64,000 bases of DNA from Paludibacter sp. GTDB lineage: Bacteria > Bacteroidota > Bacteroidia > Bacteroidales > Paludibacteraceae. The stretch covers positions 434,001-498,000 of the forward strand of contig NZ_WASO01000014.1 in NCBI RefSeq assembly GCF_009712605.1. Reading direction: 5' to 3'. Positions 1 through 64,000 of the stretch are shown piece after piece; the stretch's first letter is position 1, and each line of letters starts with the position of its first letter. The notes under the pieces are model-generated. The model did no database searches and was not told where the DNA came from. It saw nothing but the letters and a program-made list of their open reading frames with translations. A program made the position numbers and the translations under genes.

Positions 1-131
1 TTTCTCCAAGTTTAATTTCATACTATAATTATTATTTCATCTAAGGATGTATGGAACTTCATGTTACTGGAAATTATCACATTAGTTTTGGACATTGTGA
101 AGCAACATGTTCGTTTCATTTTAATTCCTTA

Positions 132-2522
132 TTATTCTTCTTCGTAATAGTCTTTAATATAATCTTTTGTAACCGGATTATTACCGTAAGTGCCATAACC
201 GTAACGTTGGTAGCTATAATTGTATCCGTACCCTCCGGTTTTAGCATCGATATCATTCAACACAACTCCGACATGTTGCATCCTGTCCGTTTTTAATTGA
301 TTAATAACCGACTTGAAGAATTTTTTATTTGTTTTTCTGCTTCTGGTAATATAAATCACACAATCTGAAATGGGCGCCAGCGGATATGCATCCGAAACAA
401 TCCCTACAGGACTGGTATCAATAATCACGTAATGGTAACGACTTTTCAACTCTTTAATCAATTCAAGCATTTTTGGCGAACGTATCATTTCGCCCGGATT
501 TGGAGGTATAGTGCCGGCCAGCAGCAAATCGAAATTGATTTCCGGTGATTTCTTTATAATTGCCTCGTCCAATGTCACCTGCCCCAGCATACAATTTGTG
601 ATGCCTGTCTCATTTTCAAGTGATAACCGTTTGGATACTGACGGTTTACGTAAGTCCATATCAACCAAAATAGTAGGTTCTCCCGTCATGGCGCACATAC
701 TGGCGTAATTAAGACAAAAATGAGTTTTACCATCACCTGATTCGGTTGAAGTAACAATTACACATGAAGCATCCATTTGCCTTGAAACGAACTTAATTCT
801 GGTTCGAACCATTCTATATGCTTCAGCAATGGCTGATTTGGGCCTTTTAAGCACCGTAATAGTAGCGTCATCATGAGTAGCATGTGGCAAACTACCAATA
901 TACGGGAACGGAGACAACTTTTCAATGTCCCGCTTATCCATTACTTTGGTTTTCAGATATTCCTTCAGAATGATGATCAATAAAGGAATGATTAGCCCCA
1001 AAGCCAAGGCCATCATCATGCTTTTCTTTTTGTCACCCCCATTGGTGATAGATATCATTCTGGCACGTTCCAGTATGGTATTATCAGGCACATTAGAAGC
1101 ACGTTGAATCTGAGCTTCGGCACGCTTTTGCAGTAAATACGTGTAATATGTATCGTTCATCTTGAACTGACGCTCAAAACTATTCATCTGCGTTTCGATG
1201 TCAGGCAAAGTCGCAAGTTGCCCTGATGCTTTACGCGATTGTGTGTCAATATCTTTTTTCTCTATAGAAAAAGCCGCACGTACATTGCGCAATGCATCCG
1301 TGAGAGAACCTTTCAGTTTATTTAGTTCCTCCTGATATTTGGCGTAAAAAGGATTTTGAGGTGTGGTTTGAAGTAATTTCCGAATCGTTTCATTATACTG
1401 CGTCAGTAAGCCTGTAAGCACCGGATCCACAATACCAAGACTTGACGGCGTTAACAACTCCTGATTATTGACATTCTTCTTTATGTAGTCTGTCAGATAG
1501 TTTAAGTACGACTCTTTCAAGTTGTATTGCAATCGTTTTTCATCATACGATGTCAGGTGACCTAAAATAGTTGAACCGTATGCATTCAGATCAAGAATCT
1601 GATTAGCTTTCCTGAAATGTTGCAGATGACTCTCCGAGGTTTTCAATGAATCTGAAATATCGCTTAATTGTTTATCAATAAACGAGATAGTTCTGTTTGC
1701 TTCTTCATTTTTACGATTCAGGTTATCCAATAAAAATTCGTCACACAAAGCATTCAGAAAATCAATATCCCGTTGATAAACAGTACCAACAAGAGATACG
1801 GCCAAAACCGTAGAATTCTGAGTAACAAAACTTAAGGAAATACGTGGTGTGAAATAATCAATTAGATAGGCATTGGAAAGAAACGCAAAATTGATTTTCT
1901 TCCGCGGTTCAAAATTATCCGTCTTGTTGACAACAACAGAGAAATAAGGAGTATTCAAAAGTGAACCATATCGTCCGGTATAGCGCAACTCTCCAAGTTG
2001 TTTGTCTTTTTGATGAGCTATCTCGTAAGTTACGCCATCAATATCCCTAAAATCAAATTCCAATCCTGATACAGCATCCGATATATTGTCACCTTTTATT
2101 TCAATCGGAGCATAACCGTACAGATTGCTTACCTTGAAATGTCCGGTTGTATAGTAATCAACATTCGCGTTTATTTTATTAATAGCCCGTTCAACCAAAT
2201 CATTTGACGTAAACATAATCATTTGGTTATCATTGTTTTTATACGCCATATTAAGGTTAACACCCTGCATCACCATTTGTTGCGACGCTGATGCCTGACC
2301 ACCTCCCAAAATTACACGGGCACTCACCTGATAAGATGGTTTCCATGTTCGGTTTGCTATAAATGCAACGCTTAAACTTATGGCTAACGCAATGACAAAC
2401 AAATACCAATGCCGCAGAATCTTAAACAACCACTCAATGATGTCGAACCCGGATTCGTCTTCTTCCATATCACTGTTGGAAAGTGGATAGTTTTGATATT
2501 GATTGTTGTTATTCGTTTCCAT
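132..2522 (-). CDS. Wzc-type polysaccharide co-polymerase / BY-kinase (tyrosine autokinase)
   Basis: Inner-membrane polysaccharide co-polymerase fused to a bacterial tyrosine kinase, which controls chain length and export of capsule or exopolysaccharide. A first membrane segment lies at about residues 38-56. A long periplasmic Wzz-like part with coiled-coil stretches (about 260-470) follows, then a second membrane segment (about 500-519) and a cytoplasmic kinase. The kinase shows Walker A (ESGDGKT, 594-600), Walker A' (ILVDMD, 618-623) and Walker B (VIIDTSP, 699-705). The C-terminal tail (765-793) has ten tyrosines, the expected autophosphorylation cluster. At 796 residues it has the usual length for the fused Gram-negative form. 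It is the last gene of a three-gene operon after two Wza-like lipoproteins. Glycosyltransferase genes, if linked, lie beyond the left edge. Confidence 0.95.
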   Translation of the reverse strand: METNNNNQYQNYPLSNSDMEEDESGFDIIEWLFKILRHWYLFVIALAISLSVAFIANRTWKPSYQVSARVILGGGQASASQQMVMQGVNLNMAYKNNDNQMIMFTSNDLVERAINKINANVDYYTTGHFKVSNLYGYAPIEIKGDNISDAVSGLEFDFRDIDGVTYEIAHQKDKQLGELRYTGRYGSLLNTPYFSVVVNKTDNFEPRKKINFAFLSNAYLIDYFTPRISLSFVTQNSTVLAVSLVGTVYQRDIDFLNALCDEFLLDNLNRKNEEANRTISFIDKQLSDISDSLKTSESHLQHFRKANQILDLNAYGSTILGHLTSYDEKRLQYNLKESYLNYLTDYIKKNVNNQELLTPSSLGIVDPVLTGLLTQYNETIRKLLQTTPQNPFYAKYQEELNKLKGSLTDALRNVRAAFSIEKKDIDTQSRKASGQLATLPDIETQMNSFERQFKMNDTYYTYLLQKRAEAQIQRASNVPDNTILERARMISITNGGDKKKSMMMALALGLIIPLLIIILKEYLKTKVMDKRDIEKLSPFPYIGSLPHATHDDATITVLKRPKSAIAEAYRMVRTRIKFVSRQMDASCVIVTSTESGDGKTHFCLNYASMCAMTGEPTILVDMDLRKPSVSKRLSLENETGITNCMLGQVTLDEAIIKKSPEINFDLLLAGTIPPNPGEMIRSPKMLELIKELKSRYHYVIIDTSPVGIVSDAYPLAPISDCVIYITRSRKTNKKFFKSVINQLKTDRMQHVGVVLNDIDAKTGGYGYNYSYQRYGYGTYGNNPVTKDYIKDYYEEE

Positions 2523-2547
2523 AAATGAAAAAATTAATCGGACTGAC

Positions 2548-3306
2548 TTATTTAATGGTATTCAATACCAAAACCAGAAAAGTAACAGAGGTTGTAACTA
2601 ACGACATGAGAGAACTGAACGACTCTATGCGGAAGAAACTTCCGGGGGCTGTACTTACATAGATTATATCATTCGGATACACATAGTAATACTCCGAATC
2701 GAGCAATGAATTTGAACGTATATCAAATTGTTTTACCACAGGACCTTTCGATGTTTCACGAATAACCTTTATCTTTCCTCGGTCTCCGTTTGTACGTATA
2801 TCTCCTGCCAAAGCGAGTGCCTGAAATATAGTCAGCTTATCTTTATAAATTGGGAATTGTCCCTTGCCGGCTTCTCCAATGATATAAAACACATCGTTAT
2901 TAAGGGCAATGACCACAGACGCATTCTTGTCAAACTCTTGTATTTTCTTTTCTATCACCTGATTAGCCACTTCCAACGTCAATCCTCCGATTTTCAAATG
3001 AGAGATGAAGGGCAAATCCACTGTACTGTCAGCATAAATTTTGTACGACATTCCACTACCCGACTGTCCTGACGATGCCGACGAAGAAGGGAACAAACGC
3101 GTTATATCTTCATTTATTGAAAGTACACGAACCGCGATTTGGTCGTTCGGTTTCAAGACATACCATTGATAGTCCTTTTTGCTGTATTGAGGCAGGTTTT
3201 TGCGTGTTTGAAGATATTGGGTGGTGTAGTTTGTCACACACGAAGCAAGGCTAAACAAAAGCAAAGCTGCAATTGACCAAATAGCAATTTGTTTTATTCT
3301 TTCCAT
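2548..3306 (-). CDS. Polysaccharide export lipoprotein, Wza/SLBB family (second copy)
   Basis: Predicted outer-membrane lipoprotein for polysaccharide export. The signal peptide ends in a lipobox (LASC, modified Cys at residue 23). An export domain follows with the motif LKPNDQIAVRVL (about 52-63), then an SLBB-type part containing IIGEAGKGQFPIY (about 158-170). The C-terminus is a hydrophobic segment (about 231-251), which may anchor the protein in a membrane. At 252 residues it is much shorter than E. coli Wza. It is clearly related to the gene just upstream (shared GE-G-G-YP or FP, KLTIFQALA or KLNIFEALA, and K-FD-RS blocks). It lies 2 bp after that gene and 25 bp before the kinase gene, so the three are probably cotranscribed. 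Confidence 0.9.
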   Translation of the reverse strand: MERIKQIAIWSIAALLLFSLASCVTNYTTQYLQTRKNLPQYSKKDYQWYVLKPNDQIAVRVLSINEDITRLFPSSSASSGQSGSGMSYKIYADSTVDLPFISHLKIGGLTLEVANQVIEKKIQEFDKNASVVIALNNDVFYIIGEAGKGQFPIYKDKLTIFQALALAGDIRTNGDRGKIKVIRETSKGPVVKQFDIRSNSLLDSEYYYVYPNDIIYVSTAPGSFFRIESFSSLMSLVTTSVTFLVLVLNTIK

Positions 3307-3308
3307 GC

Positions 3309-4109
3309 TTAAAAATATTTAGAAATACTTATACCCAACAACAACAAAGAGATGGTCGTTGAGACGGTTCCAAGTAATGACGACCAGGATGTTACACCAA
3401 AAAAGTGAGATGGAAGTTTTTGCACATAAATCACATCATTGGGCTGAATATAGTAAAACTGGGTGTGCATAATATCCTTGCTCCGTACGTCAAACGTCTT
3501 TACTACAGTACCTGATTGTGTCTGGCGTAATATTTTAATCTGCTTCCTGTTGGCCAATGAGTTCAGATCACCGGATATTGCCAGAGCTTCAAAAATATTC
3601 AGTTTTTCTTTGATGAGAGGATAACGCCCGTTGCCGCCTTCGCCAATAACGCTAAAGAAAGCATTGGCAAGAGTGACCCTAACGTAACAGTTGCCAAATT
3701 GGTTCTTTGTACGGCTTTCTAATTCATCTTTTACATCCCGCAAGGTTTTGTCCATGGCTTTCACCTTCCCCACGTAAGGAAATAGAAGGTCGCCATTTTC
3801 ATCGACTCTATAAGTAAATAAATCGCTTGCTGATCCACCGCCTGAGGAGCCATCCATATTTTCGCTGCCCTGAAAAAGCTTATTGGTTTCTTCGTTGAGA
3901 GAATGGACGACAATACTAAGGCGGTCGCCCGGTTGCAACTTATAATCTTCAAAACGCACAGAATCTTTATACCTGATAACATCCGGATTCGGCTGCTGTA
4001 AATAATTAATGTCTTTGTAAGTAATACAAGACATCAAAAGCCAACTGCCGGTGACAACTGCAATCAATGCCAACAAAATCCGTTTGAATATAGGTTTTGA
4101 CAAGTACAT
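3309..4109 (-). CDS. Polysaccharide export lipoprotein, Wza/SLBB family (first copy)
   Basis: First gene of the export operon. The N-terminus is a signal peptide with a lipobox (LLMSC, Cys at residue 28). An export motif LQPGDRLSIVVHSLNEE (about 58-74) and an SLBB-like block with VIGEGGNGRYPLI follow. A hydrophobic C-terminal segment (about 242-263) ends the protein. The neighbouring paralogue shares the same order of blocks, so this is a tandem duplication that has diverged, or two specialised subunits. A TAnnTTTG promoter box lies about 40 bp upstream. No other start fits the signal peptide better. Confidence 0.9.
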   Translation of the reverse strand: MYLSKPIFKRILLALIAVVTGSWLLMSCITYKDINYLQQPNPDVIRYKDSVRFEDYKLQPGDRLSIVVHSLNEETNKLFQGSENMDGSSGGGSASDLFTYRVDENGDLLFPYVGKVKAMDKTLRDVKDELESRTKNQFGNCYVRVTLANAFFSVIGEGGNGRYPLIKEKLNIFEALAISGDLNSLANRKQIKILRQTQSGTVVKTFDVRSKDIMHTQFYYIQPNDVIYVQKLPSHFFGVTSWSSLLGTVSTTISLLLLGISISKYF

Positions 4110-4149
4110 CAGCGATTTGGAAATGATAAATATTTGCGGTATTAATGGG

Positions 4150-4178
4150 CAAATTTAAGAAATAAAACGTAAAAACAA
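4150..4178 (-). promoter_or_regulatory. Promoter of the export-kinase operon
   Basis: On the minus strand TAAATTTG (4157-4150) matches the Bacteroidetes -7 consensus TAnnTTTG, and a TTG (4178-4176) lies 18 nt upstream as a -33 element. Transcription would begin near 4143, about 35 nt before the start codon. Confidence 0.5.
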
Positions 4179-4270
4179 TACGATTCACGCCCAAAGCAAG
4201 AACTTTGCAACAGAAAAAACAGCGATTAGCCGATGGTCTGGCTTTTCAATGTAAAAAATGACTTCGGAGA

Positions 4271-4933
4271 TTACCAATTAATGGGCTCTAACCCATTCTC
4301 TGCCAGATATGAATTTGCTTTGCTGAAATGACCGTTACCGAAAAACCCCCGATAAGCCGACAAAGGAGATGGATGCGGAGACTGAAGTACAAGGTGACGT
4401 TTACGGTCAATAAACTCTCCTTTGCGTTGGGCGTAAGAGCCCCAGAGTAAGAATACCAGATGTTCTTTTTCTTCATTCAAAACACGTATGGCTGCGTCGG
4501 TAAACTGTTCCCAGCCTTTATTCTGATGAGATCCTGCCTGATGTGCTTTCACCGTCAATGTTGCGTTAAGCAATAAAACGCCCTGCTTGGCCCAACGTTC
4601 CAGATTACCGCTTTGAGGTATTTCTACGTGCAGATCGTCGTTGATTTCTTTGAAAATATTTACCAGAGACGGAGGAAAGTCAATGCCTTCGGGAACCGAA
4701 AAGCAAAGACCATGCGCCTGCCCGGGGCCATGGTATGGATCCTGCCCTATTATAACCACTTTGACATTATCGAAAGGACATAAATCAAACGCGTTGAAGA
4801 TCAGTTTTGCCGGAGGATAAACACGTCCGTTGGTGTATTCATTCTTCACAAAACGAGTCAATTCTTCGAAATAAGGTTTATCAAATTCTGGTGCAAGTTT
4901 TTGCTTCCAGCTATCTTCAATGCGCACTTCCAT
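4271..4933 (-). CDS. ung: Uracil-DNA glycosylase, family 1
   Basis: Removes uracil from DNA as the first step of base-excision repair. The water-activating loop GQDPYH lies at residues 63-68 (catalytic Asp65) and the DNA-intercalation loop HPSPLS at 187-192 (His187). The uracil-recognition segment LLLNATLTV lies around 130-138. The length, 220 residues, is normal for the family and no domain is missing. It appears to be a single-gene unit: the upstream export operon is separated by about 160 bp, and the esterase gene by about 330 bp that contains two palindromes. Confidence 0.97.
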
Positions 4934-5032
4934 TATTTTCTGCTTTTTAGGTTTAACCGCGGGTTTCGGCCGATTCTATTGCAAAGTTCGCAAAGTTTTC
5001 CAAAAGCCCAAAGCCGGCAGAAACTATATACA

Positions 5033-5070
5033 AAAACGGTGCAAAATTCAGATGAATTTTGCACCGTTTT
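5033..5070 (-). terminator. Palindromic terminator after the esterase gene (repeat copy 1)
   Basis: Perfect inverted repeat with 18-nt arms (5033-5050 and 5053-5070) and only GA between them. In RNA the centre would open into a small loop. On the minus strand the second arm runs into GTTTTTGTATAT, giving a U-rich tail. A nearly identical copy ends carB at 7346-7383, including the flank ATATACA. Confidence 0.7.
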
Positions 5071-5112
5071 ATTGGTAAACCCTCTCGCCGCCGCAAGATT
5101 AGCGCAGCGTAT

Positions 5113-5131
5113 CGTGTGGCCAAGCCACACG
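5113..5131. repeat. REP-like palindrome 1
   Basis: Inverted repeat CGTGTGGC / GCCACACG with a CAA spacer. It has no U-rich tail on either strand, so it is unlikely to be a simple terminator. A palindrome of similar size and core (5'-CTTGG) lies at 7304-7323 on the other side of the esterase gene. Confidence 0.45.
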
Positions 5132-5259
5132 TTGGAGCAAACAAACAATATCAGCCGGGCGGTAAAACAAAGCAACTGCATCGCATGAACAAAAATTAGA
5201 AGCCTCTGCCTGTTTAGTCGAGGTTCTCAAACAGTAAAATCGGTAAGGTGATCGAATAT

Positions 5260-6936
5260 TTACAATCCGAATTTTTTCTTTAGCCATTCACTGAGCGCAC
5301 CGTAAGGTCTATCGTCCACATGACAATCGCGAGGATAAATTTTGAACTCTTTGGGACTTTTAATAGTATTGTAAGCGCTAAAACCGACATGAGGCGGGCA
5401 GTCATCGTCAAAAAGGGCCGTCGTAAAAAGCACCGGACAGGTAATCCATGATGCAAAATTTTTGGTATTGATCAAATCCTGTACTTTTAGTGCCTCTTCA
5501 AAAGAACACGGGTTGTGGTAATAATCGAGAAAGCCTTTGAGCTCTTTCTGGCAGATAGTACGAATGTTTATAAAATCGTGGATATCGCACGGAAACGGAT
5601 CGAAGTAGGCACAAGCGGCAATCCGTTTACCACATAAACCGGCAGTAACCAGCGTAAGCCCCCCACCCTGACTGCCACCACGAACCCCTACACGTAAAGT
5701 ATCGGTTTCTGGTCGGGAAAACAGAAAGTCGACAGCCCGGACGCAATCCATATAAATACCCCTGTATGCATTTCCCTGTTTGCTGTATAGTTTATAGCCC
5801 CATATTCCGGGTATACCAAATCCGGGGTTGAATTTGTCGGCGCTCAATCCGTGACCCCGCGCGCAAAGTGCCAGCTCAATGACATTGTCGCCACCGTTGA
5901 TAAACTGATCCACATTTTGAAATCCCTGTCCGTAATACGGAACATGAAGAATGGCCGGAAAGCGACCTTCTTTCCGGGGCACGAAGTAGTAACCCCGAAT
6001 GGTCAGTCCTCCCAGCGATTGCATCTCAATCACATAACCATCGCGTTTCCCCCGGCTCAAACTGTCTATTTTATGCATGGCGAACCGCGGGTCGATTTTC
6101 TTCAGTTCGGTCAAAGTCTCTTGCCAAAACGACCGAAAATCGGAGGGTTGGGTATCTTTACATCTGATTTCCTCGGGCCGATAGGCTAACCACTCTACAT
6201 CGCCCAAGTTGTCTTGTCCCTTCAACAGGGCAATACATTCGTAAAAGCCCGGCTGAGTGATCTCTTTGCTTAGCTTTACCGTTAACATGGTGTCGGATGG
6301 CGAAACGGTAAATGTTCGTTCGACAATATGTCGGTGAAAGTCGTTGTTAACAATCAAACGAAGAGTGGTTTTTGTGTGTACTTTGTAATGAAGGGTGATA
6401 GCCGGGGATTTACTGGTAAACAGATGGTCAGACGGATCCATTTGAATAGCTACGCTCTGAACTGATTTTGATGAGTCTACTGGCGAAAGCGTGCATGAAT
6501 TGTGGCTGACACCTCCTGTGTAGGAAAGAGACGAGAGGTATATCCGAATCTGGTTTTTGTCATTGTCGTTTAAGCAACCTTCCGGTAGAAGATACGTTTT
6601 CTGCAAATTCCGGTTTGAATAGAAATGCTCCGGAATATTTTCTCCTATCAGTGTGTTATTTACGAATATCTTTTCCACACGGCATTGCAATCCGACCTTC
6701 AGTAGCAACGGCTTTTTTTGTAGTGCTTTATTTAAATCAAAATTACAAGAGAGACAACCTTTTCCGTCACGGGCATATACACCCTGCCGTTCCCATGAAA
6801 GAAGTAAATTTATTGGGTGCGTCACGGTAGGAGTCGAGTCGAATTTGAGCGACCACTCAAGAGGCAGTAAATTCTGAGAAGATAAAATCTGTGATGAAAA
6901 GAGAAATGTCAGGATAAGAAAAAGAACGTGTTTCAT
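5260..6936 (-). CDS. Secreted acetylxylan-esterase-like alpha/beta hydrolase (AXE1 family)
   Basis: Exported carbohydrate esterase of the AXE1/cephalosporin-C deacetylase type, expected to remove acetyl groups from xylan or related glycans. I chose the ATG at 6936 because it starts a good signal peptide (MKHVLFLILTFLFSSQ) and because a -7 box lies at 7030-7023. Starting at 7014 would leave almost no leader. In this numbering (558 residues) an N-terminal beta-rich part of about 240 residues precedes the hydrolase domain. The hydrolase shows nucleophile GGSQGG (Ser422), an acid in the FDDDCPPH loop (about 509-512) and HVDDRPYG (His539). The gene stands alone between ung and carB and is flanked on both sides by repeated palindromes. 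The real substrate is not visible from sequence. Confidence 0.85.
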   Translation of the reverse strand: MKHVLFLILTFLFSSQILSSQNLLPLEWSLKFDSTPTVTHPINLLLSWERQGVYARDGKGCLSCNFDLNKALQKKPLLLKVGLQCRVEKIFVNNTLIGENIPEHFYSNRNLQKTYLLPEGCLNDNDKNQIRIYLSSLSYTGGVSHNSCTLSPVDSSKSVQSVAIQMDPSDHLFTSKSPAITLHYKVHTKTTLRLIVNNDFHRHIVERTFTVSPSDTMLTVKLSKEITQPGFYECIALLKGQDNLGDVEWLAYRPEEIRCKDTQPSDFRSFWQETLTELKKIDPRFAMHKIDSLSRGKRDGYVIEMQSLGGLTIRGYYFVPRKEGRFPAILHVPYYGQGFQNVDQFINGGDNVIELALCARGHGLSADKFNPGFGIPGIWGYKLYSKQGNAYRGIYMDCVRAVDFLFSRPETDTLRVGVRGGSQGGGLTLVTAGLCGKRIAACAYFDPFPCDIHDFINIRTICQKELKGFLDYYHNPCSFEEALKVQDLINTKNFASWITCPVLFTTALFDDDCPPHVGFSAYNTIKSPKEFKIYPRDCHVDDRPYGALSEWLKKKFGL

Positions 6937-7022
6937 AATTAAGTTGAAGTGAATGGAATGCATGTAGATTGATCGCACATTCAAAAGATAATGCACCTTA
7001 AAAACGGGCTGCATTTATTTGT

Positions 7023-7030
7023 CAAAAGTA
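7023..7030 (-). promoter_or_regulatory. -7 promoter box of the esterase gene
   Basis: TACTTTTG on the minus strand matches TAnnTTTG. A clear -33 element at the normal spacing is not seen. Transcription from about 7016 supports translation from the ATG at 6936. Confidence 0.4.
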
Positions 7031-7303
7031 GAAATAATTTTTCAAAATGTCCAGATCATTTAACAACCCCAAAAACAGAAATTAGAAAACTCAGCATCTA
7101 AAAAAGCGTAGGTTTTCAGGCTGTAAAATCAGGAAAGTTTGCCATAGCTACGCGAGAAGACTCGTGCAACAACAAAAATTTGTAAAATGTAATCTTTTCT
7201 TTTTAATTGACGCATTTTAGTTTTACCTCGGTTCATCGTAGCGTGTAAAGCAGATTGGGGTTCGGCGTATGACTCTATGAATACTTGATACTTGTATTAT
7301 ATC

Positions 7304-7323
7304 ATGCGACTTGGAAGTCGCAT
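7304..7323. repeat. REP-like palindrome 2
   Basis: Perfect 9-bp arms (ATGCGACTT / AAGTCGCAT) around GG, with no U-rich tail. It sits 22 bp from the second copy of the large palindromic terminator. The first copy has the same kind of partner palindrome at 5113-5131. Confidence 0.5.
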
Positions 7324-7345
7324 CACCCGATAGTAATAATATACA

Positions 7346-7383
7346 AAAACGGTGCAAAATTCAGATGAACTTTGCACCGTTTG
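7346..7383 (-). terminator. Palindromic terminator after carB (repeat copy 2)
   Basis: Inverted repeat with 18-nt arms (7346-7363 and 7366-7383) and two mismatching positions, 24 bp after the carB stop. The minus-strand tail is GTTTTTGTATAT. It is almost identical in arms, centre and left flank to the palindrome at 5033-5070. Confidence 0.75.
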
Positions 7384-7406
7384 TTTGTAAAAACTAATTG
7401 GCAAAA

Positions 7407-10400
7407 TTATTTGTATTCTGCCCAGTTCCGAATATCAATATCGTCTGCCGTGATTTTGCAGAATGCCTTGATAAAGGCACTTGCCAAACGGGCATTGGTA
7501 ATCAATGGAATGTTGAAGTCTATTGCTCCACGACGGATTTTATAGCCATTTGATAGCTCACGCTTTGTCAAATTCTTCGGAATGTTAATGACCAGATCGA
7601 ATTTTTTATCGGCAATCATTTGCATCACATTATGTTCGCCGTCTTCATCCGGCCAGTTGACATCTATCGCATCCACGCCGTTTTGTTGCAGGAATTGCTG
7701 TGTGCCATGGGTTGCATAAATGTTGTAACCATTCTTCGATAACAAAAGACATGCATCTAACATAGCCACTTTCGATTTCGATTCTCCCGAAGAAACCATG
7801 ATGTTCTTTTCCGGAATACGATAGCCGACAGAAAGCATTGCTGTGAGTAATGCATCGTCAAACTGGTGACCGATACACCCTACTTCTCCGGTCGAAGCCA
7901 TGTCGACACCAAGCACAGGGTCGGCTTTTTGCAGGCGGGTGAACGAGAACTGAGAAGCTTTGATACCCACGTAGTCGAGATCGAATGCTGACTTTTCAGG
8001 TTTCTTAGGATTCAAACCGAGCATTACCTGAGTAGCCAAATCAATAAAATTGATTTTCAACACCTTAGAAACAAACGGAAAGCTTCTCGAAGCGCGAAGA
8101 TTGCACTCTATGACCTTAATGTCATTATCCTTCGCAAGGAACTGAATATTGAACGGACCCGAAATATTAAGCGATTTCGCAATCTGACGGGCAATTTGCT
8201 TGATGCGTCGTACGGTCTCCACATAGATCTTTTGCGGAGGGAACTGAATGGTAGCATCACCAGAGTGAACACCGGCAAATTCTACGTGTTCCGAAATTGC
8301 ATAGATCACAATGTCGCCGTTATTCGCTACAGCGTCAATTTCGATTTCCTTGGCATTTTCAATAAATTCAGAAACAACCACAGGATGTTCCTGCGACACT
8401 TCAGTTGCCAGTTCAAGAAATTCTTCCAACTCTTCCTGATTGGAGCAGACATTCATTGCTGCACCCGAAAGAACGTAAGAAGGACGAACCAATACAGGGA
8501 AACCGACGTTTTTTACAAACTCTGTAATGTCGCTCAGAGAACGAAGTTCCTGCCAACGCGGCTGATCGATTTTCAGATCATCAAGCATACTGGAGAACTT
8601 GTGACGATCTTCTGCATTATCAATTGAGGGAGCTTTGGTACCAAGGATATTCACGCCCGAATCCGACATACGAACAGCCAGGTTGTTTGGAATCTGACCT
8701 CCCACAGAAACAATGGTTCCCATTGGGTTTTCGAGTTCCAAAATATCCATCACACGTTCGTAGGTCAACTCGTCAAAATAAAGACGGTCGCACATATCGT
8801 AGTCGGTCGAAACAGTTTCCGGATTGTAATTGATCATTACCGAACGCAGACCCTGTTTGCGGATCGTATTCAAAGCGTTTACGCTACACCAGTCGAACTC
8901 TACCGAACTACCGATACGGTAAGCTCCCGAACCCAAAACCACAACCGAACGGTGGTCGCCAAGGTATTTCACATCGTTTGCCGAGCCGTTGTAGGTAATA
9001 TACAGGTAATTGGTCTGTGCAGGATATTCGGCTGCAAGAGTATCGATCTGTTTTACAACCGGTAAAATACCACGACGTTTACGTTCTGCACGCACTTCAT
9101 CTCCAATATGCGATTTGTTTTCGTGAATATCAAACATGAGGCGGGCAATCTGGAAGTCAGAGAAACCCATCTGTTTTGCACGCAACAAAAGATCATCCGA
9201 CAAATCGTTGAACGATTCCGTCAGTTTCAGGTCTTTGGCAACATCAACGATATTTTGAAGTTTTTGGAGGAACCAGTTGTCAATCTTTGTGAGATTATGA
9301 ATCTTTTCGATGGTATATCCGCTCTGAAGTGCCTGCGACAGGTAAAAAATACGACGGTCGGTAGGTTCCGAGAGCGCTTTGTTCATATCAGAGATCGACA
9401 ACGTTTTGTTCGCAACAAAACCGTGCATTCCCTGTTGAATCATACGCAAACCTTTCTGCAGAGCCTCTTCGAAGGTACGACCGATAGCCATCACCTCCCC
9501 CACACTCTTCATGCTACTGCCGATTTCACGGGAAACACCGTGAAACTTTGCTAAGTCCCAACGAGGTATCTTACACACTACGTAGTCCAAAGCGGGTTCA
9601 AAAAACGCAGTAGTAGTTTTTGTTACCGAGTTTTTCAGTTCAAACAAACCATAACCCAAAGCCAGTTTTGCAGCAACAAAAGCAAGAGGATAACCGGTTG
9701 CTTTCGATGCAAGTGCCGAAGAACGACTCAAACGGGCGTTTACTTCGATTACGCGATAGTCTTCCGAATCAGGGTCAAATGCGTATTGAACATTACATTC
9801 ACCTACGATTCCGATATGGCGTACAATGCGGATGGCAATTTCACGCAATTTGTGGTATTCGCTGTTGGTAAGTGTTTGCGATGGAGCAACCACGATACTC
9901 TCACCGGTGTGAATTCCCAGTGGATCGAAATTTTCCATGTTACAAACCGTGATACAGTTATCGTAACGGTCACGAACCACTTCGTATTCGATTTCCTTCC
10001 AACCTTTCAGCGATTTTTCGACCAAAAGCTGCGGAGAATAGTTGAATGCCTTTTCGGCAAGCGCTTCAAGTTCCTGCTCGTTGTTACAGAAACCGCTACC
10101 CAAACCGCCCAAAGCGTAAGCTGCACGGACGATAATAGGATAACCCAGATCTTTTGCAGCCGTTTTGGCATCTGCCATATTTTCTACTGCAAAACTTTTG
10201 ATGGTTTTTACATCAATCTGATCAAGTTTTTTGACGAACAGTTCGCGGTCTTCCGTATCGATAATGGCCTGAACCGGAGTTCCCAGCACACGCAGATTAT
10301 ATTTTTCAAGAATGCCCGATTCGAAAAGCTTTACACCGCAGTTCAAAGCAGTCTGGCCGCCGAAAGCGAGTAAAAGCCCATCCGGTTGTTCTTTTTTGAT

Positions 10401-10661
10401 TACCTTTTCAACAAAGAACGGGGTGATTGGCAAGAAATAGATTTTATCGGCCACACCTTCAGAAGTCTGAACGGTAGCAATATTCGGATTGATGAGCACC
10501 GTTTCAATTCCTTCTTCTTTCAGCGCTTTCAACGCCTGAGAGCCGGAATAATCGAATTCGCCGGCCTCTCCGATCTTCAAAGCTCCGGATCCGAGAATTA
10601 AAACCTTTTTAATTGACAATCGGGTATTGTCTGTGGACAAGAAGTCGTCTTTTATATTCAT
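7407..10661 (-). CDS. carB: Carbamoyl-phosphate synthase large subunit
   Basis: Makes carbamoyl phosphate from bicarbonate, ATP and ammonia supplied by CarA, for pyrimidine and arginine synthesis. The protein has 1084 residues, close to the 1073 of E. coli. It shows the classic two homologous synthetase halves. The first begins VLILGSGALKIGEAGEFDYSG (about 20-40), slightly different from the common GSGPIVIGQA; the second begins VVVLGSGAYRIGSSVEFDW (about 576-594). Both ATP-grasp cores are present and a C-terminal MGS-type allosteric domain covers about 950-1084. It lies 68 bp after carA on the same strand and is followed by a strong terminator. Confidence 0.97.
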   Translation of the reverse strand: MNIKDDFLSTDNTRLSIKKVLILGSGALKIGEAGEFDYSGSQALKALKEEGIETVLINPNIATVQTSEGVADKIYFLPITPFFVEKVIKKEQPDGLLLAFGGQTALNCGVKLFESGILEKYNLRVLGTPVQAIIDTEDRELFVKKLDQIDVKTIKSFAVENMADAKTAAKDLGYPIIVRAAYALGGLGSGFCNNEQELEALAEKAFNYSPQLLVEKSLKGWKEIEYEVVRDRYDNCITVCNMENFDPLGIHTGESIVVAPSQTLTNSEYHKLREIAIRIVRHIGIVGECNVQYAFDPDSEDYRVIEVNARLSRSSALASKATGYPLAFVAAKLALGYGLFELKNSVTKTTTAFFEPALDYVVCKIPRWDLAKFHGVSREIGSSMKSVGEVMAIGRTFEEALQKGLRMIQQGMHGFVANKTLSISDMNKALSEPTDRRIFYLSQALQSGYTIEKIHNLTKIDNWFLQKLQNIVDVAKDLKLTESFNDLSDDLLLRAKQMGFSDFQIARLMFDIHENKSHIGDEVRAERKRRGILPVVKQIDTLAAEYPAQTNYLYITYNGSANDVKYLGDHRSVVVLGSGAYRIGSSVEFDWCSVNALNTIRKQGLRSVMINYNPETVSTDYDMCDRLYFDELTYERVMDILELENPMGTIVSVGGQIPNNLAVRMSDSGVNILGTKAPSIDNAEDRHKFSSMLDDLKIDQPRWQELRSLSDITEFVKNVGFPVLVRPSYVLSGAAMNVCSNQEELEEFLELATEVSQEHPVVVSEFIENAKEIEIDAVANNGDIVIYAISEHVEFAGVHSGDATIQFPPQKIYVETVRRIKQIARQIAKSLNISGPFNIQFLAKDNDIKVIECNLRASRSFPFVSKVLKINFIDLATQVMLGLNPKKPEKSAFDLDYVGIKASQFSFTRLQKADPVLGVDMASTGEVGCIGHQFDDALLTAMLSVGYRIPEKNIMVSSGESKSKVAMLDACLLLSKNGYNIYATHGTQQFLQQNGVDAIDVNWPDEDGEHNVMQMIADKKFDLVINIPKNLTKRELSNGYKIRRGAIDFNIPLITNARLASAFIKAFCKITADDIDIRNWAEYK

Positions 10662-10729
10662 TGTTACTTTATTCGTTTTGACTTTTTGCTATAAAACACA
10701 TATTTTCAACAGTCTGAAATTAACTGCAC

Positions 10730-11803
10730 TTAGTCAATTAATTTGAGGAACTCATCAAATAAAAATTCAGTGTCGGTTGGCCCACTGGAAGCTTCCGGGT
10801 GGAACTGCGCAGAGAAATAAGGTTTCGTTTTATGGCGAATACCTTCATTGGTGCCATCATTCAAATTGATGAATAAAGGTTCCCAGTCGCTACCCAGTGT
10901 ATTATTGTCAACTGCATAACCGTGGTTTTGCGAAGTTACAAAACAACGGTTGGTACCAGCCATACGCACAGGTTGGTTATGACTGCGGTGGCCGTATTTC
11001 AGCTTATACGTTTTTGCACCACCTGCAATTGAAAGCAATTGGTTACCCATGCAAATACCAAAGATAGGTTTGTCTGTTGTCATTGCTTTGCGGATATTTT
11101 CCACTGTCACGTTACAATAAGCAGGATTGCCCGGACCATTTGAGATAAACAATCCGTCATATTCCAGGGTATTGAAATCATAATCCCATGGAACACGAAT
11201 CAGAGTAACGTCACGTTTCAGGAAACAGCGCAAAATATTGTGTTTTACACCACAGTCGACCAACACAATTTTTTTCTTGCCGTTGCCGTATGTAATTACC
11301 TCTTTACAGCTTACTTTTGCAACATGGTTTTCGCTGTCAGTGTCAACAAATTCCACATCTTCCTTGTCGGGGAAAATAAGTTTTCCTTTCATGGCACCAT
11401 ACTCGCGAATAATTTTAGTCAGTTCACGGGTGTCAACACCATAAATTGCTGGGATTTTGTTCTCTTTCAGCCAGTCGCTAAGGCTTTTTTGTGCGTTCCA
11501 GTGGCTGTATTGAAACGAATAATCGGAAATAATCAAGCCACTGACATGAATTATTTCCGATTCGTAAAATGTTGATAAGCCGTTTTCTGTAATGCCCTGC
11601 GGGACTCCGTAATTACCAACTAGCGGATAAGTGACAGTGAGAATCTGTCCCGAATACGAAGGATCGGTTAAGCTTTCAGGATAGCCAACCATTGCCGTAC
11701 TAAAGACGACTTCGCCGGCTCTTGGCTCTTCGTACCCGAAAGACTTACCGTAAAAAGTGGTGCCATTTTCGAGCACCAAATGCATCGGTTTGTTATGTTC
11801 CAT
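10730..11803 (-). CDS. carA: Carbamoyl-phosphate synthase small (glutaminase) subunit
   Basis: Hydrolyses glutamine and channels ammonia to CarB. The N-terminal CarA domain (LVLENGTTFYGKSFG, about 8-22) is followed by a class I glutamine amidotransferase domain with the nucleophile elbow GICMGNQLLS (Cys about 254) and a C-terminal His-Glu pair in QFHPEASSGP (about 334-343). I chose the ATG at 11803 (MEHNKPMH). A possible start 16 codons upstream would lie inside the promoter -7 box at 11849-11856 and adds residues not found in the family. It is the first gene of carA-carB and is divergent from pta. Confidence 0.96.
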   Translation of the reverse strand: MEHNKPMHLVLENGTTFYGKSFGYEEPRAGEVVFSTAMVGYPESLTDPSYSGQILTVTYPLVGNYGVPQGITENGLSTFYESEIIHVSGLIISDYSFQYSHWNAQKSLSDWLKENKIPAIYGVDTRELTKIIREYGAMKGKLIFPDKEDVEFVDTDSENHVAKVSCKEVITYGNGKKKIVLVDCGVKHNILRCFLKRDVTLIRVPWDYDFNTLEYDGLFISNGPGNPAYCNVTVENIRKAMTTDKPIFGICMGNQLLSIAGGAKTYKLKYGHRSHNQPVRMAGTNRCFVTSQNHGYAVDNNTLGSDWEPLFINLNDGTNEGIRHKTKPYFSAQFHPEASSGPTDTEFLFDEFLKLID

Positions 11804-11848
11804 TATTAAAGCGTAGAGATAGAATAAATATGGTATCTTTTCGACCTG

Positions 11849-11856
11849 CAAAGGTA
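11849..11856 (-). promoter_or_regulatory. -7 promoter box of carA-carB
   Basis: TACCTTTG on the minus strand matches TAnnTTTG. It would start transcription about 40 nt before the chosen carA ATG and excludes the longer reading of the gene. No good -33 motif is seen. Confidence 0.45.
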
Positions 11857-11922
11857 CAAAAAAACTACCTAACGATAAAGAAATACGAGGTAATTATAAT
11901 AAAAAATAAGGTTTTTGATATT

Positions 11923-11964
11923 TTGCAATGTCAATTTGATATTTTTGATACAAAATTGCAATGT
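11923..11964. promoter_or_regulatory. Paired direct repeat TTGCAATGT upstream of pta
   Basis: TTGCAATGT occurs twice (11923-11931 and 11956-11964), 33 bp apart start to start, about three helical turns. The second copy ends 4 bp before the pta -33 box. The spacing and position suit an activator or repressor site in the carA/pta divergent region; the factor is unknown. Confidence 0.35.
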
Positions 11965-11968
11965 GGAC

Positions 11969-11999
11969 TTTGCAACGCAAAAGATTAATTGTACTTTTG
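11969..11999 (+). promoter_or_regulatory. Promoter of pta
   Basis: Textbook Bacteroidetes promoter: TTTG (11969-11972), 19-nt spacer, TACTTTTG (11992-11999). Transcription should begin near 12006, about 50 nt before the pta start codon. Confidence 0.75.
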
Positions 12000-12058
12000 T
12001 ATCAATAAATTTTAGCAACATTTATACATATAAATATCTAATATTAAAATAAATAGTC

Positions 12059-13069
12059 ATGAAATTGTTGGAAGAAATCATGAAACGGGCTCAGGAAAAT
12101 GTTCAGCACATTGTGTTACCCGAAGGAACCGAGGAACGTACTCTACAGGCTGCAGATATAATCCTGGAGAAAAAAGCAGCCAATATCACCCTGATCGGTA
12201 ATCCGGATGAAATCCACAGTTTAACCGCTAAATTTCAATTAAAAAACATTGATAAAGCGACTATTCTCGATCCTGAAAACTATACACAATACGAAGAATA
12301 CACCAACCTTCTGTTTGAATTAAGAAAAGCCAAGGGTCTTACTATGGAACAAGCACAGAAGCTGGCAAAAGATCCTTTATATATAGGAACGCTGATGATT
12401 AAAAACGGCGATGCTGACGGTGAAGTTGCCGGCGCAAGAAACACCACCGGAAATGTGTTGCGTCCGGCTCTGCAAATTGTCAAAACAAAACCCGGCACAT
12501 CTGTTGTTTCCGGTGCATTACTTTTGTTTTCCAATAGCCCTTACGGTGAAAACGGATTGGTATTAATGGCCGACCTGGCTGTTACCCCAAACCCAACCGC
12601 ACAAGAACTTGCTGAAATTGCCGTGACTTCAGGGCAGACAGCCCGTACTATCGGAGGCTTTGAGCCAAGGATTGCGATGCTCAGCTTCTCAACAAAAGGT
12701 AGTGCCAAACATGAATTAGTAGACAAAGTGGTAGAAGCAACCCGCATTGCTCAGGAAATGGCACCCGATTTACAAATTGATGGCGAACTTCAGGCTGACG
12801 CAGCGTTGGTACCTTCTGTTGGCGAAAGTAAAGCTCCGGGAAGCGAAGTTGCCGGTCACGCCAATGTTCTTGTATTCCCCGATCTGCAGGCCGGTAATAT
12901 CGGCTACAAACTCGTTCAACGCCTCGGTAACGCAGAAGCTATCGGACCGGTTCTTCAGGGAATGGGAGCTCCTATTAACGATTTGTCGCGCGGTTGCTCT
13001 GTAAATGACATTGTACAAATGATCGCCATTACCGCAAATCAGGCCATCGGAGTAAAACAGGCAAAATAA
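12059..13069 (+). CDS. pta: Phosphate acetyltransferase
   Basis: Interconverts acetyl-CoA and acetyl phosphate, the step before acetate kinase in acetate formation. The 336 residues correspond to the short, single-domain Pta. Family blocks visible include IVLPEGTEERTLQAA (about 18-32), GEVAGARNTTGNVLRPALQ (about 121-139), the conserved ANVLVFPDLQAGNIGYKLVQRL (about 269-290) and the end block IAITANQA. The gene has its own strong promoter. It is separated by 130 bp from the dehydrogenase-like gene, which in turn is 17 bp before ackA. Confidence 0.97.
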   Translation: MKLLEEIMKRAQENVQHIVLPEGTEERTLQAADIILEKKAANITLIGNPDEIHSLTAKFQLKNIDKATILDPENYTQYEEYTNLLFELRKAKGLTMEQAQKLAKDPLYIGTLMIKNGDADGEVAGARNTTGNVLRPALQIVKTKPGTSVVSGALLLFSNSPYGENGLVLMADLAVTPNPTAQELAEIAVTSGQTARTIGGFEPRIAMLSFSTKGSAKHELVDKVVEATRIAQEMAPDLQIDGELQADAALVPSVGESKAPGSEVAGHANVLVFPDLQAGNIGYKLVQRLGNAEAIGPVLQGMGAPINDLSRGCSVNDIVQMIAITANQAIGVKQAK

Positions 13070-13199
13070 AGATTGATACAACATTGAAAAACTGTTTCAA
13101 AATTCCATTACGTTATCAACTATCTGTTAATAAAACCAATGGAGTTCAGAACAATATTTTCTTTGTACCTCGTAAATGAATAAATTGTAAATATATATT

Positions 13200-14156
13200 A
13201 TGTCACAATTACCTAACGAACCCATCGAAAATTACGGACTAAGCCACAAAGACCGCAAACGCACTCTGTTTTCCAGAATAGGCGTAGTTGGCTGTGGAAA
13301 AGATGGCAGTATTATAGCTACCATAGCTGCCAGCCGTGGTATGGAAGTTGTTTTTCTGGAACCAACAGAAGAAGGCATCAGCAATGCATATTCCAGAATT
13401 GAAAAGAAATTGGATGCCCGGGTAATGAATTGGGGACTGACAAACTCAGAAAAGAAGGCCATTCTTTCGCGTATCAGAGGAACCGTGAATTATTCTGATT
13501 TTGTAGGATGTGATTTCGTGATCGAAACTATTCGTTACGACGATCATACCGGTATCAGGAGCATTGACCGCCGTAAAGAAGTATTCAAAAAACTGGAAGG
13601 AGTTCTCAACTCTGAAGCGATTATTGCTTCTAACGTTTCTACTATTGTAGTTACCGAATTGTCTAACGAACTGGAACATCCGGAACGCTGCATAGGAGTA
13701 CATTTCCTTACCAACGTTCCTGACTCGCATGTCTTGGAAATCGTGAGAGGTTTATATACTTCAGAGAACACCTTTGAAAAAGTATGTCGTTTTGCCGAAC
13801 TGATCAATTACGATTTTATTTCAGTATCGGAATCAGTAGGGCTGGTTAGTCTCCGTATGTTTCTGATTATGCTCAACGAAGCATGTTCTATCGTTATGGA
13901 AGGAATCTCTACTGTTGCCGATGTTGACAAAGTACTTACCGTCGGTTTTGGTCACCGTCAGGGTGTTTTCCGTACTGCCGATCAATTGGGAATTGAAAAA
14001 ATTGTGCCGCTGATGGAAAATCTTTTCAACGAATACGGTAACATTAAATACAAGGCATCACCGCTTTTGCTTCGCCTGTATCGTGCTAAACATTATGGCA
14101 TTCGTAATGCAAAAGGTTTTTATCAGTATGATGAAAACGGAAAAATCATCCAATAA
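13200..14156 (+). CDS. 3-hydroxyacyl-CoA dehydrogenase-like protein with altered active site
   Basis: NAD-binding oxidoreductase of the 3-hydroxyacyl-CoA (3-hydroxybutyryl-CoA) dehydrogenase family, 318 residues, with no signal or membrane segment. An N-terminal Rossmann motif IGVVGCGKDG (27-36) keeps GxGxxG. Matching by spacing to human HADH (Ser137, His158, Glu170, Asn208; each +10 here) gives Ser147, His168 in GVHF, Glu180 in VLEIV, but Leu218 where Asn is expected (GLVSLRM instead of the usual GF-VNR). The C-terminal KGFYQYDENGK ending is typical. The gene sits between pta and ackA and is 17 bp from ackA. It may be a genuine dehydrogenase with another acyl-CoA substrate, or a CoA/NAD-sensing relative. 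Confidence 0.8.
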   Translation: MSQLPNEPIENYGLSHKDRKRTLFSRIGVVGCGKDGSIIATIAASRGMEVVFLEPTEEGISNAYSRIEKKLDARVMNWGLTNSEKKAILSRIRGTVNYSDFVGCDFVIETIRYDDHTGIRSIDRRKEVFKKLEGVLNSEAIIASNVSTIVVTELSNELEHPERCIGVHFLTNVPDSHVLEIVRGLYTSENTFEKVCRFAELINYDFISVSESVGLVSLRMFLIMLNEACSIVMEGISTVADVDKVLTVGFGHRQGVFRTADQLGIEKIVPLMENLFNEYGNIKYKASPLLLRLYRAKHYGIRNAKGFYQYDENGKIIQ

Positions 14157-14173
14157 TCATTAAAATCAAAGAC

Positions 14174-15373
14174 ATGAAGATTTTAGTACTGAATTGCGGA
14201 AGTTCTTCCGTTAAATATAAACTGTTCGACATGGAATCCAAAACCATTCTCGGACAAGGTGGCGTTGAAAAACTGGGAATGCAGGGATCTTTCCTGAAAC
14301 ATACTCGTCCTGATGGACAGAAAGTTACACTTGAAGGTGAAATCCTGACTCACTCAATAGCCGTAGAATACATTCTGGGCGTTTTGTTGAGCGAAAAACA
14401 TGGAGCTATCAAATCTCTTGATGAAATCGATGCCGTTGGACACCGCTTGGTGCATGGTGGCGAAACATTTAACAAAAGCGTACTCATCAATGACGAAGTA
14501 ATTTCAAAAATTGAAGAATGCATAGAGATTGCCCCACTCCACAACCCGCCCAATTTGGCCGGTATTAATGCTATTCGCGAGTTATTGCCCAATGTCCCTC
14601 AGGTAGGCGTTTTCGACACGGCATTCCACCAGACAATGCCTTCGTATGCATACATGTACGGTATTCCCTACTCGCTCTACAAAAAATATGGAATCCGTCG
14701 TTACGGCTTTCATGGCACAAGTCACCGCTATGTTTCAAAGCGTGCCTGCGAACTTCTTGGTCTCGACGTAAACAATTCAAAGTTGATTACGTGCCATATT
14801 GGTAATGGCGGTTCAATTACTGCCATCAAAAATGGCGAATCGGTAGATACATCAATGGGCTTTACTCCGGTAGAAGGTCTGCTTATGGGAACCCGTTGCG
14901 GAGATATAGATCTTGGAGTGGTTACTTTCCTGATGGATAAAGAAATGCTGGGCACTGATTCGGCATCTACCCTGTTCAACAAACACAGCGGATTACTGGG
15001 TATCTCCGGAGTATCTTCGGATATGCGGGATGTGAATAAAGCCGTTAAGGATGGTAATGACCATGCCAAACTGGCACTGGACATGTACCATTATCGTATC
15101 AAGAAATATATCGGAGCTTACATGGCTGCTTTAGGCGGAGCTGATGCTATAGTATTTACAGGTGGTGTAGGCGAAAATGGAGACAACTCCAGACTTCAGT
15201 CATGCGCCGGCCTCGAATTTCTGGGCATCAAAATTGATCCGGAAGTGAATGCTACCGTTCATGGCGAAGAACACATTATCAGCACACCTGATTCTGCTGT
15301 AAAAGTAATTGTAGTTCCCACCGATGAAGAATTTATGATCGCTTCAGACACAATGGAAATTGCGGGAAAATAA
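14174..15373 (+). CDS. ackA: Acetate kinase
   Basis: Transfers phosphate from acetyl phosphate to ADP, giving acetate and ATP. The 399-residue protein shows the family blocks in order: MKILVLNCGSSSVKYKLF at the N-terminus, RYGFHGTSHRYVS (about 176-188), CHIGNGGSITAIKNG (about 208-222), GLLMGTRCGDIDLGV (about 235-249) and FTGGVGENG (about 328-336). It is the last gene of the pta cluster and is followed at once by an inverted repeat with a T-run. Confidence 0.98.
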   Translation: MKILVLNCGSSSVKYKLFDMESKTILGQGGVEKLGMQGSFLKHTRPDGQKVTLEGEILTHSIAVEYILGVLLSEKHGAIKSLDEIDAVGHRLVHGGETFNKSVLINDEVISKIEECIEIAPLHNPPNLAGINAIRELLPNVPQVGVFDTAFHQTMPSYAYMYGIPYSLYKKYGIRRYGFHGTSHRYVSKRACELLGLDVNNSKLITCHIGNGGSITAIKNGESVDTSMGFTPVEGLLMGTRCGDIDLGVVTFLMDKEMLGTDSASTLFNKHSGLLGISGVSSDMRDVNKAVKDGNDHAKLALDMYHYRIKKYIGAYMAALGGADAIVFTGGVGENGDNSRLQSCAGLEFLGIKIDPEVNATVHGEEHIISTPDSAVKVIVVPTDEEFMIASDTMEIAGK

Positions 15374-15401
15374 GGTCTAAAGCCATCTCTGATTAACAGA
15401 C

Positions 15402-15441
15402 AAAACGGTACAAACTGAAGGATTTCAATTTGTACCGTTTT
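15402..15441 (+). terminator. Terminator after ackA
   Basis: Arms AAAACGGTACAAA (15402-15414) and TTTGTACCGTTTT (15429-15441), extended by partial pairing of the inner bases and followed by TTATT. The arm sequence is a variant of the larger palindromes at 5033 and 7346 (ACGGTGCAAA). Confidence 0.8.
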
Positions 15442-15476
15442 TTATTTCTATCACACCAGACTCTGCGTTTTTATTG

Positions 15477-15484
15477 TATTTTTG
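15477..15484 (+). promoter_or_regulatory. -7 promoter box of the aldo/keto reductase gene
   Basis: TATTTTTG matches TAnnTTTG and lies 29 bp before the ATG at 15513. It overlaps a possible upstream TTG start at 15474, which is therefore rejected. Confidence 0.45.
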
Positions 15485-15512
15485 TGCATATACAAACAAA
15501 TCACTCCTATCA

Positions 15513-16511
15513 ATGGAAACACAACCCTCACCTACCCGCTACGAAAATAAAGTTCCTTATGTACAGTGCGGAAAAAGCGGCCTCGTTCTACCCCGGATAT
15601 CATTAGGTTTATGGCATAACTTCGGTGATGTCGACGATTTTAGCGAAGCAACTAAAATGATCCAGTTTGCATTCGACAATGGCATAACTCACTTTGATCT
15701 TGCCAATAACTATGGGCCTCCCGAAGGAAGTGCTGAAGAAAACTTCGGAAAGATTCTTCATCATTATTTACCCGGATACCGCGATGAGATGATTATATCC
15801 ACTAAAGCAGGACACAGAATGTGGCCCGGCCCGTACGGCGACGGAGGATCCCGAAAATATCTTATCGCCAGCCTAAACCAAAGTCTAAAAAGGATGAAGC
15901 TGGATTATGTGGATATTTTCTATTCGCATCGGTATGATCCGAATACTCCTTTGGAAGAGACTATGAATGCGTTATCTGACATAGTAAAACAGGGCAAAGC
16001 ATTGTATGTCGGGATATCGAAATATCCTGTGGATAAAACAATTGAGGCCTACTCCTTACTGAAAGCAAATGGAACTCCATGCCTGATCCATCAGGACCGG
16101 TACAGCATGTTATCACGAGACATAGAAGAAGGAATTCTACAAGCAGCAGATGATCATGGCGTAGGATTTATCGGTTTTTCGCCTCTGTACCAGGGAGTAT
16201 TATCCGACAAATATCTTCACGGCATACCCGAAAATTCACGAGCTGCAAAGTCAACAGGTTTTTTACAACGAAGTCAGATATCGCCCGAAATTCTGGATAA
16301 AGTTACTGCTCTTAATTCCATTGCCATCCAGAGAGGCCAGACGTTGGCACAAATGGCGTTAATTTGGTGCTTACGACACCCGACAGTTACCTCTGTTATT
16401 GTCGGCACCAGTTCTTTGAAACAATTACAGGATAACATTGACGCATTGCACTACCCGCGCCTGTCTGAAGAAGAAATCGCTCAGATAGACACGATACTTC
16501 AACAAAAATAA
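15513..16511 (+). CDS. Aldo/keto reductase, YghZ/Gpr-like
   Basis: NADPH-dependent aldo/keto reductase of the YghZ group, whose E. coli member reduces L-glyceraldehyde 3-phosphate and detoxifies aldehydes. The barrel begins LPRISLGLWHNFGD. The segment FDLANNYGPPEGSAEENFG contains the catalytic Asp-Tyr region. The subgroup signature TKAGHRMWPGPYGDGGSRKY contains the active-site Lys, and a C-terminal VIVGTSSLKQLQDN block binds cofactor phosphate. The ATG at 15513 gives 332 residues, a normal length; the upstream TTG overlaps the promoter box. It is transcribed alone after the ackA terminator. The natural substrate is inferred only from the family. Confidence 0.9.
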   Translation: METQPSPTRYENKVPYVQCGKSGLVLPRISLGLWHNFGDVDDFSEATKMIQFAFDNGITHFDLANNYGPPEGSAEENFGKILHHYLPGYRDEMIISTKAGHRMWPGPYGDGGSRKYLIASLNQSLKRMKLDYVDIFYSHRYDPNTPLEETMNALSDIVKQGKALYVGISKYPVDKTIEAYSLLKANGTPCLIHQDRYSMLSRDIEEGILQAADDHGVGFIGFSPLYQGVLSDKYLHGIPENSRAAKSTGFLQRSQISPEILDKVTALNSIAIQRGQTLAQMALIWCLRHPTVTSVIVGTSSLKQLQDNIDALHYPRLSEEEIAQIDTILQQK

Positions 16512-16559
16512 GACCTTCTTTCTCTTGGGTTGAAGAATCAAACATAAAGCAATCGGAGC

Positions 16560-16585
16560 TTAATGACTAATTTGAAAGTCATTAA
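16560..16585. repeat. Hairpin downstream of the aldo/keto reductase gene
   Basis: Perfect 9-bp arms TTAATGACT (16560-16568) and AGTCATTAA (16577-16585). There is no T-run after it, so it is only a possible terminator. Confidence 0.4.
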
Positions 16586-16590
16586 ACCTT

Positions 16591-16677
16591 ACAAGAACGT
16601 AAATTCACATAAAAGTAGCATCAAAGCTTCAATATAAGAAAAAATGCTATCTTTACAGCGAGCATTTACGTTCTTGT
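16591..16677. repeat. Nested inverted repeat upstream of phoH
   Basis: Outer arms ACAAGAACGTAAAT (16591-16604) and ATTTACGTTCTTGT (16664-16677) are perfect 14-mers. Inside them lie TAGCAT (16616-16621) and ATGCTA (16644-16649). The whole 87-bp element could fold as a long hairpin in RNA or as a cruciform. It contains the likely phoH -7 box. It does not resemble a terminator, because no U-tract follows. Confidence 0.55.
16648..16655 (+). promoter_or_regulatory. Possible -7 box of phoH
   Basis: TATCTTTA differs from TAnnTTTG only in the last base and lies about 90 bp before the start codon, inside the nested inverted repeat. No convincing -33 motif. Confidence 0.3.
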
Positions 16678-16748
16678 TGTATTCAGAATACTATTTTTTC
16701 AAATCAGTCCTGATACAGCTACTCTAATTTCTTCTAAATTTTACTACT

Positions 16749-18065
16749 ATGGCTATCAAGAAGTTTATCCTCGACACCAATGTCATTCTACATGACTATA
16801 AATGCATCTACAATTTTCAGGAAAATGATATTTACATTCCGATAACTGTTCTCGAAGAGCTTGACAAGTTTAAAAAGGGAAATGATGACATTAATTTTAA
16901 TGCCCGAGAGTTCTCCCGGGATCTTGATCTGCTGGCTGATAATTCGATTTTCACCAAAGGAGTAAGCCTTGGAGACAGCTTGGGTAAATTGTATATCGTA
17001 ACTTCATACGATTATCCGGAAGCGTTGCAACAAACTTTCTCTGAAAAAACGCCCGATCACCGCATTCTGGCGGTAGCCTATCAACTACAGAAAAAATATA
17101 AGAATACAATCTTCATTTCGAAAGACATCAACCTTCGACTAAAAGCTAAATCACTGGGAATTGTTGCTGAAGATTACATCTCAGACAAGGTTACCAGCGC
17201 AGATATTTTCGATAAAAAACATGCTACATTCTCTCATATAGAAGCACACCTGGTGGATGATCTCTATAAATCAAAAGAGGGTATTCCGGTGGAAAAGTTC
17301 AGTTTTAGTTCCGACATTGAGCCAAACGAGTGCTTCATCATTAAAAGCAGTAAATCAGGCGTTTTGGCTCGATATAACTCTTTCTCTCAGAAAGTTGAAC
17401 GGGTTGAAAAGAACAAGGTATTTGGGATTGAACCCCGTAATGCAGAGCAAGCCTTTGCATTTAACGTGATGCTGGATAATAATATTAAACTGGTTGCTCT
17501 TACGGGAAAATCAGGAACCGGAAAAACACTATTGGCACTTGCGGCTGCTTTGGAACAACAGGAAAATTTTCAGCAAGTATTACTTGCACGCCCTATCGTT
17601 GCTCTTGGAAATAAAGATTTAGGCTACCTTCCCGGCGATGATAAGCGCAAAGTATCTCCTTACATGCAACCTTTATTCGACAACCTGAATGTTATTAAGC
17701 ATCAGTTTAATTATCAGGGAAAAGAAGTCTACAAAATAGAAGAAATGCAGCGCGAACAGAAACTGGTTATAGAAGCACTGGCGTATATTCGCGGACGAAG
17801 TCTGAGCAATACATTTTTTATTGTGGATGAGGCTCAGAACCTTACACCGCACGAAATCAAGACTATCATTACACGAGCCGGAGAAGAAACCAAAATTATT
17901 TTTACCGGCGATATTCAACAAATAGACCAGCCTTATCTTGACATGCACTCGAACGGACTGGTTTACATGATTGACCGTATGCGTGGGCAAGAGCTCTTTG
18001 CTCATATCAATCTTACAAAAGGAGAACGAAGTCCTCTTTCGGAATTAGCGAGCAACCTATTATAA
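16749..18065 (+). CDS. PIN-PhoH fusion ATPase
   Basis: Cytoplasmic two-domain protein of the PhoH2 type: an N-terminal PIN ribonuclease-like domain and a C-terminal PhoH ATPase with helicase-like fold. The PIN part starts KKFILDTNVILHD (acidic Asp9, and later EELDKF and DHRILA acidic positions). The ATPase part has Walker A TGKSGTGKT (252-260), the block LARPIVALGNKDLGYLPGD and Walker B FIVDEAQN (357-364). The length, 438 residues, is normal for the fusion. The family is linked to RNA turnover, though the cellular role in Bacteroidota is not settled. It is preceded by a nested inverted repeat. cydA follows on the same strand after about 130 bp with its own promoter. Confidence 0.92.
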   Translation: MAIKKFILDTNVILHDYKCIYNFQENDIYIPITVLEELDKFKKGNDDINFNAREFSRDLDLLADNSIFTKGVSLGDSLGKLYIVTSYDYPEALQQTFSEKTPDHRILAVAYQLQKKYKNTIFISKDINLRLKAKSLGIVAEDYISDKVTSADIFDKKHATFSHIEAHLVDDLYKSKEGIPVEKFSFSSDIEPNECFIIKSSKSGVLARYNSFSQKVERVEKNKVFGIEPRNAEQAFAFNVMLDNNIKLVALTGKSGTGKTLLALAAALEQQENFQQVLLARPIVALGNKDLGYLPGDDKRKVSPYMQPLFDNLNVIKHQFNYQGKEVYKIEEMQREQKLVIEALAYIRGRSLSNTFFIVDEAQNLTPHEIKTIITRAGEETKIIFTGDIQQIDQPYLDMHSNGLVYMIDRMRGQELFAHINLTKGERSPLSELASNLL

Positions 18066-18078
18066 TATCACCAAAAAC

Positions 18079-18109
18079 TTGGAATTGATTATTTCAATAG
18101 CTATATTTG
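18079..18109 (+). promoter_or_regulatory. Promoter of cydAB
   Basis: TTG (18079-18081), 20-nt spacer, TATATTTG (18102-18109). Transcription would start near 18116, leaving a leader of about 84 nt before the cydA ATG. Confidence 0.5.
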
Positions 18110-18199
18110 CCGCTCAATTTTATTTAAAATAAATACAATTTCACAAACATAACTCTCTAAATTCTGGTGTAGTCGCCTAACAATCAATTTTATTTGCGC

Positions 18200-19756
18200 A
18201 TGGAAACACTCGATTTATCTATCATTGACTGGTCTCGTGCCCAGTTTGCAATGACCGCTATGGATCATTGGATTTTCGTACCGTTGACATTGAGCCTTGG
18301 TTTTATTATGGCTGTAATGGAAACTGTATATTATAAAACCGGCAAAGCCGAATGGCAAACAATGACAAAGTTCTGGATGCGTCTTTTTGGCATCAACTTT
18401 GCCGTGGGTGTAGCCGGAGGTTTGATATTAGAGTTTCAATTTGGCACTAACTGGTCCAATTATAGTTGGCTTGTTGGCGACATTTTCGGAGCCCCGCTTG
18501 CTATTGAAGGTATCATGGCCTTTTTTCTGGAATCGACGTTCTTTGTTATCATGTTTTTTGGCTGGAACAAAGTCAGCAAAGGCTTTCACCTTGCAGCAAC
18601 CTGGCTCACATGGTTCGGTGCCACTTTATCTTCGTTATGGATCTTGGTTGCAAATGCCTGGATGCAGTATCCTACAGGCACTTCTTTCAATATTGATACA
18701 GTTCGCAGCGAAATGACCGATTTCTGGGCTGTACTCTTCTCTCCTATGGCAATGAATAAATTTTTCCACACCGTTACATCGTCCTGGATTGTTGGGGCTG
18801 CATTTGTAATCGGTGTCAGTTGCTGGTATCTGATGAAAAAACGCAATATTGAATTTGCGCATAAAAGCATACGGATAGCTGCTGCTTTTGGACTATTGGG
18901 AATAATACTGGCGATGTACAGTGGTGATGGTTCAGCCTATCAGGTAGCTCAAAAGCAACCAATGAAACTCGCAGCTATGGAAGGCCTTTATCAGGGACAT
19001 ACAGGAGAAGGATTGGTTGCAATGGGTATTCTGAATCCGGCCAAAAAAGAATATAACGATGCTACAAATCCGTTTCTTATTAAGATAACGGCTCCTAAAC
19101 TGTTGTCTTTTTTAGCTTTCAGAGATTTTGACGCCCACGTTCCCGGCATTAAAGACTTATTGGATGGTGGCTATCTGGAAACAAGACCTGACGGTCAGGC
19201 TGTCAAACCTGTCACAACAGACGAAAAAATAGTTTTCGGCAAAATGGCTCAAAACGCTCTCAAAGGTTATAAGCTTGCCAAAAAAGAGCACAATGATTCT
19301 CTGGCTTCAGTCAACAAAGCTGTTTTTGCAGCGACATCACCCTACTACGGCTACGGCTATATTAAAGACAAAAAACAGTTGATTCCGAATGTACCGCTTA
19401 CTTTCTATTCATTCCGTTTTATGGTAATTTTCGGAGGCTTCTTCCTATTGTATTTCATCTTCATTCTATACATCCGTCGCAGAATTGAAAACATGAAATG
19501 GCTTCAGAAGCTTGCATTATGGGCTATACCTTTGGCCTACCTTACGTCTTTTTCTGGTTGGATTGTTGCTGAAGTCGGACGCCAGCCCTGGGCTATTCAG
19601 GATCTTCTGCCAACGTTTGCCGCGGTATCCAGCATACCAGTGAGCTCTATACAGACAACATTCGCATTTTTTGCCATACTGTTTATCGTGCTTTTCATTG
19701 CCATTGTGAGCATTATGGTGCACGAAATTCGAAAAGGGCCTGAACACATACAATAA
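18200..19756 (+). CDS. cydA: Cytochrome bd ubiquinol/menaquinol oxidase subunit I
   Basis: Membrane subunit that binds the hemes and quinol and reduces oxygen to water with high affinity. Visible landmarks are the heme-ligand His in AMDHWIFVPLTL (His23 with the ATG at 18200), the acidic proton-channel helix GAPLAIEGIMAFFLES, the second His in KFFHTVTSSWIVGA and the conserved GRQPW block near the C-terminus. Many membrane helices are present. The 518-residue length is normal for Bacteroidetes. The ATG at 18200 is preferred over a TTG two codons earlier. cydB follows after 54 bp. The absence of extra cyd genes here means assembly factors must be encoded elsewhere. Confidence 0.97.
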   Translation: METLDLSIIDWSRAQFAMTAMDHWIFVPLTLSLGFIMAVMETVYYKTGKAEWQTMTKFWMRLFGINFAVGVAGGLILEFQFGTNWSNYSWLVGDIFGAPLAIEGIMAFFLESTFFVIMFFGWNKVSKGFHLAATWLTWFGATLSSLWILVANAWMQYPTGTSFNIDTVRSEMTDFWAVLFSPMAMNKFFHTVTSSWIVGAAFVIGVSCWYLMKKRNIEFAHKSIRIAAAFGLLGIILAMYSGDGSAYQVAQKQPMKLAAMEGLYQGHTGEGLVAMGILNPAKKEYNDATNPFLIKITAPKLLSFLAFRDFDAHVPGIKDLLDGGYLETRPDGQAVKPVTTDEKIVFGKMAQNALKGYKLAKKEHNDSLASVNKAVFAATSPYYGYGYIKDKKQLIPNVPLTFYSFRFMVIFGGFFLLYFIFILYIRRRIENMKWLQKLALWAIPLAYLTSFSGWIVAEVGRQPWAIQDLLPTFAAVSSIPVSSIQTTFAFFAILFIVLFIAIVSIMVHEIRKGPEHIQ

Positions 19757-19810
19757 GGTCCATTGTGACTGATAAATACTATCGATTAAATAATTTTTAA
19801 TTCAACAATT

Positions 19811-20959
19811 ATGGATTACGCTTTTTATCAAGAATATTGGTGGTTTTTAGTATCGTTGCTCGGTGCCATACTGGTCTTCCTGTTTTTTGTTCAGGGAGGA
19901 CAATCTCTGCTGTATACCATTGGAAAAACCGACGAAGAAAGAACGCTTATGATAAATTCTATTGGAAAAAAATGGGAATTTACATTCACTACGCTGGTCA
20001 CTTTTGGGGGCGGATTCTTCGCTTCTTTTCCGCTATTTTATTCAACCAGCTTTGGAGGCGCCTATTGGCCCTGGATGCTTATCTTAATATGTTTCGTTTT
20101 GCAAGCTTTTAGCTATGAATTCAGAAAAAAAGAGGGCAACATTCTGGGTCATAAAACATATGAAGCTTTTTTGCTTCTCAATGGATTTGTCGGCTTGCTG
20201 CTCTTTGGAACCGCGGTGGGAACTTTCTTTACCGGTAGCGAATTTCTTGTGAACAAAGAAAATATCTATCAACCGATGATGCCGGTGATTTCGACATGGC
20301 AAAACCCGTTACATGGACTTGAAGCTGTAGCTAACCCTCGTAATGTACTACTCGGACTTGCTGTTTTCTTCCTTGCCAGAGTGTTGGGAAGCCTTTATTT
20401 TATCAACAACATACGCCACGAGGCTATTAATGCACGCTCCCGGAAACAGGTATTAATCAATGCCGTTCTTTTTCTGGTCACATTCCTTACCTTTTGTATA
20501 TGGACATTATGTGCAAAAGGATTTGCAGTACATCCTGAAACCGGAGAAGTTTACATGCAAAACGCTAAGTATTTCCACAACTTAATAGAAATGCCTTTGA
20601 TTGGAATAATGTTGCTTGTAGGTGTTGTTGCTCTGTTATATGGCATTGGTATTGGCGTGTTCTGCTCTCGAAGCACAAAAGGAATTTGGTTTGCTGGTTT
20701 AGGTACCGTATTAGCTGTATTATCTCTGCTGTTAATTCTTGGCTATAACAATACCGCGTTCTACCCATCAGTGTCTGACTTACAAAGTTCGCTTACGATT
20801 AGAAACAGTTCTTCAAGTCTCTTTACATTAAAGGTAATGAGCGTTGTTTCTCTGTTTATTCCGGTAGTTTTGTCCTATATTTTTTATGCATGGCGAATGA
20901 TGGATAAAAAGCAAATTGATGTCAACGAACTCAATAACAATCATAATCCTCAGTACTAA
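19811..20959 (+). CDS. cydB: Cytochrome bd oxidase subunit II
   Basis: Second membrane subunit of the bd oxidase, pairing with CydA. It begins with YQEYWWFLVSLLGAILVFLFFVQGGQSLLY, matching the family start, where a quinol oxidase has a long first helix followed by a Gly-Gly turn. The protein has 382 residues with about eight or nine hydrophobic helices. The stretch KTYEAFLLLNGFVGLLLFGTAVGTFFTGSEF is a recognisable family segment. It is cotranscribed with cydA and followed by a clear terminator. Confidence 0.96.
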   Translation: MDYAFYQEYWWFLVSLLGAILVFLFFVQGGQSLLYTIGKTDEERTLMINSIGKKWEFTFTTLVTFGGGFFASFPLFYSTSFGGAYWPWMLILICFVLQAFSYEFRKKEGNILGHKTYEAFLLLNGFVGLLLFGTAVGTFFTGSEFLVNKENIYQPMMPVISTWQNPLHGLEAVANPRNVLLGLAVFFLARVLGSLYFINNIRHEAINARSRKQVLINAVLFLVTFLTFCIWTLCAKGFAVHPETGEVYMQNAKYFHNLIEMPLIGIMLLVGVVALLYGIGIGVFCSRSTKGIWFAGLGTVLAVLSLLLILGYNNTAFYPSVSDLQSSLTIRNSSSSLFTLKVMSVVSLFIPVVLSYIFYAWRMMDKKQIDVNELNNNHNPQY

Positions 20960-20979
20960 ATACTGATGCAAATTTAAGA

Positions 20980-21015
20980 AAGCGTAAGCATGGTAAAACT
21001 ACCCTGCTTACGCTT
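20980..21015 (+). terminator. Terminator after cydB
   Basis: Stem AAGCGTAAGCA (20980-20990) and TGCTTACGCTT (21005-21015), followed by a run of T (to 21020). Classic intrinsic terminator. Confidence 0.9.
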
Positions 21016-21045
21016 TTTTTATTTCATCCTTTTAGTATAAAAAAC

Positions 21046-21053
21046 TAACTTTG
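21046..21053 (+). promoter_or_regulatory. -7 promoter box of the M3 peptidase gene
   Basis: TAACTTTG matches TAnnTTTG, 31 bp before the start codon and after the cydB terminator. Confidence 0.45.
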
Positions 21054-21084
21054 CTATAGATTATAACCACACACATTTAAAATT

Positions 21085-23169
21085 ATGACAGAAGAATCTA
21101 CGCAATCTTCATTGAACAATGTTCCGAGAAACCCGTTCTTACATCCATTCGATACCCCACACGCAGCTATTCCGTTTAATAAAATCAAGCTCGAACACTA
21201 TGTACCGGCATTTAAGGAAGCCATACGCATACATGAATCCGAAATTGATGATATTGTTGAGAATAAAGAAGTTCCTACGTTTCAGAATACAATTGAAGCC
21301 CTCGAAAATTCAGGACGCTTACTTTCTCTGGTAACAAATACATTCTTCAATCTTAACAGTGCAGAAACGACTGATGAGATGCAACAACTTGCAGAAGAGA
21401 TTTCTCCGATGCTGACCGAGCATTCCAATAATATTTCCCTGAATACGCGACTATTTGACCGGGTAAAACATGTATTTACTCAAAAAGATAATTTAGAATT
21501 AGTCGCAGAACAACAAACCTTACTACAAAAAACATACGATAGTTTTGCCGATAACGGAGCAAATCTGAGTGATACAGATAAAATTACATATCGAGATCTT
21601 ACAGAAAAACTTGACACTGCGTCTTTGACTTTCGATAGAAATATTCTGAAAGAAGTCAACGACTATACCCTGATTATTACAGATAAACATCTGTTGACCG
21701 GACTGTCTGATGATTATCTTGAAACTGCAGCAGCAAAAGCCTCTGCAAAGGGACAAAATGGATGGCTGTTCGATTTGACAGCTCCGAGTTATGTGCCAGC
21801 TATGAAATTTTTAAATAATAGGGAGTTGAGGCAGCAACTTTACATGGCATTTTGCACCAAAGGAATCCATAACGATGCCAATGACAATCAGGAGATCATG
21901 CGCTCCATTGTCAATAACAGACTGCAACTTGCTCAGTTATTAGGTTATAAAACATATGCAGCATATGTACTGAAAGACCGAATGGCTGAAACAAGTGACA
22001 ATGTATACAAACTGCTGAATGAACTGTTAGCCGCTTATAAACCTGTAGCTGATAAAGAAATTGAAGCTGTGCAGGAATATGCCAAGAGTCTCGGATTTAC
22101 AGAACAATTACAGCCCTGGGATTGGGCTTACTATGCAGAAAAGCTCAAAGATCAAACATTCACTTTCAATGAAGATTCATTGCGTCCGTATTTTGAACTC
22201 AACAATGTTATTACGGGAGTCTTTGGATTAGCAACTAAATTATACGGTATTACCTTCAAAGAAAACGCTGATATTCCCGTTTATCACCCGGAAGTAAAAA
22301 CCTTTGAGGTATTTGACCACAATGGACAATACCTTGCCCTACTCTATACTGACTTTTTCCCCCGAAAAGGAAAACGACCGGGAGCATGGATGACAGAATT
22401 CAAAGGACAATGGAAAGAAGGAGAATACAATCATCGTCCTCATATCTGTCTGGTGATGAATTTTACCCGTCCTACGAAAACAAAACCGGCACTTCTTTCC
22501 TTCGATGAAGTGAAAACATTCCTGCATGAATTTGGCCATGCCCTCCATGGCATTTTTTCCAATACAATGTATCTATCGCACTCGGGAACGTCCGTACATC
22601 GCGATTTTGTAGAATGCCCCTCTCAGTTCATGGAAAATTATGCTATTGAAAAAGAATTCCTTGATGATTTTGGATTCCATTATCAAACGAAAGAACTAAT
22701 TCCTTCGGAGATGATCCGTAAAATCAAAAACGCAGAAAACTATAATGTAGGATATCAATGCGTACGTCAATTGAATTTTGGGTTCATCGATATGGCATGG
22801 CATATGCTTGAAAAAGACTTTTCTACTAATGTGATTGAGTTTGAAAAACAAGCTGAAAAGCAGACACAATTATTACCTTCTCTTGAAAATACGTGTATCA
22901 GTACGGCATTCGGACATATCTTTTCAGGTGGGTATGCTGCCGGATACTATAGTTATAAATGGGCTGAAGTACTTGCTGCCGACTCTTTTGCAGCCTTTCA
23001 AAATGCCGGCATCTTTAATCAGGACGTAGCTAATTCTTTCCGCAATAATATTCTTTCCAATGGAGGATCCGAAAAACCCATGACCTTATACAAACGATTC
23101 AGAGGTCAGGAACCATCAATCAATGCTTTGTTGGTTGCCAATGGAATGACGGCTCATACACCAAAATAA
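21085..23169 (+). CDS. dcp: M3 family oligopeptidase (Dcp/oligopeptidase A type)
   Basis: Zinc metallopeptidase that degrades short peptides. The zinc site is HEFGHALHG with HEFGH at residues 481-485, and the third ligand lies in HRDFVECPSQFMENYA about 25 residues later. The C-terminal GYAAGYYSYKWAEVLAADSF block is the typical substrate-binding Tyr region. There are 694 residues, normal for the family. No signal peptide is visible at the N-terminus (MTEESTQSS), so it should be cytoplasmic, unlike the exported Dcp copies found in some Bacteroidetes. It appears monocistronic. Dcp and oligopeptidase A are not easily separated by sequence alone, so the symbol is tentative. Confidence 0.9.
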   Translation: MTEESTQSSLNNVPRNPFLHPFDTPHAAIPFNKIKLEHYVPAFKEAIRIHESEIDDIVENKEVPTFQNTIEALENSGRLLSLVTNTFFNLNSAETTDEMQQLAEEISPMLTEHSNNISLNTRLFDRVKHVFTQKDNLELVAEQQTLLQKTYDSFADNGANLSDTDKITYRDLTEKLDTASLTFDRNILKEVNDYTLIITDKHLLTGLSDDYLETAAAKASAKGQNGWLFDLTAPSYVPAMKFLNNRELRQQLYMAFCTKGIHNDANDNQEIMRSIVNNRLQLAQLLGYKTYAAYVLKDRMAETSDNVYKLLNELLAAYKPVADKEIEAVQEYAKSLGFTEQLQPWDWAYYAEKLKDQTFTFNEDSLRPYFELNNVITGVFGLATKLYGITFKENADIPVYHPEVKTFEVFDHNGQYLALLYTDFFPRKGKRPGAWMTEFKGQWKEGEYNHRPHICLVMNFTRPTKTKPALLSFDEVKTFLHEFGHALHGIFSNTMYLSHSGTSVHRDFVECPSQFMENYAIEKEFLDDFGFHYQTKELIPSEMIRKIKNAENYNVGYQCVRQLNFGFIDMAWHMLEKDFSTNVIEFEKQAEKQTQLLPSLENTCISTAFGHIFSGGYAAGYYSYKWAEVLAADSFAAFQNAGIFNQDVANSFRNNILSNGGSEKPMTLYKRFRGQEPSINALLVANGMTAHTPK

Positions 23170-23683
23170 AAATCTGAATCGAATAAAATAAATTCATTAT
23201 TAACATTTCAAGAGGTATTTAATCAATAAACATTCACTATTTCATGCTAATATTTAAAGTCGAAATACTTAATATAAGTAAAAATAAAATCAATTTGATC
23301 CATTTTTTGTTTATTATCATATCATAACCACTTGTATTAATGGGCATTTGTAGAATTTTTCATTCCTATATCTCATTGACTGTTTGTCTTTTCACTAATT
23401 ATTATTCAATCCTTTTTTGATTTGATTTTTTTTAACTATATTCAGAAAGTCAGATATAATATTAGCACTATCTTTGTTTCGAATTTATTTGACTGAGAGT
23501 ATAAAAAACCACCATTTTTCTACATTTCGTATTTGTTTTTATGAGAGAAAAGGCATTTTCTTCAAATCAACCTTAGATAAATCCTGACCATAAGAATTCT
23601 AATTTTAAGAAAATATTCTTAGACTTACTATAGAGTATAAAGTGAAAAAAATCAAGCTGTTGTTTAATTAAAATTTTTGAAAA
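23170..23683. other. AT-rich gene-free stretch upstream of the OmpA gene
   Basis: No credible gene. A -7 box TATCTTTG (23469-23476) implies a leader of roughly 200 nt for the OmpA-family mRNA. That leader contains a small inverted repeat TAAGAAT (23591-23597) / ATTCTTA (23615-23621). The first 280 bp show nothing recognisable. Confidence 0.55.
23469..23476 (+). promoter_or_regulatory. -7 promoter box of the OmpA-family gene
   Basis: TATCTTTG is the best form of the Bacteroidetes -7 box. No TTTG at the normal -33 distance. It predicts a long leader of about 200 nt. Confidence 0.45.
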
Positions 23684-24805
23684 ATGAAAAAAATCATTAC
23701 ATGTGGATTGCTACTGTTTGCTTTCATTGCAGTAGCAAATGCTCAAGCTGACAAAAAAGCTGATGCAAAAGAAGCCAAAGCTACTTTTCAGCCAGGTTGG
23801 TATATGAGTCTCTATACCGGTTACAACTTATTTTTGGGTGAAGGAAGTAACATTTTGCAAAGCGGAAATTCTATCAATTTCAGAAAAGATGGAGGTTTGC
23901 TTTCTACTTTCGGCTTAGGTTACGATTTTAATCCGGTAATTGGCGTACGTGGCGAATTAGGCTGGGCTCGTCATGGCTGGAAAGGAGTTTCGGCAACAGG
24001 AGTAACGGATCCTCATTGGTGGAGTGCTAACCTGACCGGTGATCTTACTGTAAACTTGAGCAACTGGTGGGGTGGTTACAATCCTGACAGAATCTTTGAT
24101 GTTACCGCATTTGGAGGTCTTGGATTAGGCGTTCGTTCAGCACATGAAGTTGCAGCAAAAAAACAAGTAACTCCTATTGTACGCGCAGGTTTACTTGGAA
24201 GCTTCCATCTTTCAAAACAATTTGATCTGAACGCAGAAGTAGCAACTAACGCAGTTCGTGATGGCTTCAATGGAGTAAAAGCAGGCCTTTTCTTTGATGA
24301 TTTCACAGCTTTCCAGGTTGGTTTTACATACCACTTCAAAGCTACATCTAAAGCAGCTCCCGCACCTGCTCCTGAGCCAGTAATCCAAATCAAAGAAGTT
24401 GTAAAACACGATACCGTGTTTGTTAAGGTTCCAGCTCCAAAAGTAACAAAAACAGTTACTAAAGAATTTGCTAAAGAAATCTTCTTTGGGTTTGACAACT
24501 CTAGCGTAAAAGATCTCAATCAGAAAGCTTCAATTGAAGAAACCGTTGCATTCCTGAAAACTAACCCAGATGCAAAATTAACCATTGATGGTTATGCTGA
24601 TAAAAATTCTGGTAGCAAAGCTTACAACCTGAAATTAAGTAAAAAACGCGCTCAGGCTGTTGCAAAAGCTATTACAAAAGCGGGTGTTGACAACAGTCGT
24701 TTAACAGTTGTAGGACACGGTGTAATCCCACAGCTGTACAAAGAAAAAGCTAAAAACCGTCTCACTACATTGAAATCTTCTTACCAAGTAGTAGAAGTTC
24801 AATAA
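23684..24805 (+). CDS. OmpA-family outer membrane protein
   Basis: Exported protein tying the outer membrane to peptidoglycan. A signal peptide (about 1-20, ending VANAQ) precedes a beta-barrel-like part (about 35-225) rich in alternating hydrophobic and aromatic residues. A proline-alanine linker (APAPAPEP, about 226-233) follows, then a C-terminal OmpA domain (about 267-373). The OmpA domain has the expected IFFGFDNSSV start and the DGYADKNSGSKAYNLKLSKKR region, whose Asp and Arg bind diaminopimelate. The length, 373 residues, fits the abundant Bacteroidetes OmpA-like proteins. It is followed by a strong terminator, consistent with a highly expressed single gene. Confidence 0.92.
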   Translation: MKKIITCGLLLFAFIAVANAQADKKADAKEAKATFQPGWYMSLYTGYNLFLGEGSNILQSGNSINFRKDGGLLSTFGLGYDFNPVIGVRGELGWARHGWKGVSATGVTDPHWWSANLTGDLTVNLSNWWGGYNPDRIFDVTAFGGLGLGVRSAHEVAAKKQVTPIVRAGLLGSFHLSKQFDLNAEVATNAVRDGFNGVKAGLFFDDFTAFQVGFTYHFKATSKAAPAPAPEPVIQIKEVVKHDTVFVKVPAPKVTKTVTKEFAKEIFFGFDNSSVKDLNQKASIEETVAFLKTNPDAKLTIDGYADKNSGSKAYNLKLSKKRAQAVAKAITKAGVDNSRLTVVGHGVIPQLYKEKAKNRLTTLKSSYQVVEVQ

Positions 24806-24827
24806 TAGAAGAGAAATGAAAAGTTTT

Positions 24828-24855
24828 AAGAGGATGTTCGATTGAACATCCTCTT
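24828..24855 (+). terminator. Terminator after the OmpA gene
   Basis: Perfect 12-bp stem AAGAGGATGTTC / GAACATCCTCTT with a GATT loop and a following T-run. Confidence 0.92.
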
Positions 24856-24904
24856 TTTTTTGCCCCAACCCATTCATGCCACCTTACAAGGGCCATTCCA
24901 GATA

Positions 24905-24939
24905 AGCATTTCTGTGATCTACACAGTCACAGAAATGCT
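24905..24939. repeat. Perfect hairpin between the two terminators
   Basis: Arms AGCATTTCTGTGA (24905-24917) and TCACAGAAATGCT (24927-24939) form a perfect 13-bp stem with a 9-nt loop. No U-tract follows on either strand, so it is not a simple terminator. Role unknown. Confidence 0.5.
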
Positions 24940-25123
24940 ACCTAAACAAAACATCAAACACTATCATGTGCAACAAGTGGTATTACTTCAAATAATACTT
25001 ATACAATAATCTACATATAAATTATTTATAACATTTTATATGTTTGTAATTGAGTTCAAAAAACACATTCACCAAGACCAACCTCGACCAGAACGTTGCA
25101 TTTAAATACACGTTGATACAAAA

Positions 25124-25148
25124 AAAGCAGAGCTATTAGCTCTGCTTT
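25124..25148 (-). terminator. Terminator after aspS
   Basis: Perfect 11-bp stem AAAGCAGAGCT / AGCTCTGCTTT with an ATT loop. On the minus strand it is followed by a run of T. Confidence 0.92.
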
Positions 25149-25172
25149 GCTTTATAAAAGGCATTATTTTAC

Positions 25173-26930
25173 TTATTCAACACTCGGCATTGTAATATGA
25201 ATGTTGAGTTCTTTCAGCTGAGATTCTTCTATTTGAGAAGGCGCTCCACTCATCACATCCCTACCCGAGTTATTTTTAGGAAATGCAATACAATCACGAA
25301 TGCTGTCCAACCCTGCAAAAAGAGACACACAACGATCCAACCCAAAAGCCAAGCCTCCATGAGGTGGTGCCCCATATTTGAACGCATCCATAAGAAATCC
25401 AAACTTGTATTGTGCTTCCTCCTCTGAAAAGCCCATTAAACGAAAGATCTTATGCTGAAGTTCGCTGCTGTGAATACGAATAGAACCACCACCAAGCTCA
25501 ACTCCATTTATAACCATGTCATAAGCGTATGCCCTAACCCTGCCCGGATCTGATTCCAGAAATGGAGTGTCTTCAAGATTTGGAGAAGTAAAGGCATGAT
25601 GCATGGCATAAAAACGCTGTGTTTCTTCATCCCATTCAAACAAAGGAAAATCAATTACCCACAACGGAGCAAAATTATTTTTATCCCGTAAGCCTAAGCG
25701 ATTCCCCATTTCCAAACGTAACTCACACAACGCCTTTTGTGTTTTCACTTTTGATCCGGCCAAAATCAGGATCAAGTCTCCTGGCTTAGCATCCATAGCG
25801 TCTGTTATCTTCTTCAAATCATCAGCGGTATAAAATTTATCGATTGAAGATTTAATTGTTCCATCTGCTTCATACTTAATGTAAACCAGTCCTTTTGCAC
25901 CAATTTGAGGACGTTTTACAAAATCGGTAAGCTCATCTAACTGTTTTCTGGTATAAGTAGCACATCCTTCAGCACAAATACCTCCAACATAGTCAACGCT
26001 GTCGAATACGACAAAATCATGTCCCCCAACCAACTCTTTCAATTCGACAAAAGTCATTCCAAAACGAATATCCGGCTTGTCTGAACCATATAACCTCATA
26101 GCATCAGCGTACGTAATGCGAGGCAAAGAATCAATTGTAATGTCCTTTACATACTTGAAAAGATGAATCATCATCCCTTCAAACAAATTGAGCACATCTT
26201 CTTGCTCTACATAAGACATCTCACAATCTATCTGAGTAAATTCAGGCTGACGATCAGCACGTAAATCTTCATCTCTGAAACATTTTGCTATCTGAAAATA
26301 ACGGTCAAAACCTGAAACCATCAATAATTGTTTATACAATTGAGGAGACTGAGGCAAGGCATAAAATTCACCAGAATTCATTCGGGATGGCACCACAAAG
26401 TCTCGGGCTCCTTCTGGTGTCGATTTGATTAAAATCGGGGTTTCTACTTCCAGAAAATTTTGTTGATCGAGATAACGACGTACCTCAAAAGCAATACGAT
26501 GTCTTAATTCCAAGTTTTTACGAACGGAAGAACGGCGCAAATCAAGATAACGATACTCCATTCTCAGGTCATCACCTCCATCTGTGTCATCCTCTATAGT
26601 AAATGGCGGTGTCTTAGATTCATTGATTATATTTAATTCATTGACAATTAATTCAATGTCACCTGTAGATAAATTCGGATTCTTATTACTTCGCTCCGCT
26701 ACTTCACCTTTGACCTGAATAACCCATTCACGCCCCATGCGATTTGCTTTTTCGCACAATCCAGCATTAACATCCTGATTAAAAACTAATTGAGTAATTC
26801 CATAGCGATCACGCAAATCCACGAAGGTCATACCTCCCATTTTGCGCGTTTTTTGTACCCAACCGGCTAAAGTGACGGTCTCATTAACATGAGTATGGCG
26901 AAGTTCGCCGCAAGTATGCGTTCTAAACAT
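25173..26930 (-). CDS. aspS: Aspartyl-tRNA synthetase
   Basis: Charges tRNA-Asp. The 585-residue protein has the bacterial arrangement: an OB-fold anticodon-binding domain (about 1-105, with [11 protein letters not shown]), the catalytic core with class II motif 2 in [18 protein letters not shown] (about 217-234), a GAD insertion (about 290-420) and motif 3 in GLAFGLDR (about 530-537). Start [10 protein letters not shown] is the usual one. A minus-strand -7 box lies about 20 bp upstream, and a strong terminator follows the gene. Confidence 0.98.
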
Positions 26931-26947
26931 GTGATTCTTTTTTTGTG

Positions 26948-26955
26948 CAAAAATA
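26948..26955 (-). promoter_or_regulatory. -7 promoter box of aspS
   Basis: TATTTTTG on the minus strand matches TAnnTTTG, about 20 bp before the aspS ATG. Confidence 0.4.
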
Positions 26956-26983
26956 GTAAATTATACAGATAAAAATAAACGAA

Positions 26984-27016
26984 CCCCGCTCAATCTTCAT
27001 TGAAAATTAAGCGGGG
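26984..27016 (-). terminator. Terminator after maeB-DUF3109
   Basis: Arms CCCCGCT (26984-26990) and AGCGGGG (27010-27016) form a GC-rich stem. On the minus strand the next bases are TTCGTTTATTTTT, a U-rich tail. Confidence 0.75.
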
Positions 27017-27040
27017 CGCTTGTTTGTTATGAATCTTTAA

Positions 27041-27613
27041 TTATTGTTTTGCAATATGCTCAGCAGCAACAATAAGCTGATCATACCATTGTTGACCAAA
27101 CTTTCTAATTAAAGGTTCCTTGAGATATTGATACAATAATAAGTTCTTCTTTCTTCCATCAACAACAGCATCTTTGCAAATATGCCATTTATGATAGTTT
27201 ACGGCCTGAAAAGTGGGAAACTTTTTTGTGCGTATCGGGTATAAATGACACGAAATTGGTTTTCTGAATGTTGTTTTACCTGAATTGTACAATTGCTCAA
27301 GCAAACAACTCCAAATACCATCTTCTCCTTTTGATGCAAAAACACATTCAGCACCATGAACAATAGAAATTGCCATATCACCTTCCCGGTCAATATAAGC
27401 CACTCCCTGCTCATTAATTACCTTTTGTGCACTTAGCGTCAGCTGATCCCATATTAATGGTAAAATCTCTTCTATTTGAGCTATTTCATCCAATTCAACG
27501 GGAGCCCCCTCTTCGCCTTCCACACAACAAATGCCTTTACATGCTTTCAAATCGCAACAAAAGCACTGATCGAACAGGTCCAAGCTTATAATTGTATCAT
27601 CAATCTGTAACAT
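27041..27613 (-). CDS. DUF3109 family cysteine-rich protein
   Basis: Small conserved Bacteroidetes protein of unknown function. It is cysteine-rich: Cys at 17, 19, 20, 25, 29 and 30 form a dense N-terminal cluster (CFCCDLKACKGICC), with more at 90, 103, 122 and 146. This pattern resembles the CxxC-rich metal or iron-sulfur binding proteins of the YkgJ-like group, so a bound metal is likely. No signal peptide. It lies 2 bp after maeB and is followed by a terminator, so it is the second gene of a maeB operon. A role in NADP or redox metabolism is only suggested by that context. Confidence 0.85.
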   Translation of the reverse strand: MLQIDDTIISLDLFDQCFCCDLKACKGICCVEGEEGAPVELDEIAQIEEILPLIWDQLTLSAQKVINEQGVAYIDREGDMAISIVHGAECVFASKGEDGIWSCLLEQLYNSGKTTFRKPISCHLYPIRTKKFPTFQAVNYHKWHICKDAVVDGRKKNLLLYQYLKEPLIRKFGQQWYDQLIVAAEHIAKQ

Positions 27614-27615
27614 CC

Positions 27616-29919
27616 TTATACTAAATCTCCAACTTTATTATTTCGTTTTTGGTCTACGACAATAGCATCTAATACTGACACAATAGTCATGTTCACGATA
27701 TCCCGAACAGAACTTTCAACATCAAGAATATGAATTGGCTTATTCAATCCCATCTGAATCGGACCAATCATATCTGCTAAGCCCATCTCCAGCAAAAGCT
27801 TACTAGCTGTATTCGCAGAGCTTAAATTAGGAAATACTAATGTATTAACATCTCTTCCGGCTAATTTATTGAAAGGATATTTTTCATCACGCAATTTCTT
27901 GTTAAGCGCAATGTTTACCTGCATTTCTCCGTCAACAATCATATCCGGGCACTCTGCATGAAGTCGTTTTACTACATTATGCACACTGGCTGGGCTTCCT
28001 GCTTTGTCAATACCAAAATTAGAATAAGAGATCATTGCCATAACAGGTTGATGATTAAAGAATTTGACAGCATCATTAGCTAATTTAGCAATATCCATCA
28101 GCACGTCTGCATTTGGATGTCTGTTAAATAAGGTATCCGCCAGGAAGAATGTTCCCTTTTTCGTGTTAAGAATATGCATTGCTGCGATATTATTTACACC
28201 TTCTCTGATTCCTATCACCTGTTTTGCTGCATTAATACTTTCAGTAAAGTTTGTGTAGGAGCCAGTTATCATCGCATCTGCATCGCCGGTTTCTACCATC
28301 ATCATACCAAAATAATTACGTTCAAACATTTTTTCAAGAGCATCTGTAAGAGTCATACCATCCCGACCACACTTTTCTGTAAGCAATGACGCATAACGTA
28401 TACGACGCTCTTCTTCCCTATCATGGCGCAAATTGACTATTTCAATTCCTGAAAGGTCGATATTGTTTTCTGCTGCCATTTTTTCAATACGCTCTTCATT
28501 TCCAAGCAAAATGGGATAACATACGCCCTCTGCTTTAGCTAGTTCAGCAGCTTTAAGCACATTCAAAAGATTAGCTTCTGAGAATACCACTCTTTTCGGA
28601 CTTTGGCGAGCCATCTCAACAAAGTGGCGCAACATCTTGTTGTCCGAACCCATCAGTTCGCGCAACTTATCCTTGTATGCTTCCCAGTCTTCAATCTGAA
28701 TGCGGGCCACACCTGAATCAATTGCAGCTTTGGCTACCGCTGGTGCTACTGTTGTAAGCAATCGGGGATCCAAAGGTTTAGGAATTATGTAAGAGCGGCC
28801 AAAACTAAGTTTGCTTAAATTGTACGCAGCGTTAACTACATCTGGAACCGGCTTTTTAGCCAATTCGGCAATAGCACGCACAGCTGCAACTTTCATTTCT
28901 TCATTGATAGTTCTGGATCTTACATCCAAAGCACCTCTGAATATATAAGGAAATCCTAGTACGTTGTTGATTTGGTTAGGATAATCAGAACGTCCGGTCG
29001 CAAACAGAATATCACCGCGCGAATCCATTGCATCCGCATAAGAGATTTCAGGATTCGGATTAGCTAATGCAAAGACAATAGGGTCTTTAGCCATTGTCCG
29101 AACCATTTCTTTGCTCAACACGTCGGCAACAGATAATCCTAAGAAAACATCTGATCCATATACTGCGTCTGCAAGGGTTTTTAGATCTGTTCGAGAAGTA
29201 GCAAATTCTTTTTTCTGCTCTGTAAGGTTGCTACGTGTATCGCAAATAACACCCTTACTATCAACCATCACAATATTCTCTCTTTTTGCCCCCAAGCAAA
29301 TATAAAGGCGTGCACAGGAATTTGCTGCTGCACCGGCACCGTTTACGACGATTTTTACTTCTTCTATTTTCTTACCTACAATTTCAAGCGCATTTAATAA
29401 CCCCGCTGCCGAAATAATAGCAGTTCCGTGCTGATCATCATGCATTATAGGTATGTCGAGCTCTTCTTTTAAGCGGGTTTCAATTTCGAAACATTCAGGT
29501 GCTTTGATATCTTCCAGATTTATACCTCCGAAAGTAGGTGAAATAGCTTTTACAGCCTGAATGAATTTTTCAGGATCTTTTTCGTTGACTTCAATGTCAA
29601 AAACGTCAATACCTGCGAATATCTTGAATAATAAGCCTTTACCTTCCATAACAGGTTTTCCGGCCAAAGCTCCAATATCACCTAATCCTAAAACTGCTGT
29701 CCCATTAGAAATGACAGCAACCAGGTTGCCTTTGGCTGTGTAGTCATATGCTGTATCCGGATCTTTTTCGATCTCGAGACAAGGCTCTGCCACACCTGGT
29801 GAATAAGCTAAAGATAAATCTGTTTGTGTACTGTAAGGTTTTGTAGGAACCACCTCAATTTTACCGGGTTTGCCTTGTTTATGATAGTTTAAGGCATCCT
29901 CTCTTGTTAGTTTAGCCAT
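27616..29919 (-). CDS. maeB: NADP-dependent malic enzyme with C-terminal phosphotransacetylase-like domain
   Basis: Converts malate to pyruvate and CO2 with reduction of NADP. Domains in order (ATG at 29919, 767 residues): malic N-terminal domain (about 1-160, with [11 protein letters not shown] and the acidic metal-site region IMHDDQHGT), an NAD-binding domain (about 163-390, VVNGAGAAA) and a phosphotransacetylase-like domain (about 420-760). The last domain is usually regulatory, not catalytic. The ATG at 29919 ([10 protein letters not shown]) is chosen because a start 16 codons upstream lies beyond the -7 box (29956-29963). It is cotranscribed with the DUF3109 gene. Confidence 0.96.
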
Positions 29920-29955
29920 GGTGTAGTATTTGATAATGATGTTAATAATTAATCG

Positions 29956-29963
29956 CAAATTTA
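29956..29963 (-). promoter_or_regulatory. -7 promoter box of maeB
   Basis: TAAATTTG on the minus strand matches TAnnTTTG, about 37 bp before the chosen ATG. Confidence 0.5.
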
Positions 29964-30259
29964 GCATTTTATCTCATTAAACCGGAAACCAAACAAGGCT
30001 TATTTTCTTCGATATTCAAAAAATAAGCTAAATATTGCGTCAATTTATCACAATTTTCACAACTCCACGAATGAGTGCCAATTAGCTCTTAAATAGCATC
30101 TCATAACAACGTAAGCAATGATCAAATTTAACAAACATGCAATAAGCTGTTAGTATTCAATATCAAAATCAGAATATTCTATGATTATTTCAACAATAAT
30201 CTTCAGAAAAGAGTACCAATAATATGCCACGCTTCAATTTTTTTAAGAGTATTTTTATC

Positions 30260-30267
30260 TATTTTTG
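30260..30267 (+). promoter_or_regulatory. -7 promoter box of folA
   Basis: TATTTTTG, 22 bp before the folA ATG at 30290. It lies inside a longer possible coding extension (from 30224), which is therefore rejected. Confidence 0.5.
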
Positions 30268-30289
30268 CACCACAAATCGGATCCTGATT

Positions 30290-30784
30290 ATGCCACACAT
30301 TTCAATTATCGCAGCTGTAGCCTCCAACGATGCAATTGGTAAAGATAACGCTCTTCTATGCCATCTTCCAGGTGATTTACAGCGCTTCAAACAACTTACC
30401 CTTCACCATACCATCATAATGGGACACAAAACGTTCTTATCGCTTCCCAAGGGCGCTTTACCCAATCGCAAAAACATTGTTTTAAGCAAAACGGTACAGA
30501 CAATTCCAAACTGCATTGTAATGGGGTCTCTCGAAGAAGCTTTAGAAGTTTGCAAAGATGAGGACGAAGTATTTATTATTGGAGGAGGAATGCTTTACAA
30601 ACAAGCTTTACCATTAGCTGATCGCCTCTACCTGACTCATATTCATGCAAGTCTCGATGGCGATACATTTTTTCCTTTGGTAGATTATAGCCAATGGACC
30701 GAAACAATACGAGAAGACCTAAATTCCGGAGAAAAATGCCCGCATTCGTACTCCTTTGTCAATTATGAACGAAAGTGTAATTGA
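30290..30784 (+). CDS. folA: Dihydrofolate reductase
   Basis: Reduces dihydrofolate to tetrahydrofolate with NADPH. With the ATG at 30290 the protein has 164 residues and starts normally (MPHISIIAAVASNDAIGKDN). The catalytic acid is Asp29 in HLPGDLQRFK, and the cofactor motifs are MGHKTF and IIGGGMLY. One oddity: the near-invariant Trp before HLP (E. coli Trp22) is Cys24 (ALLCHLPGD). No thyA is adjacent, although thyA and folA are often paired in other genomes. It runs convergently to the CapA-like gene with a 4-bp gap. Confidence 0.95.
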   Translation: MPHISIIAAVASNDAIGKDNALLCHLPGDLQRFKQLTLHHTIIMGHKTFLSLPKGALPNRKNIVLSKTVQTIPNCIVMGSLEEALEVCKDEDEVFIIGGGMLYKQALPLADRLYLTHIHASLDGDTFFPLVDYSQWTETIREDLNSGEKCPHSYSFVNYERKCN

Positions 30785-30788
30785 TTGA

Positions 30789-31910
30789 TTATTTAAATCT
30801 TTGCAGATTGGAGAGACGTTTTTGCGTGTCCTGATCAAAAGTGACCAACATTGAATCATCGTGGGCAGGCAAACTTACAGATAGTAATCCATTTCTGTAT
30901 TTCTCTGTAGGAATTAGATAGTATTGAAACTTACGGTTCAAGGTCCCTTTATAAACGTAAAATGGTAGGTAGTCTACTTTTTTAATTTTACAGCTATTCT
31001 TTAGAATGGTAAACCTTGCCAATATTCCCCCGTTAGAATTACGCCAACGTTGATTGGAAATCATGTTCCCTAAGGAATAAAATACAGGCACTTTAGAGCT
31101 ATCTGAACGACTCAACATCGCAAAATTCTGCACTACATGAGGATGGGAACCTACAATAGCATCAACTCCGGCTTTTGTCATAAAAGATGACATGTTTTCC
31201 TGAATAGCGTTTGATTTCAATTCATATTCATTTCCCCAATGAATGGTCATTACTACAAATTGAGCTCCCCTTTTGCGAGCAGTCTGAATATCATTTCTAA
31301 TTTGTACTGTATCAATTAAATTAACTATTCTAGGTGCAGAAACTACATGTCCATTTGTGCCAAAAGTACAGTTTAGGAATGCTATTTTCAAGCCTTTCAC
31401 TTCTATTATCAATGGGTACAAAGAATCCCTCTGTGCCTGATTGAGATATACTCCCGTTGATTTTACTCTCTTATTAACCGTAATATAAGAACGATCAATC
31501 CCATTCCCTCCTCTGTCTGCAACATGATTATTCGCTAATTGCATAACCTTGAATCCTGCATTTACAGCTCCATCTAACAAAGCATCGGGGCTTGAAAAAC
31601 AAGGATAACCACTATATGGTTTTCCTGCCAAAGGAACTTCCAGATTAGCTATAGCAATGTCTGCCGATTTAATATAAGGCTCTATATAAGTATAACAAGG
31701 ATTGAAATCGTAAGTCTTTGTAGATTTATTATAAGCAGCTTCAATTTGAGGTACATGCCCCATAATATCTCCGGCGAATAGTAAAACAATGGAGTCATTT
31801 TGAATAACTTCGCCTTTCGTATTATACTTTATATCAGGTACTTTATACGATAAAGAAACCCAAACTATGGATAATAGTATAAACATTGGTATGTACCAGC
31901 CTTTCTTCAT
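30789..31910 (-). CDS. CapA-family metallophosphatase-like protein
   Basis: Protein of the CapA/PgsA (poly-gamma-glutamate synthesis) family, a calcineurin-like metallophosphatase fold. A hydrophobic N-terminal segment (about 5-22) suggests membrane anchoring or export. Metal-site motifs appear in order: LLFAGDIMGH (about 43-52), ANLEVPLAG (about 90-98), LANNHVADRG, TIHWGNEY (a conserved His) and GSHPHVVQ. Its length, 373 residues, is normal. Other poly-glutamate genes are absent, so the substrate is unknown and the family name may mislead. It follows pyrD by 5 bp and so belongs to the pyrK-pyrD transcript. Confidence 0.85.
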   Translation of the reverse strand: MKKGWYIPMFILLSIVWVSLSYKVPDIKYNTKGEVIQNDSIVLLFAGDIMGHVPQIEAAYNKSTKTYDFNPCYTYIEPYIKSADIAIANLEVPLAGKPYSGYPCFSSPDALLDGAVNAGFKVMQLANNHVADRGGNGIDRSYITVNKRVKSTGVYLNQAQRDSLYPLIIEVKGLKIAFLNCTFGTNGHVVSAPRIVNLIDTVQIRNDIQTARKRGAQFVVMTIHWGNEYELKSNAIQENMSSFMTKAGVDAIVGSHPHVVQNFAMLSRSDSSKVPVFYSLGNMISNQRWRNSNGGILARFTILKNSCKIKKVDYLPFYVYKGTLNRKFQYYLIPTEKYRNGLLSVSLPAHDDSMLVTFDQDTQKRLSNLQRFK

Positions 31911-31915
31911 TAAAA

Positions 31916-32827
31916 TTAAGCCTCTAAAGCTCCGATTATATCATAAATAGAAGAATACCCATGTCTGTCAAGATACTCATTTATACCTTCAACAACTTTC
32001 ACGCTGATAGCCGGGTCTATAAAATTTGCTGTACCTATTTGAATGGCAGTTGCTCCGGCAAGAAAAAATTCAATTGCATCTGCCGCATTCATGATTCCCC
32101 CCAAGCCTATTACTGGTATTTTAACTGTCTTTGCAACCTGCCATACCATCCGCAATGCTACCGGCTTGACACAAGGCCCGGATAAGCCTCCTGTTATCGT
32201 TGAAAGATATGGTTTTCTGGTTTCGGCATCGATCGCCATTCCTAATAATGTATTTATTAATGATACAGAATCAGCACCTTCGTCTTCAACGGCCTGAGCA
32301 ATAGATACTATATCTGTCACATTAGGCGATAATTTCACAATCAGGGTCTTGGAATAGGCTTTACGAACAGCACGAACGACTTCTGCCGCACCGGCACAAC
32401 TTACACCGAAAGTCATGCCGCCTTGTTTCACGTTAGGACACGATATATTTAGCTCAATTGCCGGTATTTTATCCAGTTCATTAACCTTCTCTGCTGTCGC
32501 CACGTAGTCTTCAATGGTAGACCCGGAAACATTAACCATTATATTGGTATCGTAATCTTTTATGCGAGGATAAATAGACGAAATGAAATAGTCAACACCT
32601 TTATTTTGCAGTCCTACAGCATTTAACATGCCGGATGGTGTCTCCGCCATACGTGGATAAGCATTGCCTTCTCTATGTCGAATAGTAGTTCCTTTGGTAA
32701 AAATACCACCTATTCGATTTAGATCCATGAAATCGGTATACTCTTCTCCGAAACCGAAAGTTCCGGATGCTGTTGTTACCGGATTTTTGAACTCTAATTC
32801 ACCTATTCTTATCTTCAAATCTGCCAT
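31916..32827 (-). CDS. pyrD: Dihydroorotate dehydrogenase, class 1B catalytic subunit
   Basis: Oxidises dihydroorotate to orotate in pyrimidine synthesis. It is the FMN subunit of the NAD-linked type. The active-site base is Cys130 in [11 protein letters not shown], as in class 1 enzymes. FMN-binding blocks include [21 protein letters not shown] and [15 protein letters not shown]. The length is 303 residues. The gene overlaps pyrK by 13 bp, and the two subunits form a complex that passes electrons to NAD. This suits an anaerobe because no quinone or oxygen is needed. Confidence 0.97.
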
Positions 32828-33588
32828 GATAATTCTTTTGTGTTAAATACCGGACCTTCAGAACAAACGCACTTATGACCGCTTTGAGTCTGTGTTACGC
32901 AACATAAGCAAGCGCCAAAACCACAAGCCATTTTATTTTCAAGCGAAGCCTCGCATTCAATAGCATTATTCTGAGCAAATCTGGCAACAGCCTGCATCAT
33001 AGGCGTCGGCCCACATGTGTATATTTTATCAATATGTTGCTGTAATATAGAATGTTGCGTAACAAAACCCTTTTCTCCAGCACTTCCATCTTCGGTAGTT
33101 ATGAAAACATCACCAAATTGCTTAAAATCATCTATTTGCATCAAACCGTCAGCAGATCTGGCACCTAACAAAAACATCGGATTACAGCCTTGCTGCTTTA
33201 ATAAAGATCCCATGTATAATAATGGAGCTATTCCGACTCCACCTCCCACTAATAATAAACGGGATTGAGTACTTTGTGGCATTGTAAAGGAATTTCCTAA
33301 TGGAAGAAGCATGTTTACTACATCTCCTGTCTTATATTCAGACATCTTTCGGGTTCCTTCTCCTACTTTTTGAACCAATAACCACAGTTCATTCCTCTGT
33401 TTATCAACGAAATTAACGGATATAGGACGTCTAAGGAATACTCCGGGAGCATTATCTACCCTGACCTGCACGAACTGACCTGGCAGCATCTCTGGAAGTT
33501 TCTCTTTATGAGTAAATTTCAATAAAAAATGGCTGCTTCCCAGCGGAATATTCGCGGAAACAACCATATCTAACGAGCATTTTTTCAT
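32815..33588 (-). CDS. pyrK: Dihydroorotate dehydrogenase electron-transfer subunit
   Basis: FAD and iron-sulfur partner of PyrD that hands electrons to NAD. The N-terminal FAD-binding domain contains RRPISV and the next domain [15 protein letters not shown] for NAD. Near the C-terminus the [2Fe-2S] ligands fit C222-x4-C227-x2-C230-x11-C242 ([10 protein letters not shown] and CVCSEGPVF). The length is 257 residues. It is first in pyrK-pyrD-capA and overlaps pyrD by 13 bp, consistent with translational coupling. A TAATTTTG box lies about 18 bp upstream. Confidence 0.96.
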
Positions 33589-33605
33589 ATGTAATAATTT
33601 GACTG

Positions 33606-33613
33606 CAAAATTA
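33606..33613 (-). promoter_or_regulatory. -7 promoter box of pyrK-pyrD
   Basis: TAATTTTG on the minus strand matches TAnnTTTG, about 18 bp before the pyrK ATG. Confidence 0.4.
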
Positions 33614-33652
33614 CGCAGTTATCTCTTAACTTACAAGAAATGTCGATAACTT

Positions 33653-34108
33653 CTACTGCTTGTCTTGAAGTGCATTTGGAAGAAACTCTTCAAAAGTCAT
33701 ATCGGAATAGTATACGGTTATCTTTTTAACGGTTTTCTCTTTCACAACAGCGCATTTTTCTATTACTTTTTCTGATTCTACCTGCTTCACTTCTTTTTCC
33801 TGCAAATTTTTATCAACCGTTTTTTGCTCATAAATAGCAGTATTACTGGATATTTCAGGCTTAATATCAAATAATGAACCCTGTCGAGACGGCAATTCTT
33901 CGCGATACATTGCTCCAACGCCTAAAATAAGCCAATCTGGATTGATTGTCGGAAAGGCATTCAGGATTTTCTGAGCAACTTCCAGGCTTGGTTTATTACG
34001 TCCATTCAAGATATGAGAGACAACCGATGGTTGTGTTCCAATCATAATTGCAAATCGAGTAGGAGATATTTGCTCCACTTCCATCAATTTTGATATGCGA
34101 TCTTTCAT
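33653..34108 (-). CDS. Small XRE-family transcriptional regulator
   Basis: Helix-turn-helix DNA-binding protein of the XRE (lambda CI-like) class, 151 residues. The HTH covers about 5-60, with the recognition region TQPSVVSHILNGRNKPSLEVAQKI. The middle (70-130) is polar, rich in Glu, Lys and Val, and probably flexible. The end KITVYYSDMTFEEFLP (about 127-142) may form a small effector or dimer motif. No peptidase or kinase partner is fused. Downstream pyrK is separate with its own promoter. Upstream lies an 899-bp noncoding region with several TACAnnTGTA dyads, some between a strong -7 box and the start codon, which is what autoregulation would look like. Confidence 0.85.
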   Translation of the reverse strand: MKDRISKLMEVEQISPTRFAIMIGTQPSVVSHILNGRNKPSLEVAQKILNAFPTINPDWLILGVGAMYREELPSRQGSLFDIKPEISSNTAIYEQKTVDKNLQEKEVKQVESEKVIEKCAVVKEKTVKKITVYYSDMTFEEFLPNALQDKQ

Positions 34109-34210
34109 AAGACTTCAACATTAAGGATTTCTACCAATAATAGGGCTAAATGCGCCATCAAGTGCTTTGATAATTGTAAAAACAAGTCTCTGGCACTCGA
34201 TTTTAAACAC

Positions 34211-34287
34211 TACAAATGTAAACAATATTCTTCACAAATGAAATACATTACAATTGTACATTATATCCATTTGTAAATACATTTGTA
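34211..34287. promoter_or_regulatory. Operator cluster 1 (TACAnnTGTA dyads)
   Basis: Sites: TACAAATGTA (34211-34220), CACAAATGAA (34233-34242, weak), TACAATTGTA (34249-34258, perfect palindrome), TCCATTTGTA (34266-34275, weak) and TACATTTGTA (34278-34287). They lie between the -7 box at 34305-34312 and the XRE start at 34108, so a bound repressor would block its own gene. The binding protein is inferred, not shown. Confidence 0.5.
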
Positions 34288-34304
34288 AAATGTAGCGTAT
34301 ATAA

Positions 34305-34312
34305 CAAAGATA
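34305..34312 (-). promoter_or_regulatory. -7 promoter box of the XRE gene
   Basis: TATCTTTG on the minus strand, the best form of the -7 box. The predicted leader is about 190 nt and carries the first dyad cluster. Two TACATTTG matches inside the dyads could be alternative boxes. Confidence 0.45.
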
Positions 34313-34647
34313 GATCAAAAAGCAGATTAATCAGCACTTTACGGAGGTATAAATAAGATTTACATATTAATTATTTAGTTTATGTGAACAGCTTTATAAT
34401 GCTTATTAATAGCTATTTAATTACATATATGCATACTTTATCAGTAACTTAAGTCTAAAACAGTGATAATACTATCTTTTTATTAATTATAAAATTGAAT
34501 AAATACTGATAATTCATTAGAATATAGTTTATTATATAAATAGTTTATACGCTTGTTAATTGCTTGTAGAAGTCTCACTTCACATATGGAAATTCACATC
34601 AAAATATCTTGATTAACCTTATCATAAAACAATCCGGTTTGCTGCTT

Positions 34648-34695
34648 TACAATTGTAATATACTTGTTTGTTTTCAAATGTAAATTACATATGTA
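34648..34695. promoter_or_regulatory. Operator cluster 2 (TACAnnTGTA dyads)
   Basis: Sites: TACAATTGTA (34648-34657, perfect), TTCAAATGTA (34673-34682, weak) and TACATATGTA (34686-34695, perfect). The two strong sites are 38 bp apart, the same as the first and third sites of cluster 1. A weak plus-strand promoter (TTTG 34638-34641, TATACTTG 34659-34666) overlaps the cluster. Confidence 0.45.
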
Positions 34696-34717
34696 AATAT
34701 CGGCATAAACACAAGCA

Positions 34718-34779
34718 AAGTGAAATAGTAAACTTTCGAGAGAATGTTGGAAAAATATTCGATCAGGACGATTTCACTT
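34718..34779 (+). ncRNA. Possible structured RNA downstream of operator cluster 2
   Basis: Arms AAGTGAAAT (34718-34726) and ATTTCACTT (34771-34779) enclose a second pairing GAAT (34742-34745) / ATTC (34757-34760). A weak promoter overlaps the dyads just upstream. Whether this is an RNA gene, a leader or chance folding is open. Confidence 0.25.
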
Positions 34780-34955
34780 ATTTCGTTTGGATGGTCTAAC
34801 TATTCTGCTTTTTGCAAATGAATATATTCTCTTATTTTTCAATTGATTAATTCATATTTGATCGCATTTAGAGCAACTGAGAGTGCGATATTTACTAACG
34901 GATAAGAAATTTGTATGGTTTTATGCAACTCTGACGAAATTATGTCTCATTCCAA

Positions 34956-34987
34956 TTTGCATAGGAGATTATAAAACTCTACTTTTG
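34956..34987 (+). promoter_or_regulatory. Promoter of rlmD
   Basis: TTTG (34956-34959), 20-nt spacer, TACTTTTG (34980-34987): a full Bacteroidetes promoter. Transcription near 34994 gives a leader of only about 14 nt. Confidence 0.7.
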
Positions 34988-35007
34988 CACTCTAAATTGA
35001 TTTTATT

Positions 35008-36417
35008 GTGAGACGTACTAAAAAACCACTTCCCATTCTTGAAAATGTAACTATCTTGGATGTGGCCGCTGAAGGAAAAGCGATCGCCAAGAATAATGAC
35101 ATGGTCATCTTTGTTCCTTATGTTGCTCCCGGCGATATTGCGGACATTCAGCTAACCCGTAAAAAAAACAGCTATGCAGAAGGAAGAGCTGTACATATCC
35201 ACTCCTATTCAACAGAAAGAGTAGAACCAATATGCGAACATTTTGGAGTATGTGGTGGTTGCAAATGGCAACATCTAAACTATCAAGCTCAGCTAAAGTA
35301 CAAACAGCAACAAGTCACAGACAATCTTACCCGGATTGGTAAAATTGAATTGCCCGATATTTCACCAATACTGGGATCAAAGGATATCACACATTACCGA
35401 AATAAGCTTGAATTCACTTTCTCGAATAAACGCTGGATGACAGACGAAGAAATCAAATCCAACACTCAATTTGAAGATATGAATGCTTTGGGATTTCATA
35501 TTCCAACTTATTTCGATAAAGTATTAGACATAAAAAAATGTTGGTTACAAGACGATATTGCAAATCAAATCCGATTGGCGGTTAGAAGCTTTGCCATAGA
35601 GCATCAACTTGCATTTTTCGACCTGAGAAACCAGGCTGGGTTCCTTAGAAATATGATAATTCGCACGAGCACCACGGGTGAATTGATGCTAATCATGGTC
35701 TTCTTTAAAGAGGATAAAGAAAAGCGTGAAAATCTATTGAATCATCTCTTATCGTTGTTTCCGAACATCACATCTCTGGTTTATATTGTCAATGAAAAAG
35801 TGAACGATACCATCACAGACCAGGATGTTGTTTTATACCACGGCAGAGATCATATCTTTGAACAAATGGAGGATTTGAAGTTCAAGATTGGAGCTAAATC
35901 GTTCTATCAGACTAATTCGAAACAGGCTTATGAATTATATAAGGTTGTCAGAGATTTTGCGCAATTATCGGGGAATGAACTGGTATATGACCTTTATACC
36001 GGAACAGGTACGATAGCCAATTTTGTATCTCATCAAGCGAAAAAAGTGGTTGGTATTGAATATGTACCGGAAGCTATCGAAGATGCAAAAGTAAATTCAG
36101 AGCTAAACAGCGTGAAAAATACTTTGTTTTACGCAGGAGATATGAAAGACATTCTGAACAACGACTTTATCAATGAGCATGGACATCCGGATGTGATCAT
36201 AACAGATCCCCCACGCGCAGGAATGCACACCAATGTCGTTGATGCCATTATCTTTGCGGCTCCGCAAAGAATTGTATATGTTAGTTGTAATCCTGCTACG
36301 CAAGCCAGAGACTTAAGTCTGCTGGATGAACAATATAAGGTTACACGCGTGCAACCTGTAGATATGTTTCCTCATACTCATCACGTGGAGAATGTGGTTC
36401 TTTTAGAAAAGAGATAA
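35008..36417 (+). CDS. rlmD: 23S rRNA (uracil-5-)-methyltransferase RlmD/RumA type
   Basis: SAM-dependent enzyme that methylates a uracil of 23S rRNA (U1939 in E. coli). An N-terminal TRAM domain (about 8-68) is followed by iron-sulfur ligands Cys76, Cys82, Cys85 and probably Cys178. The SAM-binding part has YDLYTGTGTIANF. The catalytic Cys427 lies in VYVSCNPATQ, after the DPPRAGMH motif. At 469 residues it matches the Bacteroidetes members. The start is GTG at 35008, supported by the promoter directly upstream. The exact target base in this organism is inferred from the family; an RlmCD-type dual specificity is possible. Confidence 0.93.
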   Translation: MRRTKKPLPILENVTILDVAAEGKAIAKNNDMVIFVPYVAPGDIADIQLTRKKNSYAEGRAVHIHSYSTERVEPICEHFGVCGGCKWQHLNYQAQLKYKQQQVTDNLTRIGKIELPDISPILGSKDITHYRNKLEFTFSNKRWMTDEEIKSNTQFEDMNALGFHIPTYFDKVLDIKKCWLQDDIANQIRLAVRSFAIEHQLAFFDLRNQAGFLRNMIIRTSTTGELMLIMVFFKEDKEKRENLLNHLLSLFPNITSLVYIVNEKVNDTITDQDVVLYHGRDHIFEQMEDLKFKIGAKSFYQTNSKQAYELYKVVRDFAQLSGNELVYDLYTGTGTIANFVSHQAKKVVGIEYVPEAIEDAKVNSELNSVKNTLFYAGDMKDILNNDFINEHGHPDVIITDPPRAGMHTNVVDAIIFAAPQRIVYVSCNPATQARDLSLLDEQYKVTRVQPVDMFPHTHHVENVVLLEKR

Positions 36418-36587
36418 AGACTGTATTCGGAAAATTAGAACCTGGATATTTGGAGATTAAATTGACTTAGAACACAAGAGTCCTTAGATAGGAAGCATTT
36501 TTTGAAATTAGTTACTTGCTATATTCTAAGAATTTCATTAGCAGACTAATTTTATCTTTATATTTTGTATATCAACAAATTAACGTC

Positions 36588-36627
36588 GCGAACAAGCAAA
36601 TATTTCGTTGTACGCAAATTTGTTCGC
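36588..36627. repeat. Inverted repeat 1 upstream of marC
   Basis: Arms GCGAACAA (36588-36595) and TTGTTCGC (36620-36627) around 24 nt that also contain CGTTGTACG. Not a terminator by shape. Confidence 0.4.
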
Positions 36628-36701
36628 AAAGCTAAACAGTCTGATTTCAAGCATTGGATGTAGAGAATCGCCAACAAGTAAGAATACTTTTATCGACTCC
36701 G

Positions 36702-36728
36702 GAAAACGATATTCACATCATCGTTTTC
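36702..36728. repeat. Inverted repeat 2 just upstream of marC
   Basis: Perfect 9-bp arms GAAAACGAT (36702-36710) and ATCGTTTTC (36720-36728), loop 9 nt, ending 28 bp before the marC ATG. It could be an operator or a leader hairpin. Confidence 0.45.
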
Positions 36729-36756
36729 GATAGCCGAAAAATCAATATATATTATT

Positions 36757-37335
36757 ATGCATTTTGATTTGCTAGAAATAACAAGCGCTTTCGTTGTACT
36801 GTTTGCAATTATTGATGCTCTTGGTTCAATTCCTATTGTGTTGAGCATCAAACAGAAACAACGCATTAATCCTCTGACTGTTGTTGGAGCATCATTTGGG
36901 GTAATGCTCGGCTTTCTATATGCCGGAGATATTGTACTAAGCATGTTCGGTGTTGACATCAAGTCTTTTGCGGTTGCTGGTTCCTTCGTGCTATTTTTTA
37001 TGGCGATGGAAATGACGTTAGGTATTGAGATATTCAAAATGGATGGACCAGAGAAAGCTGCATCTATTGTTCCACTTGCTTTCCCGCTAATTGCAGGTCC
37101 CGGATCATTCACCTCCCTACTCTCACTTAGGGCTGAATATCAAACAATTAATATCATAATAGCACTTCTGCTCAACATGGTGTTTGTATATTTGGTACTT
37201 GTACTCACGGATAAGATAGAAAAATTTATAGGGAAAGGCGGAATCTATATTCTGCGAAAGTTTTTTGGCATCATTCTACTTGCTATTGCCGTTAAACTAT
37301 TTGCAACAAATATTGCCACTTTCTTTAATCACTAG
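36757..37335 (+). CDS. MarC-family integral membrane protein
   Basis: Inner-membrane protein with about six hydrophobic helices, 192 residues, the normal family size. It starts MHFDLLEITSAFVVLFAIIDALGSIPIV, and the first helix carries the acidic IDALGS motif typical of the family. The second half has PLAFPLIAGPGSFTSLL, the other conserved MarC block. The function of the family is not established; a link to multiple antibiotic resistance was not confirmed. dgkA follows after 3 bp, so both are probably cotranscribed. Confidence 0.9.
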   Translation: MHFDLLEITSAFVVLFAIIDALGSIPIVLSIKQKQRINPLTVVGASFGVMLGFLYAGDIVLSMFGVDIKSFAVAGSFVLFFMAMEMTLGIEIFKMDGPEKAASIVPLAFPLIAGPGSFTSLLSLRAEYQTINIIIALLLNMVFVYLVLVLTDKIEKFIGKGGIYILRKFFGIILLAIAVKLFATNIATFFNH

Positions 37336-37338
37336 ATT

Positions 37339-37722
37339 ATGGCACAAACGGGCTTTTCGTTCAGTCGCTTACTCAGAAGTTTTGGCTATGCCGCTAAAGG
37401 AATCGTAGCTTCATACTCAAAAAATCATGTCAACATCAAAATACATACTATTGTTGCATTGGTAACAATAGTGTTGGGTGTACTATTGTCGATAAGTGCG
37501 ATGGAATGGGCGATTGTGATATTATGCTGTGGAGTTGTAATCGCAGCTGAAATGTTAAATACCGCGATGGAAGCGTTGGTCGATATGGTTTCTCCCGAAT
37601 GGAATTCTAAGGCAGGACTGGTGAAAGATATTTCTGCGGGAGCTGTATTGATATTGGCGATCACTTCTGTTGTAATCGGATTGATAATCTTTCTCCCTAA
37701 AATTATTGCTCTGCTGAATTAA
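37339..37722 (+). CDS. dgkA: DgkA-type lipid kinase (diacylglycerol/undecaprenol kinase)
   Basis: Small integral membrane kinase with three membrane helices, 127 residues. The catalytic signature is AAEMLNTAMEALVDMVSPEW (about 72-91), with Glu and Asn residues that bind Mg-ATP and substrate. An N-terminal amphipathic stretch (about 1-30) includes FSRLLRSFGYAAKG. In many bacteria without a Gram-negative-type Dgk substrate the homologue phosphorylates undecaprenol, so either lipid could be the substrate here. Its stop codon overlaps that of convergent xseB (TTAA). Confidence 0.9.
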   Translation: MAQTGFSFSRLLRSFGYAAKGIVASYSKNHVNIKIHTIVALVTIVLGVLLSISAMEWAIVILCCGVVIAAEMLNTAMEALVDMVSPEWNSKAGLVKDISAGAVLILAITSVVIGLIIFLPKIIALLN

Positions 37723-37919
37723 TTGATATCATCAAGCATTTGCTGAATTTCTGTATCTGTATCAAATAATTGTTGCTTACAGCGTTCAATAATCAGCGAA
37801 GCTTTTTTTACCAACGGAGACAATTCTTCTAAAGAAATGTCCTGAGACTCAAGTTTTGCCAATATTTCTTCAAGTTCTTTCAAAGAATCTGTATAGGATA
37901 TTTTTTTTGCTGTAGCCAT
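37719..37919 (-). CDS. xseB: Exodeoxyribonuclease VII small subunit
   Basis: Short helical subunit (66 residues) of ExoVII, which degrades single-stranded DNA together with XseA. It shows the typical order: YTDSLKELEEILAKLESQDISLEELSPLVKKASLIIERCKQQL. It ends convergently into dgkA with a 4-bp overlap of coding ends. xseA, usually adjacent, is not in this window on either side. Confidence 0.93.
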   Translation of the reverse strand: MATAKKISYTDSLKELEEILAKLESQDISLEELSPLVKKASLIIERCKQQLFDTDTEIQQMLDDIN

Positions 37920-38023
37920 GTGCTCGTAGAATTTATTGAATCAAAATTAGGGTTGCTTTGAAAACAGAAAAACCTGCATTAAGATGTGCTGATTTCTCTG
38001 TTATATTATTTGAATACAATTAT

Positions 38024-39076
38024 TTATCTATTTTCGTATTGTTTGGCATAATACTTCTGGTATTCACCACTTGTAATGTTCTCCATCCAGCTTTCATTTG
38101 CCAAATACCAATCTACTGTTTTTTCAAGCCCTTCTTCAAATTGCAGAGAAGGATGCCATCCAAGTTCTCTTTGTAGCTTAGACGAATCGATAGCATAACG
38201 TAAATCATGGCCTGCCCGGTCTGTCACAAAAGTGATCAGCTTCGCAGACTCTCCATCCGGACGTCCCAACTTTTTATCCATAATTTTGCACAACAAATGA
38301 ATTAAATCAATATTAGTCCATTCATTTATTCCTCCGATATTGTAAGTTTCGCCGACCTTACCCTTATGAAAAATGGTGTCAATCGCTGACGCGTGATCTT
38401 CAACAAATAACCAGTCTCTAATATTTTCACCTTTACCATAAATTGGAATCGGCTTATTATGTTTGATGTTGTTAATTGAAAGAGGAATCAGCTTTTCCGG
38501 GAATTGATGAGAGCCATAATTATTAGAACAGTTTGAAACTACAACCGGAAGACCATATGTATGATGGTATGCCCTTACAAGATGATCGGAACTGGCTTTA
38601 GATGAGGAATATGGACTCCTTGGATCATACGGAGTTGTTTCTGCGAACATTCCGGTTTTACCAAGAGAACCATACACTTCGTCGGTTGAAATGTGGTAAA
38701 AAAGACGACCTTCCATTTTTTCTTTCCATGATTCTTTTGCGGCGTGAATCAAGTTAACTGTGCCTAAAATATTTGTTCGGATAAAAGAAAACGGGTCTGT
38801 AATTGATCTATCCACATGAGACTCTGCAGCAAGATGAATAACTCCATGAAAATCAAACTGATTAAACAATGCTTGAATAGCTTCAGTATCTGTTATATCG
38901 GCTTTAACAAACGTATAATTAGATTGTTGGGCAACATCTGTCAAATTCTCAAGATTCCCTGCATAAGTTAATGCATCCAGGTTAACAATGTGATAATCCG
39001 GATATTTATTAACAAACAAACGGACTACATGAGATCCAATAAAGCCGGCACCGCCGGTAATTAAAATAGTTTTCAT
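38024..39076 (-). CDS. rfbB: dTDP-glucose 4,6-dehydratase
   Basis: Makes dTDP-4-keto-6-deoxyglucose for rhamnose and other deoxysugars of surface polysaccharides. An extended SDR with NAD motif TGGAGFIGSH (7-16), catalytic Thr131-Asp132-Glu133 in HISTDEVYGS, and the YxxxK pair Tyr156/Lys160 in SPYSSSK. The length, 350 residues, is normal. rfbA, rfbC and rfbD are not next to it, so the pathway is dispersed. A minus-strand -7 box lies about 80 bp upstream. Confidence 0.96.
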   Translation of the reverse strand: MKTILITGGAGFIGSHVVRLFVNKYPDYHIVNLDALTYAGNLENLTDVAQQSNYTFVKADITDTEAIQALFNQFDFHGVIHLAAESHVDRSITDPFSFIRTNILGTVNLIHAAKESWKEKMEGRLFYHISTDEVYGSLGKTGMFAETTPYDPRSPYSSSKASSDHLVRAYHHTYGLPVVVSNCSNNYGSHQFPEKLIPLSINNIKHNKPIPIYGKGENIRDWLFVEDHASAIDTIFHKGKVGETYNIGGINEWTNIDLIHLLCKIMDKKLGRPDGESAKLITFVTDRAGHDLRYAIDSSKLQRELGWHPSLQFEEGLEKTVDWYLANESWMENITSGEYQKYYAKQYENR

Positions 39077-39154
39077 CTATCAAATTTATTAATACAAGCC
39101 ATATTTGCAATCCGCAAACCACCTGCTTACTGATTCATTACAAAAAAACAACTG

Positions 39155-39162
39155 CAAAGATA
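39155..39162 (-). promoter_or_regulatory. -7 promoter box of rfbB
   Basis: TATCTTTG on the minus strand, 79 bp before the rfbB ATG. No -33 motif at the right distance. Confidence 0.4.
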
Positions 39163-39272
39163 TAAAGATTGTATTAAAATGACTATTCCGGAATAATACA
39201 CAACTAATTATTGTTGCTCACTTAATGACCAAATAAAGATTGTGTTTTAGAGTCTCAGAAATTGGATTTTTG

Positions 39273-39303
39273 TTTGTAGTCACAAAAAAAGTAATTACTT
39301 TTG
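39273..39303 (+). promoter_or_regulatory. Promoter of the DUF349 gene
   Basis: TTTG (39273-39276), 19-nt spacer, TACTTTTG (39296-39303). Transcription near 39310 leaves a leader of about 73 nt to the chosen start. A four-codon mini-frame (ATG at 39311, then TGA) lies at the 5' end and may be accidental. Confidence 0.7.
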
Positions 39304-39382
39304 CATTTATATGAATAAGTGAGATTTGGTTCTATATTCCGGATTTCACAAGCTCCTAAATACTCTAAATATTACACAGCGT

Positions 39383-41233
39383 ATGGACTTAATGGATGAC
39401 AACAAAGCTCAACTTCCGGTAAATGAAGTTAGCAAAGAGGAATCAATTGCTTTACAAGAAACCGAAAGTGGAATTGTAGATCAGGAACAAGAGAATGTTG
39501 ACACAACAAACAACTTTACTGAAGCTTATGTTGCTCTTTCTCAAACGGAATTAGTAGAAAAGCTCAAAGAAGTTATGAATAAGTCTATTGCTGAAATAGA
39601 AAAAGATGAGATTGATGCAATCAGGCAATTATTCTACAAGAAAAATAAAGCCGAGATAGAAAATCAGAAAAAAGCCTTTATTGAGAATGGCGGAGAAGAA
39701 TCGGCCTTCGAACCCGAGGCTGATAACAACGAGATTGCTCTTAAAGAATTGCTTCAAAAATACAGAGAAGAAAAAGCATCCCATTATGATGCAATCGAAA
39801 AAGAAAGAGAAGAAAATCTTTCTAAGAAAGTGGCGATTCTCGACCAACTAAAAACGATTGCAGAATCAGGAGATTTGGGAGAATCTTTATCTGTATTCAG
39901 GAAACTTCAGCAAGAATGGAAAGCAATTGGTCAGGTGCCGCAAGCCAAAGTCAATGAATTGTGGAAAACCTACAATTTATACATGGAGCGTTTCTATGAT
40001 TTGATAAAAATCAACAACGAAATGCGCGACTATGATTTCAAAAAGAATTTGGAACAGAAAACAGTGCTTTGTGAAACGGCCGAAAAACTTACTGAAGAAA
40101 AGGATGTTGTTGCTGCATCACGCCTGCTTCAAAAACTTCACGAAGAATGGAGAGAAATAGGTCCTGTAGCCCGCGAACTTAGAGAAGAATTGTGGAATCG
40201 CTTCAAAAATGCTTCAACGGTCATCAATAAGAAACATCAGGAATTTTTCGCATCATTGAAAGCGCAGGAAGAAGTCAATCTAACTGCAAAAACATCATTA
40301 TGCGAGCAAGTGGAGGCTATAGATCTTACCACATTAAAAACATATAAAGACTGGGAAGCAAAAACTACTGAAATAGTTGGCCTTCAGCAACAATGGAAAA
40401 CCATTGGTTTTGCTCCAAGAAAAGAAAACATAAAAATATACGAACGCTTCCGTTCTGCTTGCGATCAATTCTTCCGCTCCAAGAGCGAATTTATGAAAGC
40501 AACCAAAGCTGAACTCGACACAAACTATGAAAAGAAGAAAGCATTGTGTGAAAAAGCTGAATCGCTAAAAGACAGCACGGATTGGAAAGCGACAACACAA
40601 ATAATGGTTGACATTCAAAAAGAATGGAAAACTGTTGGACCTGTACAGAAGAAATATTCTGATATGCTTTGGAAACGTTTTGTTTCTGCTTGTGATTATT
40701 TCTTTGAACAAAAAGAAAAAGTGTTTTCTTCAAAAAAATCAGAAGAACACACCAACCTTGCACTTAAGAAAGATTTGATTGATAGCATAGCGAATTTTGT
40801 CAAAGGGGAAGATGTTCAGGAATCATTAACTGAATTAAAAGCCCTTATTGCAAAATGGAGTACTATCGGACACGTTCCTTTTAAGGAAAAAGACAAGATT
40901 TTCAAAGCATTCAAAGATGCTGTGAACAAACAAATGGATGCATTAAACATTGATGCAATAAACAGAAAATTAATATCTTTCAAAGACAACATCGAAAAAA
41001 TTGCAGACGGAGAACATCCGAATCAGTTATATCGTGAACGTGAAAAATTATTACGAATTTACGATAGTTTGAAAGCAGAAATTTCCACCTATGAAAACAA
41101 CATGGGCTTTATCTCTGCAAAATCAAAAAAATCTGATTTTATAGTTCAAGAGCTGGAACACAAGATCGAACGACTGAAAGAAGAACGCAATTTAATTGAA
41201 AAGAAAATCAAACTGATAGACGAGAGTCTGTAA
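39383..41233 (+). CDS. DUF349 repeat protein (five repeats)
   Basis: Cytoplasmic, highly charged, helical protein of unknown function, 616 residues from the ATG at 39383. It contains five DUF349 repeats of about 70 residues, each with a W-x-x-[IV]-G core: EWKAIGQVP, EWREIGPVA, QWKTIGFAP, EWKTVGPVQ and KWSTIGHVP. The first 110 residues are acidic, with a Lys-rich coiled coil next (about 95-150), and the C-terminus is another coiled coil. It is followed by the pseudouridine synthase gene after 124 bp. Multi-repeat DUF349 proteins are widespread in Bacteroidetes but uncharacterised. The adjacent rRNA-modification gene weakly suggests an RNA-related role. Confidence 0.85.
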   Translation: MDLMDDNKAQLPVNEVSKEESIALQETESGIVDQEQENVDTTNNFTEAYVALSQTELVEKLKEVMNKSIAEIEKDEIDAIRQLFYKKNKAEIENQKKAFIENGGEESAFEPEADNNEIALKELLQKYREEKASHYDAIEKEREENLSKKVAILDQLKTIAESGDLGESLSVFRKLQQEWKAIGQVPQAKVNELWKTYNLYMERFYDLIKINNEMRDYDFKKNLEQKTVLCETAEKLTEEKDVVAASRLLQKLHEEWREIGPVARELREELWNRFKNASTVINKKHQEFFASLKAQEEVNLTAKTSLCEQVEAIDLTTLKTYKDWEAKTTEIVGLQQQWKTIGFAPRKENIKIYERFRSACDQFFRSKSEFMKATKAELDTNYEKKKALCEKAESLKDSTDWKATTQIMVDIQKEWKTVGPVQKKYSDMLWKRFVSACDYFFEQKEKVFSSKKSEEHTNLALKKDLIDSIANFVKGEDVQESLTELKALIAKWSTIGHVPFKEKDKIFKAFKDAVNKQMDALNIDAINRKLISFKDNIEKIADGEHPNQLYREREKLLRIYDSLKAEISTYENNMGFISAKSKKSDFIVQELEHKIERLKEERNLIEKKIKLIDESL

Positions 41234-41357
41234 TTAGAATCATTCATATTTTATATTTATCAACAAAGCTAATTAGGGTTATTGCAAGTATTTGGGATAT
41301 TTTCGATAGCCGAATAGCATGTATTGCTTAATTTATTTACATTAATTACTTCTTAAA

Positions 41358-42737
41358 ATGGATTTTAGAGACGAAAGAAGGCAACGTCCCGAATATAACT
41401 CGGGAGATAATGCCAGCCGTGATGGTAACAAAAGAGAAGGACATTCGCGTCCGCGTATTTCAAGAAACCCGGGCAACGGACCTGTATCATCTTCGAACTT
41501 TGACAGGCCCAGAGAAAATGACAATCAACAACAACGCCCGTACAACCGCAATTACAACAATCAGGAAGGTGGCTATCAACAGCGTCCTTCTTATAACCGT
41601 GACAATAATGGCGGTGGTTACAACCGTAACTACAACCGTCCAAACTCTGACCGTCCTTATAACAGAGATTATAACAACAATAATAATAATAATAATAATA
41701 ATAATAATCGTTCATATAATCAGAATAGCGACGGGCAACAACAATCATACAATCGCTACAACAGAGACGGGAATTCATACCAACCTCGTCAACAGCAGTA
41801 TAGAGATGGTAATGACCAACAACGCAGACCATCGTACAGAGAAGGAGGCGATAACTACCAACGTAACAATTACAGAGATGGAGGTCAACGCCCCTACTCC
41901 AACCGTCCATTTAACAACCGTGGAGGTGGATACGGACAACGCCCGGGCGGATACAACAATCCCCGCCAAGGTAGTTTTTCTCATGGCAAAATGTATGAGC
42001 AACCAGCAGTTGATCCGAACGAACCAATCCGCTTAAACAAATATCTTGCTAATGCGGGTATTTGCTCGCGCCGCGAAGCTGATGAATACATACAAGCCGG
42101 TGTTGTAAGCGTTAACGGTAAAGTTGTTCAGGAACTTGGAGTTAAAGTTATGCCAACGGACAAAATTATGTTCCATGAACAACCGGTTCAAACAGAGCGT
42201 AAGATTTACATTCTGCTTAACAAACCAAAAGATTTCGTGACAACTGTAGACGATCCAAAAGAACGTAATACAGTTCTTGATTTGGTGAGAAATGCATGCA
42301 AAGAAAGAATTTATCCGGTTGGCCGTTTGGACAGAAGCACAACCGGTGTTTTACTCCTTACCAATGACGGAGATTTGGCATCCAAGCTCACTCATCCGAA
42401 ATATAATAAAAAGAAAATCTATCACGTATATCTGGACAAACCACTGACAAAGGCTGACATGGAGCAAATTGTAAGTGGAATTGAACTGGAAGACGGAGAA
42501 ATCCACGCTGATGAAGTTCATTATGTAAATGATGATGACAGACAACAAGTTGGGATCGAAATACACTCTGGTCGAAACCGTATTGTTCGTCGTATTTTTG
42601 ATCATTTAGGTTACCGTGTAAAACGTCTGGATCGTGTCTTCTTCGCCGGTTTGACAAAGAAAAATCTTCCCCGCGGCAAATGGCGCTTTCTCAGTCAAAA
42701 TGAGGTCAACATGCTGAAAATGGGAGCTTTTGAATAA
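41358..42737 (+). CDS. rluB: Pseudouridine synthase (RluB/RsuA type) with long disordered N-terminus
   Basis: Converts uridine to pseudouridine in rRNA. The C-terminal half is a normal enzyme: an S4 RNA-binding domain starts IRLNKYLANAGICSRREADEY (about 224), and the catalytic block GRLDRSTTG has Asp325. The first about 215 residues are unusual: a low-complexity stretch rich in Asn, Arg, Tyr, Gly and Gln with many YN/RD/RG units, including 12 consecutive Asn encoded by AAC/AAT. It resembles RGG-type RNA-binding or phase-separating tails. Such extensions occur in Bacteroidetes, but length and composition vary. The M48 gene follows 18 bp later. Confidence 0.92.
   Translation: MDFRDERRQRPEYNSGDNASRDGNKREGHSRPRISRNPGNGPVSSSNFDRPRENDNQQQRPYNRNYNNQEGGYQQRPSYNRDNNGGGYNRNYNRPNSDRPYNRDYNNNNNNNNNNNNRSYNQNSDGQQQSYNRYNRDGNSYQPRQQQYRDGNDQQRRPSYREGGDNYQRNNYRDGGQRPYSNRPFNNRGGGYGQRPGGYNNPRQGSFSHGKMYEQPAVDPNEPIRLNKYLANAGICSRREADEYIQAGVVSVNGKVVQELGVKVMPTDKIMFHEQPVQTERKIYILLNKPKDFVTTVDDPKERNTVLDLVRNACKERIYPVGRLDRSTTGVLLLTNDGDLASKLTHPKYNKKKIYHVYLDKPLTKADMEQIVSGIELEDGEIHADEVHYVNDDDRQQVGIEIHSGRNRIVRRIFDHLGYRVKRLDRVFFAGLTKKNLPRGKWRFLSQNEVNMLKMGAFE
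41673..41708 (+). repeat. Trinucleotide (AAT/AAC) microsatellite inside rluB
   Basis: Twelve Asn codons in a row, two AAC and then ten AAT. Unit size is three, so length changes would keep the frame and only alter the Asn tract. Confidence 0.9.
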
Positions 42738-42755
42738 ACAAGCTACTTTTGAACG

Positions 42756-43562
42756 ATGAGAGCAAAAGCTAAATTTTTATCTATTCTTGCATTATTTTCT
42801 TTGTTGTCATGTTCAACATTGAATCAGGTAAACCTGTACACAATAGATGACGACAAAAAACTTGGAAATCAAATGTTTGAGCAAATTCAAACTGATACCA
42901 AGGAATATCCTTTGATGGATGAAACTAAATATGCCAAAGCCTATGCTCAGGTACGCCAGATTATGAATACAATACTTCAATCGGGTCAGGTTGAGCATGC
43001 AAAAGATTTTGAATGGAGCGTCAAATTAATTGATGCTGATGTTCTTAATGCTTTTGCTTGTCCTGGTGGAAAGATGTATGTGTACAGGGGATTAATCCAA
43101 TATCTGGATAATGAAGCTGAACTTGCCGGAGTGATGGCTCATGAAATTGGGCATGTTTCAGGACGGCATTCTACCCGCCAAATGACAAAACAGTATGGCG
43201 TGGCAGCATTAACCAGTATGATTCTGGGCAAAAATGCAAGCCAGTTAGCAACAACTACAGCTCAAATTGCAGGGAATCTTGGAGGTTTAGCGTTCAGCAG
43301 AAGTGATGAATCTGAAGCAGATGCTTTTGCTGTAAGAGTTTTAACTGCTACGGATTATAATCCTTTGGGCGTCGCCGGATTCTTCAAAAAAATGGAAGAT
43401 GAAGGAAAAAGCAATAACACTCCGGCTATTTTAAGTACTCACCCTTCATCTCCTGACAGGATCAGCAAGATTACTGCCGTATGGCAATCGTTGGGATCAA
43501 AAAAGGGAAATGATTATGCTGAGCGGTACAAGCTTCTCAAAAAGAATGTTGCGATAAAATAA
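42756..43562 (+). CDS. M48-family lipoprotein metallopeptidase
   Basis: Membrane-attached zinc peptidase, probably periplasmic, similar to the LoiP/YggG group that handles misfolded envelope proteins. A lipobox (SLLSC, Cys19) ends the signal peptide. The zinc site is HEIGH (129-133), and the third ligand, Glu187, lies in SDESEADAFA. The length is 268 residues. It follows rluB by 18 bp and is followed by a strong terminator, so it closes the DUF349-rluB-M48 group. A TACTTTTG match (42744-42751) sits only 4 bp before the ATG and is more likely chance than a leaderless promoter. Confidence 0.9.
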   Translation: MRAKAKFLSILALFSLLSCSTLNQVNLYTIDDDKKLGNQMFEQIQTDTKEYPLMDETKYAKAYAQVRQIMNTILQSGQVEHAKDFEWSVKLIDADVLNAFACPGGKMYVYRGLIQYLDNEAELAGVMAHEIGHVSGRHSTRQMTKQYGVAALTSMILGKNASQLATTTAQIAGNLGGLAFSRSDESEADAFAVRVLTATDYNPLGVAGFFKKMEDEGKSNNTPAILSTHPSSPDRISKITAVWQSLGSKKGNDYAERYKLLKKNVAIK

Positions 43563-43569
43563 GAAACGA

Positions 43570-43591
43570 AGCCGTCAGTAAAATGACGGCT
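43570..43591 (+). terminator. Terminator after the M48 gene
   Basis: 8-bp GC-rich stem AGCCGTCA / TGACGGCT, 6-nt loop, followed by a run of T (43591-43597). Confidence 0.92.
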
Positions 43592-43619
43592 TTTTTTAAT
43601 TTCTATTCCTACTCATTCA

Positions 43620-44966
43620 ATGTTATTAGTTACACGTTTACAACACATTAAAGAGTGGCTAATTGAACTGGTTCCAAATAACAAGACTGCACTTACTTCT
43701 ATATTTGAATCTCTTCAATATAGAAATTACAGGCTATACTTTAACGGACAGATCATATCTCTGATAGGGACTTCAATGCAACAGGTCGCTATGAGCTGGC
43801 TCGTGTATCGTTTAACCGGTTCAATCATGCTTTTAGGAACGGTGGCTTTCCTAACTCAAATACCAAGCCTGTTTGTTTCTCCTTTAATGGGCGTAGTAAA
43901 CGACCGTTTTGACAGGAAAAAGCTACTTATACTAACGCAAGCATTATCGATGATTCAAGCATTGCTAATGGCTGCTCTGGTATTGACCGATAACGTCAGA
44001 ATTATTCATATTCTTATACTTAGCGTATTCCTTGGCTTGATAAATTCTTTAGATGCTCCGGTTCGACAAGCTTTTTATACCAAACTGGTACCGGCAAAAG
44101 TTTTAGGGAATGCTATAGCGCTCAATTCGGCAACTTTTAATTGCACCAAGCTGATCGGCCCAACTATCGGAGGAATTCTTATCGCTTTGGTAGGAGAAGG
44201 AATCTGTTTCCTGATTAACGGACTCAGTTTTATCGGTGTAATCATTGCTCTTGTTCATATCCAGACCGGACATCGCCAGACTTCTGCTATCAACGGGAAT
44301 GTTTGGAATGAATTAAAAGAAGGATTTAATTACAGCGTTGGCTTTTTACCTATCCGTAGCATATTGATTTTCATAGTTGTATTAGCCTTGCTCTCCTTCC
44401 CATTTCCTATGATGCTGCCAGCATTCGTAAAATCAGAATTACACGGACAAAGTGATTTGTATGGATATTTTATCGCAGCTACAGGGGTCGGATCTCTTAT
44501 TTCAACGCTGTACCTTGCTGCAAGAAAAAGCGTCTTAGGCTTGGCTAAAATTGTCATGTTTGCCTGCGCAATTCAGGGCATTTCATTAGTCGCATTTTCT
44601 TTAACTCATACGGTTTGGCTCTCTTTGGTTATTTGTTTTTTCATCGGTTTTTCCTATATTGCATGTCTGGCATCTTGCAATACATTGATTCAAAGCCTTA
44701 CAGATGAAGACAAACGAGGCCGTGTGATGAGTTATTATACAATGGCATTTCTTGGATTCACCCCTATTGGATGTTTATTACAAGGATATGCAGCTGAGAA
44801 AGTTGGACTTTCTACTATCTATCTGATTTGTGGAATTTCAGTCTTTCTTACTGCCGTGGTTTTTGGCTATTATCGTCCGGCTATCCGCAAGGCTTCGCGA
44901 CCAATATACGTCAAAAAGGGGATCATCACTGAGATTGCGTATGGTTTACAATCTTCTAAAAACTAA
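43620..44966 (+). CDS. MFS transporter (EntS/MFS_3-like)
   Basis: Major facilitator efflux protein with about 12 membrane helices, 448 residues. It has the motif-A like loop [13 protein letters not shown] between helices 2 and 3 (about 91-103) and begins with a short cytoplasmic segment ([35 protein letters not shown]) shared with enterobactin exporter-like proteins. The substrate cannot be inferred. recR starts 11 bp downstream on the same strand, so both may share a transcript. Confidence 0.88.
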
Positions 44967-44977
44967 CATTATACAGC

Positions 44978-45592
44978 ATGAACATACTACATTATCCTTC
45001 TTCTATCTTAGAAGATGCCGTAAATGAATTTGCTAAGTTACCCGGTGTCGGACGAAAAACCGCACTCCGTTTGGTACTGCATCTTCTTCGTCAGGATAAG
45101 GAAGATGTGGAAAACTTCGGAAATGTGCTTATCCGCCTCAAGAATGAGATATTATACTGCAAGATATGCCACAATATCTCCGATTCGGAAATATGCCTAA
45201 TATGCGGAGATGAAACCCGTGATAGTCAGACTATTTGTGTTGTTGAAAACATAAAAGATGTAATGTCGATTGAGAACACTCAACAATACAAAGGATTGTA
45301 TCATGTTCTTGGCGGCATAATCTCTCCTATGGACGGTATCGGACCCGGAGATCTGGAAATAGAAAGTCTGGTTGCAAGGGTAAAGACTGAGCCTGTAAAA
45401 GAGGTTATTTTGGCTTTAAGTCCAACAATGGAAGGAGATACAACCAACTATTACATATTCAGGAAGCTCAGCGAAAGTAATGTAATAATATCGACTTTAG
45501 CGAGAGGGGTTTCTATTGGGAATGAGCTGGAATATGCAGACGAAATTACGCTCGGGCGCTCGATCCTTAACCGAACGCCATTTGCGCAATAA
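44978..45592 (+). CDS. recR: Recombination protein RecR
   Basis: Acts with RecO and RecF in recombinational repair, loading RecA. The helix-hairpin-helix [12 protein letters not shown] (21-32) is followed by a four-Cys zinc finger (Cys61, Cys64, Cys73, Cys76 in CKIC and CLIC). A Toprim domain then follows (about 85-180, starting with [14 protein letters not shown]), and a C-terminal Walker-like segment. The length, 204 residues, is normal. The stop codon is directly followed by that of convergent engB, with no space for a terminator. Confidence 0.97.
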
Positions 45593-46198
45593 TTATACGT
45601 TACGTAGTTCTTTATTAATACTGTCAATATAATCGAGTAACTCTTCACGTCCTCGGCTATTTGACGATGACGTGATAAATACCGGAGGCAGTTCCTCCCA
45701 AACTTCTTGTAACTTCGCTTTGTAGGCGCTTATATTTTCATTCAGTTTGCTACCTGACAGTTTATCTGCTTTAGTAAACACAATGGAAAATGGCACCCCG
45801 CTTTCGCCCAGCCAGTTGATAAATTCTAAATCTATTTGCTGAGCTTCATGACGGCAATCAATTAAAACAAAAAGATTAGTGAGTTGTTGGCGCAATAAGA
45901 TATAATTCTCTATCAGCATGCGTAGCTTATCTCTTTGTCCCTTTCCGGCCCGAGCGAAGCCGTAGCCTGGCAAATCAACCAAGTACCATTCGCTATTGAT
46001 TATGAAGTGATTAATTAAAAGAGTCTTCCCGGGTTTACTGGATGTCATCGCCAGATTTTTCCGGTTAGTAAGCATATTTATCAGAGATGATTTGCCCACA
46101 TTTGAACGGCCAATAAAAGCATATTCAGGGAGCTTTGTATTAGGACATTTGTTTACATCACTGTTACTTATTACAAAATCGGCAGAAGATATATTCAC
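45593..46198 (-). CDS. engB: Ribosome biogenesis GTPase YsxC/EngB
   Basis: GTPase needed for assembly of the large ribosomal subunit. P-loop GRSNVGKS (30-37), G3 DLPGYG (75-80), G4 TKAD (142-145). The length is 201 residues, typical. It lies 27 bp after the acyltransferase gene on the same strand, so a two-gene unit is likely. Confidence 0.96.
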
Positions 46199-46225
46199 TT
46201 TTGTTCTTTTTATATTTACTACTAA

Positions 46226-46765
46226 TTATACCTGAAATCTATCGGGAAATTTTCCCTGTTTATCTTTGTAGAATGACATGATCTCAATCATATCTTTATC
46301 TACGTCACCTGTAGGAATAAACAGTTTTCCAAAACCAATCTCTTTTTTACTATAGTCTATAAATGCCAAAGCTATTGGCACCTGTGCTTTTTGTGCTATG
46401 AAATAAAAGCCTTTTTTCCACTCCTTATTCAATTGTCTGGTTCCTTCCGGGGTAATAACCAACCGGAATAAATCATGTTGGCTAAAAATTTCAGCCAAAG
46501 AGTCGGTTAATGACGTATTTTGCAAACGATCTACCGCAATTCCTCCCAAGCTCCTCATTATATTACCCAGCGGAAAAGCAAACCATTCTTTCTTCATCAG
46601 GAAATGTGCTCTCAAATGCAATACATGACGAAAAATATTCCCCCAAAAAAAATCCCAATTACTGGTATGTGGAGCAATACAAATAACACATTTAGCAGGT
46701 AAGTCAATATCATTCACCAACTTCCATCCTTTGTATTTTAAAATACTCTCACTGATAAATTTCAT
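46226..46765 (-). CDS. Lysophospholipid acyltransferase-like protein (PlsC superfamily)
   Basis: Short acyltransferase of the PlsC family, 179 residues. The catalytic HTSNWD (His33, Asp38) fits HxxxxD and PEGTR (106-110) is the substrate-phosphate block. No clear membrane helix precedes the active site, and the protein is shorter than typical PlsC enzymes (about 240). It may be an accessory acyltransferase, for example for lysophosphatidic acid or another lipid. It is the first gene of a unit with engB. Confidence 0.88.
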   Translation of the reverse strand: MKFISESILKYKGWKLVNDIDLPAKCVICIAPHTSNWDFFWGNIFRHVLHLRAHFLMKKEWFAFPLGNIMRSLGGIAVDRLQNTSLTDSLAEIFSQHDLFRLVITPEGTRQLNKEWKKGFYFIAQKAQVPIALAFIDYSKKEIGFGKLFIPTGDVDKDMIEIMSFYKDKQGKFPDRFQV

Positions 46766-46788
46766 TTCGATCTAATATAAAATGGCTA

Positions 46789-46796
46789 CAAAGATA
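46789..46796 (-). promoter_or_regulatory. -7 promoter box of the acyltransferase-engB unit
   Basis: TATCTTTG on the minus strand, 24 bp before the acyltransferase ATG. Confidence 0.5.
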
Positions 46797-46853
46797 GCTA
46801 AAACATACCGCATTCACGAATTGATACAGCTCGGTCAAATAAACGAAAATAAT

Positions 46854-46861
46854 TATCTTTG
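46854..46861 (+). promoter_or_regulatory. -7 promoter box of mtgA-lipB-porQ-cmk
   Basis: TATCTTTG, 26 bp before the ATG at 46887. It lies inside a possible longer reading from 46782, which is rejected on this ground. Confidence 0.55.
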
Positions 46862-46886
46862 TAGTGCTCAAACTGAATTTGTAACT

Positions 46887-47573
46887 ATGATAAAAAAGAT
46901 TCTTCGTTACATCGGCATTGCCCTGCTGGCTGGCTTTTTGCTCAGCATTTTGTCCGTTGTAGTATTGCGTTTTGTCCCTGTTGCTATCACTCCTCTGATG
47001 GTGATCCGAAGCATTGAACAAGTATTTGATGGCAAACCTGTTAAGATGGATAAGAAGTGGGTACCCATTGATAAGATATCGCACAATATGGTACAGGCTG
47101 TTGTCGCTTCGGAAGATAATCTTTTTATGGAACACTTCGGTTTCGATGAAAAAGCGATAGAAAACGCGCTCAAACACAATGCTAAAAGTAAAAAAATAAG
47201 AGGCGGCAGCACTATCTCACAGCAAACGGCAAAAAATGTATTTCTCTTTCCCGATAGAACCTACGTTCGCAAAGCTTTAGAAGCTTACTTTACGCTGTTA
47301 ATTGAGGCCATCTGGTCTAAAGAGCGAATTATGGAAGTATATTTGAATGTAATTGAGACAGGAGATGGTATTTACGGGGTAGAAGCGGCTGCTGAGAACT
47401 ATTTTCATTGCCACGCATCAGAACTAAAACGCTCCCAGGCTGTATTAATAGCTGTTTCTTTGCCTAATCCCCGTAAATTCAATCCTGCGCACCCTTCCCC
47501 ATATTTACTGAAGCGACAGGCAAAAATTATGCGTCTGATGAAGAAAATAGAGCAGGTTGAATTTGAAAAATAA
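46887..47573 (+). CDS. mtgA: Monofunctional peptidoglycan glycosyltransferase
   Basis: Polymerises lipid II into glycan strands. The ATG at 46887 gives a 228-residue protein with an N-terminal membrane anchor (about 6-28) and a GT51 domain. The catalytic Glu76 sits in ASEDNLFMEHFGFD and the block RGGSTISQQTAKN follows (about 105-117). The transpeptidase domain is absent, as in MtgA. The longer reading from 46782 adds 35 residues before the anchor and overlaps the promoter box. First gene of an operon: lipB follows after 7 bp. Confidence 0.94.
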   Translation: MIKKILRYIGIALLAGFLLSILSVVVLRFVPVAITPLMVIRSIEQVFDGKPVKMDKKWVPIDKISHNMVQAVVASEDNLFMEHFGFDEKAIENALKHNAKSKKIRGGSTISQQTAKNVFLFPDRTYVRKALEAYFTLLIEAIWSKERIMEVYLNVIETGDGIYGVEAAAENYFHCHASELKRSQAVLIAVSLPNPRKFNPAHPSPYLLKRQAKIMRLMKKIEQVEFEK

Positions 47574-47580
47574 TATCAGG

Positions 47581-48252
47581 ATGAATAACTCCATAACTCC
47601 ACTTGACTGGGATATAATTGAATACAACGAAGCCTGGCAAAAACAAGAAGCTCTGTTTCAACAAACCATTCAACAGAAGCTAAAAAATGAAACGACTTCG
47701 AATTATCTTATCTTGTGCGAGCATCCCCACGTTTTTACTCTCGGCAAAAACGGATCAGCCAATAACCTGTTAATCGGAAATTTACAGCTACGATCTGTAC
47801 ACGCTCAATATGTAGAAACGAATCGCGGGGGAGATATTACCTATCATGGTCCCGGACAAATTGTGGGTTATCCTATCTTTGACCTTGCGAATTTTGACAT
47901 GGGGCTTAAACAATACATCTTCAACATGGAAGAGGCTGTCATTTCCACTTTGAAACGCATTGGTATACAATCAGAAAGACTCGACGGTGCAACCGGAGTG
48001 TGGTTAAACACGGCTTACCCCGAGAAATGCCGTAAAATTTGTGCTATTGGCGTGCGAAGCAGTCATTTTGTAACCATGCACGGATTTGCGTTAAATGTAA
48101 ACACTGATCTGAATTATTTCTCATACATAAATCCCTGTGGTTTTGTTGACAAAGGCGTGACGTCCATTCAGAAAGAACTTGGAGCCCCCTACTCTTTGAA
48201 AGAGATAAAACAATTGTTGCGGGAAGAGTTTAACCGAAGCTTTCTTGGCTAA
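47581..48252 (+). CDS. lipB: Octanoyl transferase LipB
   Basis: Transfers octanoyl groups from acyl carrier protein to lipoyl domains, the first step of lipoate synthesis. It shows RGGDITYHGPGQ (82-93), the Lys in RKICAIGVR (Lys152) and the catalytic Cys186 in NPCGFVDKGVTS. The ATG at 47581 gives 223 residues; an earlier one at 47557 would overlap the end of mtgA. It sits 7 bp after mtgA and 47 bp before porQ. lipA, its pathway partner, is not in the window. Confidence 0.95.
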   Translation: MNNSITPLDWDIIEYNEAWQKQEALFQQTIQQKLKNETTSNYLILCEHPHVFTLGKNGSANNLLIGNLQLRSVHAQYVETNRGGDITYHGPGQIVGYPIFDLANFDMGLKQYIFNMEEAVISTLKRIGIQSERLDGATGVWLNTAYPEKCRKICAIGVRSSHFVTMHGFALNVNTDLNYFSYINPCGFVDKGVTSIQKELGAPYSLKEIKQLLREEFNRSFLG

Positions 48253-48299
48253 AAAGAGCATTTAGATTGTTCGATTCAGAACACAATCTCACTTGATTT

Positions 48300-49334
48300 A
48301 TGGCCAGCTTACAACGCATATTATTTTCATTTACAATGTTTTGTTTGGCATTGACAACCTATGCACAAGCTGGCAGCGCTGTATATTCGTTCCTGAATTT
48401 ACCTGCTTCTTCACGTCTTGCAGCTATGGGGGGAAGTAATGTGTCCATCAGAGATAACGATATCAACTTAAGCTTTTCCAACCCGGCATTATTAACGCAA
48501 GAGACTGACAAATGCATTGGATTAAACTATACTGCCTATCCTGCCGGAATCCATATTGGATCTGCCATTTACGGTATGGCCCTGAATGACAAAAGTTATA
48601 TCGCAGCCGGGATACAATTTGTAAATTACGGACAATTGAAGGAGGTTACGGAAGAGAATATACAACTTGGCACATTTTCAGCAAGTGATTATGCTCTCAA
48701 TTTGATGTATGCCCAAAATCTCACTGAAAAGTGGACTTTGGGAGCCATTGTTAAACCCATATACTCATCATACGAAAGCTATTCCAGTTTTGGTATTGCC
48801 ACCGATATCGGAATTAATTACAATAACGACGAAAATTTTTGGAGTGGAGGTCTTGTCATTAAAAACATAGGTGCTGAATTGAAAAGTTATTATTCTTCGG
48901 ATGGGACACAACACAAAGAGCGTTTACCTTTCGAGATACTGATGGGTGCGTCCAAACGCTTCGCACATGCACCTTTAAGAATCTCAATAACAGCGACAAA
49001 CCTCCAACAATGGAATCTTTCCTATTCAAAATTGAACACTTCGCTCTATGCTGTTGAAAATGTAAAGAGCAACTTTACCGGAATGCTTTTAAGACATTTG
49101 ATCTTGGGAGTCGACTTTCTGCCATCTGATAATTTTTATATTACAGTATCCTATAATTTCCGAAGAGCGGCAGAAATGTCTGTTAATAACGTTCGATCAA
49201 TGTCGGGCTTTGCTGGCGGATTCGGCATGAAAATATCGAAATTTCAAGCTGGTTTTAGCGTTTCTCAATATCAAATCGGAGCTCTTTCCTATAATTTTTC
49301 ACTCACCACTTCTCTGAATCAATTCGGTTTATAA
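48300..49334 (+). CDS. porQ: Type IX secretion system protein PorQ
   Basis: Outer-membrane beta-barrel component linked to the surface attachment complex of the T9SS, where it acts with PorU, PorV and PorZ on cargo delivered to the cell surface. The signal peptide (about 1-22, ending TYAQ) is followed by the family start GSAVYSFLNLPASSRLAAMGGSNVSI, which resembles PorV/FadL-like porins. The rest is barrel-like with many aromatic, glycine-rich strands. The length, 344 residues, is normal. It lies 21 bp before cmk, a linkage common in Bacteroidetes. Its presence implies a T9SS in this organism. Confidence 0.92.
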   Translation: MASLQRILFSFTMFCLALTTYAQAGSAVYSFLNLPASSRLAAMGGSNVSIRDNDINLSFSNPALLTQETDKCIGLNYTAYPAGIHIGSAIYGMALNDKSYIAAGIQFVNYGQLKEVTEENIQLGTFSASDYALNLMYAQNLTEKWTLGAIVKPIYSSYESYSSFGIATDIGINYNNDENFWSGGLVIKNIGAELKSYYSSDGTQHKERLPFEILMGASKRFAHAPLRISITATNLQQWNLSYSKLNTSLYAVENVKSNFTGMLLRHLILGVDFLPSDNFYITVSYNFRRAAEMSVNNVRSMSGFAGGFGMKISKFQAGFSVSQYQIGALSYNFSLTTSLNQFGL

Positions 49335-49355
49335 CGATCACAAATAAAAAACAAT

Positions 49356-50066
49356 ATGTCTGAAAACATAAAAATAAACATTGCCATCGACGGACATTCT
49401 TCGTGCGGTAAAAGTACAATTGCCAAAGGGTTAGCAAAAAAAATCGGGTATACTTACATTGATAGCGGAGCGATGTACAGAGCTGTCGCGCTTTATTGCC
49501 TGCAAAACGGACTCATAAAAGATGGTGTTGTAGATGAACCTGCCCTAAAATCAAGCATAAAAACGCTTATAATTGAGTTCAAGCCCAATTCAAACGGAGG
49601 TGCAGACACCTACATGAACAACGTTAATGTAGAAAATGAAATTCGTTCTTTAGAAGCTGCAAGCGCTGCAAGTAAAGTGAGCACTCTAAAATTCGTGCGC
49701 CAAACAATGGTATATTTACAACAGCAAATGGGTAAGAGCAAAGGAGTTGTGATGGATGGCCGTGACATTGGTACCGTAGTATTCCCTGATGCAGAATTAA
49801 AAATATTTGTTACCGCGAAACCGGAAATAAGAGCAGAAAGACGCTATAAAGAGCTATTAAATAAAGGCCTGGATGTTGATTATGATGACGTGCTTGCAAA
49901 CGTAATAGAAAGGGACGAAAGAGACTCAAACCGAAAGGAAAGCCCTTTACGTCAGGCTGAAGACTCGGTGGTTCTTGACAATAGCGAACTTACACCCGAT
50001 CAACAATTTGAATGGGCTGTATCAGCCTACCAAACAGCTGTAGAAAGGGCTAAAATAAATCGTTAG
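49356..50066 (+). CDS. cmk: Cytidylate kinase
   Basis: Phosphorylates CMP and dCMP. P-loop DGHSSCGKST (12-21) and the CMP-binding motifs YIDSGAMYRAVALY and MDGRDIGTVVFPDAELKIF. The length is 236 residues. It is last in the mtgA-lipB-porQ-cmk row and its stop overlaps that of the convergent solute-binding gene (TTAG). Confidence 0.97.
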   Translation: MSENIKINIAIDGHSSCGKSTIAKGLAKKIGYTYIDSGAMYRAVALYCLQNGLIKDGVVDEPALKSSIKTLIIEFKPNSNGGADTYMNNVNVENEIRSLEAASAASKVSTLKFVRQTMVYLQQQMGKSKGVVMDGRDIGTVVFPDAELKIFVTAKPEIRAERRYKELLNKGLDVDYDDVLANVIERDERDSNRKESPLRQAEDSVVLDNSELTPDQQFEWAVSAYQTAVERAKINR

Positions 50067-50875
50067 TTATAATACTTTGCATATAAAGCATTAAACTTAT
50101 CCGATTTTGTAAAATGTTCTAACCAACGGTTGGCCGATTTGGTCAACCCGGGAGTACGCTTATTGAGCCCCCACCCCTGCAATTGCGGGAACCCTATTTC
50201 AACATTCGTATCAATGCCAGGAAACCGTTTTACAAAATAATTAGCAATCTTTTCATCGCACACACCATAGCGAATACTACCTTTAGCAATCAGAAGAATA
50301 AGTTCCTCTGCATCATGCACTTTCAGTTCACTTACGTAAATTGTGTCACTTATTTCTTCCGCCAAATGTTGTATTCGTTGTGCATATGAAGAGCCACGTA
50401 CAATACAAAGTTGCTTTTTACCCAAATCCAACTGATTCTTTACATATATTGTATCGTCATCGCCCGATGATTTTCGCTGCACCAGTACCGATTTAGACAA
50501 TAAAACGGGAGTAGAAATCGAGATATGTTGCAACACATCCGTTGTTCTGGGGATATTCTGGGCAATCAAATCCACTTTCCCTTTTTCCATCAATAGAATG
50601 GCTTCAGCGACATCAGGTACACGTACCCACTTGATTTTAACCTTCAAACAACTATCAACAAACATTTTGGCCAATTCATACTGAAAACCGGCCATCGTAT
50701 CACCACGCATCATGCAATCAATCTGGTTCATCCGTACCGCAATGCGTATCTCCCCATCCTTTTGTATCTTCTCAATATCACGAGGACAGGAAGGCAAAAG
50801 AGCCCAAAGAAGTATCGCACTTATAAACAATAAGATAAACAAAAATATCCCAATTATTTTAGTACGTTGTAGCAT
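50063..50875 (-). CDS. Orphan solute-binding protein, family 3 (MltF N-domain like)
   Basis: Periplasmic-binding-protein fold of the family 3 (polar amino acid) type, 270 residues. A hydrophobic N-terminal segment (about 8-28) ends in LLPSC, a possible lipobox (Cys30), so it is anchored to the membrane. The core begins GEIRIAVRMNQIDCM and has GFQYELAKMFVD and KVDLIAQNIPRT blocks. It resembles the N-terminal part of MltF but has no lytic transglycosylase domain, and no permease genes lie nearby. A role in sensing peptidoglycan or amino acids is a guess. The gene is single, between cmk (convergent) and parC. Confidence 0.75.
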   Translation of the reverse strand: MLQRTKIIGIFLFILLFISAILLWALLPSCPRDIEKIQKDGEIRIAVRMNQIDCMMRGDTMAGFQYELAKMFVDSCLKVKIKWVRVPDVAEAILLMEKGKVDLIAQNIPRTTDVLQHISISTPVLLSKSVLVQRKSSGDDDTIYVKNQLDLGKKQLCIVRGSSYAQRIQHLAEEISDTIYVSELKVHDAEELILLIAKGSIRYGVCDEKIANYFVKRFPGIDTNVEIGFPQLQGWGLNKRTPGLTKSANRWLEHFTKSDKFNALYAKYYN

Positions 50876-50912
50876 GAGCCTGAATTTTATTTGTTAATAG
50901 GATCAATCGCTC

Positions 50913-53702
50913 TTAAAATAGTGCCGTCTGTCCTGTCACTTCGTCTATCAGAGGAGGTTCTTCATCATCATCTCCCGTAGCATTTACAGGCAATACTGAT
51001 TCTGCCGGCATTAAACGAGCCGGTGGAGCTGGAGTCTCTTCATTTTCATCAACCACACCATCCTGTGAACCAATATCTTCGGTGCCGTTTTCTTCCCATT
51101 CACTCTCCTCGGTTTCAACCGGTTCTGGATAACGGGTCGGCTCTAATTCATTGACAGACGCAATTTCCCAGGTACAAATACGTTTCCCTTTTGCTTTACA
51201 GCTTTTGATTCCGATAAACTCGTCTACATCAAGCGTTATAGGATCTCTTTCAGCATCTTTACCTCCGAAGACAATCTCGAACCGGGGATAAACCTCACTG
51301 GAGATATGCAACATGGTAGAAGCCGGATTATCTCCGAGAAAGTTTACTCTTTTTTGAGAAGGTTCAAGGTTAAAACGCTTCAGGTAAGGAAAATTTTGTT
51401 CTGCATCAAACAAAGCAACTGACCATATTTTATCACCATCATACTTCTCAATAATCATTGTATCAGCATCATAGTGATTCGTAAGATCAAAATTGGTTGT
51501 ATAATAATCACCGTTCTTTGTAATAACCAAAATCTGATCATCGCTTTGAAACTCGCCAAGGAATTCTCCTCTGTTATCGTAATTGAGGCGTAAAACATCT
51601 CTGTCAAACCAGACATTACGACCGCCCAATGTTGAACCACCTTTATGTTTCAGGGTAATTCTCAAAATATCGTTCTTGGTCAGAATATTACCCATTGACT
51701 GACGCCCTTTTATAGCAATATCGCTAAAGTCTTTCTCAAACAAAAGATTCTTCAACCGGGGTTTCGGCTTCAGGGCAATACGTATTACTTCTGCTTCACC
51801 ATTTGGATTAACGCTGAAATATACAACCTTTGAGTTAGGTTTACCCTGCGTCAGATCATATTCTTTATCCCTGGTGGTACCGGTAACTGCAAAACGCTTC
51901 ATGTAAAATGCACCTGTTCTGCCGTCACGATAAACTGCGTTGTAGATGGTACGTGTATCGTTTCTTTTAAAGATAGCCAGATGAAGAATATTTTTACCGA
52001 CAAACAGTTTGTCTGCCACTTTCACCACCTTATATTTTCCATCCTTAAAGAATATGATAACATCATCAATATCAGAACAGTTACTCACGAACTCATCTTT
52101 TTTCAGTCCTGTTCCGATAAAACCTTCCTCGTAATTAACATACAATTTTTCGTTGGCTTCTACTACTTTAGCCGCCTCAATTGTTTCAAAGCTTCTGATT
52201 TCACTGCAACGCGGGTATTTAGCACCATATTTTTCTTTTAAACGGACAAACCAGTCAATTGTAAAATCAACGATGTGCGCCAAGTGAAAGTCAATCTCTT
52301 CAACTTGTTTCTTTATTGCCGCAATCTCTTCTTCTGCCTTTTCCGAGCTGAATTTCAGGAAGCGTCTGGTCTTAATCTCAAACAAACGCAACATATCTTC
52401 ACGCGTCACTTCACGCAAAAACAACTCCTTAAATGGCTCTATCCGTTTGTCAATATGCGCAATAGCTTCATCTATCGATTTACTGTCTTCAAACTCTTTG
52501 TCCTTGTAAATACGCTGTTCTATGAATATTTTCTCCAGAGAAGCAAAATGAAGAGCCTCAAGCAATTCAGCACGCTGTATCTGCAATTCCAGTTGAAGCA
52601 ACGACAATGTATGATCCGCGCTTGTCCGCAGCAGTTCGCTTACGGTAATAAAACGCGGCTTGTTGTCTTCAATAACGCAACAGTTTGGGGAAATACTCTT
52701 TTCACAATCCGTAAACGCATAAAGTGCATCAATGGTTTTATCCGACGAAACTCCGGCCTGCAAATGAATCACAATCTCAACATGTTGCGCCGTATTGTCG
52801 TCTACCTTACGAATCTTTATCTTCCCTTTGTCATTGGCCTTCAATATCGATTCGATCAGTTTGCTGGTATTTGTTCCAAAAGGAATCTCATTGATAACAA
52901 GAGTTTTATTATCAATTTTACTGATTTTTGCCCGGACTTTTATTGCACCGCCACGCTCTCCGTCGTTGTAGCGTGACACATCTACATAGCCTCCGGTCTG
53001 AAAATCAGGATATAATGTAAACGGCTCATTTTTCAGGTATGCAACTGAAGCATCGAGCAGTTCGTTAAAGTTGTGTGGTAAAATTTTGGAATTCAAACCC
53101 ACGGCGATACCTTCAACACCCTGAGCCAGTAATAATGGGAATTTTACAGGCAGAGCGATAGGTTCTTTATTACGACCGTCGTAAGAAAGCTTCCATTGTG
53201 TCGTCTTCGGATTAAATACAACGTCAAGAGCAAATTTTGATAAGCGAGCTTCAATGTAACGGGGAGCTGCAGCACCATCACCGGTAAGAATATTTCCCCA
53301 GTTACCCTGACAATCAACAAGCAGGTCTTTCTGCCCCAACTGTACCAAAGCATCACCGATAGAAGCATCACCGTGAGGGTGAAATTGCATGGTATGCCCC
53401 ACAATGTTAGCCACCTTATTATAACGACCGTCATCTATCCTCTTCATAGAGTGTAGAATACGGCGCTGAACAGGTTTTAATCCATCATAAATATGAGGTA
53501 CTGCACGCTCAAGAATTACGTACGAAGCATAGTCGAGAAACCAGTTTTGATACATTCCCGACAAATGATGCTTCACCTGCTCATTATGTACGTCGGGGAT
53601 ATGATAATCGGAATGTTTTGATTGTTCAGAAACTTCTTCTACTGTATCATCCGTTCCTTCCGACTCTATACCCTCGTTGATATCCTCTTCGTTGATGTCC
53701 AT
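50913..53702 (-). CDS. parC: DNA topoisomerase IV / gyrase-like subunit A
   Basis: ATP-dependent type II topoisomerase A subunit, 929 residues. Catalytic Tyr149 lies in GDGAAAPRYIEARL. The quinolone-pocket region reads FHPHGDASIGDALVQLG (about 107-123). The C-terminal DNA-wrapping region has beta-pinwheel-like blades, and the end (about 860-929) is very acidic, rich in Glu and Asp. The first 45 residues are acidic as well. The sequence pattern is that of Bacteroidetes ParC and not GyrA. parE, often the partner gene, is absent on both sides. Confidence 0.92.
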   Translation of the reverse strand: MDINEEDINEGIESEGTDDTVEEVSEQSKHSDYHIPDVHNEQVKHHLSGMYQNWFLDYASYVILERAVPHIYDGLKPVQRRILHSMKRIDDGRYNKVANIVGHTMQFHPHGDASIGDALVQLGQKDLLVDCQGNWGNILTGDGAAAPRYIEARLSKFALDVVFNPKTTQWKLSYDGRNKEPIALPVKFPLLLAQGVEGIAVGLNSKILPHNFNELLDASVAYLKNEPFTLYPDFQTGGYVDVSRYNDGERGGAIKVRAKISKIDNKTLVINEIPFGTNTSKLIESILKANDKGKIKIRKVDDNTAQHVEIVIHLQAGVSSDKTIDALYAFTDCEKSISPNCCVIEDNKPRFITVSELLRTSADHTLSLLQLELQIQRAELLEALHFASLEKIFIEQRIYKDKEFEDSKSIDEAIAHIDKRIEPFKELFLREVTREDMLRLFEIKTRRFLKFSSEKAEEEIAAIKKQVEEIDFHLAHIVDFTIDWFVRLKEKYGAKYPRCSEIRSFETIEAAKVVEANEKLYVNYEEGFIGTGLKKDEFVSNCSDIDDVIIFFKDGKYKVVKVADKLFVGKNILHLAIFKRNDTRTIYNAVYRDGRTGAFYMKRFAVTGTTRDKEYDLTQGKPNSKVVYFSVNPNGEAEVIRIALKPKPRLKNLLFEKDFSDIAIKGRQSMGNILTKNDILRITLKHKGGSTLGGRNVWFDRDVLRLNYDNRGEFLGEFQSDDQILVITKNGDYYTTNFDLTNHYDADTMIIEKYDGDKIWSVALFDAEQNFPYLKRFNLEPSQKRVNFLGDNPASTMLHISSEVYPRFEIVFGGKDAERDPITLDVDEFIGIKSCKAKGKRICTWEIASVNELEPTRYPEPVETEESEWEENGTEDIGSQDGVVDENEETPAPPARLMPAESVLPVNATGDDDEEPPLIDEVTGQTALF

Positions 53703-53746
53703 TATGCTTATCTGTATTTATCCTTATACTTTTAATTTTCAAACAC

Positions 53747-54619
53747 TTAAACCAAAATTTTCAACACTTTTGGTAAAATTTGCACCTCCAATTGTTCTCC
53801 CATTATGCCCGGCTCTCCATCGTAGTGCACATAATCTTCCTTGGGTCGTTCAACCATGAGTTTTTTGCACTTAAAAACCTCCACATATCGTGTTTTATCC
53901 AACTGTTTGGTAAATAATCTCAAACTAATTTTTGGCGCAACATATATTGGAAATTCCGACATTACTACCACATCCATAAACCCATCTGTTACTGATGCTT
54001 TTGGAGCTATCGAAGCGTTATTACCCCATTGTGATGCATTAGCAAAAGTCACCAAAAATGCGGTTCTCTCAATTGGAGGATCATCATCAAAAGTGAGCTT
54101 ATAAGTCTGTGGTTTATAGTCAAAATATTGAAAAATCACTTCTCCCACGTATACAACCGGGCCGCGTTTTCCGGCTTCAGCAAAACGATTGGCAATATAA
54201 GCATCATAGCCAATGCCGGCAGTGCAAAAGAATGGTTGATTGTTGAGTAGTCCTGCATCTATGTTGTTTACACGCATTTTACTGATTCTCTTCAAAGCAG
54301 CAGATGCCTGCAAAGGCAATTTCAAGTGTAAAGCCAACCCGTTGCCGGAACCGCAGGGAACAATGCCTAATGCTGTATTAGAATTCATTACGGCACGTGC
54401 GATTTCATTAACCGTACCATCGCCCCCAATAGCAACGACAGCATCATATCCTTCAGCAACATATTCTTTTGCCCGAAGAAAACCATCATTAGCATATTCG
54501 GTGAAATGTATGTCCACCTCGAAAAGAGCTTCTGAAAAATACTTATGAATCAGATCCGGATACTTCGTTTTCCTACCTGTACCCGACTTGGGATTTATAA
54601 TAAATGCGATTTTTTTCAT
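53747..54619 (-). CDS. YegS/BmrU-type lipid kinase
   Basis: Diacylglycerol- or sphingosine-kinase-like enzyme, 290 residues from the ATG at 54619. The nucleotide motif GGDGTVNEIA lies at about 65-74 (ATG numbering), and the substrate region PCGSGNGLALHL follows. The N-terminal INPKSGTGRK block is typical. A TTG start six codons earlier is possible but less likely. A full promoter lies upstream (54687-54717). Whether it phosphorylates diacylglycerol or a sphingoid base (Bacteroidetes make sphingolipids) cannot be decided here. Confidence 0.9.
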   Translation of the reverse strand: MKKIAFIINPKSGTGRKTKYPDLIHKYFSEALFEVDIHFTEYANDGFLRAKEYVAEGYDAVVAIGGDGTVNEIARAVMNSNTALGIVPCGSGNGLALHLKLPLQASAALKRISKMRVNNIDAGLLNNQPFFCTAGIGYDAYIANRFAEAGKRGPVVYVGEVIFQYFDYKPQTYKLTFDDDPPIERTAFLVTFANASQWGNNASIAPKASVTDGFMDVVVMSEFPIYVAPKISLRLFTKQLDKTRYVEVFKCKKLMVERPKEDYVHYDGEPGIMGEQLEVQILPKVLKILV

Positions 54620-54686
54620 TTGTTCATTTGTAGCCAAACATCCATTTAATCAACCAATTACATCAAATAGTTTTTTTAGCATCATG

Positions 54687-54717
54687 CAAAGATAAAAAAA
54701 ATTAAGCATCGCTCAAA
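54687..54717 (-). promoter_or_regulatory. Promoter of the YegS-like kinase gene
   Basis: On the minus strand TTTG (54717-54714), 19-nt spacer, TATCTTTG (54694-54687). A full match to the Bacteroidetes promoter. Confidence 0.75.
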
Positions 54718-54769
54718 AGAAGGTTTGCGATTGTTGAAAAGTATCTGAATTGCCTAAAAAGAAGTAAAA

Positions 54770-55756
54770 TTATTTTGATTTTTTTTCGGAGCTGAACCAC
54801 GTGATAGCGTCCTCAATTGCAGGCTCAATAGGATGAATCACATAGCCTAATTCTTTTTCTGCTTTTTGTGAACTATAATAGTGTGGCAGCAAACTAAAAA
54901 CAGCATCATTTTTAGTTACTATCGGCTTTTCACCAATTATCAACGATATTTTTTCTATAGCGGAAGCTGCAGATAAAGTAATAAAAGCGGGCAGCACTGC
55001 CAATGGTTTCGGACGATGGCAAAGAACCGCCACCTTTTCGAAAAACTCCCGGTATGTAAGATTATGCCCTGCCAAAATGTAGCGTTCCCCACTCCGTCCC
55101 TTTTCTGCGGCCAAAATTGCTCCCCTACACACGTCTTTCACATCAACAAAGCTGTTACCCCCTGAAGGTGCGAATAGACCACTGTTGTTTAATATTTCAT
55201 ATACTATTCGCGATGACGTTCCGTGAGTATCATATGCCCCGATCATGAAGCCAGGATTAACCACAACAGTCTGTATATCAGTATTTTTATTTTGCAATAA
55301 AAATTTTTCTGCAGCCAATTTTGTGTCTGGGTAAGGATTGCGAAGGTTTGAAAAATCACACAAAACATCCTCATTCGCAATGGCGCATTTTTCTTCGATT
55401 CCTATTGTATCTACCGAACTGATATGCACAAAACGTTTCACGCCGGCTTTTCTTGCTGCATAGAATAAAGATTTGGTTCCCTCCACGTTCACCTGCTCCA
55501 TTTGGCTCCGGTCTCGTTCAAGTGAAGAAACAATTGCGGCTGCATGAAATATCCAATCGATATCTTTACAAGCCCTCTCAAGCGACAATGGATCATTCAG
55601 GTTACCTTCACAACACTCAGCCTGTGGATAGTCTAAAGCTGTCCGTGCTACTCTTCCCTGCCGGCTTAAATAGCGAACGTAATGACCATCGTCGCACAAC
55701 ATGCGCAACAGATTGCCACCCAGAAAACCGGTTGCTCCCGTCACCAATACCCGCAT
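54770..55756 (-). CDS. NAD-dependent epimerase/dehydratase family protein (extended SDR)
   Basis: Extended short-chain dehydrogenase, 328 residues, with NAD motif TGATGFLGGN (6-15), a Ser-rich catalytic position in HISSVDTIG (111-119) and Tyr142/Lys146 in PYPDTK. It resembles dihydroflavonol-4-reductase-like and sugar-epimerase relatives, and the substrate is unknown. The gene lies 1 bp after lolD and is the last of the deoC-lactonase-lolD-SDR row. It shares no obvious pathway with them. Confidence 0.85.
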   Translation of the reverse strand: MRVLVTGATGFLGGNLLRMLCDDGHYVRYLSRQGRVARTALDYPQAECCEGNLNDPLSLERACKDIDWIFHAAAIVSSLERDRSQMEQVNVEGTKSLFYAARKAGVKRFVHISSVDTIGIEEKCAIANEDVLCDFSNLRNPYPDTKLAAEKFLLQNKNTDIQTVVVNPGFMIGAYDTHGTSSRIVYEILNNSGLFAPSGGNSFVDVKDVCRGAILAAEKGRSGERYILAGHNLTYREFFEKVAVLCHRPKPLAVLPAFITLSAASAIEKISLIIGEKPIVTKNDAVFSLLPHYYSSQKAEKELGYVIHPIEPAIEDAITWFSSEKKSK

Positions 55757-55757
55757 A

Positions 55758-56414
55758 TCAGGAATCGTGAACCAAACCGTCTTTCATTGTAATAATACGA
55801 TCTGAAAGCGCTGATAGTTCTTTGTCGTGAGTGACTATGACAATAGTAAGGTTGAACTGATTACGGACGTCAAAAAAGAGACGGTGCAGTTCTTCTCTGT
55901 TCTTTGAATCCAAACTGCCTGAGGGTTCATCGGCCAAAATTACCGACGGATGGTTCATCAGCGCTCTGGCCACTGCAACCCGTTGTTTTTCACCACCAGA
56001 GAGTTCATTAGGCTTGTGAGTAAGCCGATCATTCAAACTCAGAAAATCAAGCAGTTCTTTGGCCTCATTTTCGGTTTTTCGGAAGTTTTTTTTCGCAATA
56101 AGGGCCGGGAGCATTACATTTTCCAATGCTGTAAACTCAGGCAAAAGCTGATGAAACTGAAATACAAAGCCAATATGCTGATTTCGAAAAAGAGACAATT
56201 CCCTTTGTTTCAACGAGAAAACATCCGTACCATCAATTATAACGGATCCATCATTAGGACGATCAAGTGTGCCTACAATCTGCAACAATGTTGTTTTTCC
56301 GGCACCACTTGGCCCCACAATCGAAACAATTTCTCCTTTATTGACATGCAGGTCAACCCCTTTCAACACTTGCAGGGAACCAAAACTCTTTGTAATCTGA
56401 TGCAGCTGAATCAT
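55758..56414 (-). CDS. lolD: LolD-like ABC transporter ATP-binding protein
   Basis: ATPase of the MacB/LolD type, likely moving lipoproteins from the inner membrane or another envelope substrate. Walker [10 protein letters not shown] (34-42), signature LSGGE (138-142), Walker B VILADEP (158-164). The length, 218 residues, fits LolD. No LolC/LolE-type permease is adjacent, so assignment to the Lol system is by family only. It lies 19 bp after the lactonase gene and just before the SDR gene. Confidence 0.85.
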
Positions 56415-56433
56415 AATGCCTTATTTTCAGAAA

Positions 56434-57528
56434 TCAATGCTTTATGCGTATAAATTTTATACATACAGGATGGGAAACTGATACCTTTTCATTTACAGGA
56501 GACAACATTCCCGTTCGTTGATTCCTTCTGAATACGACAATGTCATTTCCATCCTGATTGGCAACTAATAAAAACTTGCCGGTTGGGTCAATAACAAAAT
56601 TACGAGGTCGATTTATGCCCTGTGTTGCCCATCCAAGAGTCTTTAATGCTCCAGAGGTATTATCAAAAGCATAAACAACAATACTGTTATGTCCGCGATT
56701 AGAAGCATACAAGAAACGGCCATCCGGAGAAAAATGAATATCAGCAGCAGATGTTTTCGTTGTGAAACCGGAGGGTAACATAGTGGTATGAGACACTACA
56801 TTGGTAAAAGTTTGCGCGGAATCCCTTTTAATAATTGTCACCTTACTAGCCAACTCATTCGCCACCGCCATCCATTTACCGGAAGCATCAAAATCAATAT
56901 GACGCGGCCCCATACCTTTGGGCAGATTCACTTCAGCAAACGGGCTTAGCTTACCGTCTTCAACAGTATAAATCAAAATTTTATCAAGACCTAAATCTGC
57001 CGAATAGATGTATTTTTCTTTGGGATCAGGCAAAATACAGTGCGCCCTGGTTACTTTGCCCCAATGTTTATCAACGGTTGCCAATGCGCCAATGCTACCG
57101 TCACTATTCAAAGGATAAAATGTCACTAAACCGCTACCATAACTTGCCGCTCCAAGCCATTTACCAGCTTCCAATTCGGCGATATAACAACTATAACTTC
57201 CCTCGCCGCTTTGGCTGTTAATGAAGTTCAACGACATTGATTTATCTATCGAAAATGCCGACAAACAATAGGTTTTATTCATTTCTCCAACCGTCCACAA
57301 AAAACGATTATCAGCAGAAACCGCCAAATAACTCGGATTGTCAACACGTGCTGCTAATTCCGGAGTAGATAGTTTTCCTGAAACAGTATCCAGCCAGCAA
57401 CGGTATACACCTTCACTCCCCTCTCCCGTATATGTTCCGATAAAAAACGGTAACGAGTTATTTTTTTGAGCAGATACTAATGCAAAGGAAGCACATAACA
57501 GCAACAAGCTTACGGTATGTTTTATCAT
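56434..57528 (-). CDS. Secreted lactonase, 7-bladed beta-propeller (6-phosphogluconolactonase family)
   Basis: Exported beta-propeller lactonase of the YbhE type. The ATG at 57528 starts a good signal peptide (MIKHTVSLLLLCASFALVSAQ), whereas the longer reading from 57609 overlaps deoC by 68 bp. Family blocks are FFIGTYTGEGSEGVY near the N-terminus, GMGPRHIDFDASGKWMAVANEL and FSPDGRFLYASNRGHNSIVVY further on. Because it is exported, it may hydrolyse sugar lactones outside the cytoplasm and is unlikely to be the cytosolic pentose-phosphate enzyme. It lies 13 bp after deoC. Confidence 0.88.
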   Translation of the reverse strand: MIKHTVSLLLLCASFALVSAQKNNSLPFFIGTYTGEGSEGVYRCWLDTVSGKLSTPELAARVDNPSYLAVSADNRFLWTVGEMNKTYCLSAFSIDKSMSLNFINSQSGEGSYSCYIAELEAGKWLGAASYGSGLVTFYPLNSDGSIGALATVDKHWGKVTRAHCILPDPKEKYIYSADLGLDKILIYTVEDGKLSPFAEVNLPKGMGPRHIDFDASGKWMAVANELASKVTIIKRDSAQTFTNVVSHTTMLPSGFTTKTSAADIHFSPDGRFLYASNRGHNSIVVYAFDNTSGALKTLGWATQGINRPRNFVIDPTGKFLLVANQDGNDIVVFRRNQRTGMLSPVNEKVSVSHPVCIKFIRIKH

Positions 57529-57541
57529 CAGAGTTTTATAT

Positions 57542-58420
57542 TTAGAAATACGAAACTGTTTTGCCGTAAATATCCGATAGCAAATTGTTTGCAAGACGAC
57601 TAGCTCCAAAACGGAACAGCTTATTATTCAGCCATTCTTCTCCAAGAACCTCTTTTACAATGGTATAGTATTTCACAGCCTCTTCTGTTGTAGAAATACC
57701 TCCCGCCGGTTTGAAACCAACTTTCTGCCCTGTTTTATTGTAGAACTCTTTAATGGCTCCACACATTACGTAAGCAGCTTCCAAAGTAGCCGCAGGCGAC
57801 ATCTTTCCTGTCGATGTTTTTATAAAATCAGCTCCGGCTGCCATCGCAATTAAAGATGCTTTCTTAATATTTTCGGCTGAAACCAAAGCACCCGTTTCCA
57901 GAATAACTTTTAAGTGTGCATCACGACAAGTTGCTTTCAGTTCCTCCAGTTCTTCGAACAATTCTTCATAATTGCCTTCCAGAAATTTACCAACCGAAAT
58001 CACCACATCAATTTCAGAAGCACCATCGCTCACAGCCATAGCAGTTTCTGCAATTTTGACTTCAAGAAAAGTCTGAGAAGAAGGAAAACCAGCCGAAACA
58101 GCTGCTATACCCAATGGCAATTTCAACCGTTTTTTTACGGTCTTTGCAAACGACGGGTAAACGCAAACCGCAGCCACAGAAGGCATATCTGGAAATTCGC
58201 CTGCAAAAGCATTTACTTTATCTACAAATGCTTCAATAGAAGAAGTACTGTCTGATGTGTTTAGTGACGTCAGGTCTATCAGATTAAAGCAAGTCTTGTA
58301 CACTTCTTTTGTAGCATTTACGGCTGCTTTTTCCGACAATAATTTCGATACTGATTCTTTTACCTGATCATCGTTCAAATTGCAGGTATATTCTTTAAAC
58401 AACGCATTAAAATCTCTCAT
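57542..58420 (-). CDS. deoC: Deoxyribose-phosphate aldolase
   Basis: Cleaves 2-deoxyribose 5-phosphate to glyceraldehyde 3-phosphate and acetaldehyde in nucleoside breakdown. The Schiff-base Lys201 sits in ADFIKTSTGK, and Lys237 in GFKPAGGIS is the second active-site Lys. There are 292 residues; the extra N-terminal part (about 1-45) compared with the E. coli enzyme is seen in other Bacteroidetes members. It is first in a four-gene minus-strand row and has a distant -7 box (58625-58632). Confidence 0.95.
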   Translation of the reverse strand: MRDFNALFKEYTCNLNDDQVKESVSKLLSEKAAVNATKEVYKTCFNLIDLTSLNTSDSTSSIEAFVDKVNAFAGEFPDMPSVAAVCVYPSFAKTVKKRLKLPLGIAAVSAGFPSSQTFLEVKIAETAMAVSDGASEIDVVISVGKFLEGNYEELFEELEELKATCRDAHLKVILETGALVSAENIKKASLIAMAAGADFIKTSTGKMSPAATLEAAYVMCGAIKEFYNKTGQKVGFKPAGGISTTEEAVKYYTIVKEVLGEEWLNNKLFRFGASRLANNLLSDIYGKTVSYF

Positions 58421-58867
58421 TTGTCAATTATTTGAATATAAACTTGATAAGTTCAGGCTTTCTACCAATGACCTTATCCGGGTTAGAATTGAAGATAAAT
58501 AAATGAGTCAAAGACCATGATTCTTCGAAGAAAAATCTCATAACAATCTCTTATTTTCAGAAAAACAATGAAATGATTATAAGACATTTACATCCATCAC
58601 TCACAGCATGACTCCGTATACATGCAAAGGTATCACTTTTTTGGGATTTACCACATAAATACGACACGCATTCATCGTTTTCAATCTGCCTAAAACGAGA
58701 CATAGCATTAGCATATTCAAGCTTTGCATAAGACAAAAAAGATAGCAACAGACACCAAGATAATGAATTAAAATGGTTATTTTTGCAAGCTATTAGTATC
58801 GATTTATTCATTTTAATACTGTTTTTATTAGCAAAGTGTAGTTTTTATTCTCGATAACAATACAATT
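58421..58867. other. Divergent gene-free stretch between deoC and the amino acid permease
   Basis: Contains a minus-strand -7 box TACCTTTG (58632-58625) about 200 bp from deoC, and a plus-strand -7 box for the permease (58778-58785). No convincing gene in the remaining sequence. Confidence 0.5.
58778..58785 (+). promoter_or_regulatory. -7 promoter box of the permease gene
   Basis: TATTTTTG, 82 bp before the start codon. No -33 motif at the right distance. Confidence 0.4.
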
Positions 58868-60322
58868 ATGATAAAAGATCTGTTCATTAAAAAGACGTTA
58901 GCACAGCTTGACGAACAAGCTGACAGCAAACACAATGAGCTCCGTCGTCATTTGGGACCTGTCAATCTCACACTATTGGGAATAGGTTGCGTGATTGGAG
59001 CCGGGATATTTGTACTTACCGGCACGGCAGCTGCGTTACACGCAGGGCCGGCTATTGCCTTATCGTTTATTATCTCTGCTTTCGGATGCCTTTTGGCCGG
59101 TTTGTGTTATGCCGAGTTTGCATCAATGATTCCTGTTTCTGGTAGCGCATATACCTATGGCTACGCCACCATGGGTGAGTTCATTGCCTGGATTATCGGA
59201 TGGGACTTGATTTTGGAATACCTTTTCGGCTCTGCAACAGTTGCCGTGGGTTGGTCCGGTTATGTAAGCAGTCTTTTAGCGGACGTAGGATTACATCTTC
59301 CCAGTTCGATTTGCCAAAGTCCTTTTGTTTTCGATGCAGAAGGATGGCACACCACCGGAGCTATCATCAACTTTCCTGCCGTGTTTATTGTAGCATTAAT
59401 GACCACTTTATTAGTAATAGGTATTAAAGAATCGGCAAAGTTCAACAACATCATTGTAATGATAAAGGTGATTGTCATTCTGCTATTTATCGGATTTGGC
59501 ATTGCATACATAGACACTCACAACTGGACTCCGTTTATTCCCGCAAACACAGGTCCGGGCGAATTCGGATGGTCGGGTATTTTAACCGGAGCCGGAGTAG
59601 TTTTCTTTGCTTATATCGGATTTGATGCAGTATCAACCACATCGCAGGAAGCAATCAACCCGAAACGAGATATGCCGATCGGTATTTTAGCATCCCTAAT
59701 CATTTGTACCATACTTTACATTGCCGTAAGCCTTACATTGACAGGCATTGTCAATTACAAAGAATTAAATGTACCGGCTCCTATTGCTCTTGCGATAGAT
59801 ACAGCAGGACAAGGTCTTGCATGGCTTCGTCCAATCATCAAAATCGGTGCCATTGCAGGCTTAAGTTCGGTTGTTTTGGTCTTGCTTTTAGGGCAGTCGC
59901 GGGTATTCTTCTCAATGGCCAGTGACGGATTGCTTTGGAAAAGCTTTGCCAAAGTACACCCAAAATTCAAAACTCCTTATATTACAACAATAGTCACTGG
60001 TTGTTTTGCAGCTTTTTTTGCCGGGCTTTTTCCTATTGGCTTGTTAGGAGAGCTGGTTTCGATAGGCACACTTCTTGCGTTTGTAATCGTATGTATCGGG
60101 ATTATCATACTGCGAAAAACAGAACCTGATGCCCCCCGCGGATTCAAAACCCCATGGGTGCCTGTTATTCCTATTTTGGGAGCATTAGTTTGCTTTGTTC
60201 AAATGGCATCCTTACCCAAAGACACCTGGTATCGTTTGTTTGGATGGATGGCTATAGGGTTCATCATCTATTTCACTTATAGTCGCAAACACAGTAAAAC
60301 GAGACAATACCGTCAAGAATAA
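58868..60322 (+). CDS. APC-family amino acid permease (CAT-like)
   Basis: Membrane transporter with about 12 helices, 484 residues. The first helix has GIGCVIGAGIFVLTG, the substrate-binding signature of the APC superfamily. The N-terminal cytoplasmic stretch (LGPVNLTLLGIG) and the FAYIGFDAVSTTSQEAINPKRDMPIGI block point to the cationic amino acid transporter subgroup. The true substrate is not determinable here. It is a single gene, convergent to porZ, with a shared bidirectional terminator between them. Confidence 0.9.
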   Translation: MIKDLFIKKTLAQLDEQADSKHNELRRHLGPVNLTLLGIGCVIGAGIFVLTGTAAALHAGPAIALSFIISAFGCLLAGLCYAEFASMIPVSGSAYTYGYATMGEFIAWIIGWDLILEYLFGSATVAVGWSGYVSSLLADVGLHLPSSICQSPFVFDAEGWHTTGAIINFPAVFIVALMTTLLVIGIKESAKFNNIIVMIKVIVILLFIGFGIAYIDTHNWTPFIPANTGPGEFGWSGILTGAGVVFFAYIGFDAVSTTSQEAINPKRDMPIGILASLIICTILYIAVSLTLTGIVNYKELNVPAPIALAIDTAGQGLAWLRPIIKIGAIAGLSSVVLVLLLGQSRVFFSMASDGLLWKSFAKVHPKFKTPYITTIVTGCFAAFFAGLFPIGLLGELVSIGTLLAFVIVCIGIIILRKTEPDAPRGFKTPWVPVIPILGALVCFVQMASLPKDTWYRLFGWMAIGFIIYFTYSRKHSKTRQYRQE

Positions 60323-60342
60323 GAGCACAAGACAAACAACGA

Positions 60343-60376
60343 GGGAGGACTTGATAAATTAGAATCAAGTCCTCCC
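60343..60376. terminator. Bidirectional terminator between the permease gene and porZ
   Basis: Perfect 13-bp stem GGGAGGACTTGAT (60343-60355) / ATCAAGTCCTCCC (60364-60376) with an 8-nt loop. The plus side continues with CTGTTATTTTATTG. It sits between the convergent ends at 60322 and 60398. Confidence 0.85.
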
Positions 60377-60397
60377 CTGTTATTTTATTGAGTTTTA

Positions 60398-62746
60398 TTA
60401 ATGAATAACCAATATTTTCGTCATTCCGGACTGACTACCATCAGGAGAAACTGCTGAAACAAGATAAACGCCTGTACTTACACGTTTGCCGCCTGTTCGT
60501 TTACCATTCCAGGTTGCTATTCCTCCGTTCGAGGTGGTCTCATAAACAAGATTACCTGCAACATCTGTTATTTTAACAACAGAACCGGTTACCAATCCGG
60601 TAATCGTAATCAAACCGGAATAAGACTCTCTTACAGGATTAGGATATGCATACATTGTATCAAATGCAGACCCGCCTTTGCTCGCATCCGTCTGATATGA
60701 TATCAAACCCTGATCTGTTCCTATAAACAATTCTCCGGTCGTTTGATTCAATTCTAACGAAATAATATTATCTGATAAAAGCGGACTGTTTGCAGCAGTA
60801 AAATGAGCAATCGTAGCGGTTCCGTCTTCCGATACCAAATAGAGCCCCGATGTTACGGTACCAATCCATTTACGGTTTGCACCATCCACAACAATAGAAG
60901 TTACCTGTTCCGTACCCAGCAGATAATCGGTATTATTTGTTCCATCATTTCTTGGAATCTTAATACGGGAAATAGTAAAATTGGGAGAAAAAGCTTTATC
61001 GGGATTGGAAATTACAATGGGACCCTTTCCTGTACCAATCCATATCTTGTTGTTTTTATCCTGCACAAGACACCTGTAGTAATCCGAAGTAAAAGTATTT
61101 CCATCCTGATCAACAAAAGAGGTATAAAATACTTTTTTATCATCTGACGTATCATCCAACGTTCCATTATCATCAAAAACAAAAATACCCTGATTGATTC
61201 TGGCAATATTTCCCCATTTTCTGTTTGGATTCAGGTTATCAATCAATATTCCCTGCACATTGGTTTTATTTGAAATCAGATCAAACGGATATGATTTTAC
61301 GATTCCCGCCGGGGTTAAATATTTAACACTATTATTCACAATACTGTTCGCAAACCAAAGATTTCCTGCTTTATCAAAAGCAAGGCCGTCCAAGCGTTGA
61401 TAATACAATTCGAGGCTTTGTCCCGGGAAAATTGATTCGATAGCACTATTCTTACTATTGTACCACTTATAGAACTTATTGTCCTTGAATTCATACAATC
61501 CCATTCCGTAGGAAGATGTAAAGAAATGGGTATTGTCTTTCGGATCTACTGCAATCGAAATAAAATCATATACCGGCAAGGTCGGTACATTTGTTTGGGT
61601 CGCAATCGAAGTTCCGGAGATATAGCTCCATTCGTTATTTTCGAACATCATTACTGATGCCGGATGCTTATATTGTGATGCCCATCCCCCTCCGGGAACC
61701 ATAAATAATTTATCTCCCGCAAATGTCATTTTCCATGCATTATTATCGAAAGGGCCGAATGGTCTGAATTTATTAGCAGCTATCCCTCCCGCATCTGCCT
61801 CAATAATACCGTCGGCATCTCCGTTTACAAACCAATATTTTTTCAAGGTCGCATCATAAGCTATCATTTTGGGAGATAGATTTCCCATCGTTGACAAAGT
61901 AAGATTCTCATCGTACACGTAAGTAGTTGATGCCGCATCCGAGATAAAATAAAGCTTTGTACCATCTGTCTGCATACGGGAAACACCAGAAAGAGAACCG
62001 ACTGCACTCCACACAGCTCCATCTACCGACTTATATACAGACCCATTTTGGAGCAACCACAACGCATTTCCAAAAACTATCAGGTTGTTATTCGTTCCGG
62101 CGGGAATTGCAGGTACATTACTCCAGACCTGATAATTAGCAAGATTATGATCGTCAGCGTTGGCCTGCATTAATCCGGAAGCTGTGAGTGCATATATCTT
62201 ACCTCCAAATACAGCAGTGGCCAACACAGAAATATTACTTCCATTTGAGCCTATGACATAGTTATCGGCAATCTCCTTTTTTACTAAATTGATTACCAAA
62301 ATTCCGAATTTGCACGACATATACGCATAATCACCATTAAAAAAAATGCTATTCAGCGTTTTATCGATAGAAGTCAGCTTATCATGAAACTCTGGGATAT
62401 TGGCAATACCATTTTCGGAATACAGATCAATATTGGCATTCGAATAAACAATCAGAAGTTGATTATGCGATTTATCATATGCTATCGCATTAATTCCATT
62501 ATCGCTAAGGCCTGTAATTTTGGAATACTCTTCAATACTTTGATCTGCTTTATTAACAGAAAACAGGGCACCGGAACTAATGGCAAAAACTTTTTGAGGA
62601 GTCAATGCTAGTTGATTGGTTGCATTATATGCAAAGTAAGCACGCCATTTCCCCATCTCAGTCTGAGAGTTTACTATTGCACTACTTGTCAATGCAATAC
62701 ACAAAAGCGCAATAAATATAAAAGTATCTCCGAATAGTTTTTTCAT
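60398..62746 (-). CDS. porZ: Type IX secretion system surface protein PorZ
   Basis: Surface component of the T9SS attachment complex that acts with PorU, PorV and PorQ in attaching cargo to A-type lipopolysaccharide. The signal peptide (about 1-27, ending NSQ) precedes two beta-propeller-like regions with repeated W-G or I-GT blades, for example GKIYALTASGLM and IWIGTGKGPIVI. The C-terminus (about 697-782, starting AYPNPVRESYSG) is a T9SS type A sorting domain. The length, 782 residues, fits PorZ. The early segment MGKWRAYFAYN is typical. With porQ at 48.3 kb, two T9SS genes are present, about 11 kb apart. Confidence 0.92.
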   Translation of the reverse strand: MKKLFGDTFIFIALLCIALTSSAIVNSQTEMGKWRAYFAYNATNQLALTPQKVFAISSGALFSVNKADQSIEEYSKITGLSDNGINAIAYDKSHNQLLIVYSNANIDLYSENGIANIPEFHDKLTSIDKTLNSIFFNGDYAYMSCKFGILVINLVKKEIADNYVIGSNGSNISVLATAVFGGKIYALTASGLMQANADDHNLANYQVWSNVPAIPAGTNNNLIVFGNALWLLQNGSVYKSVDGAVWSAVGSLSGVSRMQTDGTKLYFISDAASTTYVYDENLTLSTMGNLSPKMIAYDATLKKYWFVNGDADGIIEADAGGIAANKFRPFGPFDNNAWKMTFAGDKLFMVPGGGWASQYKHPASVMMFENNEWSYISGTSIATQTNVPTLPVYDFISIAVDPKDNTHFFTSSYGMGLYEFKDNKFYKWYNSKNSAIESIFPGQSLELYYQRLDGLAFDKAGNLWFANSIVNNSVKYLTPAGIVKSYPFDLISNKTNVQGILIDNLNPNRKWGNIARINQGIFVFDDNGTLDDTSDDKKVFYTSFVDQDGNTFTSDYYRCLVQDKNNKIWIGTGKGPIVISNPDKAFSPNFTISRIKIPRNDGTNNTDYLLGTEQVTSIVVDGANRKWIGTVTSGLYLVSEDGTATIAHFTAANSPLLSDNIISLELNQTTGELFIGTDQGLISYQTDASKGGSAFDTMYAYPNPVRESYSGLITITGLVTGSVVKITDVAGNLVYETTSNGGIATWNGKRTGGKRVSTGVYLVSAVSPDGSQSGMTKILVIH

Positions 62747-62781
62747 CTATAAAGCTTTAAGTTCAGCTGCACAAATAACTA

Positions 62782-62789
62782 CAAATATA
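62782..62789 (-). promoter_or_regulatory. -7 promoter box of porZ
   Basis: TATATTTG on the minus strand, 36 bp before the porZ ATG. Confidence 0.45.
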
Positions 62790-62832
62790 TAAATTTATTT
62801 CACTGATTATGAGCCTAAAATCCAACAAAAAA

Positions 62833-62870
62833 AAGCGTCGCGACCTACAATTATTGCAGCCACGACGCTT
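62833..62870 (-). terminator. Terminator after thrS
   Basis: Arms AAGCGTCG (62833-62840) and CGACGCTT (62863-62870) with a 22-nt centre that can pair partly. The minus-strand tail is a run of T. Confidence 0.85.
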
Positions 62871-62894
62871 ATTCAGTTTATCTATCAGTATAAA

Positions 62895-64000
62895 TTAATA
62901 TACATTCATCATTTTAGCAACTTCGGTGTTGATCATTGCCGCAAATTCTTCGGGAGTCATTGTACCCTTATCGCCTTCGCCTTGCTTACGAACGGCAACC
63001 ACTCCGGCCTCCATTTCCTTCTCGCCAACGACTAACAAATAAGGGATACGTTTCAACTCGTTATCACGGATTTTACGTCCGATTTTCTCATTGCGGTCAT
63101 CTACAGTTACACGAACATCCTGCAAGAAGAGTTCTTTTGCAACTTTACGCGCATAATCGTTGAATTTTTCACTGATTGGCAATACCACCACCTGATCAGG
63201 AGTCAACCACAACGGGAATTTACCTGCTGTATGTTCGATTAACACAGCAACAAAGCGTTCCATAGAGCCGAATGGTGCACGGTGTATCATAACCGGACGA
63301 TGCTTTTGGTTGTCTTCGCCTGTATATTCCAGTTCAAAGCGTTCCGGCAGGTTGTAATCCACCTGAATGGTTCCTAACTGCCAGCGACGACCGATAGCAT
63401 CTTTCACCATAAAGTCAAGTTTGGGACCATAGAAAGCAGCTTCACCAAGTTCTACTTTAGCTTTCAGGCCTTTTTCCTCACAAGCCTCAATAATAGCACG
63501 TTCCGCTTTGTCCCAGTTTTCGTCCGAGCCAATATATTTTTCTCTGTTGTTCGGATCACGTAAAGAAATCTGAGCCTCAAAGTTTTTAAAATCCAAAGCA
63601 TTGAAAATGATGAAAATAATATCCATTACTTTCAAAAATTCGTCTTTCAACTGATCGGGGCGACAGAAAAGGTGAGCATCATCCTGAGTAAAACTGCGCA
63701 CACGGGTAAGTCCATGCAATTCTCCACTTTGTTCGTAACGATAAACCGTACCGAATTCAGCAAAACGTAAAGGAAGATCTTTGTATGAACGCGGTTTGAA
63801 CTTGTAAACTTCACAGTGGTGAGGACAGTTCATCGGCTTCAACAGATACTCTTCTCCTTCTTCCGGGGTATGTATGGGTTGGAACGAATCTTTTCCGTAT
63901 TTTGCGTAGTGACCAGAAGTAACATACAACTGTTTGTTTCCGATATGCGGAGTAATAACCTGTTGGTAATCGAAACGACGTTGAATTTGTTTCAGAAAGT
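62895..64000 (-). CDS. thrS: Threonyl-tRNA synthetase (partial, 5' end beyond the window)
   Basis: C-terminal part of the enzyme that charges tRNA-Thr. The frame stays open to the right edge. The first visible residues, [20 protein letters not shown], match the catalytic core, so the N-terminal editing part lies outside. The catalytic core shows [18 protein letters not shown] and the class II motif 2 region [22 protein letters not shown]-terminal anticodon-binding domain follows (with [14 protein letters not shown]), ending at MNVY. A terminator follows the stop. The upstream TTG that appears to begin the shorter reading is internal and not a start. Confidence 0.96.

Follow-up and report, generated by a model that had tools for sequence, protein, structure and literature searches.

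Predicted TACAnnTGTA operators on the promoter of an XRE-family regulator gene suggest autoregulation in Bacteroidia

A non-coding region of 899 bp (34109 to 35007) separates the start codon of a small XRE-family regulator gene (34108, - strand) from the GTG start codon of rlmD (35008, + strand). The window, by which we mean the entire 64-kb stretch of DNA that was analysed, contains five exact copies of the dyad TACAnnTGTA, and all five are located in this gap. This poses the question which protein recognises these sites and which promoter they serve. A preliminary description of the locus proposed an autoregulating, CI-like repressor that also controls a second transcript toward rlmD. Our analysis makes it highly probable that the gap serves to control the XRE gene beside it. 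This gene would encode an autorepressor with overlapping operator and promoter, and the DNA may, at roughly even odds, loop between two operator clusters.

The proximal cluster comprises the predicted operators O1 (TACATTTGTA, read on the - strand; 34211 to 34220), O2 (TACAATTGTA; 34249 to 34258, 38 bp from O1) and O3 (TACATTTGTA; 34278 to 34287, 67 bp from O1), together with a predicted weak operator that has one mismatch (TCCATTTGTA; 34266 to 34275). A further site with two mismatches can be read near 34235. In the distal cluster, the predicted operators D1 (TACAATTGTA; 34648 to 34657) and D2 (TACATATGTA; 34686 to 34695) are again spaced by 38 bp from start to start and flank a second predicted weak site with one mismatch (TTCAAATGTA; 34673 to 34682). 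Three of the five exact sites are perfect 10-bp palindromes, with TACAATTGTA occurring twice and TACATATGTA once. The clusters are separated by an A+T-rich spacer (34288 to 34647), in which the GC content falls to 14% in 100-bp windows; its sequence is poorly conserved and its length fairly constant. Our motif scan reproduced the extent of the gap, the number and coordinates of the dyads and the two 38-bp spacings that had been described before.

The genome-wide statements made here rest on pattern searches in the 3.70-Mb genome. Single sites mean little, since exact TACAnnTGTA occurs 71 times and the reversed motif 55 times. Pairs of sites with a spacer of 15-40 bp, however, are found three times in the genome, all of them in this gap, and the reversed control yields none. 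The site array is far beyond chance. The preliminary description had set its reading against the prospect that such dyads are equally common elsewhere; in this genome, close pairs occur only here.

The gene next to the array (33653 to 34108, - strand) encodes a protein of 151 aa with an HTH_3 domain, a disordered linker and a C-terminal beta-hairpin motif (KKITVYYSDMTFEEF). The HTH_3 match (PF01381) scores 31.5 bits, above the curated cut-off of 23. In the AlphaFold2 model, which shows five helices, the HTH_3 domain spans residues 2-62, followed by a disordered segment (85-114) and a hairpin (130-142). Both the score and the five-helix fold place the protein among the HTH_3 (Cro/C1-type, XRE) regulators. 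No named NCBIfam family matched the protein above its cut-off, and the domain search returned HTH families only, without the S24 domain (PF00717). In line with this, the modelled C-terminal part consists of the linker and the short hairpin and contains no S24 peptidase. The earlier label CI-like is therefore apt for the HTH fold, but not for the remainder of the protein, which lacks the S24 domain of CI.

Members of the family measure about 150 aa, and the hairpin motif (consensus KxIxKIxVYYSDNTFEEF) is kept together with the HTH in 29 orthologs. Among 61 related genomes, 51 contain a relative of the protein; a wider sample of 296 genomes across the phylum gave 64, the weakest of which are probably just distant XRE proteins. 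One ortholog (genome G025, L025 1501-1956) has a single in-frame TAG in the aligned stretch, probably its genuine stop codon, close to where the match ends. Our literature search found nothing on this family or its motif in Bacteroidota. As far as the literature was searched, the family is uncharacterised, and it is spread across the class Bacteroidia.

Whether the sites belong to the XRE gene can be read from its orthologs. Across 57 of them, the upstream 700 bp contain 146 exact sites in total, compared with 2.5 in dinucleotide shuffles and 6 for the reversed motif, and just 4 exact sites were counted in 81 kb of DNA downstream at these loci. Exact upstream sites are missing from 5 of the 57 orthologs of this first set and from 4 of 20 in a held-out set; the other 16 held-out orthologs carry them (37 sites in total; reversed motif, 3). 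XRE proteins outside the family, most of them encoded in these genomes, had no site in about 850 bp of upstream DNA each (0 of 20). The sites also persist in orthologs at loci of 51-56% GC. A site pair is present in 23 of the 61 related genomes and lies beside this XRE gene in 17 of these 23, and reversed-motif control pairs occur in 2 of the 61. Adjacent genes change between orthologs while the TACAnnTGTA sites remain, so the predicted operators stay with the XRE gene and not with its neighbour. These upstream sequences couple the motif, as a predicted operator, to this XRE family throughout the class and not to other XRE proteins. The preliminary description had suggested asking whether the dyads track the XRE family; that they do, and are absent upstream of the other XRE genes, lends strong support to its proposal of autoregulation by the adjoining protein.

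Beyond the XRE gene, counts of TTACAnnTGTAA in four genomes (9, 8, 5 and 2, vs 6, 5, 5 and 7 for the reversed motif) revealed no visible genome-wide regulon, and few TTG-N20-TACANTTGTA sites exist apart from the XRE promoter. As a separate observation, genome G039 contains a tight TACAnnTGTA triple between divergent genes (L105 1501-1542), with no detectable XRE relative adjoining.

The proximal cluster indicates which promoter the sites may control. In most orthologs, the site nearest to the start codon is TACATTTGTA or a close variant, facing the XRE gene. TACATTTGTA contains TAnnTTTG, the Bacteroidota -7 box, which was mapped via transcript 5' ends in Flavobacterium psychrophilum (PMC9723704) and has also been reported for Bacteroides (PMC7366714). 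The XRE gene of the window has its -7 box (TACATTTG; 34220 to 34213, - strand) inside the site at 34211, i.e. in O1, which is invariant in 8 of 8 genus members. A TTG is found exactly 20 bp upstream of the -7 box in 25 of 55 orthologs and at 19 bp in 6 more, and most other spacings are represented by a few. A second TTG peak, at a spacer of 14 bp (12 of 55), reflects an TTTGTGAA-like half-site. The corresponding element of the window (TTTGTGAA on the - strand; 34233 to 34243), conserved and degenerate, lies between O1 and O2, overlaps the expected -33 region and is kept across the genus. The -33 element of the window itself is degenerate (TTT, not TTG), and the nearest relatives carry TTG-N20 at this position. 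Because the proximal site reads TAnnTTTG with a TTG at 20 bp, we place the operator on the core promoter. The predicted operator thus appears superposed on the gene's own promoter and conserved with the gene. Two further positions are occupied recurrently across families, one between -36 and -39 and the other between -66 and -68, counted from the promoter site. The TATCTTTG box that had been noted beyond the proximal cluster is present (34312 to 34305, - strand), but shows no conservation among the nearest relatives.

The distal cluster was analysed in 30 orthologs from the taxonomic order to which the window belongs. Exact sites are concentrated in the proximal zone (27 vs 0.59 expected) and in the zone from -600 to -360 relative to the promoter site (23 vs 0.55), with a valley between them (1 vs 0.43); close kinship among several of these orthologs means that the counts are not independent events. 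The centre of the distal cluster lies at -454 (sd 46 bp; 25 orthologs) whichever gene adjoins, and the next gene boundary at -798 (sd 249 bp) in either orientation. The distal cluster is retained even where the upstream gene is unrelated and points toward XRE. Gap length in this order ranges from 394 to 1863 bp and correlates with the distal distance (r = -0.66, longer gaps having farther distal sites), a correlation strongly influenced by a few gaps of extreme length in either direction. The two predicted operator clusters thus lie at a constrained distance, as in looping regulators. No obvious helical phasing was seen in the proximal-to-distal distances, which neither supports nor excludes a loop of 450 bp.

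The neighbouring genes appear to have promoters of their own. A promoter for rlmD, TTG-N20-TACTTTTG (34957-34987, + strand), lies about 290 bp from the distal cluster and overlaps no TACAnnTGTA site; a similar promoter is found in the same place in relatives that have rlmD upstream (L017-L019, L021 and L022). Other upstream neighbours, identified by eye from the sequence, are mfd, holA-like and mazG-like genes, among others. On the downstream side, the order XRE-pyrK-pyrD (31916-34108 in the window) is kept in 20 orthologs, and gyrA or unrelated genes follow elsewhere; XRE loci outside this set have no pyr genes. The XRE-pyrK gap holds a predicted pyrK promoter, TTG-N20-TAATTTTG (33606-33636, - strand), in the window and its three nearest relatives. 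Hence, pyrK and pyrD need not depend on the XRE promoter, although they may be partly co-transcribed with XRE. Elsewhere in the window, a pseudouridine-synthase-like protein (41358-42737) has an extended N-terminal region of low complexity in which Asn, Arg, Gly and Tyr abound, including a run of 12 Asn.

The distal cluster could alternatively be the operator of a second, divergent promoter, directed toward rlmD in the window and likewise controlled by the XRE protein. Genomes of two groups (f30 and f29; upstream regions L059-L084) illustrate how this might look. Here, XRE is divergent from a gene that by eye resembles an M14 zinc-carboxypeptidase and that is preceded by operator-like sites. 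In f30, another family of the class, the distal sites lie 200 to 257 bp upstream of the XRE promoter site, directly before this divergent gene (384 aa), and one of them contains TACTTTTG facing it. The distal sites of f30 may simply be operators of the divergent gene, and the upstream sequences make this M14-peptidase-like gene a likely second target there. The window offers a comparable clue, as O3 can be read as TTG-N21-TACATTTG facing rlmD, but this reading is not kept in relatives. Against a second promoter in the window's order also speaks that the distal cluster keeps its distance when an unrelated upstream gene faces XRE, that a separate promoter serves rlmD at a distance of 290 bp, and that no conserved transcript, ORF or terminator is present. 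We consider this explanation rather unlikely. The second transcript toward rlmD that had been postulated earlier finds no support: rlmD has a canonical promoter to itself, and the DNA between and beyond the clusters showed no terminator, no conserved sequence, no ORF and no RNA family. The real target of regulation might instead be a small RNA or a small protein that is encoded in this DNA, and it would account for a long gap (394-1863 bp) that is kept without detectable content. Yet the gap contains no Rfam match and no small ORF that is kept open in relatives, no terminator was found between or beyond the clusters, conservation of the spacer does not exceed background in the comparison with relatives, and folding z-scores are inconsistent between them. 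We regard such a hidden gene as distinctly improbable.

Other explanations question the binder or the nature of the region. The published cop/bla box TACANNTGTA (PMC7253601) is identical to the core found here, and four proteins in the genome match PF03965, so that a winged-helix repressor of the BlaI/MecI/CopY type might occupy the sites. However, all four are encoded outside the window and lack an exact site nearby, the sites stay with the XRE gene as its neighbourhood changes, and the flanks differ (TTACAnnTGTAA here vs the refined RNYKACANNTGTMRNY). Binding by such a repressor is very unlikely. The A+T-rich, dyad-flanked region could also be a chromosome element, such as an origin or anchoring site, that is bound by the XRE protein, in keeping with a GC content as low as 14% between the clusters and their constrained distance. 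The odds of this are slimmer still, since the loci of relatives lie in unrelated gene neighbourhoods and the f30 region measures just about 310 bp; DnaA boxes are not enriched and none occurs in the gap, and no lasting GC-skew switch is present in the window, on which grounds we rejected an origin or chromosome element. That TACAnnTGTA simply built up by chance in very A+T-rich DNA is refuted by the shuffle, reversed-motif and paralog controls and by the persistence of the sites at loci of 51-56% GC, which leaves this explanation a negligible probability.

We thus return to the XRE gene's own control region and propose the following model. The XRE protein, presumably a dimer formed via its HTH domain, would bind the TACAnnTGTA dyads. 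O1 would sit exactly on the -7 box of a sigma-ABfr-type promoter, TTG-N20-TACATTTG, and its occupancy should block RNA polymerase, resulting in negative autoregulation. The sites at about -37 and -67 would lie on either side of the -33 region and could allow cooperative binding. The distal cluster, about 450 bp upstream, would act as an auxiliary operator, with a higher-order XRE complex connecting it to the proximal cluster. The individual parts of this model differ in strength. The motif, its clustering, the coupling to the family, the overlap with the predicted -7 box and the constrained distal distance can be read directly from the DNA. The XRE protein is the probable binder, and repression the probable outcome of occupying the -7 box. 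To DNA looping between the proximal and distal clusters we assign roughly even chances. More tentatively, and with a little less confidence than an even bet would express, the family might represent a class-wide autorepressor with a repression loop of about 450 bp that is maintained across an order, and whose only evident target is its own gene and which forms a self-contained homeostatic circuit across gene neighbourhoods.

These findings assign a motif and an operator layout, and the prediction that operator and promoter overlap, to a nameless regulator that seems to be kept across a whole class. A motif that doubles as the -7 box makes for a compact and testable repressor-promoter pair for Bacteroidota, and the distal cluster provides a natural test of long-range looping in this phylum. 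The protein is most probably an autoregulated XRE repressor, which is a kind already known; the novelty lies in the family, in its motif and its occurrence throughout the class, in the -7 box serving as an operator and in the near-constant distal distance.

Several known regulators share parts of this arrangement. Like the Bacteroidetes non-canonical LexA, a transcriptional repressor of the same phylum, the XRE protein has a CI-type N-terminal HTH (PMC8565304). LexA, however, carries S24 and recognises CTAA-N5-TTAG, GGA-N5-TCC or divergent motifs, TTAC-N5-GTAA among them (PMC8565304), whereas the XRE protein lacks S24 and its motif has a two-base spacer. HigA is among the best structural matches of the XRE protein, and HigA operators overlap their promoter. 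Yet the operator of V. cholerae HigA2 has another sequence, TGTACGC-N5-GCGTACA (PMC11006873), the match to TIGR02607 (HigA) is weak (16.3 bits vs a cut-off of 47.7), and pyrK, pyrD and rlmD rather than a toxin gene lie beside XRE; by this model and by the lack of an adjacent HigB, the XRE protein is not a HigA antitoxin. With CopY/CopR and BlaI/MecI, the array shares the identical 10-bp core TACANNTGTA (PMC7253601). Those repressors are PF03965 proteins, for which the XRE protein gives no match, and here the copper or beta-lactam context is absent and the flanking bases differ.

Closer parallels are found among phage and plasmid regulators. The repressors of 434 and P22 (c2) are among the structural matches of the XRE protein, which shares the five-helix HTH with lambda CI and related phage repressors, and in lambda, too, several operators cover the repressor's own promoter region. 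Lambda also loops DNA over 2.3 kb (PMC4207663). In contrast to CI, the XRE protein has no S24 peptidase or C-terminal oligomerisation domain, and most of its orthologs adjoin housekeeping rather than phage genes, with no opposing lytic gene. RcoLS20 of the Bacillus subtilis plasmid pLS20 stems from another phylum and a mobile element, and governs conjugation genes through overlapping divergent promoters. Its loop spans 75 bp, compared with about 450 bp here, and it was shown to be a tetramer, whereas the higher-order XRE complex in our model is a proposed one. Nevertheless, RcoLS20 is likewise an Xre-family autoregulator with two operator clusters beside its own promoter, and its looping is backed by phasing mutants (PMC4207663), which provides a precedent for the loop proposed here.
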